Source: a virus
DNA length: 56,616 nucleotides
Strand: one strand, 5' to 3'
IMG/VR virus record: IMGVR_UViG_3300044641_000673
Location: 1 to 56,616 of that record
The position numbers and the translations under genes are program-made. The notes beneath the pieces were generated by a model that had not been told where the DNA came from, did not search any database, and saw only the letters and a list, made by a program, of their open reading frames with translations. Shown one piece after another: positions 1 to 56,616 of the stretch. Position 1 is the stretch's first letter; every line of letters begins with the position of its first letter.

Positions 1-69
1 TATCTCTTCTTCCGTCAACCCACGCCATGGGCGCACGTATTCTTGAATGTCGTCATCATCGTCGTTCAT
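1..69 (-). CDS. 5' part of the small gene that spans the circular join (partial copy)
   Basis: An ATG at 67-69 on the minus strand opens a frame that runs off position 1. The complete 53-residue gene is present in the right-hand repeat copy at 56397-56558 and is described there. This copy is the same gene duplicated by linearisation and should not be counted twice. Confidence 0.85.
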   Translation of the reverse strand, partial: MNDDDDDIQEYVRPWRGLTEEEI

Positions 70-127
70 GCGTTCACCCTAAATCTGATTGTTTCAGCGG
101 CGTACTCAAGCCCGAGGTCGTCGCAGA
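1..127. repeat. Left copy of exact 127-bp terminal direct repeat
   Basis: Bases 1-127 are identical to 56490-56616. A perfect repeat whose length equals a common assembler k-mer is the usual mark of a circular molecule opened at an arbitrary point. The repeat lies inside coding sequence, which argues against a packaged terminal repeat. I infer a unit genome of 56,489 bp. Confidence 0.93.
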
Positions 128-272
128 CCTTTGCGTTAACTTCACGCTCGCGTTGTGCTACTAAGTCGGCAAACCGCTTGAGCTTAACAAACTCCTCAAT
201 TCGAATTTGATTGTCAGTCTTCTCGCCGAACCCTGCGCGGTGGGCGAGTGCGCCTAGTTCAATATTGGTCAT
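66..272 (-). CDS. Small phage protein, unknown function (68 aa)
   Basis: I do not recognise a function. The 68-residue protein is charged and mostly helical in appearance, with a central segment rich in K, R and E (VAQREREVNAKVCDDLGL). Its EREVNAKVCDDLG stretch resembles the EREACAKVCDAF stretch of the protein encoded at 463-687, so the two may be distant paralogues. The start ATG overlaps the stop of the upstream gene (269-466) as ATGA. Its own stop overlaps the start of the gene that crosses the join. It is therefore a translationally coupled member of the early minus-strand operon. Confidence 0.7.
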   Translation of the reverse strand: MTNIELGALAHRAGFGEKTDNQIRIEEFVKLKRFADLVAQREREVNAKVCDDLGLEYAAETIRFRVNA

Positions 273-466
273 GATTTCATATCCCTCACGTAACAGGCAA
301 AGCTACCCAAAGTGTCCTTGCCGAACACCGCCATCTTCTCAATCTCTCGTGCGACTTCCTCAAGCACCTGATTGCGGTGCGCTGAGTTGTAGCACTTTGC
401 CGGAGTGGGACACGCTGACGTGTAGCATCCTGGGCACACGAAGTCGAGCTTTAGTTGATCGCTCAT
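269..466 (-). CDS. Small cysteine-rich phage protein (65 aa)
   Basis: The protein carries a cysteine cluster near its N-terminus (CPGCYTSACPTPAKC, about residues 11-25) followed by a helical tail that ends in a short hydrophobic, aromatic segment. Four cysteines in 15 residues could bind zinc, but no named zinc-finger family is recognised. I chose the ATG at 464-466 because it overlaps the preceding stop as ATGA, the arrangement used throughout this operon. A further in-frame start lies 11 codons upstream. Function unknown. Confidence 0.7.
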   Translation of the reverse strand: MSDQLKLDFVCPGCYTSACPTPAKCYNSAHRNQVLEEVAREIEKMAVFGKDTLGSFACYVRDMKS

Positions 467-687
467 GCTTGTCCCCTTGCTCGGATAGCCCCTGCACATT
501 CAGCGGGTTGCATACCAACATCACGCGCCTGAAACGCATCACAAACCTTTGCACACGCCTCACGCTCAACTTTAATAGCCTCCGCAACCATGTCCATCAC
601 TACGCTTTCACGGCTCTGCTGAACTTCTAATAACTTCGCCATGTTGGCAATGATGGCCTCATACGTCTTGATTACATCTTGTGTCAT
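463..687 (-). CDS. Small phage protein with EREACAKVCD motif (74 aa)
   Basis: The 74-residue protein looks helical and contains VEREACAKVCDAFQAR in the middle, followed by an AGAIRARG-type C-terminus. Short proteins with this pattern are common among phages of Proteobacteria, but no function has been assigned that I know of. It lies 11 bp downstream of the 57-codon gene at 699-872 and is coupled to 269-466 by an ATGA overlap. It is probably an early-expressed accessory factor. Confidence 0.72.
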   Translation of the reverse strand: MTQDVIKTYEAIIANMAKLLEVQQSRESVVMDMVAEAIKVEREACAKVCDAFQARDVGMQPAECAGAIRARGQA

Positions 688-698
688 GGTCGTTTCCT

Positions 699-872
699 TT
701 ACTTGACACGTCTGAAGCGCTCAGTGAACTCAAACTTCTCGGGCGGCGGTGGGGTCATCTTCTCGCTAGGCGGTGTCCAGCCGTACTTGCGCCAGAGCGC
801 TTGCACGTCAGCGCCGGTTGTCCACTTGTAATCAGGGTGACCGACCGGAACCCATGGTGTTGTCTTTTTCAT
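699..872 (-). CDS. Small phage protein, WVPVGHPDYKW type (57 aa)
   Basis: Reading the minus strand from the ATG at 870-872 gives a 57-residue protein beginning MKKTTPWVPVGHPDYKW and containing DVQALWRKYGWTPPSE, with a TAA stop at 699-701. It fills the gap between the primase-helicase gene and the gene at 463-687. Its tryptophan-rich pattern resembles small proteins found in other phages. The C-terminal third has a proline run followed by a basic end. No catalytic motif is visible and no function is assigned. The ribosome binding site is weak. Confidence 0.66.
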   Translation of the reverse strand: MKKTTPWVPVGHPDYKWTTGADVQALWRKYGWTPPSEKMTPPPPEKFEFTERFRRVK

Positions 873-890
873 TTCTAAGTTATCCTCTAT

Positions 891-3029
891 TTAAATGCCG
901 AACTTACCGCGTTCGATTGCGGCAACCACTTCTTCATTCACACGCAGGTAGTGGTTGGCTCGTCCCTGCGGCTTCTCTAACTCAATGCGCTCAAGCGATC
1001 CGTCGTTCAGCAAGCTGGTCACGGCTCGTTCTTTGCGCTCTTGAGATGCTTTGACGCCGCCCTGTGCCACAGGGAGACGTTCGTAGTAGGAGCGGCTCTT
1101 GCCCGCGTCTTTGCGTACAAGGTCAATTATGTCATCACATATCTTTGACCACTGCTCCTGCTCTTTTTGTTCTTTGCGATCTTCTTTCATCTGGGTGCGC
1201 TCTCCTGCTTTGAGAGGACGGGCGACTGAGTGGCTAAACCAGATCTCTTTGTCGTACCCCAACACGTCTTTGTGTTGCTCGCGGTTTGACACGAGGTCAA
1301 AGGTGAGTTCAGCAAACGCCGTGGGGAACCTGACCTTTGTCGCTTTGAGCACGCGGGGTGCGTCGGCATGTTCGCCGTCTTTGAACACAGTGTACACACC
1401 TTGCGCATCGCCCGTCCACGCTGACGCACCACGGGGTGACAGGAAGTCCGACTCTGATGAGCCGAGCGCCTTTGCCGTGTGACTGACGATGATTATGGGG
1501 AAGGTCGCGAAGGCTTGTTTGATGTACGCCATTGCCCGCCCGACTTCAGCATTGTCGTTTTCGTTTTCCAAATCAAATACCGCGTTTGCAGTGTCAAACA
1601 CCACCAGAGGCAGCGCCGCGTGATACGTACCATCAGCTTTCTCATTGTCCACCGTCCATTCTTTGTACTCCTCAGCTACTTGAGCTACGATCTTCGGGTC
1701 TAACCTTTGCGCGTTGATGACTCGCACTCGTTCATCAAAGTCACGCGTCTGCATGCCGGTGTAGCCCCACGAGTACAGCGAGTAAATGACCCGTTGAACC
1801 TGCACGACTGACTCGGTTATGATGATGACGTTGCGCCTTACGGCGGGCTTGAGCGTATAGTCATGCGGGCAGAGGTGCGCAGTGGCTAACGCCATAGGTA
1901 CGATCAGGGTCGTCTTACCGACCCCAGGAGCACCGGCGACCACGTTGACACCGGTAGACATGAAGTCCTCGTACACATACTCAAAGACATTGACCTCACC
2001 CGCGCCCGATGCGACTGAGTTCTTCAGGCTCAGCGGATGAACTTCCGGCTTACCGTCTGGCGTAGTAGCGGCTTGTGGCGGGACTTGATTAGAGTTACCC
2101 GCCCAGCCGTTATCAATCGCCATGCGGAAGATTGAGCGGTAAGTGATTGAGTGCGGGGTGCTGATGTCACGCTCCCACTTACGCCGTTGAGCTGAGGCAT
2201 CAAACTTGTCGCTGGTTGACGCCCACTCGGTCCAAATCTTGTAGCCGTTCTCGCCGTAAGGCTTGAGCACCATACCGACGTTGACCCACGTTGTGTAGTC
2301 ATCAGCGTCAACGTGTTTGAGCGCCGAGCGCAAGTCATCAAACGTCTGAGCGGTTGCCACCGGAACACCGCCGCGCTCGGTGAGGCTATAATTGACCGGT
2401 GGTCGTGCCTTACTAGCTATCAGCTGAGGCAAGGGTGAGGGCTTTGCCGGACGGGTTTGACTGAGCGGCGAGCGCCCTTGTTGCCACTTGTAATCGCCGG
2501 AAGGTCCGAGCGTGGGCGCGACGCAGATGTAGCCGTGATGCTTCAGGTCAAGACCTTTGCCGAGTGTGCCAGGATACGTCATGTCCTCGTCAGCGGTGAA
2601 CAGGCGATGCTCCCCGCCACCTTGAGTCACTGCCGTACAGTCGGAATGCATGACGCCGTGTTCAGCTTCAAGTTGTGCGAGGGAGTCAACACCGCCGTTC
2701 TGCGGGTCAATGTCCAGCGCCAGCAAACCCGACTCAGCGAGGGAAATGCCGATGCCCGCGTCAGGATCAGTTGCCCACCAGTCTTTGATGATTTGTTCAT
2801 CAACAGTTGCGTCTTGGTGCCCGTGCGGAACTAAGTCAGATTGAGGGTGCTTGCCCGCCTTGTGACCTTTCTCAGTGTTAGGGCGACCGCACCGGCATTG
2901 ACCATGCGAGTCAACCGACCACACGGGCAACACGTACCAACCGAGCTTTGCGTAAGCCAGCGCGTAGTCGAGCGTCGCTGGTGCTTTATTGTCTACTGCC
3001 CAGACATGCTTGGGCGTCTTACTGGTCAT
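891..3029 (-). CDS. Prim-Pol primase fused to RecA-like (RepA-type) replicative helicase
   Basis: This 712-residue protein probably primes and unwinds phage DNA. Residues about 20-205 match the bifunctional primase/polymerase N-terminal domain: LALDIDP at 103-109 carries the catalytic DxD, and GGGEHRLF (137-144) and DLKHHGYICVAP (161-172) are typical later motifs. A cysteine pair (CRCG, 45-48) may bind metal. Residues about 230-310 resemble the primase C-terminal domain. A RecA-fold ATPase follows, with Walker A GAPGVGKTT at 366-374 and a Walker B strand LVVFDTA about 100 residues later. The gene overlaps the helicase stop by one base (TAATG), so the two are coupled. The fused design removes the need for a separate primase gene. 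Confidence 0.9.
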   Translation of the reverse strand: MTSKTPKHVWAVDNKAPATLDYALAYAKLGWYVLPVWSVDSHGQCRCGRPNTEKGHKAGKHPQSDLVPHGHQDATVDEQIIKDWWATDPDAGIGISLAESGLLALDIDPQNGGVDSLAQLEAEHGVMHSDCTAVTQGGGEHRLFTADEDMTYPGTLGKGLDLKHHGYICVAPTLGPSGDYKWQQGRSPLSQTRPAKPSPLPQLIASKARPPVNYSLTERGGVPVATAQTFDDLRSALKHVDADDYTTWVNVGMVLKPYGENGYKIWTEWASTSDKFDASAQRRKWERDISTPHSITYRSIFRMAIDNGWAGNSNQVPPQAATTPDGKPEVHPLSLKNSVASGAGEVNVFEYVYEDFMSTGVNVVAGAPGVGKTTLIVPMALATAHLCPHDYTLKPAVRRNVIIITESVVQVQRVIYSLYSWGYTGMQTRDFDERVRVINAQRLDPKIVAQVAEEYKEWTVDNEKADGTYHAALPLVVFDTANAVFDLENENDNAEVGRAMAYIKQAFATFPIIIVSHTAKALGSSESDFLSPRGASAWTGDAQGVYTVFKDGEHADAPRVLKATKVRFPTAFAELTFDLVSNREQHKDVLGYDKEIWFSHSVARPLKAGERTQMKEDRKEQKEQEQWSKICDDIIDLVRKDAGKSRSYYERLPVAQGGVKASQERKERAVTSLLNDGSLERIELEKPQGRANHYLRVNEEVVAAIERGKFGI

Positions 3030-4576
3030 TATTCTGTTTCTCCGTAAAAGAATTCCTCAAGCACGTTCCAGTATTGACCAGACCGGCGCACGTAAACTGA
3101 TTCAGGTACACGAGCGCCTTTCATTTGCCACGTAAGGTTGTCTGCGGGGGAAGGTAAGTTTACCGCAAGCTGCCGCGAATCGAAAAACTTCAGAGTCTTC
3201 CGGTCAGGGGTTTCGGTATTGATGAAGTTGGTTCCGCGAATCTTAATACCTTCATCGCTCACGCAGTTGTAGTTGACGAGGAGGACTGGCGTGTCAGGGT
3301 TACGCCGTGTGCGGATTGCGACCGTGCTTGTTGATTCAACCCACATCTTGAGCACCGCACCGTCCCGTGCAACTTGACCGGTCATTGGGTCAATCGGCAA
3401 GAGCCGGTGAGCACCAATGACCTTTTCCCGCTCGCGCAGGGCGCGTTCTTTTGCGGGGATGGCTTCAACTACCTCCTTAGAGTCTTCCTTGAAGAAACTC
3501 TCATACATATCTACGCCGCCTAACCTTTGCAGGTTACCTACGAAGTCAAGTATGAGGCAGTTCTTTTTGCCGTCAGCTAGGCGCGTGCCCCGACCCTGAA
3601 TCTGAACCCACAGAGAGGAGGAGAGAGTTGGCCTGAGGCACACTATGCAATCCAGCTCAGGGAAGTCAAAGCCAGTGGTAATCATATCAACCGAGCAGAG
3701 CACGCGAGTCTCACCTGACTTGAACCGGCTCAACGAGTCTTTGCGCTCGTCACGGGTGATTGACCCTGCCATGACGTCGGTCGTCCAGCCGGTCTCAACC
3801 GCAATGACTTCGGCGGCTCTCTCAGCGGCATCAATAGTCGGGCAGTAAACCGCGAGGTGCTTACGAGCCTTGGTTAGCTCGGGCAGTGAACGCGCCACGG
3901 CACGTAGCCATACTATGTCCTCACGGCTGTCAACGTCAGTCATCACGAAGTCGCCGTTAGCTTTGCGCGCACCCTCGAGGTCAAGCTGCACGGCGGTCTC
4001 AACGCCGACTAGCGGGCACAGGTAGCCATCCTCAACGGCGCGAGGTACGGTATAGCTATAGGCGAGTTGATCAAACCAGAACTGATCACCGTCACCGTGG
4101 ATGACCCCGTTGTCCATGCGCCACGGCGTCGCGGTCATAGCTACTCGCCCAGCAGAGCGGTAGCGGTGCAACACTGACTCATAGAGCGAGCGCTCACCCT
4201 TGTTGTGCGGGACGCGGTGAGCTTCGTCAATGATGATGAGGTCAGGCGGTTGCATCTCAGCCTGAACGCCGAGTATGCTTTGAATGGTGGCAAAGGTGAC
4301 CGGCTCAAAGCGGTCTTTACGCTTGAGTCCAGCGCACACGATTCCTGGGGCGGCTCCACTATAGCGCTCATAGGTAGCGGCGTTTTGCTCTACCAGCTGT
4401 TGAACGTGAGTGAGCGCCCACACGCGGCGGTCGGTTTTCTTATAGTGATCAGCTAAGGCGGCAATGATGAGGGACTTGCCCGTGCCGGTAGCAAGTTGAA
4501 GCACCGGATGGTGTTCTGCCTCTAGCGACGCTATAGCGGCGTCGTAGGCTTCTTGCTGGTAAAATCTTAATTGCAT
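3029..4576 (-). CDS. DEAH-box superfamily 2 helicase
   Basis: The 515-residue protein is an ATP-dependent DNA translocase of the SF2 type. Visible motifs are a Q-tip-like RFYQQEA at the N-terminus, Walker A ATGTGKS (29-35), DEAH (117-120), MTATP (148-152), and a C-terminal helicase domain with TGFDFPELDCIV and QGRGTRL. About 130 residues after the helicase core are unassigned and may bind DNA. The start is the ATG at 4574-4576, preceded by an AACTGGAG ribosome site with six-base spacing. A TTG one codon upstream is possible but less likely. It is the first gene of the early minus-strand operon, under the promoter at 4608-4636. Confidence 0.9.
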   Translation of the reverse strand: MQLRFYQQEAYDAAIASLEAEHHPVLQLATGTGKSLIIAALADHYKKTDRRVWALTHVQQLVEQNAATYERYSGAAPGIVCAGLKRKDRFEPVTFATIQSILGVQAEMQPPDLIIIDEAHRVPHNKGERSLYESVLHRYRSAGRVAMTATPWRMDNGVIHGDGDQFWFDQLAYSYTVPRAVEDGYLCPLVGVETAVQLDLEGARKANGDFVMTDVDSREDIVWLRAVARSLPELTKARKHLAVYCPTIDAAERAAEVIAVETGWTTDVMAGSITRDERKDSLSRFKSGETRVLCSVDMITTGFDFPELDCIVCLRPTLSSSLWVQIQGRGTRLADGKKNCLILDFVGNLQRLGGVDMYESFFKEDSKEVVEAIPAKERALREREKVIGAHRLLPIDPMTGQVARDGAVLKMWVESTSTVAIRTRRNPDTPVLLVNYNCVSDEGIKIRGTNFINTETPDRKTLKFFDSRQLAVNLPSPADNLTWQMKGARVPESVYVRRSGQYWNVLEEFFYGETE

Positions 4577-4607
4577 CAAGTGCTCCAGTTATACGTTATC
4601 ACTGCGA

Positions 4608-4636
4608 ATTATGCCTGAGATTTTTTGAAAAGGCAA
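4608..4636 (-). promoter_or_regulatory. Early minus-strand promoter (TTGCCT-17-CATAAT)
   Basis: On the minus strand TTGCCT (4631-4636) is followed after 17 bp by CATAAT (4608-4613), about 32 bp upstream of the helicase ATG. The same TTGCCT hexamer serves promoters at 30102 and 45130. It sits back to back with a plus-strand promoter at 4750. Confidence 0.75.
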
Positions 4637-4749
4637 ACTCTTTGAAAAATTTATTTTTGCCGGCATTGAATCACCCGCTCCGGAAGCCTAATGTTTATAG
4701 GGTAAACAGCCAATAACCAACTGCGGTGAAGGGTCATTAAAAATATCGC

Positions 4750-4779
4750 TTGGCGTTTCAAAAATATTCAACCTATAAT
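4750..4779 (+). promoter_or_regulatory. Early plus-strand promoter (TTGGCG-18-TATAAT)
   Basis: TTGGCG at 4750-4755 and a perfect TATAAT at 4774-4779 are separated by 18 bp. The predicted transcript starts near 4786, giving a leader of about 50 nt before the ATG at 4837. This would drive the whole plus-strand arm, or at least its first part. The divergent gap 4577-4836 also holds AT-rich tracts but no other gene. Confidence 0.7.
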
Positions 4780-4810
4780 TCATTCATTGGCTGGCAAGGT
4801 GCTGACCATG

Positions 4811-4833
4811 ATAACTCAATAACTGGAGAACTC
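4811..4833 (+). repeat. Repeated 5' leader / ribosome binding block, copy 1
   Basis: A 22-nt block with core AACTGGAGAACT precedes the ATG at 4837. The same block recurs before 5172 and 5401, and a shorter version recurs before 11153. The GGAG is the Shine-Dalgarno element. The identity extends well beyond it, so the block was copied or is selected as a leader. Confidence 0.85.
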
Positions 4834-4836
4834 GCT

Positions 4837-5136
4837 ATGAACATCAACAAAACAATCATCGCTCGCATCGAAGAGTACCGCGCTACTAACAAGAATCCTT
4901 GCAAGAGCTACGCCACTGAAGCCGCCGCTGAAAAGGCTACTGCTCAAATGGCGCAAGACGCCGCTAACTATTTCCACAAAGAGCGCGGTGTTGAGGCTCG
5001 TCCCGCTCAGTACGTCGTCATCTATAACGAGGCGTGGGGTCGTTGGGTTGGTGCGGTCAACATGACCGAGCTGATCCAGCGCTCATCAAGCACTGGCGGC
5101 TACATCGGTTACTGCACAGGCTTCTTCGTTTTCTAA
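4837..5136 (+). CDS. Early phage protein, unknown function (99 aa)
   Basis: The first gene of the plus-strand arm encodes 99 residues. An alanine-rich helix (ATEAAAEKATAQMAQDAANYF, about residues 23-43) is followed by a likely beta-rich half with YVVIYNEAWGRWVGAV and an aromatic C-terminus (GYCTGFFVF). No family with a known role is recognised. I chose the ATG at 4837 because it sits four bases after the copied AACTGGAGAACT leader. A longer frame opening with TTG at 4750 would lie inside the promoter and is rejected. Being promoter-proximal and small, it could be a host-takeover factor, but that is only context. Confidence 0.75.
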   Translation: MNINKTIIARIEEYRATNKNPCKSYATEAAAEKATAQMAQDAANYFHKERGVEARPAQYVVIYNEAWGRWVGAVNMTELIQRSSSTGGYIGYCTGFFVF

Positions 5137-5146
5137 TCACCCCTTA

Positions 5147-5169
5147 ATAACTCAATAACTGGAGAACTC
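5147..5169 (+). repeat. Repeated 5' leader, copy 2
   Basis: This is an exact copy of the 22-nt block at 4811-4833, placed immediately before the ATG at 5172. No promoter hexamers accompany it, so the copied function is translational (or a processing site) rather than transcriptional. Confidence 0.85.
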
Positions 5170-5171
5170 AC

Positions 5172-5372
5172 ATGACTCAACCTATCATCAACACAACTCT
5201 GTTAGTCACCGTAAAGAATGTTTACGGTAAGGAAACCATTTACCCCGCTAACAGCACGGCTCAGATCTTTGCTGACATCGCCCGTCAGTACACGCTGACC
5301 CGCGAGACGCTCAAGCTCGCTAAGAGCCTCGGCTACGCCGTAGAAGTCATGCAAACAGAATTGGCTCTTTAA
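5172..5372 (+). CDS. Early phage protein, unknown function (66 aa)
   Basis: This 66-residue protein has a beta-like N-terminal half (TTLLVTVKNVYGKETIYPAN) and a helical C-terminal half (LTRETLKLAKSLGYAVEVM). The order beta then helix is seen in many small phage proteins and gives no firm clue to role. It is preceded by the second copy of the repeated leader and lies 35 bp after the previous gene. No catalytic motif, membrane segment or cysteine is present. Function unknown. Confidence 0.72.
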   Translation: MTQPIINTTLLVTVKNVYGKETIYPANSTAQIFADIARQYTLTRETLKLAKSLGYAVEVMQTELAL

Positions 5373-5375
5373 TCA

Positions 5376-5398
5376 ATAACTCAATAACTGGAGAACTA
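5376..5398 (+). repeat. Repeated 5' leader, copy 3
   Basis: This third copy of the 22-nt block ends two bases before the ATG at 5401. Together with copies 1 and 2 it marks three consecutive small genes as one translational unit design. Confidence 0.85.
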
Positions 5399-5400
5399 CT

Positions 5401-5610
5401 ATGAAATACAAAGGTCAAGGCAAGAAAGAATACGTGGTCGTCATCAAGGACGAGGACGGCACACGCCGTGTCTTCTCTCGCCCAGTCACATCTAGCCAAG
5501 CCGTGTTCTTGATCTGCGGCTCTAGCTTACCTCTTGACTACGTCGCTATCCGTCATCTTGAAGAGTTAGGTATCAAACCACACGCTACAACTTTTGGAGC
5601 AAAAGCATGA
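5401..5610 (+). CDS. Early phage protein, unknown function (69 aa)
   Basis: The 69-residue protein starts with a basic stretch (MKYKGQGKKEYVVVIKDEDG) that suggests a beta hairpin, and ends with a helix (LDYVAIRHLEELGIKP). It uses the third copy of the repeated leader. Its stop overlaps the start of the next small gene as ATGA. The general beta-then-helix layout is similar to the preceding gene product, but sequence identity is too low to call them paralogues by eye. Function unknown. Confidence 0.72.
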   Translation: MKYKGQGKKEYVVVIKDEDGTRRVFSRPVTSSQAVFLICGSSLPLDYVAIRHLEELGIKPHATTFGAKA

Positions 5611-5765
5611 ACACTTTATTCGCTTTAGAAGAACATCTAAGAATGTTGTTGACTGAAGACAAGATTTGTTATGAAGAGGGTGACTGGGATCGTCTTGACA
5701 GAATCCGTCTGGCTATCGATGACACACGTGCTCAAATCAAACTCTTGAAGGAGGCGAAAGCATGA
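5607..5765 (+). CDS. Small acidic helical phage protein (52 aa)
   Basis: An ATG at 5607-5609, overlapping the previous stop as ATGA, opens a 52-residue frame that ends at TGA 5763-5765. The product is almost entirely helical and charged, with EEGDWDRLDRIRLAIDDTRA followed by QIKLLKEAKA, which looks like a short coiled coil. The next gene again starts in an ATGA overlap. Coupling on both sides is the main reason to believe this very short gene is real. Function unknown. Confidence 0.66.
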   Translation: MNTLFALEEHLRMLLTEDKICYEEGDWDRLDRIRLAIDDTRAQIKLLKEAKA

Positions 5766-5938
5766 TCTCCCGCATCATATTTCTGCTTATCCTGATCGCG
5801 CTCGGCGCGGTTGGGACATTTGATCACGACGACGCGCTGCTTGAGGAAGCCGCCTATTGCGACCGCCTCAAGAACAAAGTACACACCGACTACAACAACC
5901 TCAAGAGCACGTGCATTGCGCGTCATTGGAACACTTAA
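5762..5938 (+). CDS. Small membrane-anchored or exported protein (58 aa)
   Basis: The ATG at 5762 overlaps the previous stop (ATGA) and opens 58 codons ending at TAA 5936-5938. The N-terminus, MISRIIFLLILIALGAVG, is a clear hydrophobic segment with one arginine before it, fitting an inner-membrane anchor or signal peptide. The remaining 40 residues are hydrophilic and contain two cysteines (CDRL and CIARH) that could form a disulfide outside the cytoplasm. An early small membrane protein of this kind could act in superinfection exclusion or host modification, but only topology supports that. Confidence 0.66.
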   Translation: MISRIIFLLILIALGAVGTFDHDDALLEEAAYCDRLKNKVHTDYNNLKSTCIARHWNT

Positions 5939-5957
5939 TTTTCCTTGGAGATTTGAA

Positions 5958-6386
5958 ATGAATACAGTAAACTTTTCCAGCATGACGACTCCCCAGTTGG
6001 TGTCGTTTTTTAACCGCCACAGCACAACGCCGGTCAAGCGCTTTAGCGACCGTAAAACCGCCGAGAGGCGTTGCGCTGAGGTTTTTGAGAGCTTGCTCTC
6101 GCCCGTACCTACTAGCAAAGTGATCAAGCAGTTGGTTGACACCTCTACCCGCCCAGTCATGAAGGACTCGCTCAAGCTCGACCGCACCATCATCTGCGTG
6201 AACACCGGCGACACGTGGAAGAACGCGTATCAGATGTGGCGCGACAACCCTGACTGGATGACTAGCGCTCAGCAAGACCGCTTGACCGCACAGCTCTACG
6301 CCGCCGCTAAGGTCGGTGAGCAGAAGATCATTGAAATCAACGCACGCAGCTTCATGCTGGTTAACATTAAAGGAGTCAAGAAATGA
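5958..6386 (+). CDS. Phage protein with VKRFSDRKTAERR motif (142 aa)
   Basis: The 142-residue protein begins with a helical domain containing MTTPQLVSFFNRH and then PVKRFSDRKTAERRC (about residues 25-39). This LVxxxN...VKRFxDRxTAExR pattern is familiar from many small phage and bacterial proteins of unassigned role and may be nucleic-acid binding. The C-terminal half includes DTWKNAYQMWRDNPDWM. I use the ATG at 5958, which has a GGAG site (TTGGAG) 7 bp upstream. The longer frame to 5811 overlaps the preceding membrane protein gene entirely and lacks a site. It overlaps the next gene by four bases. Confidence 0.75.
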   Translation: MNTVNFSSMTTPQLVSFFNRHSTTPVKRFSDRKTAERRCAEVFESLLSPVPTSKVIKQLVDTSTRPVMKDSLKLDRTIICVNTGDTWKNAYQMWRDNPDWMTSAQQDRLTAQLYAAAKVGEQKIIEINARSFMLVNIKGVKK

Positions 6387-6607
6387 ACGAGAACGCGCCT
6401 GTATTGGCGGATGTCAAGTGGTTTACCACTGGTAAGGGTATCGTGGGCATCGCGGCTGTAAGGACTGAGACAGGTGACCTCACGTTTCGCATCTGCCCAG
6501 TTGATGGTTTTAACGAGGTGATTGACGCTAATCTAGTCATGTCACATGGGGCGGTTTTTCCTGTGGACGCAGGTTACGCAGTATTCGCACGGGAGGATTC
6601 AGAATGA
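6383..6607 (+). CDS. Small phage protein, unknown function (74 aa)
   Basis: This 74-residue product looks mostly beta-stranded (DVKWFTTGKGIVGIAAVR, then LTFRICPVDGF) and ends in an acidic tail. It is coupled by ATGA overlaps both to the gene before it and to the PLP-enzyme gene after it, so it is the last small gene before the base-modification cassette and could be functionally linked to it. No known domain is recognised. Confidence 0.72.
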   Translation: MNENAPVLADVKWFTTGKGIVGIAAVRTETGDLTFRICPVDGFNEVIDANLVMSHGAVFPVDAGYAVFAREDSE

Positions 6608-7560
6608 ACACAGTATTTCCTGAGTTAGCTATTGACCGTAACTTGGTCAAATGGGAGCAACACCTCGGCACGCATACTCCGTGGGAGAACCGCAAAGGTA
6701 TGTGGTTCAAGCGTGATGATTACTTCGCGCCTCTAGGTTACAGCGGTCCGAACGGCTCAAAGATGCGCCAGCTCATCTGGTATGTCAACAAGTTTCGTCA
6801 GGGTAAGACCCACATTGTCACTGGTGCTAGCATTCAGTCCCCTCAGCTGAGCATGAGCGCTATTGTCGGTGCACATTACGGCTTACGCGCTCGTCAGATT
6901 GTTTACAGTAAACCTGAGACTGTGTTGCGTCATGAGAATCCTCGCATTGCCTACGGCTTTGACGCTGAGTTTGAGTTTGCTTCTGGTCCGTACAATCCTA
7001 TCATACAACGTAAGGTTGTTGACTTGACGCAACCGACGTCGCTCGTAGTTGAGTACGGTATTACTGTGCCGCATGACCGCTACCCTGAAGATGATGTGCG
7101 TAAGTTTCACGAGGTCGGCGCTCATCAGACGACCAATATACCGCCTGAAGTCAAGCGCCTCATCGCCCCTGCTGGGTCTTGTAACTCGTTGACGAGCATC
7201 ATGCTCGGCTTGAGCCGCGACTCGCACAACATTGAGGAACTGTTCACCATAGGTATTGGTCCTGACAAGCGCGGTTGGATGCGCCAGCGTCTCGCCTACA
7301 TCGGCGTGGACGTTGATAAGCTGCCGTTCAAGTGGAAGCACTATAGCCTACACGATAGCGGCTACAGCAAGTACAGCGATCACTTCACAGGTGAGAATTT
7401 TGACGGCATCAAGTTTCACCCGACCTACGAGGCTAAGATGTGGCGCTGGTTGACACACCATGGTCAGTTAGATTATGATGACCAGACCGCCTTTTGGATC
7501 GTGGGCAGCGCCCCTGACACGAAAGTTGTTGAACCCTTTTACACTAGGAAAGCATCATGA
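6604..7560 (+). CDS. Diverged fold-type II PLP-dependent enzyme (ACC deaminase/cysteine desulfhydrase-like)
   Basis: The 318-residue protein resembles the tryptophan-synthase-beta fold of PLP enzymes. WFKRDDYFAPLGYSGPNGSK (34-53) matches the pattern around the PLP lysine in the ACC deaminase/D-cysteine desulfhydrase group, making Lys53 the candidate Schiff-base residue. GASIQSPQ (74-81) corresponds to the substrate-carboxylate loop, where the usual SNH is changed to SPQ. APAGSCNSLTS (188-198) corresponds to the glycine-rich phosphate loop, which is unusually poor in glycine. The gene is coupled to a transferase-like gene downstream and stands at the head of the hypermodification cassette, so I infer that it remodels an amino acid already attached to the DNA base. 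A free amino-acid lyase is the alternative. A GGAGG site precedes the ATG. Confidence 0.75.
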   Translation: MNTVFPELAIDRNLVKWEQHLGTHTPWENRKGMWFKRDDYFAPLGYSGPNGSKMRQLIWYVNKFRQGKTHIVTGASIQSPQLSMSAIVGAHYGLRARQIVYSKPETVLRHENPRIAYGFDAEFEFASGPYNPIIQRKVVDLTQPTSLVVEYGITVPHDRYPEDDVRKFHEVGAHQTTNIPPEVKRLIAPAGSCNSLTSIMLGLSRDSHNIEELFTIGIGPDKRGWMRQRLAYIGVDVDKLPFKWKHYSLHDSGYSKYSDHFTGENFDGIKFHPTYEAKMWRWLTHHGQLDYDDQTAFWIVGSAPDTKVVEPFYTRKAS

Positions 7561-8555
7561 CAGATTATCGTCTGCCGAAAAACCGCGCAGAGTATTTCAC
7601 CGCGCTCTACAAGATGAATCTTGAGCACGGGGTTATGCCAGGACTCGTCTACTTGTACATGCCTGAACTCGCTCGCCGCCATAATTGGAACGCTGAGCAG
7701 AAGCTCTGGTTCGCATTCTTGAACGGCTTGACGCAGAACCCAATCACCTCGCTGCGCATATTTGATCAGCTGCCGATGGTTCCTCCTGCGGGCGCGGCGC
7801 TGACTAAGTTTGAGGAATGGTTCAATGCTGAGTGGGATACGCTACAGTTTGACACTGACCGCCGGTATCAAAAGAAAGACACAGTACCCGCGATCAAGAC
7901 TTACGCTCAGCTCGTTGAAGCTAGCGGCTCGCAGCAAGCCATGCTCACCGGCGCATACTCAGAATTGTGGAGCCACGTGCGTGACTCGTACTTTTCGTTC
8001 GGTCGCCTGTCATCGTTCAGCTACCTAGAGTATGTTCACCTGAACGGGTTCGGCGCTGACTGTGATGACCTATTGTTCAGCGACAAGTCAGGTAGCAAGT
8101 CACATCGCAATGGGATGCTGTTCTTGATAGGCAAAGATGAGCTGGTCTGGGACAAGCGCCTACCTAACGGGCAGGAGGGTAATTACCCTAAATTTAATTT
8201 GATGTGCGGCTTCCTCGCTGCGGAGGCTGATAAGTTTGTTGATAATTTCAAAGCCGCTCACCCTGACGTACCTAATGCTGGTCGCTTCACTATGGAGTCA
8301 AACCTCTGTACATTCAAGAATCATTTCTTCGGTCGTCGGTACCCAGGAGTTTACGCCGACATGGCGCAGGAGCGCATTGAGTGGGCTGACTTGCGCGGTC
8401 AAAACGCTTACACCGATGTGTTCAAAGACATGCGGTCTCAACTGCTACCGGAATGGTTGCGTGTTGAATGTGAGAGTTCACCTATGACTGTGAAAGAGAA
8501 AGCCGCCGTGTTTCCTGAGACCGGTTCACCCTTTAGAGCGGAGTACTTTTTATGA
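7557..8555 (+). CDS. AGPT-pyrophosphorylase-like DNA base transferase (probable amino acid:DNA transferase)
   Basis: The 332-residue protein resembles the alpha-glutamyl/putrescinyl thymine pyrophosphorylase superfamily, possibly the clade usually numbered 3. Supporting features are an all-helical N-terminal half with RAEYFTALYKMNLEHGVMPG and QKLWFAFLNGLTQNPITSL, and later RVECE near the C-terminus. Family members displace pyrophosphate from a modified thymine in DNA by an amine or amino acid. It is coupled by four-base overlaps to the PLP enzyme before it and the kinase after it. The family call is from remembered sequence pattern and synteny. No catalytic residue can be named with confidence, and the clade assignment is uncertain. 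Confidence 0.7.
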   Translation: MTDYRLPKNRAEYFTALYKMNLEHGVMPGLVYLYMPELARRHNWNAEQKLWFAFLNGLTQNPITSLRIFDQLPMVPPAGAALTKFEEWFNAEWDTLQFDTDRRYQKKDTVPAIKTYAQLVEASGSQQAMLTGAYSELWSHVRDSYFSFGRLSSFSYLEYVHLNGFGADCDDLLFSDKSGSKSHRNGMLFLIGKDELVWDKRLPNGQEGNYPKFNLMCGFLAAEADKFVDNFKAAHPDVPNAGRFTMESNLCTFKNHFFGRRYPGVYADMAQERIEWADLRGQNAYTDVFKDMRSQLLPEWLRVECESSPMTVKEKAAVFPETGSPFRAEYFL

Positions 8556-9133
8556 CCCAGATTGTCAACATTCGCGGCTGCAATGGTTCTGGCAAGACCA
8601 CAATCGTGCGGCGCTTCCTCACTAAACTGCCGACTCAGGCGCTGGGTGGTAAACCTGACCGCCCGCTGGGTTACAAAGTAGATGCCTCTGTTTGGGGTAT
8701 TATGACCCCTGTGTTTGTAGTAGGTAGCTACGAGAACACATGCGGCGGCGCAGATGGTATAAAGACTCAAGAGGAGATCGCTGATCGCGTGGTAAAGGCG
8801 CATGGCCACGGTCATGTGCTCGTTGAAGGGTTGCTGATGAGCAAGTCAAGCAGCGGCGGGCATGTGGCTCCAATACTGAAAGACCACGGCGCGATATTCT
8901 CGTTCTTGGACACCCCTTGGGAGATCTGCTTAGAGCGGGTTTTGCAGCGTCGCGCGGCGGCGGGTAATGAGAAAGTATTTGATCCCGAGAAAACCATGCG
9001 CACGGCGTATGAGCAATGTCATAGGAGCGCAGAAATACTAACTGAAGCGGGCGGTTATGACGTTCGTTTTCTAGATTGGCAAGACCCCGTCTCGGGTGTT
9101 GTAGCGTATTTGAAGGAGAATGAAAATGCGTGA
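8552..9133 (+). CDS. P-loop kinase, predicted 5-hydroxymethyl-dU DNA kinase
   Basis: The 193-residue protein has a Walker A, RGCNGSGKTT (8-17), at the extreme N-terminus. It also has a GSYENTCGGADGIKTQEEI segment (about 58-76) and LVEGLLMS (about 91-98), the last resembling the Walker B/lid of small phage P-loop kinases. This layout is that of the 5-hmdU DNA kinases, which pyrophosphorylate the hydroxymethyl group of 5-hydroxymethyluracil in duplex DNA. Its position between two transferase-like genes and just before a dUMP-hydroxymethylase-like gene fits that role well. A nucleotide kinase acting on 5-hmdUMP is the main alternative. Confidence 0.78.
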   Translation: MTQIVNIRGCNGSGKTTIVRRFLTKLPTQALGGKPDRPLGYKVDASVWGIMTPVFVVGSYENTCGGADGIKTQEEIADRVVKAHGHGHVLVEGLLMSKSSSGGHVAPILKDHGAIFSFLDTPWEICLERVLQRRAAAGNEKVFDPEKTMRTAYEQCHRSAEILTEAGGYDVRFLDWQDPVSGVVAYLKENENA

Positions 9134-10049
9134 CAATTGCCCATACCCGATGCCGACACCGGAGACTATGTGCTCGATGCCGAGTCTGCTTTATTTCATC
9201 TGGGAGCGAGAGGCTATTCGCCTTGCCCGTGAGAACGGTCACAGCGCCCCGTGGACTAAAGACCCCGTGCTTGACAAATATAAGTTTACCAACATTCACC
9301 GCTGTGACGACCGCGTCTCGCAGTGGATCATTGATAAGTTGATAACCCCGTACCTTGAGCGCTCTGACCTCTGGTTCACCCTGCTGATCGCTCGCCTGAT
9401 CAACTGGCCACCCACGCTACAAGCGCTGATCAACAAGGGTGTCATCCCTTGCACTCCGCAAGAGTTTGACGCTGACATGTTTGAGCACACGCTTGAGCGC
9501 ATCAAGAACGACGGCAAGAAGGTCTACTCCGGCGCGTACATGCTCTACCCGACTAAGATGGAGCCAGGAGGCAACAAGTCTAAGGCGGTGGCAAAATACA
9601 TCATCGGCAGCGCCGTTGAGAACGCTGAGAGCATTGACAACACGCTATGGGAGGCGGGCGAGGCACCGACAATAGAACGCTTTGTGACTGAGTTGAGCAA
9701 GTGCTTCGGCATTAGCACATTCATAGCCGGTCAAGTGGCTGCTGATTTGACTTATGCTCCTGGTCATCTGGACACGGCTGAGGACTTATACAGCTATGCG
9801 CCCGTGGGTCCAGGGAGTTCACGCGGCCTCAACTACTTACTAGGTAAGTCGCCTTACGCCACGTGGAAGCAGAAAGAGTTCAATGCCGAGCTAAGCATCG
9901 TCTTTAGCGAGATTGTTGACAAGTTAGAAATCATAGACATGACGCTGCACGATGTGCAGAACTGCATGTGTGAGTTCAGCAAGTATTGCCGCGCTGTGCT
10001 CAGCGAGGGTAAGCCTAAAACAAATTATCAACCAGAAACGGAGTTCTAA
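9126..10049 (+). CDS. HMUDK-helical/AGPT-PPlase family protein, second DNA base transferase
   Basis: This 307-residue protein resembles the helical domain family found with 5-hmdU DNA kinases and AGPT-pyrophosphorylases. The diagnostic stretch is FIWEREAIRLARENGHSAPW, then TKDPVLDKYKFTNIHRCDDR (about residues 20-60), followed by INWPPTL. In other phages this domain can be fused to the kinase. Here the two are separate, adjacent genes. It probably transfers an amino acid or amine to pyrophosphorylated 5-hmdU. I chose the ATG at 9126 because AAGGAG lies 7 bp upstream of it. An ATG at 9120 has only 2 bp spacing. How it divides work with the 7557-8555 product is unknown. Confidence 0.74.
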   Translation: MRDNCPYPMPTPETMCSMPSLLYFIWEREAIRLARENGHSAPWTKDPVLDKYKFTNIHRCDDRVSQWIIDKLITPYLERSDLWFTLLIARLINWPPTLQALINKGVIPCTPQEFDADMFEHTLERIKNDGKKVYSGAYMLYPTKMEPGGNKSKAVAKYIIGSAVENAESIDNTLWEAGEAPTIERFVTELSKCFGISTFIAGQVAADLTYAPGHLDTAEDLYSYAPVGPGSSRGLNYLLGKSPYATWKQKEFNAELSIVFSEIVDKLEIIDMTLHDVQNCMCEFSKYCRAVLSEGKPKTNYQPETEF

Positions 10050-10050
10050 A

Positions 10051-11088
10051 ATGGAGTTAGTCGTACGCAACGTCAATCAGGCTTTCAGTGAGATATTCTG
10101 GAAGCTCAAAGTGCTCAACCTACAACCTGAGCAGACCCGCAATGGTCCCGCAATCGTGTACCCAGAGATGGTGACCACGGTCTATAAGTGTCCGTCTGAG
10201 CGGGTACTGTTTCACAAGGGTCGTGACGCGAACCCTATCTTTCACTTGATGGAGTCGATCTGGATGCTCGCTGGGCGTAACGACGTTGCGTTCTTGCAGC
10301 AGTTCAATAAGCGCATGGTCGAGTTCAGCGACGACGGCAAGACCTTTAACGCCGCCTACGGTCACCGCTGGCGCAAGCATTTCGGTCATGACCAACTTGA
10401 CGATGTCATCAAGATGCTACGCCGCGACCCCAACAGTCGTCAAGCCGTTATTCAAATGTGGGACGATGCTGACTTGAGCAAGAAGACCAAGGACAAGGCA
10501 TGCAATATGCAGGTCATCTTTGATACACGCGGCGGTCGCCTCAACATGACGGTGATCAACCGGTCTAACGATATCTGGTGGGGTGCATACGGCGCTAACG
10601 CTGTGCATTTCAGTTTCTTGCAAGAGTTCATTGCCGCCGCCATAGCGCACAGAATCGGCGTCTACCGTCAAGTGAGTAATAATTTTCACTTGTACACAGA
10701 ACTTTATAACGCGAAGCCTTACTTGGTGTCCCCGCCGGACTCACATGACTATGACCATTACTCTAACGGCTCAGTGCGTCCGCTGCCGATCATGCTGAAT
10801 GGCGAGTACAAGTTGTTCCTGACGGAGTGTGAAATGTTCTGCCATGACCCGTTCAATGAGCGTATACATTATGCTAACCCGTTCTTTGAGCACATCGCCC
10901 GCCCTATGGCTATGATCAGTCGTGTGCGCAAGATTCACGCAGGTGACGGTCGTAGCTACGCCGCTAAGATCCGCGCTGAAGACTGGCGTCGTGCCGCCTT
11001 TGATTGGATTGACCGCCGCGACCACGCTCGCAAAATGAAAGAGGAAGATGACGAGATAAATGAGATGCGGGAGGCACTGCAAAAATAA
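10051..11088 (+). CDS. Thymidylate synthase homologue, predicted dUMP hydroxymethylase
   Basis: The 345-residue protein belongs to the thymidylate synthase/pyrimidine hydroxymethylase family. The active-site cysteine is Cys151 in DKACNMQV, followed by NRSNDIWWGAYGAN (170-183). The arginine, the aspartate and the final asparagine (Asn183) match residues that bind the nucleotide, with Asn favouring a dUMP rather than a dCMP substrate. HLMESIWML (65-73) supplies the conserved glutamate and NNFHLYTELYN the sugar-binding His/Tyr. With a 5-hmdU DNA kinase gene upstream, hydroxymethylation of dUMP is more likely than methylation. The ATG at 10051 has CGGAG seven bases upstream. It is the last gene of the cassette before a new promoter. 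Confidence 0.82.
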   Translation: MELVVRNVNQAFSEIFWKLKVLNLQPEQTRNGPAIVYPEMVTTVYKCPSERVLFHKGRDANPIFHLMESIWMLAGRNDVAFLQQFNKRMVEFSDDGKTFNAAYGHRWRKHFGHDQLDDVIKMLRRDPNSRQAVIQMWDDADLSKKTKDKACNMQVIFDTRGGRLNMTVINRSNDIWWGAYGANAVHFSFLQEFIAAAIAHRIGVYRQVSNNFHLYTELYNAKPYLVSPPDSHDYDHYSNGSVRPLPIMLNGEYKLFLTECEMFCHDPFNERIHYANPFFEHIARPMAMISRVRKIHAGDGRSYAAKIRAEDWRRAAFDWIDRRDHARKMKEEDDEINEMREALQK

Positions 11089-11119
11089 TTTACTTTCTGT
11101 GAGAAATGTGAGCTATAAT
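11089..11119 (+). promoter_or_regulatory. Internal plus-strand promoter (TATAAT) before the HD nucleotidase gene
   Basis: TATAAT at 11114-11119 lies 18-19 bp downstream of TTTACT/TTACTT (11089-11095). The transcript would start near 11126, exactly at the beginning of the fourth leader-like block. The region sits between two genes with no coupling, as expected for a promoter. Confidence 0.62.
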
Positions 11120-11126
11120 TTCTTAC

Positions 11127-11147
11127 ATAACTGCTAACTGGAGAACT
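11127..11147 (+). repeat. Variant copy of the repeated 5' leader
   Basis: ATAACTGC is followed by the same core AACTGGAGAACT found in the three early leaders, and then a T-run and a GTG start at 11153. The shared core is 12 bases long, clearly more than a Shine-Dalgarno alone. Confidence 0.75.
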
Positions 11148-11152
11148 TTTTT

Positions 11153-11641
11153 GTGAAACATACTCTCGATTTTATTCTGGCTGGAAGCGAAGTGAAGCGG
11201 TATCATACCGTCACCACTCTCGTGTCTGAAACAGTCGGTCATCACTCGCACGGCGTAGCTATGTTGTGCTTGTTGTTTGACCCGATGGCGAGTCGTCAAA
11301 TGCTGATGGCTGCGTTGTTTCACGACCTCGCTGAACATCAGACCGGCGACATCCCCTCCCCCGCTAAGCGTGAGTTCGGCATCGGCGGTAAGGTGGACGA
11401 ATTAGAGCTGCGACTTATGACCGCTGCCGGAATCGTCATGCCTCACCTCTCGCCTGAAGACAAGCGCACTCTCAAACTCGCTGACGTAGCTCAGGGTGCG
11501 CTGTTTTGCGCTCGGGAAATTTCATTGGGTAACAAACGTATGCGCCGCGTATTTGACCGCTACATCAGCTATGCGGAAGAGTTGATTCTGGTCGGTCGCG
11601 AGCGCGAAATCTTCAACATGATTAAGGAATACGCAGCATGA
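11153..11641 (+). CDS. HD-domain 5'-deoxynucleotidase (YfbR-like)
   Basis: The 162-residue protein carries HD-superfamily metal ligands: VGHHSHGVAML (H of the first helix), LMAALFHDLAEHQTGDIPSP (HD plus the E-x-x-x-GDxPxP signature of YfbR-type nucleotidases) and a later LKLADVAQ aspartate. Such enzymes dephosphorylate dNMPs. Next to a thymine-replacement cassette it could remove dTMP so that host thymidine is kept out of phage DNA, or adjust pools more generally. It starts at a GTG, nine bases after GGAG of the leader block, under its own promoter. It overlaps the DUF3310 gene by ATGA. Confidence 0.82.
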   Translation: MKHTLDFILAGSEVKRYHTVTTLVSETVGHHSHGVAMLCLLFDPMASRQMLMAALFHDLAEHQTGDIPSPAKREFGIGGKVDELELRLMTAAGIVMPHLSPEDKRTLKLADVAQGALFCAREISLGNKRMRRVFDRYISYAEELILVGREREIFNMIKEYAA

Positions 11642-11910
11642 GCGCGGCTAATCAAAAACAAATAGGCGGTAATCACTACAAGCACGGCGGCGAGGAGCAC
11701 TGGGATCGTGTGAATCGTTTGAACCTGAATTACTTTCAGGCGGCTACTACTAAGTACGTTGAGCGGTGCTACCTCAAAGGTAACCCGATTCAAGACTTAC
11801 AGAAAGCCGTTCATTTCCTTGAGAAGCTGATTGAGATCGAGCAGCGTAAAGCTGATGCGGCTTGCAGTGACGGTGCTGAGCCGACTCGTGGCTATGTTAA
11901 CCAAGACTGA
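11638..11910 (+). CDS. DUF3310-type phage protein (90 aa)
   Basis: IGGNHYKHGGEEHWD near the N-terminus followed by FQAATTKYVERCYLKGNPIQDLQKAVHFLEKLI is the standard DUF3310 pattern (GGxHY ... KYxxR ... DLxKAxHYL). The family is very common in phages, often next to nucleotide-metabolism genes, and its biochemical activity is not established. It is coupled to the HD nucleotidase gene and its end abuts the DNA polymerase gene. The C-terminal 20 residues are acidic and likely disordered. Confidence 0.8.
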   Translation: MSAANQKQIGGNHYKHGGEEHWDRVNRLNLNYFQAATTKYVERCYLKGNPIQDLQKAVHFLEKLIEIEQRKADAACSDGAEPTRGYVNQD

Positions 11911-11911
11911 A

Positions 11912-13753
11912 ATGGGCACTTGGGTGTTTGATACTGAAACTCTACCTAACCGCACTTTGTTCTGCGCAAAGAACATTGAGACGGGCGAGTGGTTTGACCT
12001 GTGGCGTCATGATGACGACGCACCGGCTCGCCTTACGCGGTTCGTGCAGCAGTCAGACAGTACATTTATCGGCTTCAACAGCAAATCATTTGACAACGCA
12101 GTTGTGGCGGCGTTCTGCCTCGGCAGGACTGAGATTGAGATCAAGCGCATTGCTGATGACATCATCACGAACCGCCTAGCGCCGTGGAATGCGATGCGTA
12201 AGCATAATTTACGTAGCGTTATTCTTGATGACATTGACTTGATTGAGGTCGCCCCGTCATTCGTAGGTTTGAAAGCCTATGGTGCTCGCATGCACATGCC
12301 TAAGTTGCAGGATATGCCGATCGCTCACGACGACATGATCACCCCTGATCAAGAGCCGATGCTACTTGAGTATTGCCACAACGACGTTGACACAACGGCT
12401 GAGCTGTTGAATCAACTCGAGGGTGAGCTTATGCTGCGCGTTGAGATGAGCCGCCGTTACGGAGCCGACATGCGTAGCAAGTCTGACTCGCAAATGGCTG
12501 AACAGGCTTACATCACCAGCATGGGTCTCAAACGTCAGGATAATGACATCCCTAAGACGGTCAGATATACGCCTCCGGCGTTCCTAAAGTTTATGGATGC
12601 CGAGCTACAGGGGCTGCTTGATCGCGTCTCTGAGCACGTGTTCAACATGAACCCCGTCACTGGGCACGTCAGGCTTCCAGATTTTCTCGGGCTAAAGACG
12701 ATTAAATTCGGCAGCGGCGAATACCAGCTCGGCGTGGGCGGTATTCACAGCGTACATGATAGGCAGGTGTGTCACATCGCTGGTGATGATCACATGTGCG
12801 ACATTGACGCGGCTTCGTTCTACCCGAGTATCATTCTTGAGTGCGGGTTCATACCGGTCGCGTTAGGTAAGCGCTTCGTAGAAGAGTACCGCAAGATCTA
12901 TGAGCGCCGCCTAGAAGCAAAGCGTAACGGCGACAAGATCACCGACGCGACCCTGAAGATTTCATTGAATGGTACGTTCGGCAAACTCGCTAGCCGCTTC
13001 TCGGTGTTGTACTCGCCGGACTTGATGTTGGCGGTCACGCTGACTGGGCAGTTCACCCTGCTCATGTTGATTGAGTGGCTTGAGCGAGCAGGGGCTTTGA
13101 CTTTGTCAGCCAATACTGACGGTATTGCAATTCGTTACACTAAGGAGCAGAAAGAGCTGGTTGAGAAGGTTGTCAACAAATTCAGCGAGGTGTCTGGTTT
13201 CTCATTTGAGTACACACCGTATCGCGCCTTAGCCGTCAAAGATGTCAATAATTACATTGCGGTCAAACCTGATCGCAAATTAAAAGTGAAAGGAATCTAT
13301 GCGCCGTTATCTCTCAAGAAAAACCCAACGGCTCAGGTATCGTCAGATGCTGTGGGAGCATGGCTGGCAGAGGGTACTCCGTTTGAAGACACGATTAGGT
13401 CTGCTCCGTTCACGGACTTTATTAGTGCCCGAAATGTTACCGGCGGCGGTCAGCAGAACGGCGTTTATCTTGGCAAAGTCGTACGGTGGTATCAATCAAC
13501 GGATGCTAGCAATGAGCCTATCAAGTACGCTACGAATGGCAACAAGGTTCCGAAAACCGAAGGCGCTAAGGCATGCATGACCCTGCTTGACAAGGTCACA
13601 CACCCAGCTGATTTAGACTATGACTGGTACAACAAAGAGGCGATAAAAATCGCCATAGCGGTCGGCTGCTCTGAGTATCTCACTCCTGAGCAGATCGCTT
13701 TAGTGGCACCACCACCTAAGAAAACTAGGAAAGTTAAAAATGGAACACGGTAA
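11912..13753 (+). CDS. Family B DNA polymerase with 3'-5' exonuclease
   Basis: This 613-residue enzyme replicates the genome. Exonuclease motifs are FDTET (6-10), GFNSKSFD (54-61) and YCHNDVD (154-160). Polymerase motif A is DIDAASFYPS (297-306), motif B LKISLNGTFGKLAS (348-361) and motif C SANTDGIAI (399-407). In motif C the first aspartate of the usual DTD is asparagine while the essential second one (Asp403) is kept. The protein is short for family B, lacking the large N-terminal extension of T4-type enzymes. I place the start at ATG 11912, giving the typical MGTWVFDTET opening. ATGs at 11894 and 11855 are in frame and possible. It must copy a template with bulky modified thymines if the cassette works as predicted. 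Confidence 0.9.
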   Translation: MGTWVFDTETLPNRTLFCAKNIETGEWFDLWRHDDDAPARLTRFVQQSDSTFIGFNSKSFDNAVVAAFCLGRTEIEIKRIADDIITNRLAPWNAMRKHNLRSVILDDIDLIEVAPSFVGLKAYGARMHMPKLQDMPIAHDDMITPDQEPMLLEYCHNDVDTTAELLNQLEGELMLRVEMSRRYGADMRSKSDSQMAEQAYITSMGLKRQDNDIPKTVRYTPPAFLKFMDAELQGLLDRVSEHVFNMNPVTGHVRLPDFLGLKTIKFGSGEYQLGVGGIHSVHDRQVCHIAGDDHMCDIDAASFYPSIILECGFIPVALGKRFVEEYRKIYERRLEAKRNGDKITDATLKISLNGTFGKLASRFSVLYSPDLMLAVTLTGQFTLLMLIEWLERAGALTLSANTDGIAIRYTKEQKELVEKVVNKFSEVSGFSFEYTPYRALAVKDVNNYIAVKPDRKLKVKGIYAPLSLKKNPTAQVSSDAVGAWLAEGTPFEDTIRSAPFTDFISARNVTGGGQQNGVYLGKVVRWYQSTDASNEPIKYATNGNKVPKTEGAKACMTLLDKVTHPADLDYDWYNKEAIKIAIAVGCSEYLTPEQIALVAPPPKKTRKVKNGTR

Positions 13754-14108
13754 TCAACGAACTGTCTACGTAGTACAAGTAGACAATAACAAAGACCTCT
13801 CGGACGCGAAGAAGTACGGCGCGTTGCGTGCGGTCTTCGGTAATCCGCGTAAACCTTACGACACGACAGGCATGATCGCTAAGGCGCGTCGTGTCATGGC
13901 TGAATGGCAAAATGGCGACCACCTGTTGATGGTTGGCGACCCTACGCTGTGTGCAGTTTGCATGGTAGTAGCAAGTGAGCAGGACGACATTATCAATGTG
14001 CTGAGCTGGGATCGTAACTCGTTCTCGTACATGCCTCAGCGTTGGGACTTTGGGCAAATGGGTCTCGACTATGACGATTTTGAAACAGCGGATGACAAAC
14101 CGCTTTAA
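13740..14108 (+). CDS. Conserved phage protein in replication arm (122 aa)
   Basis: The 122-residue protein begins with a beta-strand-like QRTVYVVQVD, then YGALRAVFGNPRKPYD and an alternating second half GDHLLMVGDPTLCAVCMVVAS. The C-terminus is acidic (YDDFETADDKPL). Its layout and position between the DNA polymerase and a Sak4-like ATPase are reminiscent of small conserved proteins in other phage replication arms, but I know of no assigned function. It overlaps the polymerase 3' end by 14 bases. Confidence 0.72.
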   Translation: MEHGNQRTVYVVQVDNNKDLSDAKKYGALRAVFGNPRKPYDTTGMIAKARRVMAEWQNGDHLLMVGDPTLCAVCMVVASEQDDIINVLSWDRNSFSYMPQRWDFGQMGLDYDDFETADDKPL

Positions 14109-14127
14109 CCCACGAAAGGAGAAAAAT

Positions 14128-14868
14128 ATGTCAAACTGGCAAGACGCCTTGAGAAAAGGCAAACAGGACGTGCCACCCCGTATTTGTATTTACGGCGGTC
14201 ACGGTATCGGTAAGTCTACCTTGGCTAGCAAGTTCCCAGCGCCGATTTTCATCAGCACTGAGGACGGGCTAGACTCGTTAGACGTTACCAGCTTCCCGCG
14301 TGCAACTAAGGTTGAGGACGTGGTCGAGAACATCAAGACTCTCATCAAAGAGGATCACGAGTTCAAGACCGTCGTAATCGACTCGGTTGATTGGCTCATT
14401 GAGCCGCTCATCGTGAGCAACGTGGAATCTTCACATGACGCTAAAGACCTTGCCTACGGTAAAGGTCAGATGCTCGTTGCTGAGGAGTTCCGCGAGATCC
14501 TGCAAGGGCTGGACGTGCTGCGTGTAAAGCGCCGTATGAACGTCGTGCTGATCGCTCACGCTGCCGTGGTGAAGTTTGAAGACCCGCGTACTGAACCCTA
14601 CGACCGCTTCCAGCCTAAGCTGCCTAACCGCTGCAATGCGCTGCTGCAGGAGTGGGCTGATGTGCTCGCGTTTGCTGCGTTCAAGGTGATCATTCGCAAG
14701 TCTGACTCCGGTTTCAATAACCAGAAAACACGAGGCGTAACGACTGGTGAGCGCTTGCTTCACTTTGTTGAGAACCCCGCGTTCGCTGCTAAGAACCGGT
14801 ACACCTGTCCTGACGATATTGAGATGACAATCGAAAATATCGAAAAACTGATCCCAATCTCTAAATAA
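14128..14868 (+). CDS. RecA-like AAA ATPase, Sak4-type recombinase
   Basis: The 246-residue protein has Walker A GGHGIGKST (23-31) and Walker B TVVIDSVDWL (about 81-90), an ISTEDGLDSL segment between them and IAHAAVVKF further on. This is the AAA_24/Sak4 pattern, a minimal RecA core that promotes single-strand annealing with a partner ssDNA-binding protein. The next gene encodes such a partner (DUF669). The ATG at 14128 is preceded by AAAGGAG with good spacing. A longer upstream frame overlaps the previous gene and is rejected. Confidence 0.85.
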   Translation: MSNWQDALRKGKQDVPPRICIYGGHGIGKSTLASKFPAPIFISTEDGLDSLDVTSFPRATKVEDVVENIKTLIKEDHEFKTVVIDSVDWLIEPLIVSNVESSHDAKDLAYGKGQMLVAEEFREILQGLDVLRVKRRMNVVLIAHAAVVKFEDPRTEPYDRFQPKLPNRCNALLQEWADVLAFAAFKVIIRKSDSGFNNQKTRGVTTGERLLHFVENPAFAAKNRYTCPDDIEMTIENIEKLIPISK

Positions 14869-14883
14869 CTTAAGGAAATTATC

Positions 14884-15384
14884 ATGGCTAAATTTGGCTT
14901 TGACGTCTCTGACGTCACCCCTGACACCGGTGCTACCGGTGGTTCGTATGATCCCATCCCTGATGGCGAGTACGTGTTGAAAGCACTTGACGCTGAGGAG
15001 AAAGCGACAAGCGCCGGTACGGGTTCTTACATCAAAGTGAAGTTTGAAGTTGTCAAGGGTGAGTACACCGGTCGCTTGATCTGGCAAAACTTCAACATCA
15101 ACAATCCTAGCGAAAAGGCTCAGCGGATTGGTCGTCAACAGATGGTGGCATGGGCTACTGCGTGCGGTAAGCCTGACGCAGACGACACTGACAAGCTGCT
15201 TGATAAGCCGTTCAGCGCAGCGGTGAGTATTGAGAAGGGCACTGGTGGTTATTCTGACAGCAATCGCATCAAAGCATTCTTGTTCAATCAGGAAGCCGCG
15301 CCAGCTAAGGCAGCGCCTAAGCCAGCCGCTAAACCTGCTCCCGCAGCAGCCCCCGCTAGCAAGTCCGCTAACCCTTGGGATTGA
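14884..15384 (+). CDS. DUF669-type single-stranded DNA-binding protein
   Basis: The 166-residue protein has an OB-like beta core (IPDGEYVLKALDAEE, YIKVKFEVVKGEYTGRLIW) typical of DUF669. It ends in a long Ala/Pro/Lys linker (about 138-160) and the tip NPWD. A flexible linker with a terminal aromatic-acidic tip imitates bacterial SSB tails, which recruit partners such as recombinases and nucleases. It follows the Sak4-like gene by 15 bp with AAGGA before the ATG, so the pair probably acts together in annealing and replication. Confidence 0.83.
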   Translation: MAKFGFDVSDVTPDTGATGGSYDPIPDGEYVLKALDAEEKATSAGTGSYIKVKFEVVKGEYTGRLIWQNFNINNPSEKAQRIGRQQMVAWATACGKPDADDTDKLLDKPFSAAVSIEKGTGGYSDSNRIKAFLFNQEAAPAKAAPKPAAKPAPAAAPASKSANPWD

Positions 15385-15387
15385 GCC

Positions 15388-16224
15388 ATGGTAGCCATAC
15401 CGCCTAGACCAGAGCAGCAGATCATTAACAGGGTCTACGCTGCTATTGAGAAAGAGAAGTCGTCAACCGACTTCTATCTCGGGCGGCTTGGCTCGTCTTT
15501 CATAGGCGAAGAATGCATACGACAGGTCTGGCTTGACTGGCGCGGGTTTGCCCGTGAAGGTTTTGAAGGACGTATGCTTCGCCTGTTTGAGACGGGACAC
15601 TTGCAGGAGGAGCGGATCGTAGCTGATCTGCGCCGCGCAGGGTTTGCCGTCTGGGATAAACAGGAAGACGGTCGTCAGTTTGAGTTCACAGATGAAACTG
15701 GCCACTTTATAACTAAGGTGGACGGGGTCATCAAAGATGTGCCAGATTGCGACACACCTCACGTGCTCGAGGTCAAGACACACAACAAGAACAGCTTCAG
15801 CGGCGTCGCTAAGAAGGGTATCCAAGAGTCTAAACCGCTGCATTACGCTCAGGTTCAGATTAGCATGGCGTTGGGCGGGTTTACCCGCGCCCTTTACGTC
15901 GCGGTCTGCAAAGACGATGAGCAGTTCTACGTTGAGCGTGTCAAAGAAGACAAAGAGACACAGAAGAAGTTGAAGCAGAAAATCATTAAGCTGACTGAGA
16001 CGCGTCTGCGCCCTGCCGGTATTAGTGACGACGGTAGCAGCTTCGGGTGTAAGTTTTGTAGCATGAAGGCGGTCTGTGTTCGTGAGGCTGAACCCTTACG
16101 CCACTGCCGCACATGCGCTATGGCCACTCCGACCCCAGCAGGGACTTGGACGTGTGAACTCAACAAGGTAACTCTCAGTATGGACGCTCAGCGTGCGGGC
16201 TGTGAGAATTACGAGGCTTTATGA
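15388..16224 (+). CDS. PD-(D/E)XK exonuclease, Cas4/RecB-like
   Basis: This 278-residue protein contains TKVDGVIKD (about 111-119) and HVLEVKTH (about 128-135), the D ... ExK core of PD-(D/E)XK nucleases, followed by a QxxxY-like region HYAQVQISMAL. Four cysteines toward the C-terminus (CKFC, CVRE) plus three more (CRTCAM, CEN) could hold an iron-sulfur cluster as in Cas4/AddB-type nucleases. An exonuclease next to an annealing protein and an SSB is a standard phage recombination set. It is coupled to the resolvase gene by ATGA. Confidence 0.83.
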   Translation: MVAIPPRPEQQIINRVYAAIEKEKSSTDFYLGRLGSSFIGEECIRQVWLDWRGFAREGFEGRMLRLFETGHLQEERIVADLRRAGFAVWDKQEDGRQFEFTDETGHFITKVDGVIKDVPDCDTPHVLEVKTHNKNSFSGVAKKGIQESKPLHYAQVQISMALGGFTRALYVAVCKDDEQFYVERVKEDKETQKKLKQKIIKLTETRLRPAGISDDGSSFGCKFCSMKAVCVREAEPLRHCRTCAMATPTPAGTWTCELNKVTLSMDAQRAGCENYEAL

Positions 16225-16697
16225 TTACAATCGGTATTGATCCAGGACTCAGCGGCGCTATTGGCGTTCTTCGTGACGGCGCTTTTGTAGCCGTGGAAGA
16301 TATGCCGATTGTAGCTAAAGGCTCAGGAGCTGTGAAGAATGAAGTCGACCCCGCTGGGTTGATCACCCTGCTCAGGAAGCACGCCCCCGCTGAGGAGGCG
16401 GTATGCGTTGCGCTTGAGCGGGTGAACGCCATGCCTGGACAGGGGTCGTCTTCTATCTTTAGCCTCGGGGACAGTTTCGGCTCTGCCCGAGCTTCTATTG
16501 CAGGATGTCGGTTTGAGACAGTTTACATGACCCCGTCGCAGTGGAAGAAACATTTCAAACTGACTAGCGACAAAGAAATGAGCAGGGCGCTCGCGATTCG
16601 CATGTTCCCTGAAGCGCCGATGAACTTGAAGAAACACTCTGATCGCGCAGAGGCATTGCTCATGGCTCGCTGGCTTTACGAGACGAGGTACAAATGA
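16221..16697 (+). CDS. RuvC-like Holliday junction resolvase
   Basis: The 158-residue protein has the RNase H-fold acid set of RuvC: GIDPGLSGAIG (Asp7), ALERVNAM (Glu about 67) and KKHSDRAEALLMARW near the C-terminus (Asp and Glu). It probably resolves branched DNA before packaging. The gene overlaps both neighbours by four bases and completes the recombination block 14128-16697. Confidence 0.86.
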   Translation: MITIGIDPGLSGAIGVLRDGAFVAVEDMPIVAKGSGAVKNEVDPAGLITLLRKHAPAEEAVCVALERVNAMPGQGSSSIFSLGDSFGSARASIAGCRFETVYMTPSQWKKHFKLTSDKEMSRALAIRMFPEAPMNLKKHSDRAEALLMARWLYETRYK

Positions 16698-16933
16698 TTG
16701 AAACCCACATTAGAGGGATACCTTGCAAGGTTGAAATGACCGCAGGGTATTATCAAAAACCAGACTATGACAATTGGGTTAGCGACTGGGATCACTACGG
16801 CGGTTGGTTTGACGTTGAGTTTGAGGTTTATGACCGTAAAGGTTACAAAGCAAAATGGCTTGAGAAAAAGATGACCGCTGAAGATGAGAAACGAATCATC
16901 AACGAATTAACTGAAAAAGCAGGAGAACATTAA
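16694..16933 (+). CDS. Small aromatic-rich phage protein (79 aa)
   Basis: The 79-residue product is rich in W and Y (YYQKPDYDNWVSDWDHYGGW) followed by a beta strand and a charged helix with a lysine-rich end. Proteins of similar shape occur downstream of phage replication genes, but no function is known to me. It is coupled to the resolvase by ATGA and abuts the next gene by one base (TAATGG). Confidence 0.7.
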   Translation: MIETHIRGIPCKVEMTAGYYQKPDYDNWVSDWDHYGGWFDVEFEVYDRKGYKAKWLEKKMTAEDEKRIINELTEKAGEH

Positions 16934-17115
16934 TGGAAACTTTTGAACCCGCATGCCCTTGGCATATTCAAGTCGGTGATTTATTCATCGCTCCTGGTCG
17001 CGTGCCTAACACGGGTACGGTTTGGATTGGTGAAGTAGAAAGCGGCGAAGGCGGCGAATTTAAGACTGAAGACCTCGCCAAAGTATTACGCACGTTTTAC
17101 AACAAAAACTTTTGA
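16933..17115 (+). CDS. Small phage protein (60 aa)
   Basis: The 60-residue protein contains WHIQVGDLFIAPGRVPNTGTVW, looking like a small beta domain, then an acidic stretch and a basic C-terminus (FYNKNF). No motif is recognised. It lies between two coupled genes near the end of the plus-strand arm, and its stop overlaps the next ATG (TGATG). Confidence 0.66.
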   Translation: METFEPACPWHIQVGDLFIAPGRVPNTGTVWIGEVESGEGGEFKTEDLAKVLRTFYNKNF

Positions 17116-17522
17116 TGGCTAAAATAACCCCTACAAGGGTCAAGAAGCAGGTCGGTCTAAACCCGATTGCTAAGCTGGTAGCACGTGAAAACATGCGCAA
17201 GGCTATTCTTGATCAAAAGATCCAGCTCTACATGCGATCCGAGGGTGAACCTTGTGATGATTTCTGCGTGCCGATGTGGATGATGTTCCGCGCATTAATC
17301 AATGCGGCGGGAGCCGATCCGAAAGTAGGGGTTGACACCTATGAAGTCAAAATCATTCGCGGGGCACTCTCCGCGCTTGAGCAAATGATAACTGATAACA
17401 AATACCGCCGCGTAAATATTATTTCACTTGAGACAGCGCTTGACTGCGCTTACGCACTGACTAACAAAGTTAACTCAGTGTTGTTCAATCAAGAGTGGAA
17501 TAGGCTCGCGGGCGGTATGTAA
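17115..17522 (+). CDS. Phage protein, unknown function (135 aa)
   Basis: The 135-residue protein has a basic N-terminus (MAKITPTRVKKQVGLNP) and a helical remainder including DFCVPMWMMFRALINAA and a helix-rich C-terminus. A basic start on a helical body could indicate DNA binding, but nothing more specific is seen. The ATG at 17115 overlaps the previous stop. A TTG one codon earlier is possible. The last base of its stop is shared with the next start. Confidence 0.7.
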   Translation: MAKITPTRVKKQVGLNPIAKLVARENMRKAILDQKIQLYMRSEGEPCDDFCVPMWMMFRALINAAGADPKVGVDTYEVKIIRGALSALEQMITDNKYRRVNIISLETALDCAYALTNKVNSVLFNQEWNRLAGGM

Positions 17523-17722
17523 TGCCGTGGGCGTATATTCGCTCACTGCTGGGACCAGGATTGCATTGGGACAGAACTCAACCGGAGTTATTGGCAGCGA
17601 TAGCTCAAGCTGACAAAGACGGTCAGTCTGATGCAGCTGATCATATCCGCATCATACTCAGGCTACGTAACCGCGTGCTCATGGACGTTGAGCAAAAAGA
17701 AACCCCGCCGGAGCGGGGTTAA
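17522..17722 (+). CDS. Last plus-strand gene, small phage protein (66 aa)
   Basis: The 66-residue product starts MPWAYIRSLLGPGLHWDRTQ and continues as an alanine-rich helix (AAIAQADKDGQSDAADHIRI) into a charged C-terminus. Its final codons and stop are formed by the hairpin terminator at 17701-17720, so coding and termination signals overlap. No function recognised. Confidence 0.68.
   Translation: MPWAYIRSLLGPGLHWDRTQPELLAAIAQADKDGQSDAADHIRIILRLRNRVLMDVEQKETPPERG
17701..17720 (-). terminator. Rho-independent terminator for the late operon
   Basis: AACCCCGC CGGA GCGGGGTT forms a perfect 8-bp GC-rich stem with a 4-base loop. On the minus strand it is followed by TTCTTTTT, a good U-tract, so it ends transcripts arriving from 17762. 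On the plus strand the downstream bases are AAAAG, so it would be a poor terminator there, though the stem could still slow polymerase. Confidence 0.85.
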
Positions 17723-17761
17723 AAGTGGCAACTGCTCTTTGAGGAGACAGCGAAGTGAATT

Positions 17762-19801
17762 TTACTTCATTTTCTTCAAGTCAGCTTCGATGTCCGCATC
17801 AATGTCCGGACCGATTATGCGACTGCCAGGAATATTAGGGATATCCGCAGCTTCAATATTCTCTGGTGCAGCGTTAGGGTCAATCGGTGAAGGTGGGAAC
17901 GCTGTCACAGTGCCCATGATCGCACCCGTCTCGCCTTTGCCGAGGCGTGCCGCCCCTGCGGTAGCCTTAACATTGTACTGCTCGATCAACTTAACAGCCG
18001 CCGCAACTTCATGCGGATCGCTTGACATGAGCAGTTTGCCAACTTTCTCAGCAACTTCGTCAGTCATCGTAGCGCTACGTGCAACACGCGCCGCCATGTT
18101 CGTAAACGAATTCCAGAACGTCCCCGTCACGGCATCCGCAACCGCAGCCCCTACCCCTGAGTCCTCCTCAAAGCGTTCACGCGCCTGAGTACGTCTTCCG
18201 GTAGCCGCGCCACCAAGGATGCGGTTGGATTGTTGGAACAACTGAGCTTCACGCTCAAGAGCTGACTTGAACATCTCAAACTTAGCAGGGCTGTCAAACA
18301 ACGGCTGCAATTTAGCTTGCATCTCAGGCGAGCCAATGATACGCTGCGCGGCGTTCAAGTTTGCGGACGGTGGATCCATGATCTTACTGTAAAGGTCACG
18401 AACTACACCTGTACGGAACGCATCTTTTTCAGCGTTACCCATTTTGCTGATCATGTCAATGACTTGCTCGTGGTCCAGCTTGTTGAAGTCTTTCATACCT
18501 GCGCGCATCGCCTCAAGCACTTCCATGTCACCTGAGTACGCTTGACGAGCCTTGAGGTAAGGCGAATTTGCGCCGCCGGTGGCTTCATCAATCGCGCCCA
18601 CGTAGACGTTGCGCAACTGCTTTAGAGCGTTAGCTTCAGCGCTGCTCATACCTTTAGCGCTCGTGTAACCGGCTTCAATAGTGGCGTCAATACCGCGCTT
18701 GACGTAATCAAGTGTGCGGACGTCTGGCAACTTAGTCAACTCTAAAATTTCATTACCGTTAGCGTCAAACTTACCGGTAGGTTTGTAGATTTCGGGCAGG
18801 GCAAATTTGCTAGGGTCTTCACCGCGCAACTTAGCCGCTTGAGCCTCGGTGTCAGCAATGCTACGCGCTTTGCTCCAGAACTCTTGAAAACGAGGGTTCT
18901 TCAAAGCCTCGATGATGCGTGGGTCGTCTACGTCACCAAAAGCGTATGCGTCGTCATAGAGCGTGTCAGCTTGCTTACGCAAATCTGCCATCATTTTCTG
19001 TTCATCAGCGTAGAAGTTACCAGACTTGATCCCTTTACGGGTCTGTGCGTAAGTACGCTCACGAGCACCGGCGGTCTGCTCGCCGAGTTTCTTCTCAACC
19101 AGACGACCGCTGGGACCGCTACGCTGAGCTACGGTCTCAGCAAGGTCAACTAACGCGGGGTCAGCATTAGCCATAGTTGAAGGGATATTACGAGCGCGGT
19201 CTTGAACGACTTTCTGCTCAATCTGTTGAGGAGTCATACCTGACTCGTTCATAGCGCGGGAGACCTTACCTAAGGCGGCTTTAGTCACGCTAGCCTCGCT
19301 AGGGGCGAGCCGGTCACGTAACCACTTAACAGCCGCGCCGCTACCGCGAATAGCCGCTGGAGCAACTGTGCCGACTGTTGTCCCAACCACTGTGCCGGTA
19401 ACCGCCCCTTCGCCTCGCTCTCCTGGCTTAGCAGAACCCGCGCCAGAGACACCGCCGGTCAAGCCGCCGGTCACAGCACCGCGCACATAAGGGTTTACTG
19501 CTAGGCGAGCTAAAGCGCTAGCGGCGACCGGAGCAGTAGCACCTCCGGTAGCAGGAGCGGTCAGCATAGCCGCCAGAGCTGGAGCAGCCCCGCCGCCGAA
19601 CTCAAGAGCTGGAGCTACAAACGGGTTCTCTTTAGAATACTGCGCGTATTCTTGATTGATCCTAGCGAGTTCGGTCTCGTAGCCTTTGCTACCGGCGAGC
19701 TTAGAGCGAAGCCATGCCTCAGCTTCATCACCCCAACCCATGCCGAGACCTTGACCAACAAGGGCGCGAGCACCGCCCATGTACGGATTAACTGTGGCCA
19801 T
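17762..19801 (-). CDS. Probable DNA ejection (internal virion) protein, 679 aa
   Basis: The protein opens with an Ala/Gly-rich stretch of possible membrane-inserting segments (about 60-155, for example GGLTGGVSGAGS), followed by a long charged helical body. LDYVKRGIDATIEAG, SSAEANALKQLRNVYVGAID and PYLKARQAYSGD in the middle match a pattern seen in P22-like DNA injection proteins. The tail is acidic with many Ala/Pro. It is the last gene of the late operon, just ahead of the terminator, where ejection proteins are often found. It likely leaves the capsid with the DNA and helps span the envelope. Assignment rests on pattern and order. Confidence 0.66.
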   Translation of the reverse strand: MATVNPYMGGARALVGQGLGMGWGDEAEAWLRSKLAGSKGYETELARINQEYAQYSKENPFVAPALEFGGGAAPALAAMLTAPATGGATAPVAASALARLAVNPYVRGAVTGGLTGGVSGAGSAKPGERGEGAVTGTVVGTTVGTVAPAAIRGSGAAVKWLRDRLAPSEASVTKAALGKVSRAMNESGMTPQQIEQKVVQDRARNIPSTMANADPALVDLAETVAQRSGPSGRLVEKKLGEQTAGARERTYAQTRKGIKSGNFYADEQKMMADLRKQADTLYDDAYAFGDVDDPRIIEALKNPRFQEFWSKARSIADTEAQAAKLRGEDPSKFALPEIYKPTGKFDANGNEILELTKLPDVRTLDYVKRGIDATIEAGYTSAKGMSSAEANALKQLRNVYVGAIDEATGGANSPYLKARQAYSGDMEVLEAMRAGMKDFNKLDHEQVIDMISKMGNAEKDAFRTGVVRDLYSKIMDPPSANLNAAQRIIGSPEMQAKLQPLFDSPAKFEMFKSALEREAQLFQQSNRILGGAATGRRTQARERFEEDSGVGAAVADAVTGTFWNSFTNMAARVARSATMTDEVAEKVGKLLMSSDPHEVAAAVKLIEQYNVKATAGAARLGKGETGAIMGTVTAFPPSPIDPNAAPENIEAADIPNIPGSRIIGPDIDADIEADLKKMK

Positions 19802-22656
19802 TATTCAGTTCCTTCCTCAAGCGGGGTAGTCATACGGTAAGCACCCGAATTGATTTGATCAAGACGTGCTTGTTCACGAGCTGTGCGATCTTGCAACACT
19901 TTGTACGCACGTTTGATAACCGCGCCGCGCTCTTCTTTAGTCTTGGAGCCGATACCTTCAAGCTCCATCAGAATTGCGCGCTCGCCTTCAGTCGGTGAGC
20001 CACCAAATGTTGCTTTCAATTTAGCTAGACCTTGAGAACCGAGCAGGTTGTTGAGGATGCGCGTATTGACGATCACGGGATCTTTAGAACCCGCCGCTTC
20101 AGACAAGAACTGTTGACCTTTGTCTAACCAGCCACCGGCCAGAGAGTTCGGGTTCAGCGCGTAAGCCTGTTTCAAATCAGCGAGAGACTGTTTGCTAGAA
20201 GCGATAAGGTCTTCAGCTTCGGTCTTCATTTTGATTTCAGGACCAGTCAGTTTAGCCTGTTGCGCTTTCTGTTGTTGGAACTTATCTTGGCTCAAAGCGA
20301 AGTTGGCTTGAGCCAAAGAAACATTTGCCAATGACGAGTTGATCTGCGCCAGCTTACCTTCAATATTCATATTGCCGATTTCTTGGACGCGTTTCTGGTA
20401 CTCAGGAGTTCCCGCCTTGAGACCTTCATCAAGAGCTTGCTTACCCGCCGCAGACTGAGGCTCACCCGACTTGATGTAATCTTTGATGAGTTCAGTAGCA
20501 ATAGTTCGCTTGTCTTTCATTTCCTCACCAGCTAATGCGCGCAGCGTGTTCAAATCTTCTTTGGCAGCAGTCATCTTCATCTTCTGACCTTCAAGAGCCA
20601 GAGCAAGTTTCTGCTGAGCAGATGCGCGTTTGTTTTTAGAGTATTCCCCTAGCTCTTTACCGACCAAGCCAAGGTTCTCAGCAAAATGACCGGTCTTAGT
20701 AGGAGCGCCGAACGCAGACGCTAATCTGAAATACATCTCAGCTTTAGAAGATTTCTCATCCTCAGGTGACTTCATAGCGCTGCTGAGCATTTTAGCGAAT
20801 GCGTCGCTCTCAGCCTTAGCGCTAGCGCGGGCAGCTTTCAAATCTTCACCATAAGCGCCGTCTTTCGGACCGTAGGCGGCGAGCAGCGCTTGAATGTTAC
20901 CCATACGCTCGCTACCGAAAGCCGGTGGTGCGACGGGGACAGGTGGAGGTGCAGCTGCCACGGCTGGGGCGACCGGCATAGGTGCGTTGTTCATAGCGAC
21001 AGTGGTCAAAGGCGCTTGAACCGGCGCAGCTTCTGCTGGCATTGAAATCATAGGCGGTGGCGGGCTAGCCATGTCAACAGGGCTAATCTCAACTGGGGCG
21101 CGGTTGCGTTCTTGAAGAGCAAAGAACTCAGCTTCTTCCTCAGGGCTACCGTAGCCGCTAGGTAGCTGAACGCGACCTGCGGTTTGGTAATGTGTTTTCA
21201 CTTGACCGCCTTTAGCCATAGCCATGGTGGCGTAACCCATGTCGTCAAAGTATTTACCCCCACCGCCACCTCCGAAACCGCCGAAGTCGCCGAAGTTATA
21301 ATCGCTTCCGCGGAAATCATAACTTCCATCAAGGTTAAATGCGTTGTCGCCGAGGTAAGTGTTCTTGTCGCTGTTTAACGAAAAGTCACCAGCCATCGTA
21401 CCGTCAAAAACACCTGAGTTATCAAGATTTTCCCAATCTTGAACTTCGTATTTGTCATTCAATTCGTTGATCGCGTCTTGAATACCGCCGGTGGTTCCGT
21501 CATCAGCAGCGACTAAGGTGTCGTTATTACCGGTTACAGTATCAGCTACTGTGTCAGTCACACCGCCGCCGAAAACAGTATCATCGCCAGCCGCCTCCAA
21601 GTAACTCGTGTCAGTTTTGTTTTTGTCTAAATCTGCGATGGTGTCTAAAATTACGCCGGTTGTACCGTCATCAGCAGCAACTAACGTATCGTTATTACCG
21701 GTTACGATGTCAGTCACGCCGCCACCAAACACAGTGTCATCTCCAGCGGCATCTAAATAACTCGTGTCGGTTTTATCTTTGTTTAGATCTGCAATAGTTT
21801 GCAAGATGTCCGCGGTTGTGCCGTCATCAGCAATAACATCATTTCCGGTTCCACCATTTAGCGTGGCGATCGTATCTAAAATAACGCCGGTTGTACCGTC
21901 ATCGGTGATAACGTCATTTCCTGTACCAGCAACGACAGTATCATTACCAGTAGCGCCGACAACTGTGTCATTCCCAGTACCGCCAATTAGCGTCACTAAG
22001 TCATTACCACCCCCACCTACGACCGTCGTCAAGTCATTACCGCCACCACCGACAATAGTGTCGTTACCGCCACCTCCGACGACAGTGTTGATTACGGGGG
22101 GCGTATAAGTCCCGTACTTAGGCGCTTGCAGCACGTTGCCCCAGCGGTTTTGAGTCGCGTTAAAGATGTCTTGACCACTGATACCGTATTTATCAGCATA
22201 CGCATTGATAGCGTCTGAATAAGCGTTCGGGTTTTTAGCGGCGTAATCTTGAATGTTTTGGTTGTACTGCTTGATACCAATATTTCGACCAGTGATTGGG
22301 TCCGGCGAAGGGTCTTTGTCACTCTTAGTTGCCCATTGCAATCCAGCAGACTTAGGCTCATAGCCTGTCTGAAATTGAGACTGCATGTACATAGGAGTGT
22401 TCATCAAACGGGTTTGATACTCTTTGCTGTAAGCGTCATACGCAGCTCTATCAGCTGGCGCGTTAGTTTTATCAACATTGTATTTAGCTAAAAGCGAATC
22501 ATAGTTAGCTTGCGCGGCGGTCAGCTTGTCACCCGTCAGCGTGTCGGTAGCGACTGGACGTGTGCCAGGATCAACCGGTAAAGCACCTGAATAGTTTATT
22601 TTGCTAGGAGTACCGACCCCGTACTGCTGCATTATTCTGTTGAGTTCAAATCCCAT
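19801..22656 (-). CDS. Large virion/ejection protein with RTX-like repeats (951 aa)
   Basis: Residues 1-190 are hydrophilic. Residues 193-274 contain about seven GGxGND-type units (GGGGNDTIV and relatives), the hallmark of RTX calcium-binding beta rolls. Two longer units of about 50 residues follow (276-390), each with ADDGTTGVILDTI ... SYL.AAGDDTVFGGG. A glycine-rich stretch, a MAKGGQVK motif, a proline/alanine-rich linker and a long coiled-coil-like C-terminal half (about 620-940) complete the protein. No known enzymatic motif is seen. Located among ejection-protein genes, it is probably packaged in the head. RTX repeats would fold only on meeting calcium, for example after delivery. Confidence 0.62.
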   Translation of the reverse strand: MGFELNRIMQQYGVGTPSKINYSGALPVDPGTRPVATDTLTGDKLTAAQANYDSLLAKYNVDKTNAPADRAAYDAYSKEYQTRLMNTPMYMQSQFQTGYEPKSAGLQWATKSDKDPSPDPITGRNIGIKQYNQNIQDYAAKNPNAYSDAINAYADKYGISGQDIFNATQNRWGNVLQAPKYGTYTPPVINTVVGGGGNDTIVGGGGNDLTTVVGGGGNDLVTLIGGTGNDTVVGATGNDTVVAGTGNDVITDDGTTGVILDTIATLNGGTGNDVIADDGTTADILQTIADLNKDKTDTSYLDAAGDDTVFGGGVTDIVTGNNDTLVAADDGTTGVILDTIADLDKNKTDTSYLEAAGDDTVFGGGVTDTVADTVTGNNDTLVAADDGTTGGIQDAINELNDKYEVQDWENLDNSGVFDGTMAGDFSLNSDKNTYLGDNAFNLDGSYDFRGSDYNFGDFGGFGGGGGGKYFDDMGYATMAMAKGGQVKTHYQTAGRVQLPSGYGSPEEEAEFFALQERNRAPVEISPVDMASPPPPMISMPAEAAPVQAPLTTVAMNNAPMPVAPAVAAAPPPVPVAPPAFGSERMGNIQALLAAYGPKDGAYGEDLKAARASAKAESDAFAKMLSSAMKSPEDEKSSKAEMYFRLASAFGAPTKTGHFAENLGLVGKELGEYSKNKRASAQQKLALALEGQKMKMTAAKEDLNTLRALAGEEMKDKRTIATELIKDYIKSGEPQSAAGKQALDEGLKAGTPEYQKRVQEIGNMNIEGKLAQINSSLANVSLAQANFALSQDKFQQQKAQQAKLTGPEIKMKTEAEDLIASSKQSLADLKQAYALNPNSLAGGWLDKGQQFLSEAAGSKDPVIVNTRILNNLLGSQGLAKLKATFGGSPTEGERAILMELEGIGSKTKEERGAVIKRAYKVLQDRTAREQARLDQINSGAYRMTTPLEEGTE
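21511..22080 (-). repeat. RTX-like and longer coding repeats inside the 951-aa protein gene
   Basis: 21835-22080 encodes tandem GGxGND nonapeptide-like units. 21511-21831 encodes two imperfect copies of a roughly 50-codon unit (DDGTTGVILDTI ... DTVFGGGVTD ... NNDTLVAA). The DNA copies differ mainly at third codon positions, so the repeat is maintained at protein level. Confidence 0.8.
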
Positions 22657-22669
22657 GTTGCTTCCTTAA

Positions 22670-24331
22670 TTAGCCGCCGAGGTTGTTCAAACCTTTGTAC
22701 GTATAGAGACCGGTCGCCACTTGAGACAGCGGCGAAGGTGAATACGTAGCGCCGGTGGTAGTGCCGCTGGTAGTTGTGGCTTGCGGCGTAATCGGAGCCA
22801 TGCCGCGAATCTGCGTGCTGAGCCAATCCATCTGTTGCTTAGGATAATTTTGCTGATTGATATACTGCTGCTCAGCCGCAGTCAACTGTCGTTGCATTTG
22901 ACCTTGCTGAGCCGCGCCAGCACCTTCAAGTGACGCCACATCAGCTGCGCGCATTGCTTGCTCTTGCTGTTGCATATTAGCGACGTTCTGCAATGCAGAC
23001 ATCTGACGCGCATAGTCTTGTGCCTGAGCCGCTTGTGTAGCCTGAGCAGCGGTGAGACCGAACTGCTGTTGAGCCTGACCTGCGCTCGTCTGCATCTGGC
23101 CGAGATTGCCCAACTGAGACATCTGCTGAGCAGTGAGTTGACCTTGCGTCTGACCGAGGTTAGTCAGGTTCTGCTGCTGTTGGCTTGTCAACTGGCCGGT
23201 GGTCTGACCGAGATTAGTCAAAGCCGAAGCCTGTTGTCCTGTCAGCTGACCAGCGGTCTGACCGAGGTTAGCGAGCGCTGAAGCCTGTTGACCCGTCAAC
23301 TGGCCTTGAGTCTGAGCGAGGTTGCCATACTGAGCGCCGCCCTGAAGCACGCGAGAGAGGTCTGCGCCAGAAATGCTACCGACCGTACCAGCCAACTGCG
23401 CTTGGCGTGCGAGATCAGCCTGAGAAGCACCGAGAGCCTGTCCGTAACCTTGGTTGGCTAGTTGGGCTTGCTGATTGAGAACGGCTTCTTGAGTGTCCCG
23501 TAAAGCACGGCTACCGAACTCACCCATGCGTGTGCCACCAAATTGGCCAGCTTTGATAAACTGGTCAGACACGCTAGGTAAGAGATTCTCACTGAGATTG
23601 CGACCGGCTTGCTTAGCAATAACGTCCATGACACCGGTTTGGTACGGAGACATGTACTGGCCGATGTTCTGTGCAGAAGACTGAGCCGCTGCAGTGAGGT
23701 AAGGGTTAGCCGCACTCAAAGCACGGTCAGACAGCGCCTGAGCCGTAGTGCTACCGGCTTGCGTCATGTAAGGTTGAGCAGAGCCGTAAATATTGCTCGC
23801 AGCGGTATTAGCCTGACTCAAATAAGGTTGAGCCGCGCCCATAATATTGCCAGCAGCTAAACCGGCTTGAGTCAAAGAAGGTTGAGCAGCAGCTACCGCA
23901 TCCACACCCATCGCTTTTGACAGCGCCGGTTGACCCGCCGCTACGATGTCCATCTGACCAGCTTTATTGAAATAACTTTGACCAGCGTCTAAGTTTTTAC
24001 CGACTAAGTCTTGACGCAAATACTGACCTTGCGCCGTTTTCAAAGCATCGGCTGTACCTTTACTACCGAAGTCCATCATACCCGCTTGAGCTTTATCTAA
24101 GTCACCTTGATAAAAACCTTGATTAGCCTGAACATTTTTATATGCTTGCTGTTGCAGAGGTGACAGCTCGGCTACCGTAGGTAGGTTGTACGGCTGGTAA
24201 GGCGTATTAGCGATGTTCTGGGCTACTTGGATTTGGTTATAAATCGCATCCTGCATCCACTTCGGAGTCTCAGTAGATGATGTAGTGTAAGAAGTTGCGG
24301 TCTGAGGCGACCCTTGGAATAAGCTGCCCAT
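22670..24331 (-). CDS. Gln/Ala-rich internal virion protein with tandem repeats (553 aa)
   Basis: The protein has two repeat zones. Residues 131-192 contain degenerate AAQPYLSQA units, and 336-412 contain four roughly 18-residue units of the form GQLTGQQASALANLGQT. The composition is low in charge and rich in Q, A, G and L, predicting long helices or coiled coils. Apart from FQGSPQ at the N-terminus there is no recognisable domain. It overlaps the upstream gene by one base and is 13 bp from the 951-residue protein gene. Repetitive, Gln-rich proteins in this position are commonly ejection or tape-like proteins. The exact role is inferred. Confidence 0.62.
   Translation of the reverse strand: MGSLFQGSPQTATSYTTSSTETPKWMQDAIYNQIQVAQNIANTPYQPYNLPTVAELSPLQQQAYKNVQANQGFYQGDLDKAQAGMMDFGSKGTADALKTAQGQYLRQDLVGKNLDAGQSYFNKAGQMDIVAAGQPALSKAMGVDAVAAAQPSLTQAGLAAGNIMGAAQPYLSQANTAASNIYGSAQPYMTQAGSTTAQALSDRALSAANPYLTAAAQSSAQNIGQYMSPYQTGVMDVIAKQAGRNLSENLLPSVSDQFIKAGQFGGTRMGEFGSRALRDTQEAVLNQQAQLANQGYGQALGASQADLARQAQLAGTVGSISGADLSRVLQGGAQYGNLAQTQGQLTGQQASALANLGQTAGQLTGQQASALTNLGQTTGQLTSQQQQNLTNLGQTQGQLTAQQMSQLGNLGQMQTSAGQAQQQFGLTAAQATQAAQAQDYARQMSALQNVANMQQQEQAMRAADVASLEGAGAAQQGQMQRQLTAAEQQYINQQNYPKQQMDWLSTQIRGMAPITPQATTTSGTTTGATYSPSPLSQVATGLYTYKGLNNLGG
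23096..23326 (-). repeat. Four tandem ~54-bp coding repeats
   Basis: The region encodes four consecutive units based on GQLTGQQASALxNLGQT. Variation between units (TGQQASAL, TSQQQQNL, TAQQMSQL) shows an older duplication series rather than a recent one. Confidence 0.8.
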
Positions 24332-26142
24332 TATGCAACTCCTTTCAAATAGCTGAGAGGTGACTTGGCGTTAGGACTAAATTTACCCCTTGCCAACACT
24401 TTACCTTTATGTGAGCGGATCTTTCCGCGCATGGCGTCGAGGCGCTTAGCTCCTTCTTTGTTGGAGCCATCACCGAGCATTGCTACTGTTTCTGCGTCAA
24501 TCACGTATTCACCATCTGAGAGTTTAGCATCAATGGTGTCTGCTCGACCAGAACCCGCTCCTTGAGCGAATCGGGCAACAGCTGACAGAGCGCCACCTTG
24601 TGCCATCTTAGGCGGGGTAGTGGTCGCGGTTTGCATATTATAAGCGCCAGAAGTGATTTTTGGCCAACTCCGCGCCATGTATTCAGTCAGGCTCAAGTTG
24701 TTAGCATTAGCATCGCTTTGAAGTTTGTTCCAATCCCAAGACACTGAAGGGCGATTAAAATACTCCTGCTGCGCGGGAGACATCTTATTGACCGCCTGTT
24801 GAACCTGCGGAGGGGCATCACTTAAACTACTCAGCAATGTGGCACCCATCAAAACATTCTTGGGTGAGAACATGTTACCCGTGTCAGAACCAGCACCTGA
24901 GGTCTTTAACTGACCTAGCGGAGACTGTGCGGGCATTTTCAAACCCGTACCGGTGTCTTGAGCGCCGTAACCGCTAGGTGTCATGGGCGCGTCTGACTTT
25001 ATCAAAGAATAATCAACATAAGAACTATCTGGTCCTTTGTAACCCATTTCACCTGTCAAATAGTTTTTAGTGCCAAAATAAGGTGTGTCAGTGTATGAGC
25101 TGAAATCTGCGGCTTTAGGCATCTTCAGACCTTCAACGACTGCGTCAGAAGGTTTCAAACCCACATTGCTCTGTGTTTGAGCGGGACGAGACATACTGCT
25201 AGCCAGCCCTGCTAAGCCGCCGCCGATAATAGCAGACTTAGGGTCGTAACCAGCAGTAATCATTCTGCCGAACTGTTTACCACCCGCGCCTATGGCAGCG
25301 TTACCCGTCAAGTCGCCGAGCTGTTGACCTGCGTAAGTACCTAAAGCGCCCGTAGCCGCACCCTTCAAGAAACCTTGACCAGACGCCACACCGCTTACAC
25401 CGCCAACGAGCGCGTTACCGAGAACATTCTGACCAGCCGTGCCTAAATTCAAACCTAAACCGGTATTAGCAGCGCCGCCTACGTATTCACCTAGGCCACC
25501 GCCTAAACCGCCCAACAATGCGCCTTTCAGCGGATCACCGCCGGTCAGAGCAGCCGTACCGCCGCCAATGACCGCGCCGCCAACCATGGTAGCGGCTGTG
25601 CCTGTGAAACCCATAGAAGCGCCGATTGCTGAACCAGCTCCAGGGACGATAAAGTCCAACGCAATCGGCAACGCAACAGCTAAAAACTTCTTGAGACTGA
25701 ATTTGTACTCAGGTAACCCTGTACGTGGGTTGATCGTTCCTGAGCCGCCCATACGCTTAAGCATCGCAGCTTCACGCGGATTGATGTGCGCTAACATTGT
25801 ATCGCCATGGCGACCCATAGAAGCTAGACCGCCTTTAGCGAAGCCCTGCTGCTGTTTTGTGCGCTCCTGCATACCGTACAACAATACGAGCAGAGAGATG
25901 ATTATCACGGGGTCAAACTGCGCAGGTAGGTCACCCTCTTCAACCATGTCGTCTTGAACCGCAGAGGCAACGATCTCAGGATACTGTTCAGGGTTATTGA
26001 GCGCAAACTCAAGCATCTGCACGAGTTCATCTAAGCCCTCACTCGTAATCGGCATGTCACCGATTTGATTCTCAAGCGTTAAAACCGCCTTTGAGAACCT
26101 TGGGTCGCTCTTTGCTATTTCAAGAATCTGTTGCTTATCCAT
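24331..26142 (-). CDS. Membrane-active internal virion protein (603 aa)
   Basis: Residues 1-75 are helical and acidic. A hydrophobic segment DPVIIISLLVLLYG (about 77-90) precedes FAKGGLASMGRHGDTMLAHI. Residues 145-310 are a glycine/alanine-rich chain of possible transmembrane helices (for example LAVALPIALDFIVPGAGSA). The C-terminus has SGRADTIDAKLSDGEYVID, AETVAMLGDGS and RGKFSPNA, a pattern I have seen in proteins near the tail genes of many phages. Together this fits a protein that is ejected and helps form a channel. FAKGG and MAQGG motifs link it to three other virion-operon proteins. Confidence 0.62.
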   Translation of the reverse strand: MDKQQILEIAKSDPRFSKAVLTLENQIGDMPITSEGLDELVQMLEFALNNPEQYPEIVASAVQDDMVEEGDLPAQFDPVIIISLLVLLYGMQERTKQQQGFAKGGLASMGRHGDTMLAHINPREAAMLKRMGGSGTINPRTGLPEYKFSLKKFLAVALPIALDFIVPGAGSAIGASMGFTGTAATMVGGAVIGGGTAALTGGDPLKGALLGGLGGGLGEYVGGAANTGLGLNLGTAGQNVLGNALVGGVSGVASGQGFLKGAATGALGTYAGQQLGDLTGNAAIGAGGKQFGRMITAGYDPKSAIIGGGLAGLASSMSRPAQTQSNVGLKPSDAVVEGLKMPKAADFSSYTDTPYFGTKNYLTGEMGYKGPDSSYVDYSLIKSDAPMTPSGYGAQDTGTGLKMPAQSPLGQLKTSGAGSDTGNMFSPKNVLMGATLLSSLSDAPPQVQQAVNKMSPAQQEYFNRPSVSWDWNKLQSDANANNLSLTEYMARSWPKITSGAYNMQTATTTPPKMAQGGALSAVARFAQGAGSGRADTIDAKLSDGEYVIDAETVAMLGDGSNKEGAKRLDAMRGKIRSHKGKVLARGKFSPNAKSPLSYLKGVA

Positions 26143-26154
26143 TTGTCACTCCAA

Positions 26155-26382
26155 TTAAGACAGAGATTGAGCAAACCGCTCAGCCCAGTCACGCCAATCA
26201 TCAAAGTCGTAAGGTAGAGGGAAGTTTCTACCTAGCGAAGTATTGTTCAAAAACTGCATAGCCCAGTTCTGCCAGTCGTCACCGTCAAGACGACTAAGCG
26301 CCCCGTAACTGTCCAGATCGAGCGCAATCTGATCAGCCCAGTCATGTAGCGACATGTAAGAGGGGCGAGTAATCGTGGTCAT
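26155..26382 (-). CDS. Small Trp/Asp-rich virion-operon protein (75 aa)
   Basis: The 75-residue protein contains three W-rich segments: LHDWADQIALDLD, DDWQNWAMQFLN and DDWRDWAERFAQ. They look like repeats of a DxWxxWAxxF helical unit, so the protein is probably a bundle of amphipathic helices. It overlaps the start of its upstream neighbour by ATGA and belongs to the tail block. Possibly a small tail or chaperone component. No family is recognised. Confidence 0.7.
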   Translation of the reverse strand: MTTITRPSYMSLHDWADQIALDLDSYGALSRLDGDDWQNWAMQFLNNTSLGRNFPLPYDFDDWRDWAERFAQSLS

Positions 26383-28214
26383 CCGAGCACCGTCCTGTCG
26401 CCAGAATCAATATGTCCGATGATTTGACCCATCTGGTAATTACCACCCACGGCATTTGACTCAAAGCGCACACGCAACTCACGGCGTTGCTCTTTAAGCA
26501 TAACGATCTGCTGGTAAGGCTCGGAGGCGGTCTCAGGGAATGAGAACACGCTGCTGAAAACTTCAGGCGCTCTAGCGTTAGCGCGACCTGTAACTTGCAC
26601 AGTCATGGGACCGCTCTGTATGAAATCAGGTTCAATTTCCGTTATGCGGACATATTCGTTCTTACCCTGCGGTAATGAAGACAAGTCTGCTGTCTCAAAA
26701 TATGATTGAATCGGTAGTGTTGATTGACCTTCAACAGCGTCAACGCCTTGCTCATGAATCCAAACGCGATAACCGCTCGCGGTAGAAATACAATCTGTCA
26801 GCAGAGGTGCGGCAAAGCCATTGTTGTAGCCGCCCGAGGCGCGACCGGAGGCGGGTAGCTCGGTGTCATACCAAGAGTTCTCGCGCACATTGTAAATGAT
26901 AGCGTGCGTGCACTCTGTCGCATCATCGCGTGGGTAGCACCACCAAATTTCACCGAAATGAGGCACTTTGAACGCAAACACTTTTGCTCTCTGGCTCTCA
27001 TTGATGTTGTCAAAAAAGTAGTTTAGGTTCATCTGGTTAGGTACTTCACGCACCACGCCGTTGAACATCAGGAAGCGGTCAACACCGCACCAGAAAAACA
27101 CGCCATCATAATCCACCACGCAGTCGGGTGACATGATAGAAGTATCCGTGGCGATCGTGTCAAACTGAAATACGGTAGCGCCGCCTGTGAAAGTTGCACG
27201 AATCACAGCGTCATAAGCCCAGAACAGACCTGCTGGCGCTGAGCCTGAACCTGCTCTCAGCGGCATACCTTTAACGATTTTCTGACCCCAGACACGTGCT
27301 ATCCCTGAACCTGATCCGCTCAGATCAGTGAAGTCACCAGGAACAGACCAACCAATAATACCCGCTGTACCGTAGTAAAACAGGTAAGGGAACAGCATCA
27401 CGATACCGCCAGTGGTGTTAGCCCCAGCAGGTAAAGGGATCTCTACTAACGGCGCGGTTCCTAGAACGTCACCGTAAAAAATCTGACCGCCGGTGTCATT
27501 ACAGACGCATTGCAAATTAGGCGCTACATGCGCAATGATAGAGTTATATGTGGTTGATGCGTCATACGATGTCTGGAACATCCATTGGTTGTAGGGAGAA
27601 CTAACTAAAGCATTCGCGCCACCAACCATGTTAGTTACGGTAGTTGTGATCGTTGTGGTGTTAGCCACGACAACAAACCCGTTAGTAGCTTGCCCAGCAG
27701 TTGAAGCTGTAATGGTGATCACCGCGCCGACAGCTACAGCCGTGTAGTTAGGAGTTGAAGCAAAAGCGGTAATGTTTGCCGCAACAGCCGTAGCGGTCGT
27801 CGGTAAGTCAGTCGTGAACGAAACAGAGCCTGACGTAATAGTCACGCCGTTCACAGTGATACTGTTAACTGACCCAGCCCCGCCACCCGTCAAAATAACT
27901 GTTCCGGTTGCGCTGACCGCAACGGGAGTTCTATTGCTAATGACAGAGCTGTTTTTAGTTGTGTCAATCGTAAAACGCTCAACGGTAGATGCGCCCGCTG
28001 AATGGCAATACTGCAAACTCTGCTGAGTAAAGCTGTTGAAGCCGCGAGAAATTTCTGTCAAATATTTATTGATAGAGCGATAGCCGAGAATCTTTCTAGG
28101 AAGCCCGCGCTGAAACCTGACCCACTGTCCGTCAATGTAAAAGTCACCGTCGTACTTAGTACCGTCCCGCTTAATACCGGCGAGAGACTTCAGGACTATC
28201 GTGGATTCAGGCAT
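26379..28214 (-). CDS. Tail nozzle/hub protein (T7 gp12- or P22 gp10-like), 611 aa
   Basis: The sequence is beta-rich with repeated blade-like segments such as GQWVRFQRGLPRKILGYRS, DRFLMFNGVVREVPNQ and AIIYNVRENSWYDTELP, typical of short-tail nozzle proteins that close the tail tube. Residues about 95-195 are a Thr/Val/Ala-rich insertion (TVILTGGGAGSVNSITVNG ...) resembling an added Ig-like domain that could decorate the tail or touch the cell surface. It sits with the fibre-like 28214-29419 gene and the adaptor-like 29419-30051 gene in one coupled set. T7- versus P22-type cannot be separated by eye. Confidence 0.68.
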   Translation of the reverse strand: MPESTIVLKSLAGIKRDGTKYDGDFYIDGQWVRFQRGLPRKILGYRSINKYLTEISRGFNSFTQQSLQYCHSAGASTVERFTIDTTKNSSVISNRTPVAVSATGTVILTGGGAGSVNSITVNGVTITSGSVSFTTDLPTTATAVAANITAFASTPNYTAVAVGAVITITASTAGQATNGFVVVANTTTITTTVTNMVGGANALVSSPYNQWMFQTSYDASTTYNSIIAHVAPNLQCVCNDTGGQIFYGDVLGTAPLVEIPLPAGANTTGGIVMLFPYLFYYGTAGIIGWSVPGDFTDLSGSGSGIARVWGQKIVKGMPLRAGSGSAPAGLFWAYDAVIRATFTGGATVFQFDTIATDTSIMSPDCVVDYDGVFFWCGVDRFLMFNGVVREVPNQMNLNYFFDNINESQRAKVFAFKVPHFGEIWWCYPRDDATECTHAIIYNVRENSWYDTELPASGRASGGYNNGFAAPLLTDCISTASGYRVWIHEQGVDAVEGQSTLPIQSYFETADLSSLPQGKNEYVRITEIEPDFIQSGPMTVQVTGRANARAPEVFSSVFSFPETASEPYQQIVMLKEQRRELRVRFESNAVGGNYQMGQIIGHIDSGDRTVLG

Positions 28215-29419
28215 CAGTAAGTCCCACCATTAACAACGCCCGCAGGTGCAACACCTAGCGCAGTCCATGCGGCTTGTTGATTAGCTGCTTCAAAAATAGG
28301 GATACCTACCGCTGTGCCGCCAAGGTTGATCAACGCGCCGCCCGCCGTAGTAGCCCCTGTGCCGCCCTGTGCAATTGTGATTGGGAAACTTGCAGTAGTT
28401 GTATCAGCATCAACCACATCACTACCGTCGCAGTAGTAAATACCTCGTGAACCTTGAGAAACAGCAAGTCCAGTTCCAGCGGAGGTTTTAACAGTCAGCG
28501 TGAAAGCACCCGTTGTAGAGTTGTCAATCCAATACTGTTGGACAGTAGAGGGCACAACTACGATGCGGTTGCCAGTTAAAGCGCCCGTAAACTTGTAAAC
28601 AATCCGGTTCAATTCTGAGCCGGTTAACGTGTATGTGCCGGTACCAGCAATACTGATCACTGTGTAGTCAAACACAAAGACAGAAGCCTGACCGAACCCT
28701 AACGTGTAGAAGTTTGTGCCATCGCTGATGATGACAGACGACTCGGTTGGTTGGTAGTTTTTCGTTGCCAATCCATCGATGGTGTTGACGCCAGAAGGTG
28801 TCAATACAACTTGACCACCACCTGAGTTACGCAAATACATGAACCAGTTGTTGCCCACGGTAGCGGCGCTAGGCAGCGTTAGAACACCTGAGCCTGATCC
28901 CGTCCATAAATACATCTTGGCGCGGTCTGAGTCACCCGCCGTGTAGTTTGAGTTGAACTGCGTAATAGGTACTGATTGGGACAGCAATGTGCCCACAGCT
29001 ACAATACCAGTACCCGCAAGCGCAGAAGCGTTAGCCTCGGATACGGTAGCGCCAAACTGAAGCGTTTCCCACAAGCCGTTCGCAGTGGTGTTGCTTGTCA
29101 AGTAGACTTGCCAAACTGTTCCGGCAGCAATTGAAACGACCTGCGTGCCACCGGCGTTCTTAACTATGAAAGTTTGTGCACCTTGGTTGTTGAACAGAAT
29201 AGTGTTACCGACGCCGCTCTTTTGTGCATCTGGCAGGAAGATTGATCGTCCTGCGTTAGTAGCTGTTACGTCAATAATACGGGTCGCGAGGTTGACGTTA
29301 GTAGAGGTTTCCTCTGGCCAACTCAACACAACGTCGGTAGTTGTCAGCGTTATCGCGCTGTAGCTGATCTCGCTCGGGTAGATATTCGCACCACCAAAGA
29401 CATCGGTATAAATAGGCAT
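28214..29419 (-). CDS. Tail fibre/spike-like structural protein (401 aa)
   Basis: A beta-rich, Ser/Thr/Gly/Ala/Val-dominated protein with few charges, as in trimeric fibres. It contains VVLTPSGVNTIDGLATKNYQ and a C-terminal FPITIAQGGTGATTAGGAL, where AQGGTGATT is a very common motif of phage fibre C-terminal regions. The N-terminal part would attach to the tail. It overlaps the nozzle gene and precedes it in transcription order, so it may be the fibre docked directly on the nozzle. Receptor is unknown. Confidence 0.68.
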   Translation of the reverse strand: MPIYTDVFGGANIYPSEISYSAITLTTTDVVLSWPEETSTNVNLATRIIDVTATNAGRSIFLPDAQKSGVGNTILFNNQGAQTFIVKNAGGTQVVSIAAGTVWQVYLTSNTTANGLWETLQFGATVSEANASALAGTGIVAVGTLLSQSVPITQFNSNYTAGDSDRAKMYLWTGSGSGVLTLPSAATVGNNWFMYLRNSGGGQVVLTPSGVNTIDGLATKNYQPTESSVIISDGTNFYTLGFGQASVFVFDYTVISIAGTGTYTLTGSELNRIVYKFTGALTGNRIVVVPSTVQQYWIDNSTTGAFTLTVKTSAGTGLAVSQGSRGIYYCDGSDVVDADTTTASFPITIAQGGTGATTAGGALINLGGTAVGIPIFEAANQQAAWTALGVAPAGVVNGGTY

Positions 29420-30051
29420 TACGCTTCACTCCTGTTTGCTGAGCGATCCATGATACGTTTCAGATCTTCTCCGTTGAGAGCCTGAGCAGCACGGTCGTAC
29501 ATGGCTTGCCAAGTCTGAATACGCTCGTCTTTTTTAAGGAACGGGGTAGCTTCTAGCAGCGTTGCGTAAAGCAGCACATCCGGCGCGTATTCAGTAAGCC
29601 AGTTGGTTTGTAAATCATCACCCAGAAGGGCGGGTTGTTCGTAGTACAGAATCTCAAGAGTCTGCGCTGCGGAAGGCGACGGGGTTATCAACCAATGTTG
29701 GTAATCATAGTCAGCGTAAAACTGCGGAACAGCGGTCTGAGCCTCGTTAGGCCAATAACTGCGGCAGTACTCGTATGAACGAGCGAAAATAGGTGACCCG
29801 TTGACCGTCATGCTGATTGTGTCGCGCCACCGGTCAGGCTTGAGGTAGACCGCTACGCCGACAGACAAAGGAGTTGACACTGCGCGGATAAACCCCTGAA
29901 TTTTAAGTTCGCGGGCGATACGGCGCTCACCTAATGTGATTAGGCGAGGTAGCTGGTCGTAAACGATCTGGTCGCTCTCTTGCGTGAAACCACGTTCAAG
30001 GTAGCGGCGCACGTCCACCAGCAGACTGTCGTACGTCATGCTATAGCTCAT
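29419..30051 (-). CDS. Head-to-tail adaptor-like protein (T7 gp11 type), 210 aa
   Basis: The 210-residue protein starts with helices (YDSLLVDVRRYLERGFT, LPRLITLGERRIARELKI) and continues with a beta region that includes YEYCRSYWPNE, and HWLITPSPS. The C-terminal helices contain VLLYATLLEATPFLKKDE. This is the layout of short-tail adaptor (gatekeeper) proteins. The gene is the first after the palindrome-bearing promoter at 30102-30131 and has GGAG five bases before its ATG. A second adaptor-type gene is at 40156-41136, so the two may occupy successive rings. Confidence 0.68.
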   Translation of the reverse strand: MSYSMTYDSLLVDVRRYLERGFTQESDQIVYDQLPRLITLGERRIARELKIQGFIRAVSTPLSVGVAVYLKPDRWRDTISMTVNGSPIFARSYEYCRSYWPNEAQTAVPQFYADYDYQHWLITPSPSAAQTLEILYYEQPALLGDDLQTNWLTEYAPDVLLYATLLEATPFLKKDERIQTWQAMYDRAAQALNGEDLKRIMDRSANRSEA

Positions 30052-30101
30052 AAATACTCCATGGGTATTAGCCGCTGATTCAGCATGCGCCGTTTTGATG
30101 A

Positions 30102-30131
30102 ATTATAACCTTGAAACAAGTTTCAAGGCAA
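30102..30131 (-). promoter_or_regulatory. Late promoter TTGCCT-18-TATAAT before the tail/ejection block
   Basis: TTGCCT (30126-30131) and TATAAT (30102-30107) on the minus strand are 18 bp apart, with the transcript start near 30095 and the adaptor ATG at 30051. The gap between holin and adaptor genes (30052-30141) holds nothing else. Confidence 0.8.
30109..30128. promoter_or_regulatory. Perfect 20-bp palindrome in the promoter spacer (candidate operator)
   Basis: CCTTGAAAC AA GTTTCAAGG is a perfect inverted repeat with 9-bp arms that fills the spacer and overlaps the last bases of the -35 hexamer. It is AT-rich and lacks a following T-run, so a protein-binding operator is more likely than a terminator. 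A dimeric DNA-binding protein bound here would block polymerase. Confidence 0.72.
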
Positions 30132-30141
30132 ATTGAAAGTG

Positions 30142-30579
30142 TCACTTACTGGCGACGCCCTTGGTCTTCTCAAACGAGCGCATACCCGCGATACCCAAGA
30201 TACCTGACAATATCACCCAAAGTTGATCGGCTTCAAGCACCGGCGGGGGATCCATACCGGTAGGAACCCAGCCCATAGCCTGCAAGTATTTCCACGCCCA
30301 CTGAAACAAAGGGTAGAGCAAAAACTGATACGCCATCGCCGCCACGCCGATCCACCCGATAGCGGGTCGCCAGCCGGAGACGAATACACTGGACGACGCC
30401 GCTTCAATTTTGTTGACCTCAATTTGCGCTAGGTCAGTGGCTTGGTCGATGCGTTTTTCTTCAAGATCTAGCTTCCGCTGCTCGATCTCCATCTCCATTT
30501 TTTCTTTGTCAGTGGTGATCAAGTCACCCGCGACTTTACCTACGGCTTCAATGATTGACCCAACAGCTAGCAAGCTCAT
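30142..30579 (-). CDS. Holin, GTA-type 3-TM superfamily (145 aa)
   Basis: The 145-residue protein has a charged N-terminal helix rich in K and E (DKEKMEMEIEQRKLDLEEKR), then SVFVSGWRPAIGWIGVAAMAYQ and LWVILSGILGIAG, with the SGWRPxIGW signature of GTA holins. Hydrophobic segments at about 69-92 and 118-133 would cross the membrane. It is coupled to the muramidase gene by ATGA. It would set the time of lysis by opening the inner membrane. The lysis set lies in the middle of the late operon. Confidence 0.82.
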   Translation of the reverse strand: MSLLAVGSIIEAVGKVAGDLITTDKEKMEMEIEQRKLDLEEKRIDQATDLAQIEVNKIEAASSSVFVSGWRPAIGWIGVAAMAYQFLLYPLFQWAWKYLQAMGWVPTGMDPPPVLEADQLWVILSGILGIAGMRSFEKTKGVASK

Positions 30580-31091
30580 GCTAAACCTTTCAATGTGCGG
30601 TTAATCCAACCCTTGAGAAATTTAACCTGCACGGGGTTTTTGTTGCATATCTCAACATAACGGGCAATTTTAGCCAAAGCGTAAGATTCTTTAAAGCGCT
30701 GACCGTCTGTGATTTGGTTCAGCTTCTCTATAGTTTTAGCCCCGATACCACCATCAGGTGTAGCACCTACGACCAGTTGAGCTAGCTTGACCGCCATACT
30801 CATACCGGCGTTTACGCCGAAGTTGAAGATAGAATTGGCAACTTCTTGATTGGCAATCTCGTTGCCGCGCATTTTGTCCCAGAACTCTACGCGGTAAAAC
30901 TCTCTAACCATGGGTGTCAAAGAGCCTCCAAATTCTTTCTTGTCTACTAGCGCCCACCCGTTCCACTGGGGGTTCTTGTTACGAGCAATGCCAGCGTAGG
31001 TCATACCGCCGGTGTCTCCAGGGACTTCGTGCAGGACGTAACCGCCCTCATCCCTGATCATTTGCTCAAAAGCTGGTTCAAACTGCGCCAT
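30576..31091 (-). CDS. Endolysin, glycoside hydrolase family 108 muramidase (171 aa)
   Basis: The N-terminal EQMIRDEGGYVLHEVPGDTG carries the catalytic glutamate (Glu15 in RDEGGY) of GH108 N-acetylmuramidases. MTYAGIARNKNP and VREFYRVEFWDKMRG follow as in the family. The C-terminal half (GATPDGGIGAKTIEKLNQI) matches the associated peptidoglycan-binding domain. There is no signal peptide or anchor, so release depends on the holin. Length matches typical family members. Coupled to genes on both sides. Confidence 0.88.
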   Translation of the reverse strand: MAQFEPAFEQMIRDEGGYVLHEVPGDTGGMTYAGIARNKNPQWNGWALVDKKEFGGSLTPMVREFYRVEFWDKMRGNEIANQEVANSIFNFGVNAGMSMAVKLAQLVVGATPDGGIGAKTIEKLNQITDGQRFKESYALAKIARYVEICNKNPVQVKFLKGWINRTLKGLA

Positions 31092-31702
31092 TACTGTTTA
31101 CTCCTTGAAAGCATGGTGGCTGCAATATCCATCATTGTTCTCGTTACTTGAATGTCGGCTGGTTCACTATCCCAACCCACAGTAATCTGGCCTACAAATC
31201 TGTTTGGGTCAGGTGGAATACTAATTCGGCAAGTGTAGGCAACCCCCTTGGCGATGTACCACAAGCCCATTTCGGACTGCGCCGAACGGTATTCCCCGCA
31301 AGGTATCTCACTAGCCATCAGCTTCACCACATCTGCGTTGTTGGCTGCGTTTTGAGTAAACAAACCCACATCCAGCCCATCGTTGGTTTTGTCTCGGCCT
31401 TCTTTGGTGTAAGCGCGATACAGCACTCGAGTTCCAAACATTGGGTTTACTTTGAACACAGCGACAATAGTGGCGTTGGTGGTTTTAAATAAATGAGCAG
31501 CAGCGTCTTCTACCCTGTCCTCGACAATGCTTGGCATCTTCTTAGACTCTTTGTACGCACCCATTAACAATTCTTGGTTCTGCCAAACAAAGTATCCAGA
31601 GAACGCAAAAATTGCCATGAGCAACAGCGCAAACAGCTTGAACGGGCTATCTACATAGGAAAGCACTTTGCTTATTATGTCTGCTGGTTTTTCGTCACTC
31701 AT
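31091..31702 (-). CDS. Membrane-anchored periplasmic protein of the lysis block (203 aa)
   Basis: One transmembrane segment (FKLFALLLMAIFAFSGYFVW, about 21-40) follows a short cytoplasmic N-terminus. The remaining 160 residues would face the periplasm and include a cysteine pair (PCGEY, YTCRIS) that may be bridged, and SEMGLWYIAKGVAYTCRISI. It sits directly upstream of the muramidase. It could be a spanin-like or signal-anchored lysis regulator, or a host-membrane factor. No known family is identified, so the link to lysis rests on position and topology. Confidence 0.68.
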   Translation of the reverse strand: MSDEKPADIISKVLSYVDSPFKLFALLLMAIFAFSGYFVWQNQELLMGAYKESKKMPSIVEDRVEDAAAHLFKTTNATIVAVFKVNPMFGTRVLYRAYTKEGRDKTNDGLDVGLFTQNAANNADVVKLMASEIPCGEYRSAQSEMGLWYIAKGVAYTCRISIPPDPNRFVGQITVGWDSEPADIQVTRTMMDIAATMLSRSKQ

Positions 31703-31851
31703 CCTAGTCCAATCATTCCAAGTAATTTATTAACAATCTTGTCCGACAAGTTATCAGGCAGGAACTGTAAAAACCCAAGTACCCACCAAGCAATGCACAA
31801 CCGCACAAAGACTTTAAGGAAAAGGTCAAATTGCTTCTGGTACTCATTCAC
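31699..31851 (-). CDS. Very small membrane protein of the lysis block (50 aa)
   Basis: A GTG at 31849-31851 overlapping the previous stop opens a 50-codon frame that ends at TGA 31699-31701, itself overlapping the next ATG. The product MNEYQKQFDLFLKVF... has a hydrophobic core (VRLCIAWWVLGFLQFL) and amphipathic ends, fitting a single membrane pass. A 44-codon ATG frame lies in another phase but lacks coupling at its start. It could be a second holin or antiholin component. The double overlap is the main evidence that it is real. Confidence 0.62.
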   Translation of the reverse strand: MNEYQKQFDLFLKVFVRLCIAWWVLGFLQFLPDNLSDKIVNKLLGMIGLG

Positions 31852-32348
31852 CGCCCACATCCTGCTTTGCCGCACATATTTTGCAACTCAGTCAAGCCAA
31901 AAGCAATCAGCGTTACAAGAAAAACAATTGCCAATCCAGCTACTAGGTAAACCGTCTGTTCTTCCTCGGCTTCTTTTTGTTTCTTCTCTTCAAGCCGTAG
32001 TGCCTTTATCTCTTTGGCATCTGCTAAATCCATTGCGGCTTGACGTGCTTTGATCTTGTTCCACACGTCAATCTTGCCTGTTGTCATGAAGAGCATCTTT
32101 AACTCTTCCTCAAACGCTCTGGCTTGCTCAAGCACCATCTCAATCTGTAGCGCGGTTCCCATGTTAGAACCCTTCTTTGACCGCTTGGCTTCGATCATCG
32201 CTTTGGTAGCGGTGCTCCTAGCATCAAACATCTTGCCAATCATCGGGGCAAGACCGCCTAAATCATTGGCAACCTTGCTGGCCTTTTTGACCATGCTGAT
32301 GGCGTTTTGTAACCCATCTAATGCTGCTATGGGGTCTATGAGAATCAC
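31848..32348 (-). CDS. Coiled-coil protein with C-terminal membrane anchor (166 aa)
   Basis: The protein begins LIDPIAALDGLQNAISMVKKASK and continues with a basic helix (KAMIEAKRSKKGSNMG), a long charged helix (KARQAAMDLADAKEIKALRLEEK) and a C-terminal transmembrane segment (VYLVAGLAIVFLVTLIAFGL). I recall similar proteins next to lysis genes in other aquatic phages, without a firm function. I place the start at GTG 32346-32348, which overlaps the stop of the 30-codon gene upstream. A further in-frame GTG at 32360 is the alternative. Together with its neighbours it forms a cluster of four membrane proteins. Confidence 0.66.
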   Translation of the reverse strand: MILIDPIAALDGLQNAISMVKKASKVANDLGGLAPMIGKMFDARSTATKAMIEAKRSKKGSNMGTALQIEMVLEQARAFEEELKMLFMTTGKIDVWNKIKARQAAMDLADAKEIKALRLEEKKQKEAEEEQTVYLVAGLAIVFLVTLIAFGLTELQNMCGKAGCGR

Positions 32349-32437
32349 GACAAACTCCACGCAATCATGTACGTGCCAAAAATGACGAAGGCCACTATAC
32401 AGGCCGCCGCAATGAATGCTTCAGCCCAGTCCCACAT
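32345..32437 (-). CDS. 30-residue single-pass membrane peptide
   Basis: ATG at 32435-32437 opens 30 codons ending at TGA 32345-32347, whose last bases overlap the next start. The peptide MWDWAEAFIAAACIVAFVIF is one transmembrane helix with a short tail. It is preceded by the cupin gene stop one base away. Such peptides are easily overlooked. Coupling and topology support it. Possible lysis accessory. Confidence 0.55.
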   Translation of the reverse strand: MWDWAEAFIAAACIVAFVIFGTYMIAWSLS

Positions 32438-32438
32438 A

Positions 32439-32798
32439 CTAGCCTTGAGTTAAATGATATGTACTTAACAAATCCCATTGCTGTTCAGGTGTAATTTCTG
32501 GTGAAGCAACATCATCAACACCATCGCCATCCCGAATTGCATGGATGCAACAAAATACAGTGTTAGTTTCCAACGCTATAAATTGATGCGTAATTCCTTT
32601 GGGTGTGACAATTAAATGTGGGGCAGTATATTCTTGCTCACCATTGTCATGCTTCATTAAAACTTTTCCAACCGCCAACAAAGTAATATGGTCAAACATA
32701 TGGGCATGGCCATGATGCGTATCACCAACATTAAGGAATTGGTGCATCTTGACAAATACATTGTCAACAAGTTTTAAATCTACTCTTGGCTCAGACAC
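32439..32798 (-). CDS. Cupin-fold protein (119 aa)
   Basis: The centre carries THHGHAHMFDHITLLAVGK (about 27-45) and PHLIVTPKGITHQFIALE (about 60-77), matching the two conserved cupin motifs with histidines able to bind a metal. The C-terminal part holds CCIHAIRDGDG and a short helical end. The gene lies between the adhesin set and the lysis cluster in an AT-rich segment. Cupins of this size are recurrent near fibre genes of aquatic phages. They may modify a sugar or simply be structural. Function is not predictable. Confidence 0.72.
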   Translation of the reverse strand: MSEPRVDLKLVDNVFVKMHQFLNVGDTHHGHAHMFDHITLLAVGKVLMKHDNGEQEYTAPHLIVTPKGITHQFIALETNTVFCCIHAIRDGDGVDDVASPEITPEQQWDLLSTYHLTQG

Positions 32799-33150
32799 GG
32801 GTTACTCCAATTGGTGTAATTGGATTTGGATCAACCCAAAGTCCTGTTGTTTCATCTAATACAAAATCATCTTTTAGTTTAGGCGCTATAAACCCATCTA
32901 AATTTTGATTGTATGTGTATCCAATACCAGCAAAATTTTTGCGTAATGGCGTTTTACCATTTGCATGAACATTGCCAGTAGTGTTAAAGCTAGTTTGCAT
33001 CCAAATAGTGTCTGATCCAAATAATTCTTTGCATCTTGCAATTCCTCTGGCTTCAGATTCATTATTATTTTCATCTAACAAATCTGCATCAGAAATGGCG
33101 ACAACACGCAAAACAATATTATTGTTATCTAATTCTGCAAAATAAGCCAT
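32791..33150 (-). CDS. Conserved tail-associated protein of aquatic phages (119 aa)
   Basis: Starting at the ATG 33148-33150 the product begins MAYFAELDNNNIVLRVVAIS and contains CKELFGSDTIWMQTSFN and NFAGIGYTYNQNLDGFIAP. This FAELD...VxxV ... WxQTSYN ... AGIGYTYD pattern is widespread in cyanophages and other aquatic phages near fibre genes, where it is thought to be a tail or fibre-associated structural protein. It overlaps the stop of the glycine-rich adhesin gene and the cupin gene by a few bases. The low GC is like the neighbouring fibre genes. Confidence 0.75.
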   Translation of the reverse strand: MAYFAELDNNNIVLRVVAISDADLLDENNNESEARGIARCKELFGSDTIWMQTSFNTTGNVHANGKTPLRKNFAGIGYTYNQNLDGFIAPKLKDDFVLDETTGLWVDPNPITPIGVTRV

Positions 33151-33998
33151 TATTGGAATCTCCATTTAATGACAACAATACCTTTACCGCCAATGCCAGC
33201 AGCAGCATTTTTTCCGCCACCACCACCACCACCAGTGTTAGCAGTTCCATTTGTACCCGCACCGCTACCGCTACCTGCGCCACCGCCACCAGAGCCACCG
33301 CTACCACCTATTGCAAGTCCACCACCGCCGCCGCCGCCAGCATAAGTAACACTTGATCCAGTAATGCTAGAGGCAGAACCCGATCCACCTGCGCCACCAG
33401 TTGAAACTATTGTTGAGTTACTGCCTGCACTTCCTTTTCCACCGCCGCCACCGCCAGAACTGCCTGAATATGCAGCAAATTGACCAGTGCCACCGTTACT
33501 ACCTTGACCAGAAGTTCCAAGCCCTGCCTCACCAAGAGAAGCGCCACCACCGCCAGAACCACCACTCCCAGCATTTCCACCGCCAAAACCACCGCCACTT
33601 GATATAACAAGTGAACCAAATGAGGAATTAGAACCATTTGCAGCATTGCCACCAGCGCCAACTGTAATTGTGTAAGAAGTTACAGATACACCAAGACCTG
33701 TTGCCGTCCTCATACCACCAGCACCACCACCACCTTTACCTAATACTGGGTTAATACCCGGGCCACCACCGGCTCCACTTTCAGCACCACCACCGCCTGC
33801 AACAACAAGATATTCAACAGCAGAACCCTCAGTGAGGTCTGATCCTAATTGACTGACAGTAAAAGAACCTGAATCATTAAATACTGCAATTTTATAATTG
33901 CCAGAAGTTGTTTCAGTTGCGCCCGATGTGGACGCAATCAGGTAAATAGGGCCAAACGATCTTTGGTTTTGAAAAACCGCTTGAAGTGCGCCGCTCAT
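33150..33998 (-). CDS. Glycine-rich adhesin, receptor-binding candidate (282 aa)
   Basis: After an N-terminal part with IYLIASTSGATET and VEYLVVAGGGG, residues about 65-272 are dominated by glycine runs separated by short inserts (GGGGASLGEAGLG, GGGGGGKGSAGSN and others), ending IGGKGIVVIKWRF. Such chains resemble the polyglycine type II sandwich of T-even gp38-type adhesins, in which variable loops between Gly runs recognise the receptor. A second Gly-rich adhesin is encoded at 34785-35591. It is coupled to the next gene. Receptor binding is inferred. Confidence 0.72.
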   Translation of the reverse strand: MSGALQAVFQNQRSFGPIYLIASTSGATETTSGNYKIAVFNDSGSFTVSQLGSDLTEGSAVEYLVVAGGGGAESGAGGGPGINPVLGKGGGGAGGMRTATGLGVSVTSYTITVGAGGNAANGSNSSFGSLVISSGGGFGGGNAGSGGSGGGGASLGEAGLGTSGQGSNGGTGQFAAYSGSSGGGGGGKGSAGSNSTIVSTGGAGGSGSASSITGSSVTYAGGGGGGGLAIGGSGGSGGGGAGSGSGAGTNGTANTGGGGGGGKNAAAGIGGKGIVVIKWRFQ

Positions 33999-34537
33999 GT
34001 CAAGGCGCTCCCTGAAATAACCCAGATACCTGATGAAGAAACGCCAGAAACTTTAACAGCCGTTGCCGAGCCGTACTGGGCTAATGTGCGCGTACCCGTA
34101 GTTCCAGCAGAACTCAAATACATTGTGTCAGTGGTAATTGCAATACTGATTGATGTTGCTGAAAGGTTTATAAACGTGACCGCTGTGCCAATTGGATATG
34201 CAACAGAAGAAGCCGCAGGGATTGTGTAAGTAGCCGCGCCATCGCCAAGTGCGTGATAAATGTGCTTGCCAGAATCGGCAAGCATCAACGTGTAGCTACC
34301 AGCCTGTGCGTTCTGTGGGATGACTCTAAAGCCAACAGCGTTGGTTCCGTCCACTGTGCAGTTGCTCAGTGTGCCCGATGTTGGAGTTCCAAGTACAGGT
34401 GTGGTAAGCGTAGGCACACCTGCTGAACTAATACTGATACCCGTGTTACCCGCACCTTGAAGCGTTAATACGCCAGAGGCATCCGCCGTGACAACCGCAC
34501 CGCCAGTTACGTTATCCGCGTTAAGTATTGTTGCCAT
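33995..34537 (-). CDS. Fibre-like structural protein (180 aa)
   Basis: A beta-rich, uncharged sequence with VVTADASGVLTLQGAGNTG, VPTLTTPVLGTPTSGTLSN (a familiar fibre motif) and IPAASSVAYPIGTAVTFINL. It probably forms part of a trimeric fibre or a fibre tip, and precedes the Gly-rich adhesin gene to which it is coupled by ATGA. The TLGTPTSGTLSN style of repeat occurs in many phage fibres. It may act as a stalk for the adhesin. Confidence 0.66.
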   Translation of the reverse strand: MATILNADNVTGGAVVTADASGVLTLQGAGNTGISISSAGVPTLTTPVLGTPTSGTLSNCTVDGTNAVGFRVIPQNAQAGSYTLMLADSGKHIYHALGDGAATYTIPAASSVAYPIGTAVTFINLSATSISIAITTDTMYLSSAGTTGTRTLAQYGSATAVKVSGVSSSGIWVISGSALT

Positions 34538-34540
34538 GTG

Positions 34541-34783
34541 TTACCCCAGTGCGTTAATTTTTGCTGTGAGAGCCTGCAACTCGGCAAGCAGTTGTTCTTT
34601 GGTTGGTGCAGATGGTGTTACCACTTCAGGCACAGGGCGGTTGTCAACAAATTGACCGTTGGTGTAATCCCAGCCAATGCCGCCGTTTGTAAGTTCAACC
34701 CAGCCTTGTGTGGCGGCGTAGTCCGCCTCGGCTACCACGGTGTTAATTACTTTACCGTTTTCAATAAGTGCAAAATTTGGCAT
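34541..34783 (-). CDS. Fibre-associated small protein with helical tail, paralogue A (80 aa)
   Basis: The product begins MPNFALIENGKVINTVVAEA and ends with SAPTKEQLLAELQALTAKIN. The helical tail closely matches the end of the 62-residue protein at 35595-35783 (PTKEQLLAQLNALSAQIQAL). Each copy follows a fibre gene in transcription order, like fibre-assembly chaperones. The N-terminal half resembles small phage proteins with an IxNGxVxNxVVA strand. The ATG at 34781-34783 gives the 80-residue form. A longer frame overlaps the adhesin gene. Confidence 0.68.
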   Translation of the reverse strand: MPNFALIENGKVINTVVAEADYAATQGWVELTNGGIGWDYTNGQFVDNRPVPEVVTPSAPTKEQLLAELQALTAKINALG

Positions 34784-34784
34784 A

Positions 34785-35591
34785 TCAATACTCCACAATA
34801 CAAATGCCAGCGCCACCAGCGCCAGTTGCGTTACTGTTATATCTTCCATTTGAACCTGACCCGTATATTCCCGCAATACCCGCACTGTTGTAGTTATACA
34901 TTTCAGCGCGACCAAAAGCTAAAAGCGTAGAACCTGCAAATCCAACTTGATTTGCAGAACCACCAGCATCAATGGTATTAGAACCCCAACCACCAGGAGA
35001 ATTTATATCCCCACCAGATGCTGTACCTCCTGGTGAAGATTCTTGAGCGCCAAAAGTAAAACCTCCAGTTCCTCCGCCTGCGGTTAATGTAGTAAACCCA
35101 GATAATGCAAAAGTTGAACTTCCACCATTGTTTCCAGCGGTATTAGTTGTTGATACGCCAGCTCCGCCTGAACCGATTGTTACTGTGGCTGTGGCACTAG
35201 GCGTTGCGCCTGAGTACCATTTAATTACCGCGCCTCCCCCTCCGCCACTACCCGTGCCATTACTAGTACTTATCACCGCACCACTACCACCGCCACCAAT
35301 AATTGTTACTTTGAATTTTCCTGAAGCGGGAACAGTGAATGAACCAGAAGAAGTAAAAATCTGCGCTTGAGAAAATCCACCACCCGCCGCCGCCCATGTG
35401 GGCGCACTTGACCCGTTACTTGTCAAAACCTGACCAGCAGTCCCAGCCGCGCTAAACGCAGGGGCACTAGAACCAGCAGAGTACAAAACGCCACCCGCCG
35501 ATCCAGCCGCTGTGTTTGCATACGTTGTCCCGTCGCCGTAAACTACGCCGCCCGCCGTGGGGGTGTTGTTACCTGTGATTACTACTGGCAT
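34785..35591 (-). CDS. Second glycine-rich adhesin (268 aa)
   Basis: The N-terminal third holds fibre repeats (AAGSAGGVLYSAGSSAPAFS and AGTAGQVLTSNGSSAPTW), then QIFTSSGSFTVPASGKFKV leads into a Gly-rich domain (IIGGGGSGAV ... GGGTGGF ... GGWGSN) ending GAGGAGICIVEY. The end motif parallels GKGIVVIKW of the first adhesin, so the C-termini share a closing strand. The pair probably offers alternative or joint receptor binding. It lies in an AT-rich block of fibre genes. Confidence 0.72.
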   Translation of the reverse strand: MPVVITGNNTPTAGGVVYGDGTTYANTAAGSAGGVLYSAGSSAPAFSAAGTAGQVLTSNGSSAPTWAAAGGGFSQAQIFTSSGSFTVPASGKFKVTIIGGGGSGAVISTSNGTGSGGGGGAVIKWYSGATPSATATVTIGSGGAGVSTTNTAGNNGGSSTFALSGFTTLTAGGGTGGFTFGAQESSPGGTASGGDINSPGGWGSNTIDAGGSANQVGFAGSTLLAFGRAEMYNYNSAGIAGIYGSGSNGRYNSNATGAGGAGICIVEY

Positions 35592-35594
35592 AAT

Positions 35595-35783
35595 TTACTC
35601 CAATGCTTGAATTTGGGCTGACAGCGCATTAAGTTGCGCAAGCAGTTGTTCTTTGGTTGGGGCGGGTGGCTCAGTAGGCGGCACGTATGCCGCCGCACGA
35701 GCTTCAAATTCTGCAATTTCTTCAGCAGTAAATTCCGCTTGAGTTGTTTCGCCTGTAGCAAAATCAAAAATAGTTTTTTTCAT
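35595..35783 (-). CDS. Fibre-associated small protein with helical tail, paralogue B (62 aa)
   Basis: The 62-residue product begins MKKTIFDFATGETTQAEFT, continues with EEIAEFEARAAAYVPP and ends with the shared helix APTKEQLLAQLNALSAQI. It is the short relative of the protein at 34541-34783. The AEEIAEFEA...PPTKEQLLA design is common in phage tail-fibre assembly proteins. It stands between two fibre genes and may help both trimerise. Gene start is an ATG 12 bp after the previous stop. Confidence 0.68.
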   Translation of the reverse strand: MKKTIFDFATGETTQAEFTAEEIAEFEARAAAYVPPTEPPAPTKEQLLAQLNALSAQIQALE

Positions 35784-35794
35784 ATAAATCCAAT

Positions 35795-36589
35795 TTAGAG
35801 ATAAGCTATGTTTAATGTTCCACTGTCGAAAGTTCCACCAGTCAAAATTTTTAATTTTGTTAAAGTGCCGCCTAAATTTATTGATCCTGTGGATAAAAAT
35901 ATTGATGCTGTTACTGTGCTACCTAACGTATTCTGTGCCGCCCAATAATTGTTTGTTGAATCAACTAAAGTTAATATTATTTGACCGTTGTAAAACGCAG
36001 TGGCATTACCATCACCTATAGCCATATATTCAAACGTACTGGAATTAAAAGCCTGACTACTGCCATCAAATCGCATAGATTGCGATTGTGTTACGCCTGT
36101 TGCATAACCTGCTGATTTTCCTAATTGCACAGTTATATCATTTGCACCTACACCAAGTGATATCCTATAAAAAGTAACAATAATACTTTTAATCCCGGCA
36201 GGTAAACTGGTAAATTCAATTGAAGTTGAACCTGACGCTGCAACAGGAGTTCCTAATGTATAACCAGCAGATACCGTCGCCCAACTTGGCGCTCCAGCAC
36301 CGTTTGTTTGAAGCAATTGCCCTGCCGTACCGACTGCCAGCATCTGAGTTGTGCCTGCGGCTGATTGGTAAGGAATAGTCCCGTTGGAGCCGCCAGCTAA
36401 ATTGGTTGCGGTAGAAGAAGTCCCAGAAAAGCTAGGTGCGGTAACAGCGCCAGCAAAAGTTGCTGATTGATCTGTGCCCAGCGTTAACGCCGTTGTGGTT
36501 CCGTTTGTTTGAAAGACCAGCGTACCGGCGGTATTACCGGTGCTTACTAGCGCCGTGCCTGATGTGGTTCCTGCTGAAATCGTACTCAT
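35795..36589 (-). CDS. Tail fibre protein (264 aa)
   Basis: The N-terminal half is fibre-like with VFQTNGTTTALTLGTDQSAT and AGTAGQLLQTNGAGAPSWAT, repeating the AGQxLxxNGxxAPxW unit present in 34785-35591 and 37376-39856. The C-terminal half (VTFYRISLGVGANDITVQLG ... LKILTGGTFDSGTLNIAYL) looks like a globular beta tip domain. It probably forms a separate fibre or the tip of the long one. Coding density and codon use are more AT-rich than in the capsid genes. Confidence 0.7.
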   Translation of the reverse strand: MSTISAGTTSGTALVSTGNTAGTLVFQTNGTTTALTLGTDQSATFAGAVTAPSFSGTSSTATNLAGGSNGTIPYQSAAGTTQMLAVGTAGQLLQTNGAGAPSWATVSAGYTLGTPVAASGSTSIEFTSLPAGIKSIIVTFYRISLGVGANDITVQLGKSAGYATGVTQSQSMRFDGSSQAFNSSTFEYMAIGDGNATAFYNGQIILTLVDSTNNYWAAQNTLGSTVTASIFLSTGSINLGGTLTKLKILTGGTFDSGTLNIAYL

Positions 36590-36598
36590 GGTATTTCC

Positions 36599-37027
36599 TT
36601 ATAAAACAACCCAGCGCTGGCCGGAAGAAACTGTAACCGCAAAACCGCTAGAAACTGTGATCGGTCCAACTGAAAACCCGTTTGTACCGGAGGCAATAGT
36701 GTAATTCACACCGATGGTTGTGTTGTTAATAATTATTGCGCCACCCGCGCCTGAGATGCTACCGCCTGAGTTAGACCAAGCTAGGTTTCCGGATCCGTCA
36801 GTGGAGATGACCTGATTTGCTGAACCGTCAGTGGTAGGATATTTCAACCCCGCAGGGTTGTTCATGATGCGCGTAACAGTGCCTGATGCGTTTTCGGCAA
36901 ACAAAGCCATGTCAGTGTCAGCGATGTTGAAACCCAGCTCTCCTGGCAGCAGGTTAGCCGCAGAAGGTACAGCCGCGCCTGTCGTCGTGCGATAAAGCTG
37001 AATAGGTGTGAAACCTGATGCCGCCAT
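36599..37027 (-). CDS. Fibre-like protein with head-fibre repeat (142 aa)
   Basis: The sequence starts FTPIQLYRTTTGAAVPSAAN and LLPGELGFNIADTDMALFAE, a frequent opening for phage appendage proteins, then has a DGSANQVISTDGSGNLAW unit like those in the other fibres. The C-terminus (SGFAVTVSSGQRWVVL) could be a short capping strand. It lies between a DUF5856-like gene and a fibre gene. It may be a short fibre or an adaptor that joins fibres to the tail. Confidence 0.68.
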   Translation of the reverse strand: MAASGFTPIQLYRTTTGAAVPSAANLLPGELGFNIADTDMALFAENASGTVTRIMNNPAGLKYPTTDGSANQVISTDGSGNLAWSNSGGSISGAGGAIIINNTTIGVNYTIASGTNGFSVGPITVSSGFAVTVSSGQRWVVL

Positions 37028-37031
37028 GGTG

Positions 37032-37376
37032 TTACCTCAAATTCTCAAGTTTGTACAAAGTTTTCATATGCATACCGGTGAGTTCATCAACGATATTCTC
37101 TAAGGCTGGGACACCCTTAGCAACTTTGCTACGGTTTTCATTCAGCCAAATTATATCATCATGAATCGTTTTTGCAATGCTTTTTTCCTGCTCACCGACT
37201 TCGCCAATGATTCCGAAAGTGCCTTGATACGCCTCAATCAGCTCGTCTAGCTGCTCGATGACGTCCTCGTAGTAATGCCCGAGGGCTTTATGCTCAGCGT
37301 ATGATTTTGTTTTCCAGTGCGCGATGTGAGCCGCGTTTCTAGCGTGGAATAGGCGCTCGATTAATTCTTCAATCAT
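37032..37376 (-). CDS. DUF5856-like, Dps/ferritin-shaped helical protein (114 aa)
   Basis: The 114-residue protein is helical and contains IERLFHARNAAHIAHWKTKS, then YAEHKALGHYYEDVIEQLD and ELIEAYQGTFG. The HxxHW ... AEHxALGxYYxxxxxxxDxLxExYQG pattern recalls DUF5856, a phage family with a Dps-like helical layout and conserved histidines and acids able to hold metal. Whether it stores iron or is purely structural is unknown. The ATG at 37374-37376 overlaps the stop of the long fibre gene. Its position inside the fibre block is unusual. Confidence 0.74.
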   Translation of the reverse strand: MIEELIERLFHARNAAHIAHWKTKSYAEHKALGHYYEDVIEQLDELIEAYQGTFGIIGEVGEQEKSIAKTIHDDIIWLNENRSKVAKGVPALENIVDELTGMHMKTLYKLENLR

Positions 37377-39856
37377 CAGAATGTGCCTCCCGAGATGCCA
37401 CCCCAAGCCGGAACGCTTGTGCCCGCAGAGACTAAAACTTGCCCCGCTGTACCGTTGGCAATGAAAGCTGTCACCCCTGCACCGCTTTGATACGGTATCT
37501 GACTCGCTACACCGCCAGCAAGATTAGTTGCCGTTCCAACAGATAGCGTACTTTGAGCTGCGTTCTCCCAGCGTTGGTCGACGCTATCGTAAACAATCAT
37601 GTCGCCCGCAGTAAGGGTGCCAAATTGCACATTTCCGTCTGTGCCACCAAGCACTGAACCAAACGAAGGTCTTACAAACAAGATGCCAACTGAAGCGCTA
37701 ACGTGAACAACAGCCGCCATAATAGCGATTGCATTTGGGGTTGTAGGTTTGGTTTTAGTTAAACCGCCGGTCACCGCTGGGTTGTAGTAAAGAATCTGGC
37801 CTTGCACCCAAGACTCCGCACCGCCTGTCGTATTGATACCTTTAACTTCGCCAAAAGAACTTACGAATATCCAATCGTTGTTTACGCCACTCTCGTCAGC
37901 AATACCAAGAAGATAATTGGATTGATCAGCTGTTAAGCCTGTTGCTGCAGAACCGACCAAGCCTCCAGATGCGCCGACCGTCCCAGCAAACATCACAACC
38001 TGACCTTTGGTTATAGCTCCTGAACATTTAATTCTATAGAACTGCTCTTGACCTATGTGCTGCACAACGCTACCGTTCATCTGGAACGAAAGCGTGTTGA
38101 ACTGGTCAGTGTTATCGTAGTAAATTTTACCTGTCGCGTCTGTTGGTAATGGCGAAAGCGTAGCGTCAAACTGTATAAAGTCTGGAGATGATATACCGCC
38201 AGTAACACCAGACATTGAAGTGATGTCTGAATTTGCTCCGGACGCGGCAGCAACTAGGTTTGTTCGCGCAGTCCCTGCATCTGTAGCACCCGTACCACCA
38301 TTAGCTATAGCCAATGTGCCAGCTAAAGTAATTGCGCCAGTTGTGGCAGAAGCAGGAGTTAAACCAGTCGTTCCACCTGCAAATGTGGTAACTCCGCCAG
38401 CGGGGGCAGGTTGCCATGAGGCTGTTGTGCCGTTAGACGATAAAAGATACCCGTTAGCACCAATAGCTAAGCGGGTAGCGCTGTTTGTCCCGTTACCGAG
38501 TATCAGGTCGCCGGTTGTGGTGATAGGCGACAGCGCGTTAAACGCGGCAGAAGCTGTAGTCTGCCCAGTACCGCCAGAGCCAATCGCAAGGGTCGTAGAC
38601 AAACCAGCCGCAGTACCCGTAGTGTTCTGGTTCCATGTAGGAATAGCGCCAGCCAAGTCTGCGTAAGCAATACTAACCACACCGGTCTGACCATTGACAG
38701 AACTGACCAAGTTGGTTTGGTCAATCTTCTGCCATACCGTGCCGTTGAAGATCGCCCAATCGCCAACTTGCCAGTCAGTGATACCGTTCAGATTAGTTGA
38801 ACCAGCAACCGAGACAATGTAGTAGTAACCATTTACACCGACGCTAGAAGCCAATGTAGGCGTGTTAGTTGATGCGTTCCATGAACCTTGGTACGACAGA
38901 CCGCCGGTAAAACTTGAAGTTGTAATGCTTGTGATCACACCTTTTGAGTTGACCGTCACCACAGGAATTGCAGTAGACGAGCCGTAGGTGTTGGCGGTCA
39001 CGCCGGAGGCTGGCAGGTCAGCGTTAACTAGTGAGCGAAAAGCCGTAGGAGCGGCAGCTCCGGCAGCGGGACCAGCGTAAACCACGTTAGCTGGCTGATC
39101 TACCACCAAAAGCGCAGAACCCCATGTAGGCGCTCCAGCACCACCAGAGACTAATACTTGACCAGCAAGTCCGACGGGTCCAATATACAGCCCGTCAGCA
39201 CCAGACCAAACAATAGCACCTGCCGCAGCCACTAAGCTCCGCGCCGTACCACCATTACCCAGCCCGAGAATATTGTCTACTTGATCATCAGCTGACAAGT
39301 CAACGGCAGGGTGTTTGTGATCGCTGCGAGCGAGGGTGTTTGCCGCGCCCGCCGAGCCGGTTTGAAAACCCGCTTGTGGTGCGCTGGCGCTATAGCTGGC
39401 GGCTAACGTGACGTTACTGCTCAACAAACCGCCGCCGGTCAAGCCGTTACCGGCAATCACTTGCGTGCTCGTAGGTACGTAGCCTGAAATAGCAGCGGGG
39501 ATTGTTGTAGCCGCAGTTACGCGACCGGTGCTGTCAACAGTAAAAACAGGAATGTTTGTCGCATTACCGTAAACACCTGAAGCTACGCCGGTGTCAGACA
39601 ACAGCGTGCCGTTGACCCCTTTAGGGGCAACGCTCAGGGTCACATTACCCGTCAGCTGGCCACCGCCGGTCATACCCGTACCGGCGATCACCTGCGTGCT
39701 AGTAGGCACGCCCGCAACGCTGAGCAGGTCACCGACGCGGATTTGGTAGTTGTTACCCTGATAGACGATCATCATCAGGCTGTTTTCATCAGCCACGGGA
39801 GCAACAGGTAACTGCGTAATTCGCGTAGGTATTAGATTACTTGGGACATCAGACAT
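37376..39856 (-). CDS. Long tail fibre protein (826 aa)
   Basis: The N-terminus (IPTRITQLPVAPVADENSL, then NYQIRVGDLL) is of the type that docks appendages to the tail. The shaft contains many repeated strands: PTSTQVIAGTGMTGGGQLTG occurs twice, VLVSGGAGAPTWG and VLVSAGTSVPAWG occur along the chain, and LAIANGGTGATDAGTART is a common fibre motif. A domain about 580-700 (IKCSGAITKGQVVMFAGTVG) may be globular. The C-terminal unit again carries AGQVLVSAGTSVPAW. It is the largest appendage of this virion and the best candidate for primary host contact. Confidence 0.75.
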   Translation of the reverse strand: MSDVPSNLIPTRITQLPVAPVADENSLMMIVYQGNNYQIRVGDLLSVAGVPTSTQVIAGTGMTGGGQLTGNVTLSVAPKGVNGTLLSDTGVASGVYGNATNIPVFTVDSTGRVTAATTIPAAISGYVPTSTQVIAGNGLTGGGLLSSNVTLAASYSASAPQAGFQTGSAGAANTLARSDHKHPAVDLSADDQVDNILGLGNGGTARSLVAAAGAIVWSGADGLYIGPVGLAGQVLVSGGAGAPTWGSALLVVDQPANVVYAGPAAGAAAPTAFRSLVNADLPASGVTANTYGSSTAIPVVTVNSKGVITSITTSSFTGGLSYQGSWNASTNTPTLASSVGVNGYYYIVSVAGSTNLNGITDWQVGDWAIFNGTVWQKIDQTNLVSSVNGQTGVVSIAYADLAGAIPTWNQNTTGTAAGLSTTLAIGSGGTGQTTASAAFNALSPITTTGDLILGNGTNSATRLAIGANGYLLSSNGTTASWQPAPAGGVTTFAGGTTGLTPASATTGAITLAGTLAIANGGTGATDAGTARTNLVAAASGANSDITSMSGVTGGISSPDFIQFDATLSPLPTDATGKIYYDNTDQFNTLSFQMNGSVVQHIGQEQFYRIKCSGAITKGQVVMFAGTVGASGGLVGSAATGLTADQSNYLLGIADESGVNNDWIFVSSFGEVKGINTTGGAESWVQGQILYYNPAVTGGLTKTKPTTPNAIAIMAAVVHVSASVGILFVRPSFGSVLGGTDGNVQFGTLTAGDMIVYDSVDQRWENAAQSTLSVGTATNLAGGVASQIPYQSGAGVTAFIANGTAGQVLVSAGTSVPAWGGISGGTF

Positions 39857-40159
39857 TTAGAACTCCAAATAGCCATCACCGTCTTCGGTAATGAAAAACT
39901 CATCACCGGCTTCTTGAATGACGCCAGCCGGATGAGTGTTGATCGGGGTGTCCGGACGATTGAACGGGAGGACGATTTGATCAGGACGACGCGGCGCAAG
40001 GCGGTAAGGGTCGTACTCATCGCGGTCTTCTTCACAGACCATAAGGCCAGGATAGTTCGGGTCGGGAGCCAGCTCAGAGAGCAACATCTTACGCGAGCAA
40101 CGACCGCAAATGGCAATACCATACGTCGGTTGTCCGCTCGGGTCAAGAAAGACGCTCAT
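39857..40159 (-). CDS. Small zinc-ribbon-like virion-operon protein (100 aa)
   Basis: The 100-residue protein contains AICGRCSRKMLLSELAPDPN and GLMVCEEDRDEYDPYR, with CxxC followed by a third cysteine about 20 residues later, which suggests a zinc knuckle with another ligand. The C-terminus is proline-rich and acidic (EDGDGYLEF). Similar CGRCxxK proteins are frequent beside the adaptor genes of aquatic phages. The gene is coupled to 40156-41136 by a four-base overlap. A role in assembling the neck or tail is possible. Confidence 0.68.
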   Translation of the reverse strand: MSVFLDPSGQPTYGIAICGRCSRKMLLSELAPDPNYPGLMVCEEDRDEYDPYRLAPRRPDQIVLPFNRPDTPINTHPAGVIQEAGDEFFITEDGDGYLEF

Positions 40160-41136
40160 TTAGTGTACACCCCGATACCAGGATTGATCTGAATAGGCGA
40201 ACCGTCATTGTCACCGTCCCACGCACGCTGCAAGCTCATAGCCGCTTTCTGGTCAAGCATGGGAATAAGTTGCGCGTCAACTTGCGGAGTCTCGGAAGCG
40301 ACCTTCGCTGTCAAATTGTCAACGATCGCATTGAGCCAGCGCTGAGGCACTTCTACGTCTTGTTGAAGGTTCGCAGTGTCCATTATCTGACGATGGCGCC
40401 AGAGGATCAACTGAGCCTGTTCAGCGGCGATAAACGGCGCTGGCCAGAGGTAAACCACCGGCTCAGGCAGGTCACGCTGAAAATAATAATTGCTAGGGCG
40501 ACCAGGAAATACTTTATTGCTCTGGTTGACGTAGCTGTCGCGGTTCAACTGCCCGAGGGGAATCTCTTGAGGCATGTTGCCGAGACTGATTACCGCGTAG
40601 TTGAAAGTTGCCGTAGAGGTAATTCTGAAGTACTGGTAGGGTAGCGCCCCAGAAATGTCTGTCCACGTAATCTCGCCCGCGCTCGCAGTGCCCGTGTAGG
40701 TTCCTACGGTAACCCAGACTGTCCCGTTTGTGCTCACCTGAAAAGTCAGCGGAGTTGAAGCACCCGACCACTCAACACCGACCGTATCTACGGCGGTCTG
40801 GGTGGTGAAGTTTACGGTGTACGAAGTTGATGTGGCTACGGTAGCGCCAGTCAGAGGTTGAATCGTACGGTAGTTCAGGTTGAGAACCTCGACCGTGCCT
40901 ACCGGAAGCGTCACGATAGGTTGGTTCTGGTACATCGGTAGAATCACTTCCTCAATACACCAGCTAGGCGTTTTGATGCTCGCCAACTCTGACAGGAACA
41001 AATAGAGAGACTCTAGAGCATAGGTCTGCATTTCGGCTGTGATAGCCTGAGCGGGCAAACGGCAGCGCCTGAAGGCGTGGTCTACCACCTTCAGCGCGTT
41101 AAACGTCGTTGTGCTCACTGTGCCGGAATATGCCAT
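40156..41136 (-). CDS. Head-to-tail adaptor (P22 gp4-like) with inserted beta domain (326 aa)
   Basis: Helices AFRRCRLPAQAITAEMQTYA, LESLYLFLSELASIKTPSW and C-terminal VPQRWLNAIVDNLTAKVASE surround a beta insertion. The helical frame is that of short-tail adaptor proteins. Residues about 100-190 (TAVDTVGVEWSGASTPLTFQ, WVTVGTYTGTA, YQYFRITSTATFNYAVI) look like a discoidin-type lectin domain, suggesting a surface-exposed decoration at the neck. It is the first gene after the promoter at 41193-41221 in this direction apart from the gene at 41227. It is coupled to the small zinc-ribbon gene. Confidence 0.7.
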   Translation of the reverse strand: MAYSGTVSTTTFNALKVVDHAFRRCRLPAQAITAEMQTYALESLYLFLSELASIKTPSWCIEEVILPMYQNQPIVTLPVGTVEVLNLNYRTIQPLTGATVATSTSYTVNFTTQTAVDTVGVEWSGASTPLTFQVSTNGTVWVTVGTYTGTASAGEITWTDISGALPYQYFRITSTATFNYAVISLGNMPQEIPLGQLNRDSYVNQSNKVFPGRPSNYYFQRDLPEPVVYLWPAPFIAAEQAQLILWRHRQIMDTANLQQDVEVPQRWLNAIVDNLTAKVASETPQVDAQLIPMLDQKAAMSLQRAWDGDNDGSPIQINPGIGVYTK

Positions 41137-41192
41137 ACTAACCCTATTTTGTAGTCAGATGGCTGCTGTCCTAGCACGCCCGAGATTGACAA

Positions 41193-41221
41193 ATTATAAT
41201 TCAACCCTGCTAAAAAGCAAA
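41193..41221 (-). promoter_or_regulatory. Late promoter (TTTGCT-17-TATAAT) before the adaptor/fibre block
   Basis: TATAAT at 41193-41198 lies 17 bp from TTTGCT (41216-41221) or 16 bp from TTGCTT. It is in the 90-bp gap between 41227-41688 and 40156-41136. A small imperfect inverted repeat CCCTTTGCT...AGCAGGG overlaps the -35 region and could be a weak terminator for the upstream gene. Confidence 0.72.
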
Positions 41222-41226
41222 GGGAA

Positions 41227-41688
41227 TTAGCAATTACTCTTACCCATTTTGCCGCCCTTAGACATGGCAGAACCGCCGCGATTCATCATCATTTTGTCTC
41301 CAGGCAAATTAGGCGCAGTGTTCATCGAGGTTTCGCCAGGATTTTTATTGGCAATGACGCCCAAAGCACCGCGATTCTTCAACATACCTTTAGGAGCAGA
41401 TGGCGCTTTTACAGGCTCACGCTGGATTACCTCTTTGCGCATCATACGGGGGGCTTCCATAACTTTGCCGCCTTTAGCCATACCTTTGAGTTCGTTTTTG
41501 TCATAGCGCATTTCAGAACGAACGCGAGACATTTCACGACCCGCGTCACGCTGCTTAGCAGACACGCGATTCAGTTCTTCTCGTTCATTGCGAATAGTGT
41601 CTTTGACGCGAGCCTCACCGCCCTTAGCGTAACCTTTAGCCATACCGCCTGATGAGAAATTAAAATCTTTAACTTTTCCGACTGTCAT
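41227..41688 (-). CDS. Lys/Gly-rich AKGG-repeat virion-operon protein (153 aa)
   Basis: The protein is basic and low-complexity. It contains AKGG or SKGG at least four times (GYAKGGEARV, KGMAKGGKVM, AMSKGGKMGK), a charged helix DTIRNEREELNRVSAKQRDA and a methionine-rich end. I start it at ATG 41686-41688, which has AAGGAG upstream. A longer frame overlaps the preceding gene. The AKGG motif also appears in three other late-operon proteins. A DNA- or capsid-binding accessory protein is possible. Confidence 0.68.
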   Translation of the reverse strand: MTVGKVKDFNFSSGGMAKGYAKGGEARVKDTIRNEREELNRVSAKQRDAGREMSRVRSEMRYDKNELKGMAKGGKVMEAPRMMRKEVIQREPVKAPSAPKGMLKNRGALGVIANKNPGETSMNTAPNLPGDKMMMNRGGSAMSKGGKMGKSNC

Positions 41689-41698
41689 GTCAAACTCC

Positions 41699-42109
41699 TT
41701 ATTGGCTAGCGTATGTTTTGAGGGCTTCAATAGTGATCGTATAACGATCACCTGCGGTAGCGCCTACAGTGCTGAACAAAACGTCACCGGTTTTGCCTGT
41801 ACCAGCGTTGTTCGGGAAGCCACCAAAAGAGCTATAGTCCATAAAATAGAACTGATTTTCTGGAATCGTTTCACAGAGCAGGTCTGTAGTTGCATCCCAA
41901 AGAATGTCAACACCCATACCTTGCGTTTGTGCCCAGATCTTGTTGATCTTGACGCCGTTGCACGCTAAGCTAAAAGAATTGGGATTGAGCGTAGAAACGT
42001 CAATTTTCAAAACAGCGGCTTCACCCGTACCGTCTGAAATATTTGTAAATTTGGCGATGAACAGTCGTTCACCGTCAAGGATCGTTTGCGATGTTACTGC
42101 ATCAGCCAT
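41699..42109 (-). CDS. Virion structural protein (136 aa)
   Basis: The 136-residue protein is beta-rich with LFIAKFTNISDGTGEAAVLK, INKIWAQTQGMGVDILWDAT and a C-terminal GATAGDRYTITIEALKTYA, a familiar style for small tail or head-completion proteins. The QTQGMGVDILWDA segment resembles a fold seen in phage minor structural proteins. It is encoded between the coat and adaptor genes. Exact location in the particle is unknown. Confidence 0.66.
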   Translation of the reverse strand: MADAVTSQTILDGERLFIAKFTNISDGTGEAAVLKIDVSTLNPNSFSLACNGVKINKIWAQTQGMGVDILWDATTDLLCETIPENQFYFMDYSSFGGFPNNAGTGKTGDVLFSTVGATAGDRYTITIEALKTYASQ

Positions 42110-42111
42110 AA

Positions 42112-42279
42112 TTACTCCCCCGTCTCGGGTTGAATTGGTTCAGGTGCGTCTAATCGACCCACCAACATTTTATACGCCGCAATAGTGGCTTGAGCTTGAA
42201 GCACAAAGGTTTGCGCCTTCTGTGCTTCAGACTCAAGGTCAAGAATCTCAGATTCCAAGAACTCCTTGGTTATCTGCAT
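42112..42279 (-). CDS. Small coiled-coil protein (55 aa)
   Basis: The ATG at 42277-42279 overlaps the previous stop (TAATG) and opens 55 codons to TAA at 42112-42114. The product reads MQITKEFLESEILDLESEAQ, then KAQTFVLQAQATIAAYKMLV, a leucine/alanine helix long enough for a coiled coil, and ends with a proline-rich acidic tail. Proteins of this shape are common near phage structural genes, often unannotated. Function unknown. Confidence 0.68.
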   Translation of the reverse strand: MQITKEFLESEILDLESEAQKAQTFVLQAQATIAAYKMLVGRLDAPEPIQPETGE

Positions 42280-42878
42280 TATGCAAAAGTAGAGTAAGCG
42301 GGAACGTAGTACACAGTACCGCCGATCATCACTTTGATCGCTTTAGCCACGGTAGTCACACTGGTTGCAGTTGGCGCAATAGTAGCGGCAGGAGCTGTCT
42401 CAATGTTCATCAACAAAGGAACTTCACCGGTGTTTGCACCGCTGTCAGAAACTCGGATGAACGAAGCCGTGGCGGGCAAAGTTGCGTTAACAGAATAATC
42501 TGTATCCAACTGCAGAACAGCCAAAGTGCCGCCTGGAGTAGCTACAGAACCCCCCAAAGTTGCACGGATCGCGTTAGCCGCACCAGAAATTGTGCCGCCC
42601 GTGTTAATTGAAGTAGAGATGTGAGCACCGTTGATTGTGCCGCCTGTAGCGCCGTTAGCACCCGTTACTCGGGTCAAAGCACGAAATGTTTCGCCTGAAC
42701 CTGTAGAGGTAAAAGTCAACCGATTGTACGACAAACGTGTATCGCCAGTGGTTGCAGAAGTTGTAGCAAATGCAGCGTTAATGTTTTCCGCTGTAGTTAC
42801 AGAAAGGGGGGCAGATGAAGTGCCAGTTTCAAAGCCGTTAAGCGATACTACTGGTCCTGTGAAGGTGGTCGTTGCCAT
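42279..42878 (-). CDS. Beta-rich capsid decoration or fibre-like protein (199 aa)
   Basis: The 199-residue protein consists largely of Thr/Ser/Ala/Gly/Val strands: TGPVVSLNGFETGTSSAPLS, LSYNRLTFTSTGSGETFRAL and a C-terminal KAIKVMIGGTVYYVPAYS. The gene directly follows the coat gene and terminator, a usual place for head decoration or head-fibre proteins. Low charge favours an exposed structural role. It is coupled to the coiled-coil gene downstream. Confidence 0.66.
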   Translation of the reverse strand: MATTTFTGPVVSLNGFETGTSSAPLSVTTAENINAAFATTSATTGDTRLSYNRLTFTSTGSGETFRALTRVTGANGATGGTINGAHISTSINTGGTISGAANAIRATLGGSVATPGGTLAVLQLDTDYSVNATLPATASFIRVSDSGANTGEVPLLMNIETAPAATIAPTATSVTTVAKAIKVMIGGTVYYVPAYSTFA

Positions 42879-42970
42879 GATGTTTCCTTACATGCAAGTT
42901 TTGCGCAACCGTCTGCATGTCGTCGGCAAGGGCGTGCCGTCTGTTGCGCGGGGATTAAAAGTGCCCAGAA

Positions 42971-42994
42971 AACACCCCCCTTGCGGAGAGTGTT
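42971..42994 (-). terminator. Hairpin after the major capsid gene
   Basis: On the minus strand AACACTCTCC GCAA GGGGGGTGTT forms a 10-bp stem (two G-U pairs) with a GCAA tetraloop, followed by TTTCTGG. It lies 23 bp after the coat gene stop. A GNRA-capped stem with a short T-run would be a partial terminator or a 3' stabiliser, raising coat mRNA over downstream genes. Confidence 0.75.
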
Positions 42995-43016
42995 CACTTG
43001 ATTCTTTAGTTAAAAA

Positions 43017-43931
43017 TCAAACGCCAGCTGTACCGTACACGCCACGTGGGTCAGTCCAACCCACTGTGTAACGCTCAGTCGCCTTGTAGCGCATAGAGTC
43101 AGTCTCGAAGTCACCTTCCATAGACTTCTCCAAGCCACGACGCATCATCAACTTCAAGCCTTCAGGCGCGTCGGTCTGCACCCACCATGCGGTAGATGAA
43201 GTGATACGTGACAAGTTAGCTTGGCCATCAGCCAGCAAGCCCATGGACTTAACTGGGTTGATGTCGTTGTCGGCTGTGCCGGTGCGCAAAACGCTCTTCA
43301 ACAGAACTTCAGCTTGGAACACGTTGGAAGGACCGGAGACGATCTTCTTAGGTGTCAAACGGATACGCTTACCGTTGTTGTCAACGGCGTTGCGGATCTG
43401 AATAAGCATCTGCTCAAGAGAGGTTTGTGACAAGTTAGCGGGTGTGGTCAGCTGGTTGCTGAACGTGCCGTTAACGATGGGGTGGGCAGTGTTAGTCAAC
43501 GACACACCGTCACCGCCAACATACGCGCCGTTGAAAGCGCGGTTCAAGATGTTAGCAGAGAGGGTTTCCTTAGTCTCAATCAAAGACTGCGCCAAGTGCT
43601 TGGCGTAGGTCTGACCGATACGGATGTGGTCGCCGTCTTCTACGAGGACTTTGGTCAAGCTGAATGCGAGGCCATAGACTTTGTAGAGGTAACGCTGCAA
43701 GAACAACACGCCACCAGACTGGTAAGAAACAGCCATACCGTCGGGCAACTCAGGCGCTGCGCCAAAACCATAAAGAACGGGTTCTTCATGGTAGTTGCGA
43801 GGAATGCCTTTTTGCTCGCGGAAGACCATCTTCCACTCGTCAGCTCGTTGGTCATAAACACCGTCGAACACTTCGTTGAGGATAGGCTCAACTACGGATC
43901 TAAAGTCCGTACTACGCATTGGGGTAGCCAT
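43017..43931 (-). CDS. Major capsid protein, HK97-like fold (304 aa)
   Basis: Length, position after scaffold and before adaptor, and the sequence pattern fit a major coat protein. Features are an N-terminal helix (FRSVVEPILNEVFDGVYDQ), an elongated loop rich in G (FGAAPELPDGMAVSYQSGG), the long spine-helix region YAKHLAQSLIETKETLSANI and domain segments AHPIVNGTFSNQLTTP and RITSSTAWWVQTD. No cleavable delta domain is seen, in keeping with a separate scaffold protein. It would be the most abundant late product. It has its own hairpin at 42971-42994. Confidence 0.82.
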   Translation of the reverse strand: MATPMRSTDFRSVVEPILNEVFDGVYDQRADEWKMVFREQKGIPRNYHEEPVLYGFGAAPELPDGMAVSYQSGGVLFLQRYLYKVYGLAFSLTKVLVEDGDHIRIGQTYAKHLAQSLIETKETLSANILNRAFNGAYVGGDGVSLTNTAHPIVNGTFSNQLTTPANLSQTSLEQMLIQIRNAVDNNGKRIRLTPKKIVSGPSNVFQAEVLLKSVLRTGTADNDINPVKSMGLLADGQANLSRITSSTAWWVQTDAPEGLKLMMRRGLEKSMEGDFETDSMRYKATERYTVGWTDPRGVYGTAGV

Positions 43932-43944
43932 AATTTAGCCCTCC

Positions 43945-44538
43945 TTAAACAGAATTCACAGCAGCTTTGTAGTGGTGTTCGTTGATACGAACAGACACAA
44001 CTACATACGCGTCAGTGAGGGAGTCATTGATTTCATATCCAAAGCCAGTGATCTGGAATTGACCAGATGTAGCTTGAATGGCGGTCAGGAAAGTGTTTGA
44101 CAAACCTGTTTGTGTTGAGCCACCAGGAGAGGCGACTGTCCAATCACATTCTTCGCCGACAGCTGTTTGCACAGTTGTACCGGTAGAAGGATTGTTGTAT
44201 TGAACATCAAACAAAGTTTCAGGGTCATCATACACCCAAGCAATAATCTCTGTACCAGTCGCGCCAGTAGGCCAGAAAGGAGAGATTGTAGGCTTACCGG
44301 AGGCATCATAATATTGGCAACCTGCAAAGATTCCCAACAAAGAAATACCATCGGTTGTACCTGAACGAGTACCGTCAGACGTACCGAGTTGAATAACACC
44401 GTTATCAGTCAACTTCACGGGGTCACCGCTAAAGATGTTGGCTGCGTAGGTGCTCGCGATTGCATAGGCTTTAGGGCGCATCTGACCACTGTTGTGGTAA
44501 GACGCACGGAAGCCAAATGGTGCACTTATCGAAGACAT
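43945..44538 (-). CDS. Minor capsid/decoration protein (197 aa)
   Basis: The protein starts FGFRASYHNSGQMRPKAYAI and continues with beta-rich segments (SGDPVKLTDNGVIQLG, GIFAGCQYYDASGKPTISPF, IIAWVYDDPETLFDVQY). The pattern F(G)xRxxxxxSGxxxxxAYxI...FxGDPVKL is frequent in phage proteins placed just before the coat gene, which are usually head structural proteins. It lies 13 bp upstream of the coat gene. Likely a head component such as a decoration or minor coat protein. Confidence 0.72.
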   Translation of the reverse strand: MSSISAPFGFRASYHNSGQMRPKAYAIASTYAANIFSGDPVKLTDNGVIQLGTSDGTRSGTTDGISLLGIFAGCQYYDASGKPTISPFWPTGATGTEIIAWVYDDPETLFDVQYNNPSTGTTVQTAVGEECDWTVASPGGSTQTGLSNTFLTAIQATSGQFQITGFGYEINDSLTDAYVVVSVRINEHHYKAAVNSV

Positions 44539-44568
44539 AGTTGCTCCTAAATGGATTAAAAAGTTGCG

Positions 44569-45099
44569 TCAGGAAAGATCAAACTGAGCTTCCCGCTGTT
44601 GCCCTATTTCCATATTGCCGTCTCCCATGGTCAGTCGCGACTTAGATGTGCGAGCTTGCTGCTCGAGGAACTCGGCGGTGTCGCTGAGTTTCTCTTCTTC
44701 ACGCAGGGGTGCATCGTGATGCGCCTCCTTCATGTATTTCTCGTAAAGAGAAATAGGCAGCTTAAAAGCCAACATCTCATTCACCCCAATAAGCCCAGCC
44801 CAGTCACCCGTTTTAAGGGTCGCGTAATCCCAGCCAGGAACGTCTTCTGGCTTCAAAGGCTCGTAGCCTAAGCGGATCCGCATGTGGATCGAGTCACGAG
44901 GGTTAGTCGTGGTCAGCCAGCAACAATGCCAGCCGGAGAGTTTCGGTAAGTCCGGTAATGAGGACTGAAAAAACTGCTGACGGAACATTTCAACCCGCTC
45001 ATCTTCGGTAACCTCTCGGTTTTGTGTGACTGTGCGATCTAACATCGCACGGCTTTCACGACCGTCTCCTGCGGATTTCTTCAAGCGTTCGTCTGTCAT
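44569..45099 (-). CDS. Conserved head-region protein (176 aa)
   Basis: Residues 1-45 are charged and helical (KSAGDGRESRAMLDRTVTQN), followed by PDLPKLSGWHCCWLTTTNPR, IRLGYEPLKPEDVPGWD and a helical C-terminus (YMKEAHHDAPLREEEKLSD) with a polar end. The SGWHCxWxTTNxxxxxxxRxRxGYxPxxxxDxP pattern occurs in proteins between scaffold and coat genes of many short-tailed phages. No function is known. It is the first gene after the promoter at 45130-45158, so it is transcribed together with the coat gene. Confidence 0.7.
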   Translation of the reverse strand: MTDERLKKSAGDGRESRAMLDRTVTQNREVTEDERVEMFRQQFFQSSLPDLPKLSGWHCCWLTTTNPRDSIHMRIRLGYEPLKPEDVPGWDYATLKTGDWAGLIGVNEMLAFKLPISLYEKYMKEAHHDAPLREEEKLSDTAEFLEQQARTSKSRLTMGDGNMEIGQQREAQFDLS

Positions 45100-45129
45100 A
45101 ATACTCGCTCCTTTCAGCGATTGAAACCA

Positions 45130-45158
45130 ATTATAGGGTTCGGAAAATAAAAAGGCAA
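45130..45158 (-). promoter_or_regulatory. Strong late promoter TTGCCT-17-TATAAT ahead of the coat genes
   Basis: TTGCCT (45153-45158) and TATAAT (45130-45135) are 17 bp apart on the minus strand, in the gap between the scaffold gene and 44569-45099. It is the closest match to a consensus sigma70 promoter in the late region and would raise coat production over scaffold and portal. Confidence 0.82.
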
Positions 45159-45172
45159 CTCATTCAAGTGAT

Positions 45173-46138
45173 TCACGCTTTGTTAGCGCGATCATATTCG
45201 GAATAACGCTTAGCGTATTTCATGCGCAGCACGGGGTCGTCCCACACTCCTGCGTCAATCAATGCCTGCTTGCGCTCGGGGCTGAGGTAGATTTCTTTAC
45301 GCGTTGTCGCGGGTGCGTACTCACGTCCGGAACCTACTGCGGGACCACCACGAGGGGTGCGTTCCTCTCGAGTGTCGCGCTCGTTGGACTGGCGTTCAGG
45401 TTTGAACTTTTCAGGTAGGCGGCGAGCCGCCCGTTTACGCAATTCATCCCAGTATTCCTCTGTCTGTGGATTGTAACCGTCTTTAGCCAATGATTGGTCA
45501 ATAGCGATCACAATTGCTGAGTCTTCGTCACGACCTTGCGAGTCGTACCATGGATTAGCTTTAATGAACTCGTTAGCGTAATGCATCGTCATGTCGTCAA
45601 GCTGCTGACCCGAGGGGCGCTGCTGGGCGGCTTGCTGCTTGGCGAACTGGAGTTGCTGTACTTTCTGCATTGCTTGGTCGCGGTAGCGCATAGCCTGAGC
45701 TACGTCCTTACCGTTACCCGCCTCAACCGCCTTAGCGATGACGCGCTCAGCCATTTCAGCTTCCTTAGCTGCACCGGCAATCTGCGAATCATACGTACCT
45801 AAGTCCGCTTGATGCGCCCGCTGCTCCTGAGCCGTTACGCGGCGCTCAAGGTCGTCGTTACGCTTGCGTAGGAAGTCCAGCTCGAGCTTGTCACGCTTGA
45901 TGGCTTGATCACGACGGTCTTTGCGCTCGAGTTTCTCGAGGCGGCGTCGTTCACGGATCGCGTCTCGTTCATCAGTGTTAGCGTCACCCGCGTCTTCATC
46001 AGCGGAGGACGCTGTGCGTTCGTCTTCACCTTCGTCTTGATCCTCAACCTCGTCGGGGTTGGTCAAGTCGTTTTTGTCTTCTACGATGATGATCTCTTCA
46101 CCACCTTTTTCGTCGTCTTCTTTCATCACATTAGCCAT
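45173..46138 (-). CDS. Scaffolding protein (321 aa)
   Basis: The protein has an acidic, disordered N-terminus (EVEDQDEGEDERTASSADED), a long charged coiled coil (about 60-165, for example RRLEKLERKDRRDQAIKRDK), a helical middle with ANEFIKANPWYDSQGRDEDS and a basic C-terminal part ending KMKYAKRYSEYDRA-like (LRMKYAKRYSEYDRANKA). Acid start, coiled-coil centre and basic end are the hallmarks of phage scaffolds that bind coat protein through the C-terminus. It is encoded between the GroES-like gene and the coat genes, as expected. Confidence 0.78.
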   Translation of the reverse strand: MANVMKEDDEKGGEEIIIVEDKNDLTNPDEVEDQDEGEDERTASSADEDAGDANTDERDAIRERRRLEKLERKDRRDQAIKRDKLELDFLRKRNDDLERRVTAQEQRAHQADLGTYDSQIAGAAKEAEMAERVIAKAVEAGNGKDVAQAMRYRDQAMQKVQQLQFAKQQAAQQRPSGQQLDDMTMHYANEFIKANPWYDSQGRDEDSAIVIAIDQSLAKDGYNPQTEEYWDELRKRAARRLPEKFKPERQSNERDTREERTPRGGPAVGSGREYAPATTRKEIYLSPERKQALIDAGVWDDPVLRMKYAKRYSEYDRANKA

Positions 46139-46151
46139 AAATCATCTCCTT

Positions 46152-46559
46152 TCAGATGAATGCTCGGATAGCCAACGGGTCGCCAGTTACCTGCCCGATG
46201 ATATCCAAGTCGTTAAAAATCACAAACATAGCAGATTCGTCTTTACCAGGAATCTTGACTTCCCAGCGATCACCGCCGTACTTAGCCACGCGAACGTGTT
46301 CACCGGCTTTGCACCAATCTCCCTCTGGCCACGGCTTCATGTCATTACGGTTCTTGAAAGCCAGCGGACCTAAGGCGACTACTTTGCCTATCTGCGTGTT
46401 CCACTTCTCGGTTTCATTAGATCCGTGAATATCAATGATGATACCCCCAGCTGATTTCTTTTTCGGTGTGCGAATCTGAATCAGAACACGGCTTCCGAAG
46501 GGCTGAATTCCAGCATCTACTGCTGGGAAAGCCTCCGCCATTGCGTCCTCATAAGTCAT
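46152..46559 (-). CDS. GroES-like co-chaperonin (Cpn10 fold), 135 aa
   Basis: The sequence GIQPFGSRVLIQIRTPKKKS, AGGIIIDIHGSNETEKWNTQ and IGKVVALGPLAFKN matches the GroES beta barrel: N-terminal P(x)GxRVLI strand, mobile loop with SAGGIIID, then GxVVAxGP. The C-terminal half (VAKYGGDRWEVKIPGKDE, VIFNDLDIIGQV) supplies the closing strands. A phage Cpn10 can partner host GroEL to fold the coat protein, as with T4 gp31. The gene stands between portal and scaffold genes. I prefer the ATG at 46557-46559 with AGGAG 13 bp upstream. An ATG 7 codons earlier is possible. Confidence 0.8.
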   Translation of the reverse strand: MTYEDAMAEAFPAVDAGIQPFGSRVLIQIRTPKKKSAGGIIIDIHGSNETEKWNTQIGKVVALGPLAFKNRNDMKPWPEGDWCKAGEHVRVAKYGGDRWEVKIPGKDESAMFVIFNDLDIIGQVTGDPLAIRAFI

Positions 46560-46746
46560 TGTCAAGGTTTTTCTCCTCATCTAGAAGGTTTAACAGTACG
46601 TCGATCGCCGCCTCATAACCGGCAACCATTCCCACGCGATACCCGTACTCAAAAGTATCGCGCGTCTGGGGTCGTCTCAAAGCGGTAACAGCAAATGACT
46701 GCTGTTCTGCTTTCAGACGATTCAGAAGTTGAGACTCAATGTTCAT
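46549..46746 (-). CDS. Small helical protein (65 aa)
   Basis: The 65-residue protein reads as two helices: SQLLNRLKAEQQSFAVTALR and FEYGYRVGMVAGYEAAIDVL, with an acidic end. The YGYRVGxxxGxExA pattern is common in small phage proteins placed beside the portal gene. It is coupled by ATGA to the 45-codon gene upstream and overlaps the GroES-like gene start by 11 bases. Function unknown. Confidence 0.7.
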   Translation of the reverse strand: MNIESQLLNRLKAEQQSFAVTALRRPQTRDTFEYGYRVGMVAGYEAAIDVLLNLLDEEKNLDNDL

Positions 46747-46880
46747 GCAGGAGTCTTAGGCGTCGCGGGGGCAGGGGGCAACGACTGACCGTCGAGCTTC
46801 TCGCCCGCCGCTAGGCGGTGTTTCTGTTTCACAAATGCGCCAGTCATAGGGACTGTGCCAGGAGTGGGTTTATCGCTCAT
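46743..46880 (-). CDS. Very small basic, proline-rich protein (45 aa)
   Basis: ATG at 46878-46880 opens 45 codons to TGA 46743-46745. The stop overlaps the next ATG (ATGA). The product begins MSDKPTPGTVPMTGAFVKQK, then HRLAAGEKLDGQS and a proline/alanine end. It lies 10 bp after the portal gene with AAGGA before the ATG. A short, mostly disordered peptide. Function unknown. Confidence 0.62.
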   Translation of the reverse strand: MSDKPTPGTVPMTGAFVKQKHRLAAGEKLDGQSLPPAPATPKTPA

Positions 46881-46890
46881 GATGTTTTCC

Positions 46891-49383
46891 TTAAGGGTTA
46901 GGGTTAATTCCGGTTCCGGTGCTATACGCGACCTTCTCGCCCGTGGCCATTTCGGCAGCGGCTAGGAGTTTCGCAGTATCGTTGTCATCCGTGTTCATCT
47001 TGTCACGGATTTGTAGCTCAGCAGAAGTACGCTCATTTTCGGCTTGTTGTCTCATTTGCTCAGTTTGCATGCGTTCAGAGTCGGCTCTTTGATCAGCCGC
47101 CAATTTAGCCGCTTCAAGCTGTTGCTGTGACTGCATCTTCTGCTGTTCAATTTGCAATTTAGCTTGATCAACTTGCATACGCTGCTGCAATGCTTGGCCT
47201 TGGACTTGCGCATTGAGCTGTGCAACTTCCATACTCTTGTCAGGCGGCATAGGTGGCTGGGGCTTGAACTGCTGAGCGGCTTGATCCAGCTGTGCCAACT
47301 CTTGAGCGAAGCCACCGAGTTGATTCTCGATGAATTTCTGCACTTCTAAGATGACTTTGACTTGATCTTCAGCTTCTTCAGGGATCAACTCCTCACGCTG
47401 TGCTTTGTCCACGGCGTTATGCGCTTCAACAAGGTAGTAATTAAGCAGGTGATCACGTAAATGCGTGGCGATCGGGTACAAAAACGTCTTTGCGATGGCG
47501 GGGTTTGACCCGAACAGCGGAGACTTCAAGAACGGGATGTGCGTCATCAAGTGCGCCATGTGATCTTGCGACGGAAGCACATAAACTGGGCGACCCATGG
47601 CGGCTGCGACGTTCTCGCTTACCGGATCCATGTCTTCGCTTCCTGGCAACGGCTGCAGCACCTCATTCGCAGGCACTTTCATGTTGCGGAGGAACATTTC
47701 CTCTACTTTTCGCGCATCATACATCTGCGGCATGGCTTGCGCACGCTGCATAATTGCCTGAGTTTGCGCAAAACGCTGGGTTTCGCTGAAAATTGCAGGG
47801 TCGCTGACAGGAATGACGTCCATCGGACCGTCAAAGTCAGACGGATCAATCTCAAGCCCCGCCGATTGTGCCTCAATGTCCTCAGTCGTCAGGTATGCGC
47901 TGTTGATGCGGTGCAAAATCTTGAAGCAACGCGCCATCGAGCCATGCAACCGGCTGTGAATTGAGGAGAACACCACCATACCCTGCTCAATGAGCGCCAT
48001 GGTTGTGCCTACAGGCTGGTTAGGGTTCTGGTCAGACAGCTTCTCAAACGAGGTTTGCACCACACCCTTGCCCGCTTCTACTAGGAAGCCCAAGAGTTGA
48101 AACAGCGTGGGGCTGGGACCGTTGAACGGGAGTGGCATTGCCAGCTTGCGCACGTCATCGATGAGCGCCCCGCCCTCCATCTCAACAACTTCTGTCGGCT
48201 GGACATTGAGGGTTTGCCCTCCTGGTCCTCCTTTGAGCTTCAACAGCGTGGGGACGTTCTGAATGTGAGCCGAGTCGAGCAAGGCGCGGAGTGCGCCGGT
48301 GGCTGCACCGCTCAGACCGCCAATCATGTGCGTCAGACCGATAGGGTACGCGCCGCGCCAAGGCACAAACGGGAACTCTACAATCCAATCTAGCTCAAGC
48401 TGGCGCGGGTCATCAGCTTCCCAGTTGCGGTACAAGCCCAAGCCGAGGTTGGTCGTCTTGTCAATGCTCAGAATGTAAGGCTCGGGACCATCCCCGAAGT
48501 CAAGGTACGTATAAACTTCAAAGATCGTACGCAGCCCGTCTTCGTTGTAGCTCAGGTCTTTGCGCCCCTCAATCTTGTCGTTAGCCTGAGTTGACTTGCT
48601 GAACTCGGGATCTTCCGGCATACCCAAGTCAACGTCAATGTACATGCCGGACTTGACGCGGCGCTGGTACTCAAACTTCGTGATGTACTGCACGTGCGTC
48701 TTACGCTCGGCGGTGTAGAAATTGGTCGCCGCGAACGGCAGGTACACGTCATCAATAGCGATGAACTCAGCGCAGGGGCGACGGTGCAACGGGTTCCACA
48801 TGAACTTCATGTACTGACCGCCGCCGAGCGGGAGCTGCGTGCTCAACTGCTCAAGCTCGCCACGGAACTCGACCATCTGCTCAGTCGTCTGCCAGTTCAT
48901 GAAGTCGGCTTTACGCTGAGCTTTCTGAACCTTGGACTTGTCTTTCTCGCCGAGGATCTTACTCTTTACGGGACCATTGGGCGGGAAGACCTCCTTCATG
49001 AAGCGGGCAGAGAAGTCCACGCATGCCTCAACGAGCATCGGGTGCACGACCTTGTTTGCTCCGGTGAACTGAGCGCCTCCTGGTGCGTCATCACCTAAGC
49101 CCGTACGACGCAAGCCCTCCTCGTACTGCTTGTCGCGCTTCTCACGTGCCTCTTTGTCGTTGCCGATCTTTTCTACAAGGTCGCTAATGGCGGTCTTGAG
49201 CAGGTCTTGATCGACCTCGTCGACGATGTTGGCAAAGTGGGCGAGCTTAGTCGCATGGTCAACTTCATTCTTCTCACGAATGATTGCCCCACCGTCTTCG
49301 GTGTCTTCTACCTCGTTGTCAACGTCCTCTAGCTGAACGGTCTCGCCTTCTGGCATGTCATCTTGTAATCTTTTAGTAGCCAT
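46891..49383 (-). CDS. Portal protein (830 aa)
   Basis: A large head-entry protein, recognised by size, position next to terminase and sequence style. It has an acidic N-terminus (EDVDNEVEDTEDGGAIIREK), a core with FTGANKVVHPMLVEACVDFS, YMKFMWNPLHRRPCAEFIAI and GGLSGAATGALRALLDSAHI, the region FEKLSDQNPNQPVGTTMALI (a conserved portal motif type) and a C-terminal Gln-rich coiled coil about 690-790 that could form a P22-like barrel. The dodecamer would be the DNA gate and the docking site for terminase and adaptor. Coding runs without overlaps to its neighbours. Confidence 0.82.
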   Translation of the reverse strand: MATKRLQDDMPEGETVQLEDVDNEVEDTEDGGAIIREKNEVDHATKLAHFANIVDEVDQDLLKTAISDLVEKIGNDKEAREKRDKQYEEGLRRTGLGDDAPGGAQFTGANKVVHPMLVEACVDFSARFMKEVFPPNGPVKSKILGEKDKSKVQKAQRKADFMNWQTTEQMVEFRGELEQLSTQLPLGGGQYMKFMWNPLHRRPCAEFIAIDDVYLPFAATNFYTAERKTHVQYITKFEYQRRVKSGMYIDVDLGMPEDPEFSKSTQANDKIEGRKDLSYNEDGLRTIFEVYTYLDFGDGPEPYILSIDKTTNLGLGLYRNWEADDPRQLELDWIVEFPFVPWRGAYPIGLTHMIGGLSGAATGALRALLDSAHIQNVPTLLKLKGGPGGQTLNVQPTEVVEMEGGALIDDVRKLAMPLPFNGPSPTLFQLLGFLVEAGKGVVQTSFEKLSDQNPNQPVGTTMALIEQGMVVFSSIHSRLHGSMARCFKILHRINSAYLTTEDIEAQSAGLEIDPSDFDGPMDVIPVSDPAIFSETQRFAQTQAIMQRAQAMPQMYDARKVEEMFLRNMKVPANEVLQPLPGSEDMDPVSENVAAAMGRPVYVLPSQDHMAHLMTHIPFLKSPLFGSNPAIAKTFLYPIATHLRDHLLNYYLVEAHNAVDKAQREELIPEEAEDQVKVILEVQKFIENQLGGFAQELAQLDQAAQQFKPQPPMPPDKSMEVAQLNAQVQGQALQQRMQVDQAKLQIEQQKMQSQQQLEAAKLAADQRADSERMQTEQMRQQAENERTSAELQIRDKMNTDDNDTAKLLAAAEMATGEKVAYSTGTGINPNP

Positions 49384-49391
49384 TGCTTACC

Positions 49392-52301
49392 TCACATAAA
49401 CTGGTTAACGATCGCATCTACGCGACCGGAGTCGTACGCTGACACGCTACCACCTTCGGCGTAGCCGCGTGGGGTATTGATGCTGTTCATAATCTCTTCA
49501 ATTCGAGTCGGGTCGTATGACACTGAGCCACCTTCGGCGTAACGCGTAAACTTGACTACGTCAGGCTTCAACGAGGCGCGACCCTTCTGCGTCTCGGGTG
49601 TGCCGCGCTTAGCTTCACGCTCAACGGAGTCCAACAACTCTTGCAGCGAGCGGGTGTCCCTGCCGAGTTGAATGCCGAGTTCGTTGTTGTGTACGTCGGT
49701 CTTGTAGTCAGAGCGTGGCTCACCTAAACCCATCCAGTGTCCGGCGGTGCGGAAAGGGGCTTCCTTGAACTCGTACGCTTTGCCCAACAAGTCGGCAACG
49801 GTAGGATTGGTCTTCTGCGCAGCGATCGCCGAAGCGATCATGTGTCGCGCTGCGTCACGCTTGGTCTGGTCATCGGGGAACATCTCTTGCGAGACGGTGT
49901 CGGCGTAGATCCTCAAGTTACCGAACGTCGGGTCGGGCAAGCCCTCACCCGCACGCTTGACTGAACCGCCCTCAGCAAAACCCTCTTTGCCGAAGTTAGG
50001 ATCAACGAAGCTGCGGAACTGTCTCTCATCCATGAAGCGCGGAGCATCAGGATTAAAGTTGACAGCGTAGTTGAACTTGTCTGTTCGCTCATGCGGCAGG
50101 TCATAATCTAACACGTCCTTGAGCGCTTTCTGCACGCTAGAAGGATCACGTAGATCAACGATGTCGTAATGGTGCAGGTCTTTCACCTTACCCCACTCGC
50201 CAGCGTTCAAAAACTTGAGCACCGAGTCGGTGATCTTTTCTTTGTAGGCGGGGTCGCGCTTCATGTACTCACGGGCACGCTCACTGCTGAAGGCGTTCTC
50301 AACCGGCTTCAACTCAATGATGTCTTGCGGCACTTGTTCTGGCTGGCGACCGGTTTCTTTTGCCCAAGCGAGGTAGCGCTGATCCAGACTACCTGTGACT
50401 TCGGGTTGACCTTCCCAGTTCAAAAACTCATCAACCTCAGGGGTGTACTTGTTCTTCTGGAACCACGCGTCGTAAGAACTCTGGTTGGGCTTTTGCGCCA
50501 TCGCCTGAGCATGTGGGCGACCTTCAGCGTCAATCAACGTCGTGAGTCGGTTGTCGCCTGAGCCGTAACGCTTAGCGAGTCCTTCACCCTGCGTACACCA
50601 ACCGGCTTGCTTACCGATCGTCGTGCAGAGCTTCATAGCCGACTTGTCAACAGTCGCGGGAATGTCAATCCACGTCATTCCTGGTTCTTTGACAAACGAA
50701 AGCTGCGTGTCAGGAATTTGCATTTTCGGTGTAGCAGTCAGGTTACCCATCATGTCGCCCAGCTCTGCCTTGGATGCTTCCTCGGAACGCCACTTGTTGA
50801 CTGCGTCAACTTTCTCCACCATCTGCTTCATCGTCACTTTGTCAAGCTGCTGAGGTGTCATACGTAACGCGGCGGGCAGACCTGACTCGGGGTCAAGCAT
50901 GTTCTCAATCTCGTCAGCCATGTGATTGAACCCGAGGTTCTCATTGAGATCTATGGGTCTGTCAATCTTGTAAATCGGCGTCTTTGGGTCTAGCTTCTCA
51001 ATCCAAGGGTTACGCTCCGCTATCGCAATTTCTTGCCTACCATTACTTACAAAGTTGGGCATTTCACGCGCCATGCGGAACCGCTCTTGAAACTCTCCCG
51101 CAGGGTTAGCTGTGATCTCAGCGTCCGAAAGGGCTTCCCACATCTCAGCTTTGCGAGAGTTAATTTCCATCGCCTCGGGATAACCCGCCTCGGCGTGTCT
51201 CTGCACGGCGAACCCTTCCTCGGGATAACCCACCTTAACACGCATAGCGGCTACGTCTTCAGGTAACCACATGCCGAGTTCTTCTGCTTGACCAGGAATG
51301 TGCGAGAACCCTTCTTCGTGCGCAAGTCGGATCGGGTCATCCGGTGTACCCATGTCATTACGGATGTACTTTTCAAGTTTAGTGTCAAGCCACTTGTTGA
51401 CCGCGCCCTTTTCCGGACCCAACAGGTTGTTCAAGACGTCGGGTCTGTTCTCCCGCAACCATGACGAGGGGTGCTGGTAAACGTCCATGTCTACCATCTT
51501 TGACCAGAGGTCTTCACCGGCGGCTTGGTTGATCATGTCGCCGCTGATGACGTCGGGGTTACGCTTGATGGGGTTCACCGACATCGTCACGCTGTCTCTT
51601 TTAGCAGCCGCAGGTTGCCAGTTACCGCCCTTCGGCTTTACGGCATACGACTTCAAAGGTGAAGTTACGTTCTGCACAATGTCACGCGCAACGGCTGGCG
51701 CGGTCTGCACGAGGTTAGTGCCCACGCGCTTTGCGAGGCTCGCCAACGGCGGTGCGACCAACATCGCCGCCTCTGCCGTATCATCGGGCAGCATAGGGAC
51801 GTTGGCTTTGTTGATGTTCGTGATCGGCTGACCATAGCTCAAGCGCTCTGCGGTGCGAGCTAACGCCGGTACACCTAGGAACTCCATCGTCCCCTGCATC
51901 TGCTGCGTGCGCCGTGGTGAGTAGGTCTGCTTCAGGAAGTCGGCAATAGAACCCAGCGCGGCGTTCTGCGGCTGTGCGCGCATTGAACCGCCGTCGTAGT
52001 AGTTCGTCTTGACAAACCCTCCGTCTGCCCACTTGACCTTGTTTGCCCAATACGCGGGGCTGCTCGGACCCTTGGCGATGTTCTTTGCGTGACGTGACTT
52101 GAACGAGGCTCGCTTAGCCTTCATGCGGTCGGACTCGCCCTCCTTGGGCTTACCCGCCGTGCTCGCGCCCTGCTCACCGAAGCGAATGATCTTCTCCTTG
52201 CCGTCTACCTTCGTCTTCACGATGTGTGACTTGGTAGGATGGCTAGGCGTGCGTCGTGGCTGGTTGAGCGGTAAGCTGTCCTTGTCAACGCGGTTGGTCA
52301 T
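49392..52301 (-). CDS. Very large multidomain protein with AEGG motifs (969 aa)
   Basis: Residues 20-92 are basic (KAKRASFKSRHAKNIAKGPS, then PAYWANKVKWADGG), a familiar segment of phage proteins near terminase. The middle (about 230-560) is long and has no clear match. Residues about 555-606 contain MKLCTTIGKQAGWCTQGEG and TTLIDAEGRPHAQAM, a WCT...G pattern seen in large polyvalent phage proteins. Residues about 800-890 have RDAARHMIASAIAAQK and TDVHNNELGIQLG, resembling a DxHNNxxG domain (DUF6973-like). AEGGSV motifs occur at 776-781, 922-927 and 948-953. It may be an ejected effector or virion enzyme. Function unknown. Confidence 0.6.
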   Translation of the reverse strand: MTNRVDKDSLPLNQPRRTPSHPTKSHIVKTKVDGKEKIIRFGEQGASTAGKPKEGESDRMKAKRASFKSRHAKNIAKGPSSPAYWANKVKWADGGFVKTNYYDGGSMRAQPQNAALGSIADFLKQTYSPRRTQQMQGTMEFLGVPALARTAERLSYGQPITNINKANVPMLPDDTAEAAMLVAPPLASLAKRVGTNLVQTAPAVARDIVQNVTSPLKSYAVKPKGGNWQPAAAKRDSVTMSVNPIKRNPDVISGDMINQAAGEDLWSKMVDMDVYQHPSSWLRENRPDVLNNLLGPEKGAVNKWLDTKLEKYIRNDMGTPDDPIRLAHEEGFSHIPGQAEELGMWLPEDVAAMRVKVGYPEEGFAVQRHAEAGYPEAMEINSRKAEMWEALSDAEITANPAGEFQERFRMAREMPNFVSNGRQEIAIAERNPWIEKLDPKTPIYKIDRPIDLNENLGFNHMADEIENMLDPESGLPAALRMTPQQLDKVTMKQMVEKVDAVNKWRSEEASKAELGDMMGNLTATPKMQIPDTQLSFVKEPGMTWIDIPATVDKSAMKLCTTIGKQAGWCTQGEGLAKRYGSGDNRLTTLIDAEGRPHAQAMAQKPNQSSYDAWFQKNKYTPEVDEFLNWEGQPEVTGSLDQRYLAWAKETGRQPEQVPQDIIELKPVENAFSSERAREYMKRDPAYKEKITDSVLKFLNAGEWGKVKDLHHYDIVDLRDPSSVQKALKDVLDYDLPHERTDKFNYAVNFNPDAPRFMDERQFRSFVDPNFGKEGFAEGGSVKRAGEGLPDPTFGNLRIYADTVSQEMFPDDQTKRDAARHMIASAIAAQKTNPTVADLLGKAYEFKEAPFRTAGHWMGLGEPRSDYKTDVHNNELGIQLGRDTRSLQELLDSVEREAKRGTPETQKGRASLKPDVVKFTRYAEGGSVSYDPTRIEEIMNSINTPRGYAEGGSVSAYDSGRVDAIVNQFM

Positions 52302-52462
52302 TTCTTCCTCGCCGCTCTCATGTTGTCAACGAGGTTGGGGTAAGGGCGTCCGGCGCTCTTTGCCGCCGCCTTCGCCGATGACTTAGCCGCTGGTGACAGC
52401 GTCTTGCTCTCGCCGAGGCTCTTGGGTCGTGCCTTGTCCCAGATCGGTTTCTTAGAGGCCAT
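52298..52462 (-). CDS. Small basic Ala/Lys-rich protein (54 aa)
   Basis: ATG at 52460-52462 opens 54 codons to TGA 52298-52300, which overlaps the next ATG. The product begins MASKKPIWDKARPKSLGESK, then has an Ala/Ser/Lys helix (AAKSSAKAAAKSAGRPYPNL) and a basic end. A similar DxARPKxLGxSxxLSxAxKxxAKxxAKxxGRPYPNLVDNM protein is common beside the terminase genes of aquatic phages. It could bind DNA. It overlaps the upstream gene by 11 bases. Confidence 0.72.
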   Translation of the reverse strand: MASKKPIWDKARPKSLGESKTLSPAAKSSAKAAAKSAGRPYPNLVDNMRAARKK

Positions 52463-52718
52463 TGCGGTGCTCCTTGATGAATGCGTCTAACTTGTTGTCA
52501 AGCCGGTCTAACCGGTCAAGCACGCGGTTGATGTCCGTGTGCAAATCGTTCTTTGTGACATACTCCTTAGCGACCTCTTCACGGGTGCGGTTGATCAGTA
52601 TCGTCACGCGCAACAGTTCTTCCTTTGTAGCGGTCAGCTCAGCGTCTTTGGCGCGGACAGCCCACCCCAACAACGCCATGAACACAGTCAGCACCGCGTT
52701 CCAAACAAACTGTTCCAT
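52452..52718 (-). CDS. Small membrane-anchored coiled-coil protein (88 aa)
   Basis: The N-terminus MEQFVWNAVLTVFMALLGWA forms one membrane helix. The rest is a long charged helix (ELTATKEELLRVTILINRTR ... INRVLDRLDRLDNKLDAFIK) with a clear heptad pattern. The ATG at 52716-52718 is used because GGAG lies eight bases upstream. A GTG three codons earlier is weaker. It sits between terminase and the 54-codon gene, not in the lysis block. It may be a membrane-tethered assembly or packaging factor, or a holin-type protein. No family is assigned. Confidence 0.68.
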   Translation of the reverse strand: MEQFVWNAVLTVFMALLGWAVRAKDAELTATKEELLRVTILINRTREEVAKEYVTKNDLHTDINRVLDRLDRLDNKLDAFIKEHRNGL

Positions 52719-52731
52719 ACCTCGCACTCCT

Positions 52732-54303
52732 TTAAGCGGCGTAAGGGTTTACCCTTGGTTGCGATTTGATTCGCGGCTCGTCCATATCTTTTGCTTGAGG
52801 TAACTCAAACCATCCATCATTCTTGAGATAAATGATAGCTTGCGTAAACGTGTCCACATAATCATCATGCTCCGCTACTGGGAACTTGCCCAGTTGTTTG
52901 AGGAAAGACGCTGCCCAGCTCACCGGTTGACCGAGGTTCTTCTTTGATTCCGGCACCCACAACAGCCCCAGCTCTAAGGTCGGTGCGGCTTGGTGCGCCC
53001 GTGATACCTTGTCAGCCTGACCTGGATTATAGCCCACGGCTGGCACTTTCGCCAAGCGCAAGTCTTGCAGCAATGATTGCCCACTCGCCTTCGCTTCCAC
53101 CAAGATACGGTCTGGGCGCTTAGCGCGTGAGTATGGCGAGTCCTTCGTCATCCCGCCGTATTCAGTCGTCCAGTCTTTCACGGCTCGTGCTCGCAGGTCT
53201 GGATAGCTCAGGTGTTCATCCCATGCATCAATCAGCATCGCATTGCGTGCGCCCTTGTGCGTGAACATCGCCCAGACCGAGCAAGCCGTGGGGTCACCGG
53301 TTGTCTTCTCAGTGAACGCGCAGTCGTATGACTGCAGTATGTACTCAAACGGCGGCAGACCTGATGACGCTGGCCATAGGTTGAAGTGTGCGGTCTTGAG
53401 GATACCGCCCTCGCTCGGAGTCGGGTCTTGCTGTAACTGACCCGCCGTGCCGTATGTACCCAGCAGTTGCTTCAGCATGGTGATCTCTTTCTCACCGAAG
53501 CGCTCGGGGCAGATCAGCTCGCCCTTCTTCTTGCGTGGGTCGTACGTGCCGAGGCAGGTCTTGCGCACCTTACCGTCCCACTCAGCAGGAATGCAAATAT
53601 GCTCCCAGCCCTTGATGTCCTCAAGGATGTGTCCGCTGATGTCGCGCTCGTGCAGTCGCTGCATGACGGTCACCATTGCGTCAGTCTTCGGGTTGTTCAG
53701 TCGCGTTGACCATACCATGTCAAACCATTCAAGGTCTGACTCCCGCATGATCTCCGACTGCGCGGCTTGAGCGCCGTGTGGGTCGTCAAGTATCAAGCGT
53801 GAGCCGCCCTCACCGGTTGCCGTACCGCCCACCGATGTGGCCAGCCGGTATCCGGTCTTGTCGTTCTCAAAGCGCTGCTTGGCGTTTTGGTCGCCAGCAA
53901 ACGCAAACATGTAGCCCCAGCGTTCTTGATACCACGGGGACTGCAACAGCCGCCGTGTCTTAAGGTTGTCGCGGGTGCTCAGGTTGCCCGAGTAGCTGGC
54001 GCATAGAAACTTCTGGGCTGGGTCGGCGATCCACTCCCACGCCGGCCACATGACGCTTACAATTGTCGATTTGGAATGTCGCGGCGGAATGTTAATCAGC
54101 AGCCTGTGAATATCTCCAGCGCTGACCGCCTCAAGGTGCTCGCAAATTGCCTCGATGTGCCAGCTCGGGATAAACGGAATGCCGGGCTCTACGACGTGCC
54201 ACGACTGCTTCACGAACTCGTACAGCGAACCCGACGCCGCTCGGCGGTCTTGCTCCCGCTTGACAAGGTCAAGCATGACGGCAGGGTTCATTGGTGCGTT
54301 CAT
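52732..54303 (-). CDS. Terminase large subunit (523 aa)
   Basis: The N-terminal ATPase shows a Walker A-like IPPRHSKST (72-80) and Walker B LILDDPHG (170-177), followed by a coupling region MVTVMQRLHERDISGHIL. The nuclease half carries SYDCAFTEKTTGDPTACSVW, ILVEAKASGQSLLQDL and HDDYVDTFTQAIIYL, providing the acidic triad of the RNase H-fold nuclease. It drives DNA into the prohead and cuts the concatemer. ATGA-type overlap couples it to the small subunit gene. The subtype (headful or site-specific) cannot be told from sequence alone. Confidence 0.88.
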   Translation of the reverse strand: MNAPMNPAVMLDLVKREQDRRAASGSLYEFVKQSWHVVEPGIPFIPSWHIEAICEHLEAVSAGDIHRLLINIPPRHSKSTIVSVMWPAWEWIADPAQKFLCASYSGNLSTRDNLKTRRLLQSPWYQERWGYMFAFAGDQNAKQRFENDKTGYRLATSVGGTATGEGGSRLILDDPHGAQAAQSEIMRESDLEWFDMVWSTRLNNPKTDAMVTVMQRLHERDISGHILEDIKGWEHICIPAEWDGKVRKTCLGTYDPRKKKGELICPERFGEKEITMLKQLLGTYGTAGQLQQDPTPSEGGILKTAHFNLWPASSGLPPFEYILQSYDCAFTEKTTGDPTACSVWAMFTHKGARNAMLIDAWDEHLSYPDLRARAVKDWTTEYGGMTKDSPYSRAKRPDRILVEAKASGQSLLQDLRLAKVPAVGYNPGQADKVSRAHQAAPTLELGLLWVPESKKNLGQPVSWAASFLKQLGKFPVAEHDDYVDTFTQAIIYLKNDGWFELPQAKDMDEPRIKSQPRVNPYAA

Positions 54304-54881
54304 TTCTGTCCGGCTTTAGCGAGCAAGCGGCTCATGTTCTCAAGCTCCTCATCACTGAGGTTCTTCAGGTCTACCGCCGCGAGTGCAATCGGTCCTCCGT
54401 TTGAGCCGGTGTGCTCTTGCGTGATCTTGTCGCCGTAGACCTTGGGCAGCATCTTGCTAAGCATCCACTTGCGCGTGTCAATCTGAACCCGCTTGTGCGC
54501 GATGACGTCGCTGTTGAGCGGCATCAGCATCTGCTTGAGCAGGGGTTCACCCTTCTCATCAAACATCGGGTCGCCGTTCGGGTCGAGCTTCTGCACCGTC
54601 ACCCACTCGTGCGTCTTGTCGCTCAGTGCGACGATCTCATCAGCGAGCAGAGCGTAGCCGATCTCTCGCGCGTGCGCGTAGTCCTTCCCCACGCCGCTGG
54701 GGTCTTTGTTCACCCACTCCAGAAACGTAGCAACAGAGGGCATCCCCTCTGCTTTGCAGATTGACTCAAGAGAGCGCCCGACCTTCAACTCCTCACAGAT
54801 CTGAGCAGAGACGACCTCGCGGTCGTACTTGCGTGCTTGCAGGTGCACTGCGCCTTTGGTGTTGTGTTTTGTGGTAGCCAT
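54300..54881 (-). CDS. Terminase small subunit (193 aa)
   Basis: The 193-residue protein begins with a basic stretch and a helix-turn-helix (AQICEELKVGRSLESICKAE, then GMPSVATFLEWV), the DNA-recognition part of TerS. A helical oligomerisation region follows (ARKYDRE..., YALLADEIVALSDKTHEWVT), and RKWMLSKMLPKVYGDKI is a conserved motif of this TerS type. The ATG at 54879-54881 lies only seven bases from the -10 element, so the mRNA may start at the ATG. It is the first gene of the late operon. The repeat region just upstream is a candidate recognition (pac) site for this protein. Confidence 0.85.
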   Translation of the reverse strand: MATTKHNTKGAVHLQARKYDREVVSAQICEELKVGRSLESICKAEGMPSVATFLEWVNKDPSGVGKDYAHAREIGYALLADEIVALSDKTHEWVTVQKLDPNGDPMFDEKGEPLLKQMLMPLNSDVIAHKRVQIDTRKWMLSKMLPKVYGDKITQEHTGSNGGPIALAAVDLKNLSDEELENMSRLLAKAGQK

Positions 54882-54888
54882 GTTTCTG

Positions 54889-54917
54889 ATTATACCTTTC
54901 CGATTCAAAAAAGACAA
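54889..54917 (-). promoter_or_regulatory. Terminase promoter (TTGTCT-17-TATAAT), predicts a leaderless mRNA
   Basis: TTGTCT (54912-54917) and TATAAT (54889-54894) are 17 bp apart on the minus strand. With the ATG of the small terminase gene seven bases after the -10, transcription would begin on or next to the start codon, leaving no room for a ribosome site. No other ATG with a good site is nearby. Confidence 0.72.
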
Positions 54918-54926
54918 GTTGAAAAG

Positions 54927-55234
54927 TGATCGTTCGTTCGTCTATATAGAGAGGGACCGAACGAACGATTACTTTCGCCTACAAAATGACAAAGTCCGAA
55001 AATTCCCGAACGATTACTCCGAACGATTACCCGAACGATCACATCACAGAACATACGAAACCCTCACTCCGTTAGGCTCCTGAGACGTTCGGTGAACCTT
55101 CTGATCGGCTCCGGAGAGAGGACGACAGTCCCTCTCCTCCGGCGTTCCGAACGTATCCAGACAAGGCAAAAAGCTAATCGTTCGTTCGGCGCGATCGTTC
55201 GAACGATTACCCGAACGATTAAACCGAACGATTA
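54927..55234. repeat. Iteron-like array of CGAACGATYA repeats
   Basis: The stretch between the early operon end and the terminase promoter holds about ten copies of CGAACGATTA/CGAACGATCA or its complement. They lie at 54927, 54962, 55007, 55020, 55032, 55175, 55192, 55200, 55212 and 55225, with partial copies at 55084 and 55148. Copies occur in both directions, often preceded by C. This is the only long non-coding region of the genome. I infer a replication origin, a terminase recognition site or a multi-copy operator. No gene is seen in 54882-55239. Confidence 0.85.
55111..55142. other. Strong hairpin inside the repeat region
   Basis: CCGGAGAGAGGAC, loop GACA and GTCCCTCTCCTCCGG can pair over about 13 bp with two bulged bases. 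There is no T-run, so it is not a simple terminator for either strand. It separates two groups of CGAACGATYA repeats (five on the left, five on the right). Confidence 0.72.
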
Positions 55235-55239
55235 CTTTT

Positions 55240-55401
55240 TCAGTCATCATCACCCTCCATACTTTCTTGTATCAGTTGCAGTTTCACAAATTCCAATGCA
55301 CCAATTACTGTCGCCATGTACAAAGAGTCGTCGTATTTGTGAACAGTTTTGAGCACGTCTTCAATCAACCCATCAACAAGTTTGCCTTGGTTCAGGTTCA
55401 T
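55240..55401 (-). CDS. Small phage protein, last gene of the early minus operon (53 aa)
   Basis: ATG at 55399-55401 opens 53 codons to TGA 55240-55242. The product reads MNLNQGKLVDGLIEDVLKTV, HKYDDSLYMATVIGALEFVK and an acidic end. The VxKYxxSLxxATVIGxLExVKxQL pattern is common in small phage proteins of unassigned role. Its start overlaps the preceding gene, and its stop lies directly before the repeat array. Confidence 0.72.
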   Translation of the reverse strand: MNLNQGKLVDGLIEDVLKTVHKYDDSLYMATVIGALEFVKLQLIQESMEGDDD

Positions 55402-56027
55402 GTTCTCTCCTTGATGTCGTAGAACCAGTCATCACCGGCAGACCACTTCCGTGTGCCGTCAACGGTCCACAATCTTTGCGCCGCTTGAAAGTCGGGGAAC
55501 TTCGTCTCAGCGGGTATCAGGCTTTGATCGTACCACAGGCAGCGGTTGTTCGGTTGACATGCAAACTGTCCGTTGTCAAGGGCGATCCAGTTGAAGGACT
55601 TGTGCTCCTCGGCTTGTTCAGTAAACGTCGTGTCCAGCTCCATTCCGTCAGCACAGAAGTCCACGGTAAACAGGTAGCGCCCAAAGTGCCACTCCTTGTC
55701 TTTACCGAGAAACTTTACGCCGAGGTTGCGCAGACCGATCTTCTCAAGTATGGTAAAGCGGTAGCTCATGCAGTCCCACAGTTGAAGCGTATCAACGGGT
55801 AGGTTGCCCGCTTCAGCGTGCCAGACGTAGGCGTGTATCGGCAGCTTGTCGTAGAGAGCGCCGTAGGCGGGTAGCAGCGACTCGATGCGGAACACTTGAC
55901 CACGTAGCGCCTTGAGACTGATCCACACGGCGGGTTCAAGCTCGTTGTGACCTTTGTGGTCGTTGTAAAGGAACTCCCGCTTCACAAAGCATTTGAGCGG
56001 GGGCAGCGAGGCAACAATGTAGCTCAT
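55398..56027 (-). CDS. Conserved phage protein of early operon (209 aa)
   Basis: The 209-residue protein begins MSYIVASLPPLKCFVKREFL and contains YGALYDKLPIHAYVWHAEAG, LQLWDCMSYRFTI, GRYLFTVDFCADG, EEHKSFNWIALDNGQFACQP and NNRCLWYDQSL. I recognise the MSYIVAxLPPLKCxVRxEFLYD...PxxW...LPIxAFVW...EHKxxNxxxLxxGQFAxQPNNR pattern as a family found in phages of Burkholderiales and relatives, without a known function. It is coupled to neighbours by ATGA. The many aromatic residues suggest a compact beta-rich fold. It may be an inhibitor of a host process, but nothing in the sequence shows that. Confidence 0.76.
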   Translation of the reverse strand: MSYIVASLPPLKCFVKREFLYNDHKGHNELEPAVWISLKALRGQVFRIESLLPAYGALYDKLPIHAYVWHAEAGNLPVDTLQLWDCMSYRFTILEKIGLRNLGVKFLGKDKEWHFGRYLFTVDFCADGMELDTTFTEQAEEHKSFNWIALDNGQFACQPNNRCLWYDQSLIPAETKFPDFQAAQRLWTVDGTRKWSAGDDWFYDIKERT

Positions 56028-56116
56028 TTAATGCTCCTCATGAATGTGTTGCACCTTGCGCATTTGTAGATAGGTTGTCCTTCAACAGGTATCCAGCGGT
56101 GTTGGCATTCGCTCAT
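56024..56116 (-). CDS. 30-residue zinc-ribbon-like peptide
   Basis: ATG at 56114-56116 opens 30 codons to TGA 56024-56026, overlapping both neighbours by ATGA. MSECQHRWIPVEGQPIYKC, then ARCNTF provides C/H near the N-terminus and CxxC near the C-terminus, enough for one zinc site. Peptides of this pattern (CxHxW...YKCxxCxT) are frequent in phages. Confidence 0.66.
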   Translation of the reverse strand: MSECQHRWIPVEGQPIYKCARCNTFMRSIK

Positions 56117-56400
56117 GTGTTCTTCTCCTTTAGTTTTGCTTGCACTGCTAACGCAAACTCTTCATCTCCGGTATATGCTAAGTGACAAAGATAGTCAAGG
56201 TCTTCATCCGTCAGCCCAACCCATGTGCGATGTGCCAAGGCTTCTTTGATGGCATCTTCCATTAACTGCTCAAACTTTGCTCTGGTCACATCAGATTTTT
56301 TATTCTGACTTTCATACTCGTGGTCTGCTTGATACCAATAGTCTTGACCAAGTTGAAACGCTTGTTTAAATGCCTTCTTCAATGCTTCGTCTTTAGTCAT
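56113..56400 (-). CDS. Small early protein ending AKLKEKNT, paralogue A (95 aa)
   Basis: The 95-residue product has an N-terminal helix MTKDEALKKAFKQAFQLGQD, the pattern KFEQLMEDAIKEALAHRTWV, then GLTDEDLDYLCHLAY and the end FALAVQAKLKEKNT. The (W)xGLTxED ... AxxxxAKLKEKNT part is shared with the gene that spans the circular join, so the two look like diverged duplicates. DNA after the two genes is similar as well (TGTGTTCTTCTCCTT). Function unknown. Confidence 0.72.
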   Translation of the reverse strand: MTKDEALKKAFKQAFQLGQDYWYQADHEYESQNKKSDVTRAKFEQLMEDAIKEALAHRTWVGLTDEDLDYLCHLAYTGDEEFALAVQAKLKEKNT

Positions 56401-56558
56401 GTGTTCTTCTCCTTAAGTTTGGCTTCAATGGCTCGGTAGACTTCGTAATTTGTTGCCACAGCATCAAAAGTTTTTAATCTAATTTCTGATATCTCTTCTT
56501 CCGTCAACCCACGCCATGGGCGCACGTATTCTTGAATGTCGTCATCATCGTCGTTCAT
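56397..56558 (-). CDS. Small early protein spanning the circular join, paralogue B (53 aa)
   Basis: ATG at 56556-56558 opens 53 codons to TGA 56397-56399. It begins MNDDDDDIQEYVRPWRGLTE, with an acidic N-terminus, and ends YRAIEAKLKEKNT, like its neighbour at 56113-56400. The gene is intact only because the right repeat copy supplies its 5' end. The left copy (1-69) is the same bases. Its start overlaps the stop of the gene at 66-272, which shows that the early operon is continuous across the join. Confidence 0.74.
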   Translation of the reverse strand: MNDDDDDIQEYVRPWRGLTEEEISEIRLKTFDAVATNYEVYRAIEAKLKEKNT

Positions 56559-56616
56559 GCGTTCACCCTAAATCTGATTGTTTCAGCGGCGTACTCAAGC
56601 CCGAGGTCGTCGCAGA
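56490..56616. repeat. Right copy of exact 127-bp terminal direct repeat
   Basis: These bases are identical to 1-127. They should be trimmed from one end to give the circular unit genome. Confidence 0.93.

Follow-up and report, generated by a model that had tools for sequence, protein, structure and literature searches.

A compact five-gene phage cassette with a predicted ViI-like route to hypermodified thymine

The DNA analysed here (hereafter the window) is a viral record of 56,616 bases from IMG/VR, and its terminase, portal and tail genes show it to be a phage. Relatives of 52-59 kb suggest that the genome is near complete. Five ORFs lie on the plus strand at 6604-7560, 7557-8555, 8552-9133, 9126-10049 and 10051-11088, encoding 318, 332, 193, 307 and 345 amino acids, respectively (the last counted from the start at 10051). 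They overlap by 4, 4 and 8 bases and the fifth follows after a gap of 1 base, so that the positions and tight packing given by a first-pass annotation of the window hold. For the ORF at 9126-10049 an alternative ATG at 9120 is likewise open. All five genes matched PHROG families, with E-values in gene order of 5e-75, 4e-62, 4e-17, 4e-56 and 7e-106, and Pfam matches were obtained to ADDT (1e-17), HMUDK_hel (4e-45) and Thymidylat_synt (6e-22). These matches are far beyond chance and uphold the first-pass reading of a cassette for thymine hypermodification through 5-hmdU; we hold with high confidence that the five genes form such a system.

The cassette is followed by an HD-domain 5'-deoxynucleotidase-like (YfbR) gene at 11153-11641 (+; PF12917, 7e-10), whose product is probably a nucleotide-pool enzyme. 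M6 gp59, PaMx11 gp52, Pam3_53 and MW2 gp18 occupy the equal position after the TS gene. A DNA polymerase gene at 11876-13753 (+; phrog_1252, 1e-160) lies 3' of the cassette, an arrangement also seen in M6 and PaMx11. Elsewhere, within the structural half of the genome, a 951-amino-acid ORF on the minus strand (19801-22656) contains glycine/aspartate-rich, RTX-type-like repeats (GGGGNDTIVGGGGND...).

The last gene of the cassette (10051-11088, +) encodes a thymidylate synthase (TS) homologue of the dUMP hydroxymethylase (HMase) type (PF00303, 6e-22; phrog_5131, 7e-106). Compared with E. coli ThyA, the protein keeps the catalytic Cys146 and the dUMP/uracil-reading Asn177, has lost Trp80, and has Asn in place of His147. 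The identical residue pattern is found in the M6, PaMx11 and ViI enzymes, and it fits a dUMP hydroxymethylase, as was proposed in the first-pass annotation.

The gene at 7557-8555 (+) encodes an amino acid:DNA transferase (AADT, formerly aGPT-Pplase2) of the ViI/actinophage clade (PF18724, 1.1e-17; 65 bits against a cut-off of 26.2). The best solved match of its model (pLDDT 86) was the PaMx11 5-PmdU glycinyltransferase (8z2m/8z2n; probability 1.00, TM-score 0.51-0.58), with DNA glycosylases weakly behind. Unlike this comparison of the predicted structure, hhalign of the AADT profile against PaMx11 gp46 gave no significant match. In the AADT tree a branch with 100/100 support unites the window protein with the ViI-type and actinophage transferases, and the glycine-type proteins of M6 and PaMx11 fall elsewhere. 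Inside this ViI clade the window protein is sister to the actinophage forms.

The P-loop protein encoded at 8552-9133 (+) resembles 5-hmdU DNA kinases (phrog_800, 4e-17) and has the Walker A motif GCNGSGKTT. Its match to the 5-hmdU DNA kinase family PF18748 (5e-4) is under the curated cut-off of 27 bits, and PaMx11 gp49 is likewise under it. The protein is 34% identical to PaMx11 gp49 and 27% to M6 gp54 and is syntenic with both, in keeping with its earlier description as a 5-hmdU-kinase-like protein, and its closest isolate proteins are kinases of PaMx11-like and M6-like phages. RefSeq labels homologues of this family as 'terminase small subunit' in M6 (gp54, L002:5686-6249), PaMx11 (gp49, L003:6218-6787) and ViI (Vi01_061c, L004:38203-38865). 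The likely terminase small subunit of the window sits elsewhere, at 54300-54917 (phrog_1482).

The profile search that the first-pass annotation had proposed assigned 7557-8555 to PF18724 and 9126-10049 (+) to the HMUDK_hel family, formerly aGPT-Pplase1 (PF18723, 4.4e-45). The annotation had called both proteins transferases. This stands for 7557-8555; a second transferase at 9126-10049 is ruled out by the PF18723 match and the lack of any match to PF18724, and the cassette holds one AADT. The misreading arose because public annotations still name the HMUDK_hel family 'alpha-glutamyl/putrescinyl thymine pyrophosphorylase clade 1'. The protein is 31% identical to M6 gp55, and like that gene and its counterparts in PaMx11 (gp50), Sonora, Pam3 and MW2, the HMUDK_hel gene lies 3' of the kinase gene. 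We consider it a probable partner of the kinase, a role made uncertain by the records of Lolalove (L089) and the Manatee Spring podovirus (L092), in which an AADT and a P-loop kinase were found and HMUDK_hel was not; HMUDK_hel is thus not universal in such pathways.

The first gene (6604-7560, +) encodes a fold-type II PLP enzyme of the ViI orf226/Vi01_182 type (phrog_3650, 4.7e-75), for which no family exceeded its cut-off in the Pfam profile search. In pairwise comparison it is 31-34% identical over the full length to the enzymes of ViI, phiA8-29 and Cygsa01, and its matches to Ackermannviridae-type enzymes have E-values of 1e-58 to 1e-64. It is 30% identical to Montesquieu MONT_41, and its similarity to M6 gp52 is remote (E 0.003). 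The motifs FKRxDYFAPL, NG(S/D)KxR, SPQ, EYGIT, (I/V)GIGP, HPxYExK and FWIVGS are common to the window and Ackermannviridae-type enzymes. The protein as query found 346 phage records and, among the matches listed, most were from Ackermannviridae or their kin. K53 and Y275 align with the lysine and tyrosine positions of E. coli D-cysteine desulfhydrase (DcyD), and the predicted structure (mean pLDDT 78, with a poor loop at residues 38-50) resembles D-cysteine desulfhydrase and ACC deaminase, in agreement with the fold type II of the first-pass annotation. Elimination or replacement, not decarboxylation, is usual for fold-type II PLP enzymes; the ViI enzyme reportedly decarboxylates O-linked serine. 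The window enzyme is predicted to decarboxylate the thymine-attached amino acid. The earlier remark that no decarboxylase was visible is not supported, because this enzyme is homologous to its counterpart in the ViI/Ackermannviridae pathway.

Relatives were found by two scans in 67 distinct IMG/VR contigs (60 via the PLP enzyme and 7 further via the AADT), and nearly all of them keep the gene order where they are long enough. The PLP enzyme, AADT, kinase and HMUDK_hel all fall below 60% identity to any isolate in the phage collection, and the lineage therefore appears uncultured. In L031 (and L030) the PLP gene stands apart from the AADT-kinase-HEL-TS block and lies on the opposite strand, about 7 kb away in L031. 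L047, L061, L049, L053, L056, L060 and L064 have extra genes between PLP and AADT, which are DHH-family ORFs or an ORF of about 250 amino acids without a Pfam match. Hidden further tailoring genes at this site were considered and rejected, as the ORFs there are mostly of these two kinds or small and unknown, and they are not conserved.

Among the relatives, kinase identity to the window protein is either 72-99% or about 40-49%, with none between, whereas the other genes vary continuously. In the kinase tree, form A (the window form) makes up a well-supported clade, and so does form B (for example L024:11946-12521), with L087 as an outlier. On quick trees the A/B label needs 8 changes for HMUDK_hel, 9 for AADT, 7 for PLP and 10 for TS, of which 3, 2, 2 and 3, respectively, are forced by well-supported branches. 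Between L021 and L023 the DNA identity is 80% in AADT, 57% in the kinase, 86% in HMUDK_hel and 91% in TS, and the drop coincides with the kinase gene ends. Two diverged kinase forms, about 41-49% identical to each other, have been exchanged among otherwise similar cassettes (L018-L088), with breakpoints at the ends of the kinase gene.

TG and TC are the main sites of action of 5-hmdU DNA kinase (PMC6449724, PMC7653180), and the kinase of these cassettes could therefore act as a specificity module. We propose tentatively that it is an exchangeable one, in which single-gene swaps would alter the thymines decorated and hence the restriction systems blocked. A likened case of swappable specificity is that of the HsdS subunits of type I systems. 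Recombination of the single kinase gene without a change of specificity is also possible. Comparison of 4- and 6-base palindromes between kinase forms A and B gave nothing surviving multiple testing, and when TG/TC contexts were grouped by kinase form the differences were small and confounded by base composition. Genome-wide in the window, the observed/expected ratio of 6-base palindromes is 0.14 for all-G/C sites vs 0.75 for A/T-containing sites, compared with 0.20 and 0.72 in unmodified lambda. All-G/C six-base palindromes are also avoided in ViI and in the relatives of the window. Restriction-site avoidance was dismissed as independent proof of T protection, because lambda avoids such sites alike. 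Whether the kinase chooses the modified thymines could be tested directly with the two natural kinase forms.

Very probably, the five genes give some thymines of the phage DNA a short amine-ended side chain. In the proposed pathway the TS homologue would make 5-hm-dUMP, which would be polymerised into phage DNA, and the P-loop kinase, probably acting together with HMUDK_hel, would phosphorylate 5-hmdU at selected sequence contexts. The AADT would displace the phosphate by an amino acid, most likely serine via its hydroxyl, and decarboxylation of the attached serine by the PLP enzyme would give 5-(2-aminoethoxy)methyl-dU (5-NeOmdU). The modified base may shield the DNA from host nucleases. Judged from sequence, the product is likely to be this base, which is that of Salmonella phage ViI. 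The chemistry is then probably not new, and what is new is the compact gene arrangement together with the repeatedly swapped kinase gene.

ViI and CBA120 carry 5-NeOmdU at ~40% of thymidines (PMC11721090), and the DNA of M6 is hypermodified (PMC6449724). By sequence comparison the window holds the gene set of ViI arranged as an M6-like operon, as judged from the homology of the PLP enzyme and AADT, the clade of the AADT, and the lack of homologues of the M6 and PaMx11 tailoring enzymes. An HMase, kinases, a PLP enzyme and two aGPT-Pplases constitute the 5-hmdU pathway common to all Ackermannviridae, as described with Dickeya phage PP35 (PMC6336734). HMase, kinase, aGPT-Pplase1, aGPT-Pplase2 and PLP enzyme are that same set, and the first-pass statement that the combination matched no pathway known to the annotator is thus not supported. 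The final base that it thought might be new is possible, but since the set matches that of ViI and the Ackermannviridae it is not the leading expectation.

The same pathway logic could end in a different, undescribed base, if another amino acid were attached or if the PLP enzyme carried out elimination or racemisation. The AADT is closer to the actinophage transferases than to that of ViI (E 3e-57 vs 4e-28), and no PLP enzyme was detected in mycobacteriophage Lolalove, which leaves room for another amino-acid specificity. In addition, the PLP enzyme has just 31-34% identity to the ViI type and a fold like that of eliminating enzymes such as D-cysteine desulfhydrase. However, the AADT and the PLP enzyme each pair with ViI homologues and the entire set is the ViI set (PMC6336734). 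We consider a different base rather improbable, and a new base arising from another amino acid used by the AADT similarly unlikely.

The operon layout itself is like that of M6 and PaMx11, and M6 too has a threonine-dehydratase-like PLP gene (gp52), which would suit an end product of the M6 type (5-NedU) or PaMx11 type (Na-GlyT/5-NmdU), in which glycine is attached and reworked. But no homologues of the radical SAM-like M6 gp53 (at E 0.01), M6 PLP gp52, the PaMx11 FAD enzyme gp47 or the PaMx11 acetyltransferase were found in the window or related loci, in line with the absence of a radical-SAM gene in the first-pass annotation. The AADT also lies outside the glycine clade, and the resemblance of the PLP enzyme to M6 gp52 is remote. 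Such a product was rejected on the absence of the tailoring enzymes and is very unlikely. Equally slight is the chance that the cassette has decayed or serves a purpose other than base modification, as all genes are intact, active-site positions are retained and the genes are conserved across a diverse lineage. 5-NeOmdU remains the preferred product.

The compact five-gene operon, with its ViI-like amino-acid/PLP route, would lend itself to reconstruction in vitro or in E. coli far more readily than the dispersed genes of ViI, and it places this route in a widespread uncultured phage lineage. Two recurrent annotation errors are also corrected, namely aGPT-Pplase1 read as a transferase and the kinase named 'terminase small subunit'.

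Like the window, Glutamicibacter phage Montesquieu (MONT_38-52) has an AADT gene adjoining a homologous fold-II PLP gene and a P-loop gene, but its TS and HMUDK_hel genes are several kb off, and its PLP enzyme and AADT are 30-35% identical to those of the window. Pseudomonas phage PaMx11 (gp46-gp52) shares the kinase-HEL-TS-HD order and the AADT fold (8z2m); its AADT falls in the glycine clade, and an FAD oxidoreductase and an acetyltransferase stand where the window has the PLP enzyme. The Pseudomonas phage M6 (gp51-gp59), whose base is 5-NedU, has the core order kinase-HEL-...-TS-HD-polymerase and a fold-II-like PLP gene adjoining the AADT gene. Unlike the window, M6 carries gp53, a radical SAM-type gene annotated 'DNA repair photolyase', as well as the Nmad5 gene gp56; its AADT belongs to the glycine clade, and its PLP enzyme is just remotely similar. 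ViI (Vi01) has, like the window, an HMase (Vi01_060c), a P-loop kinase (061c, orf67), an aGPT-Pplase1/HMUDK_hel protein (130c, orf160), a PLP enzyme (182, orf226) and an AADT (199, orf247), the last two homologous to those of the window. The ViI PLP enzyme is longer (424 vs 318 amino acids), and the AADT of the window is nearer the actinophage forms than the ViI form. The ViI genes are spread over 157 kb, whereas in the window they form one overlapping operon in a phage genome of ~57 kb.
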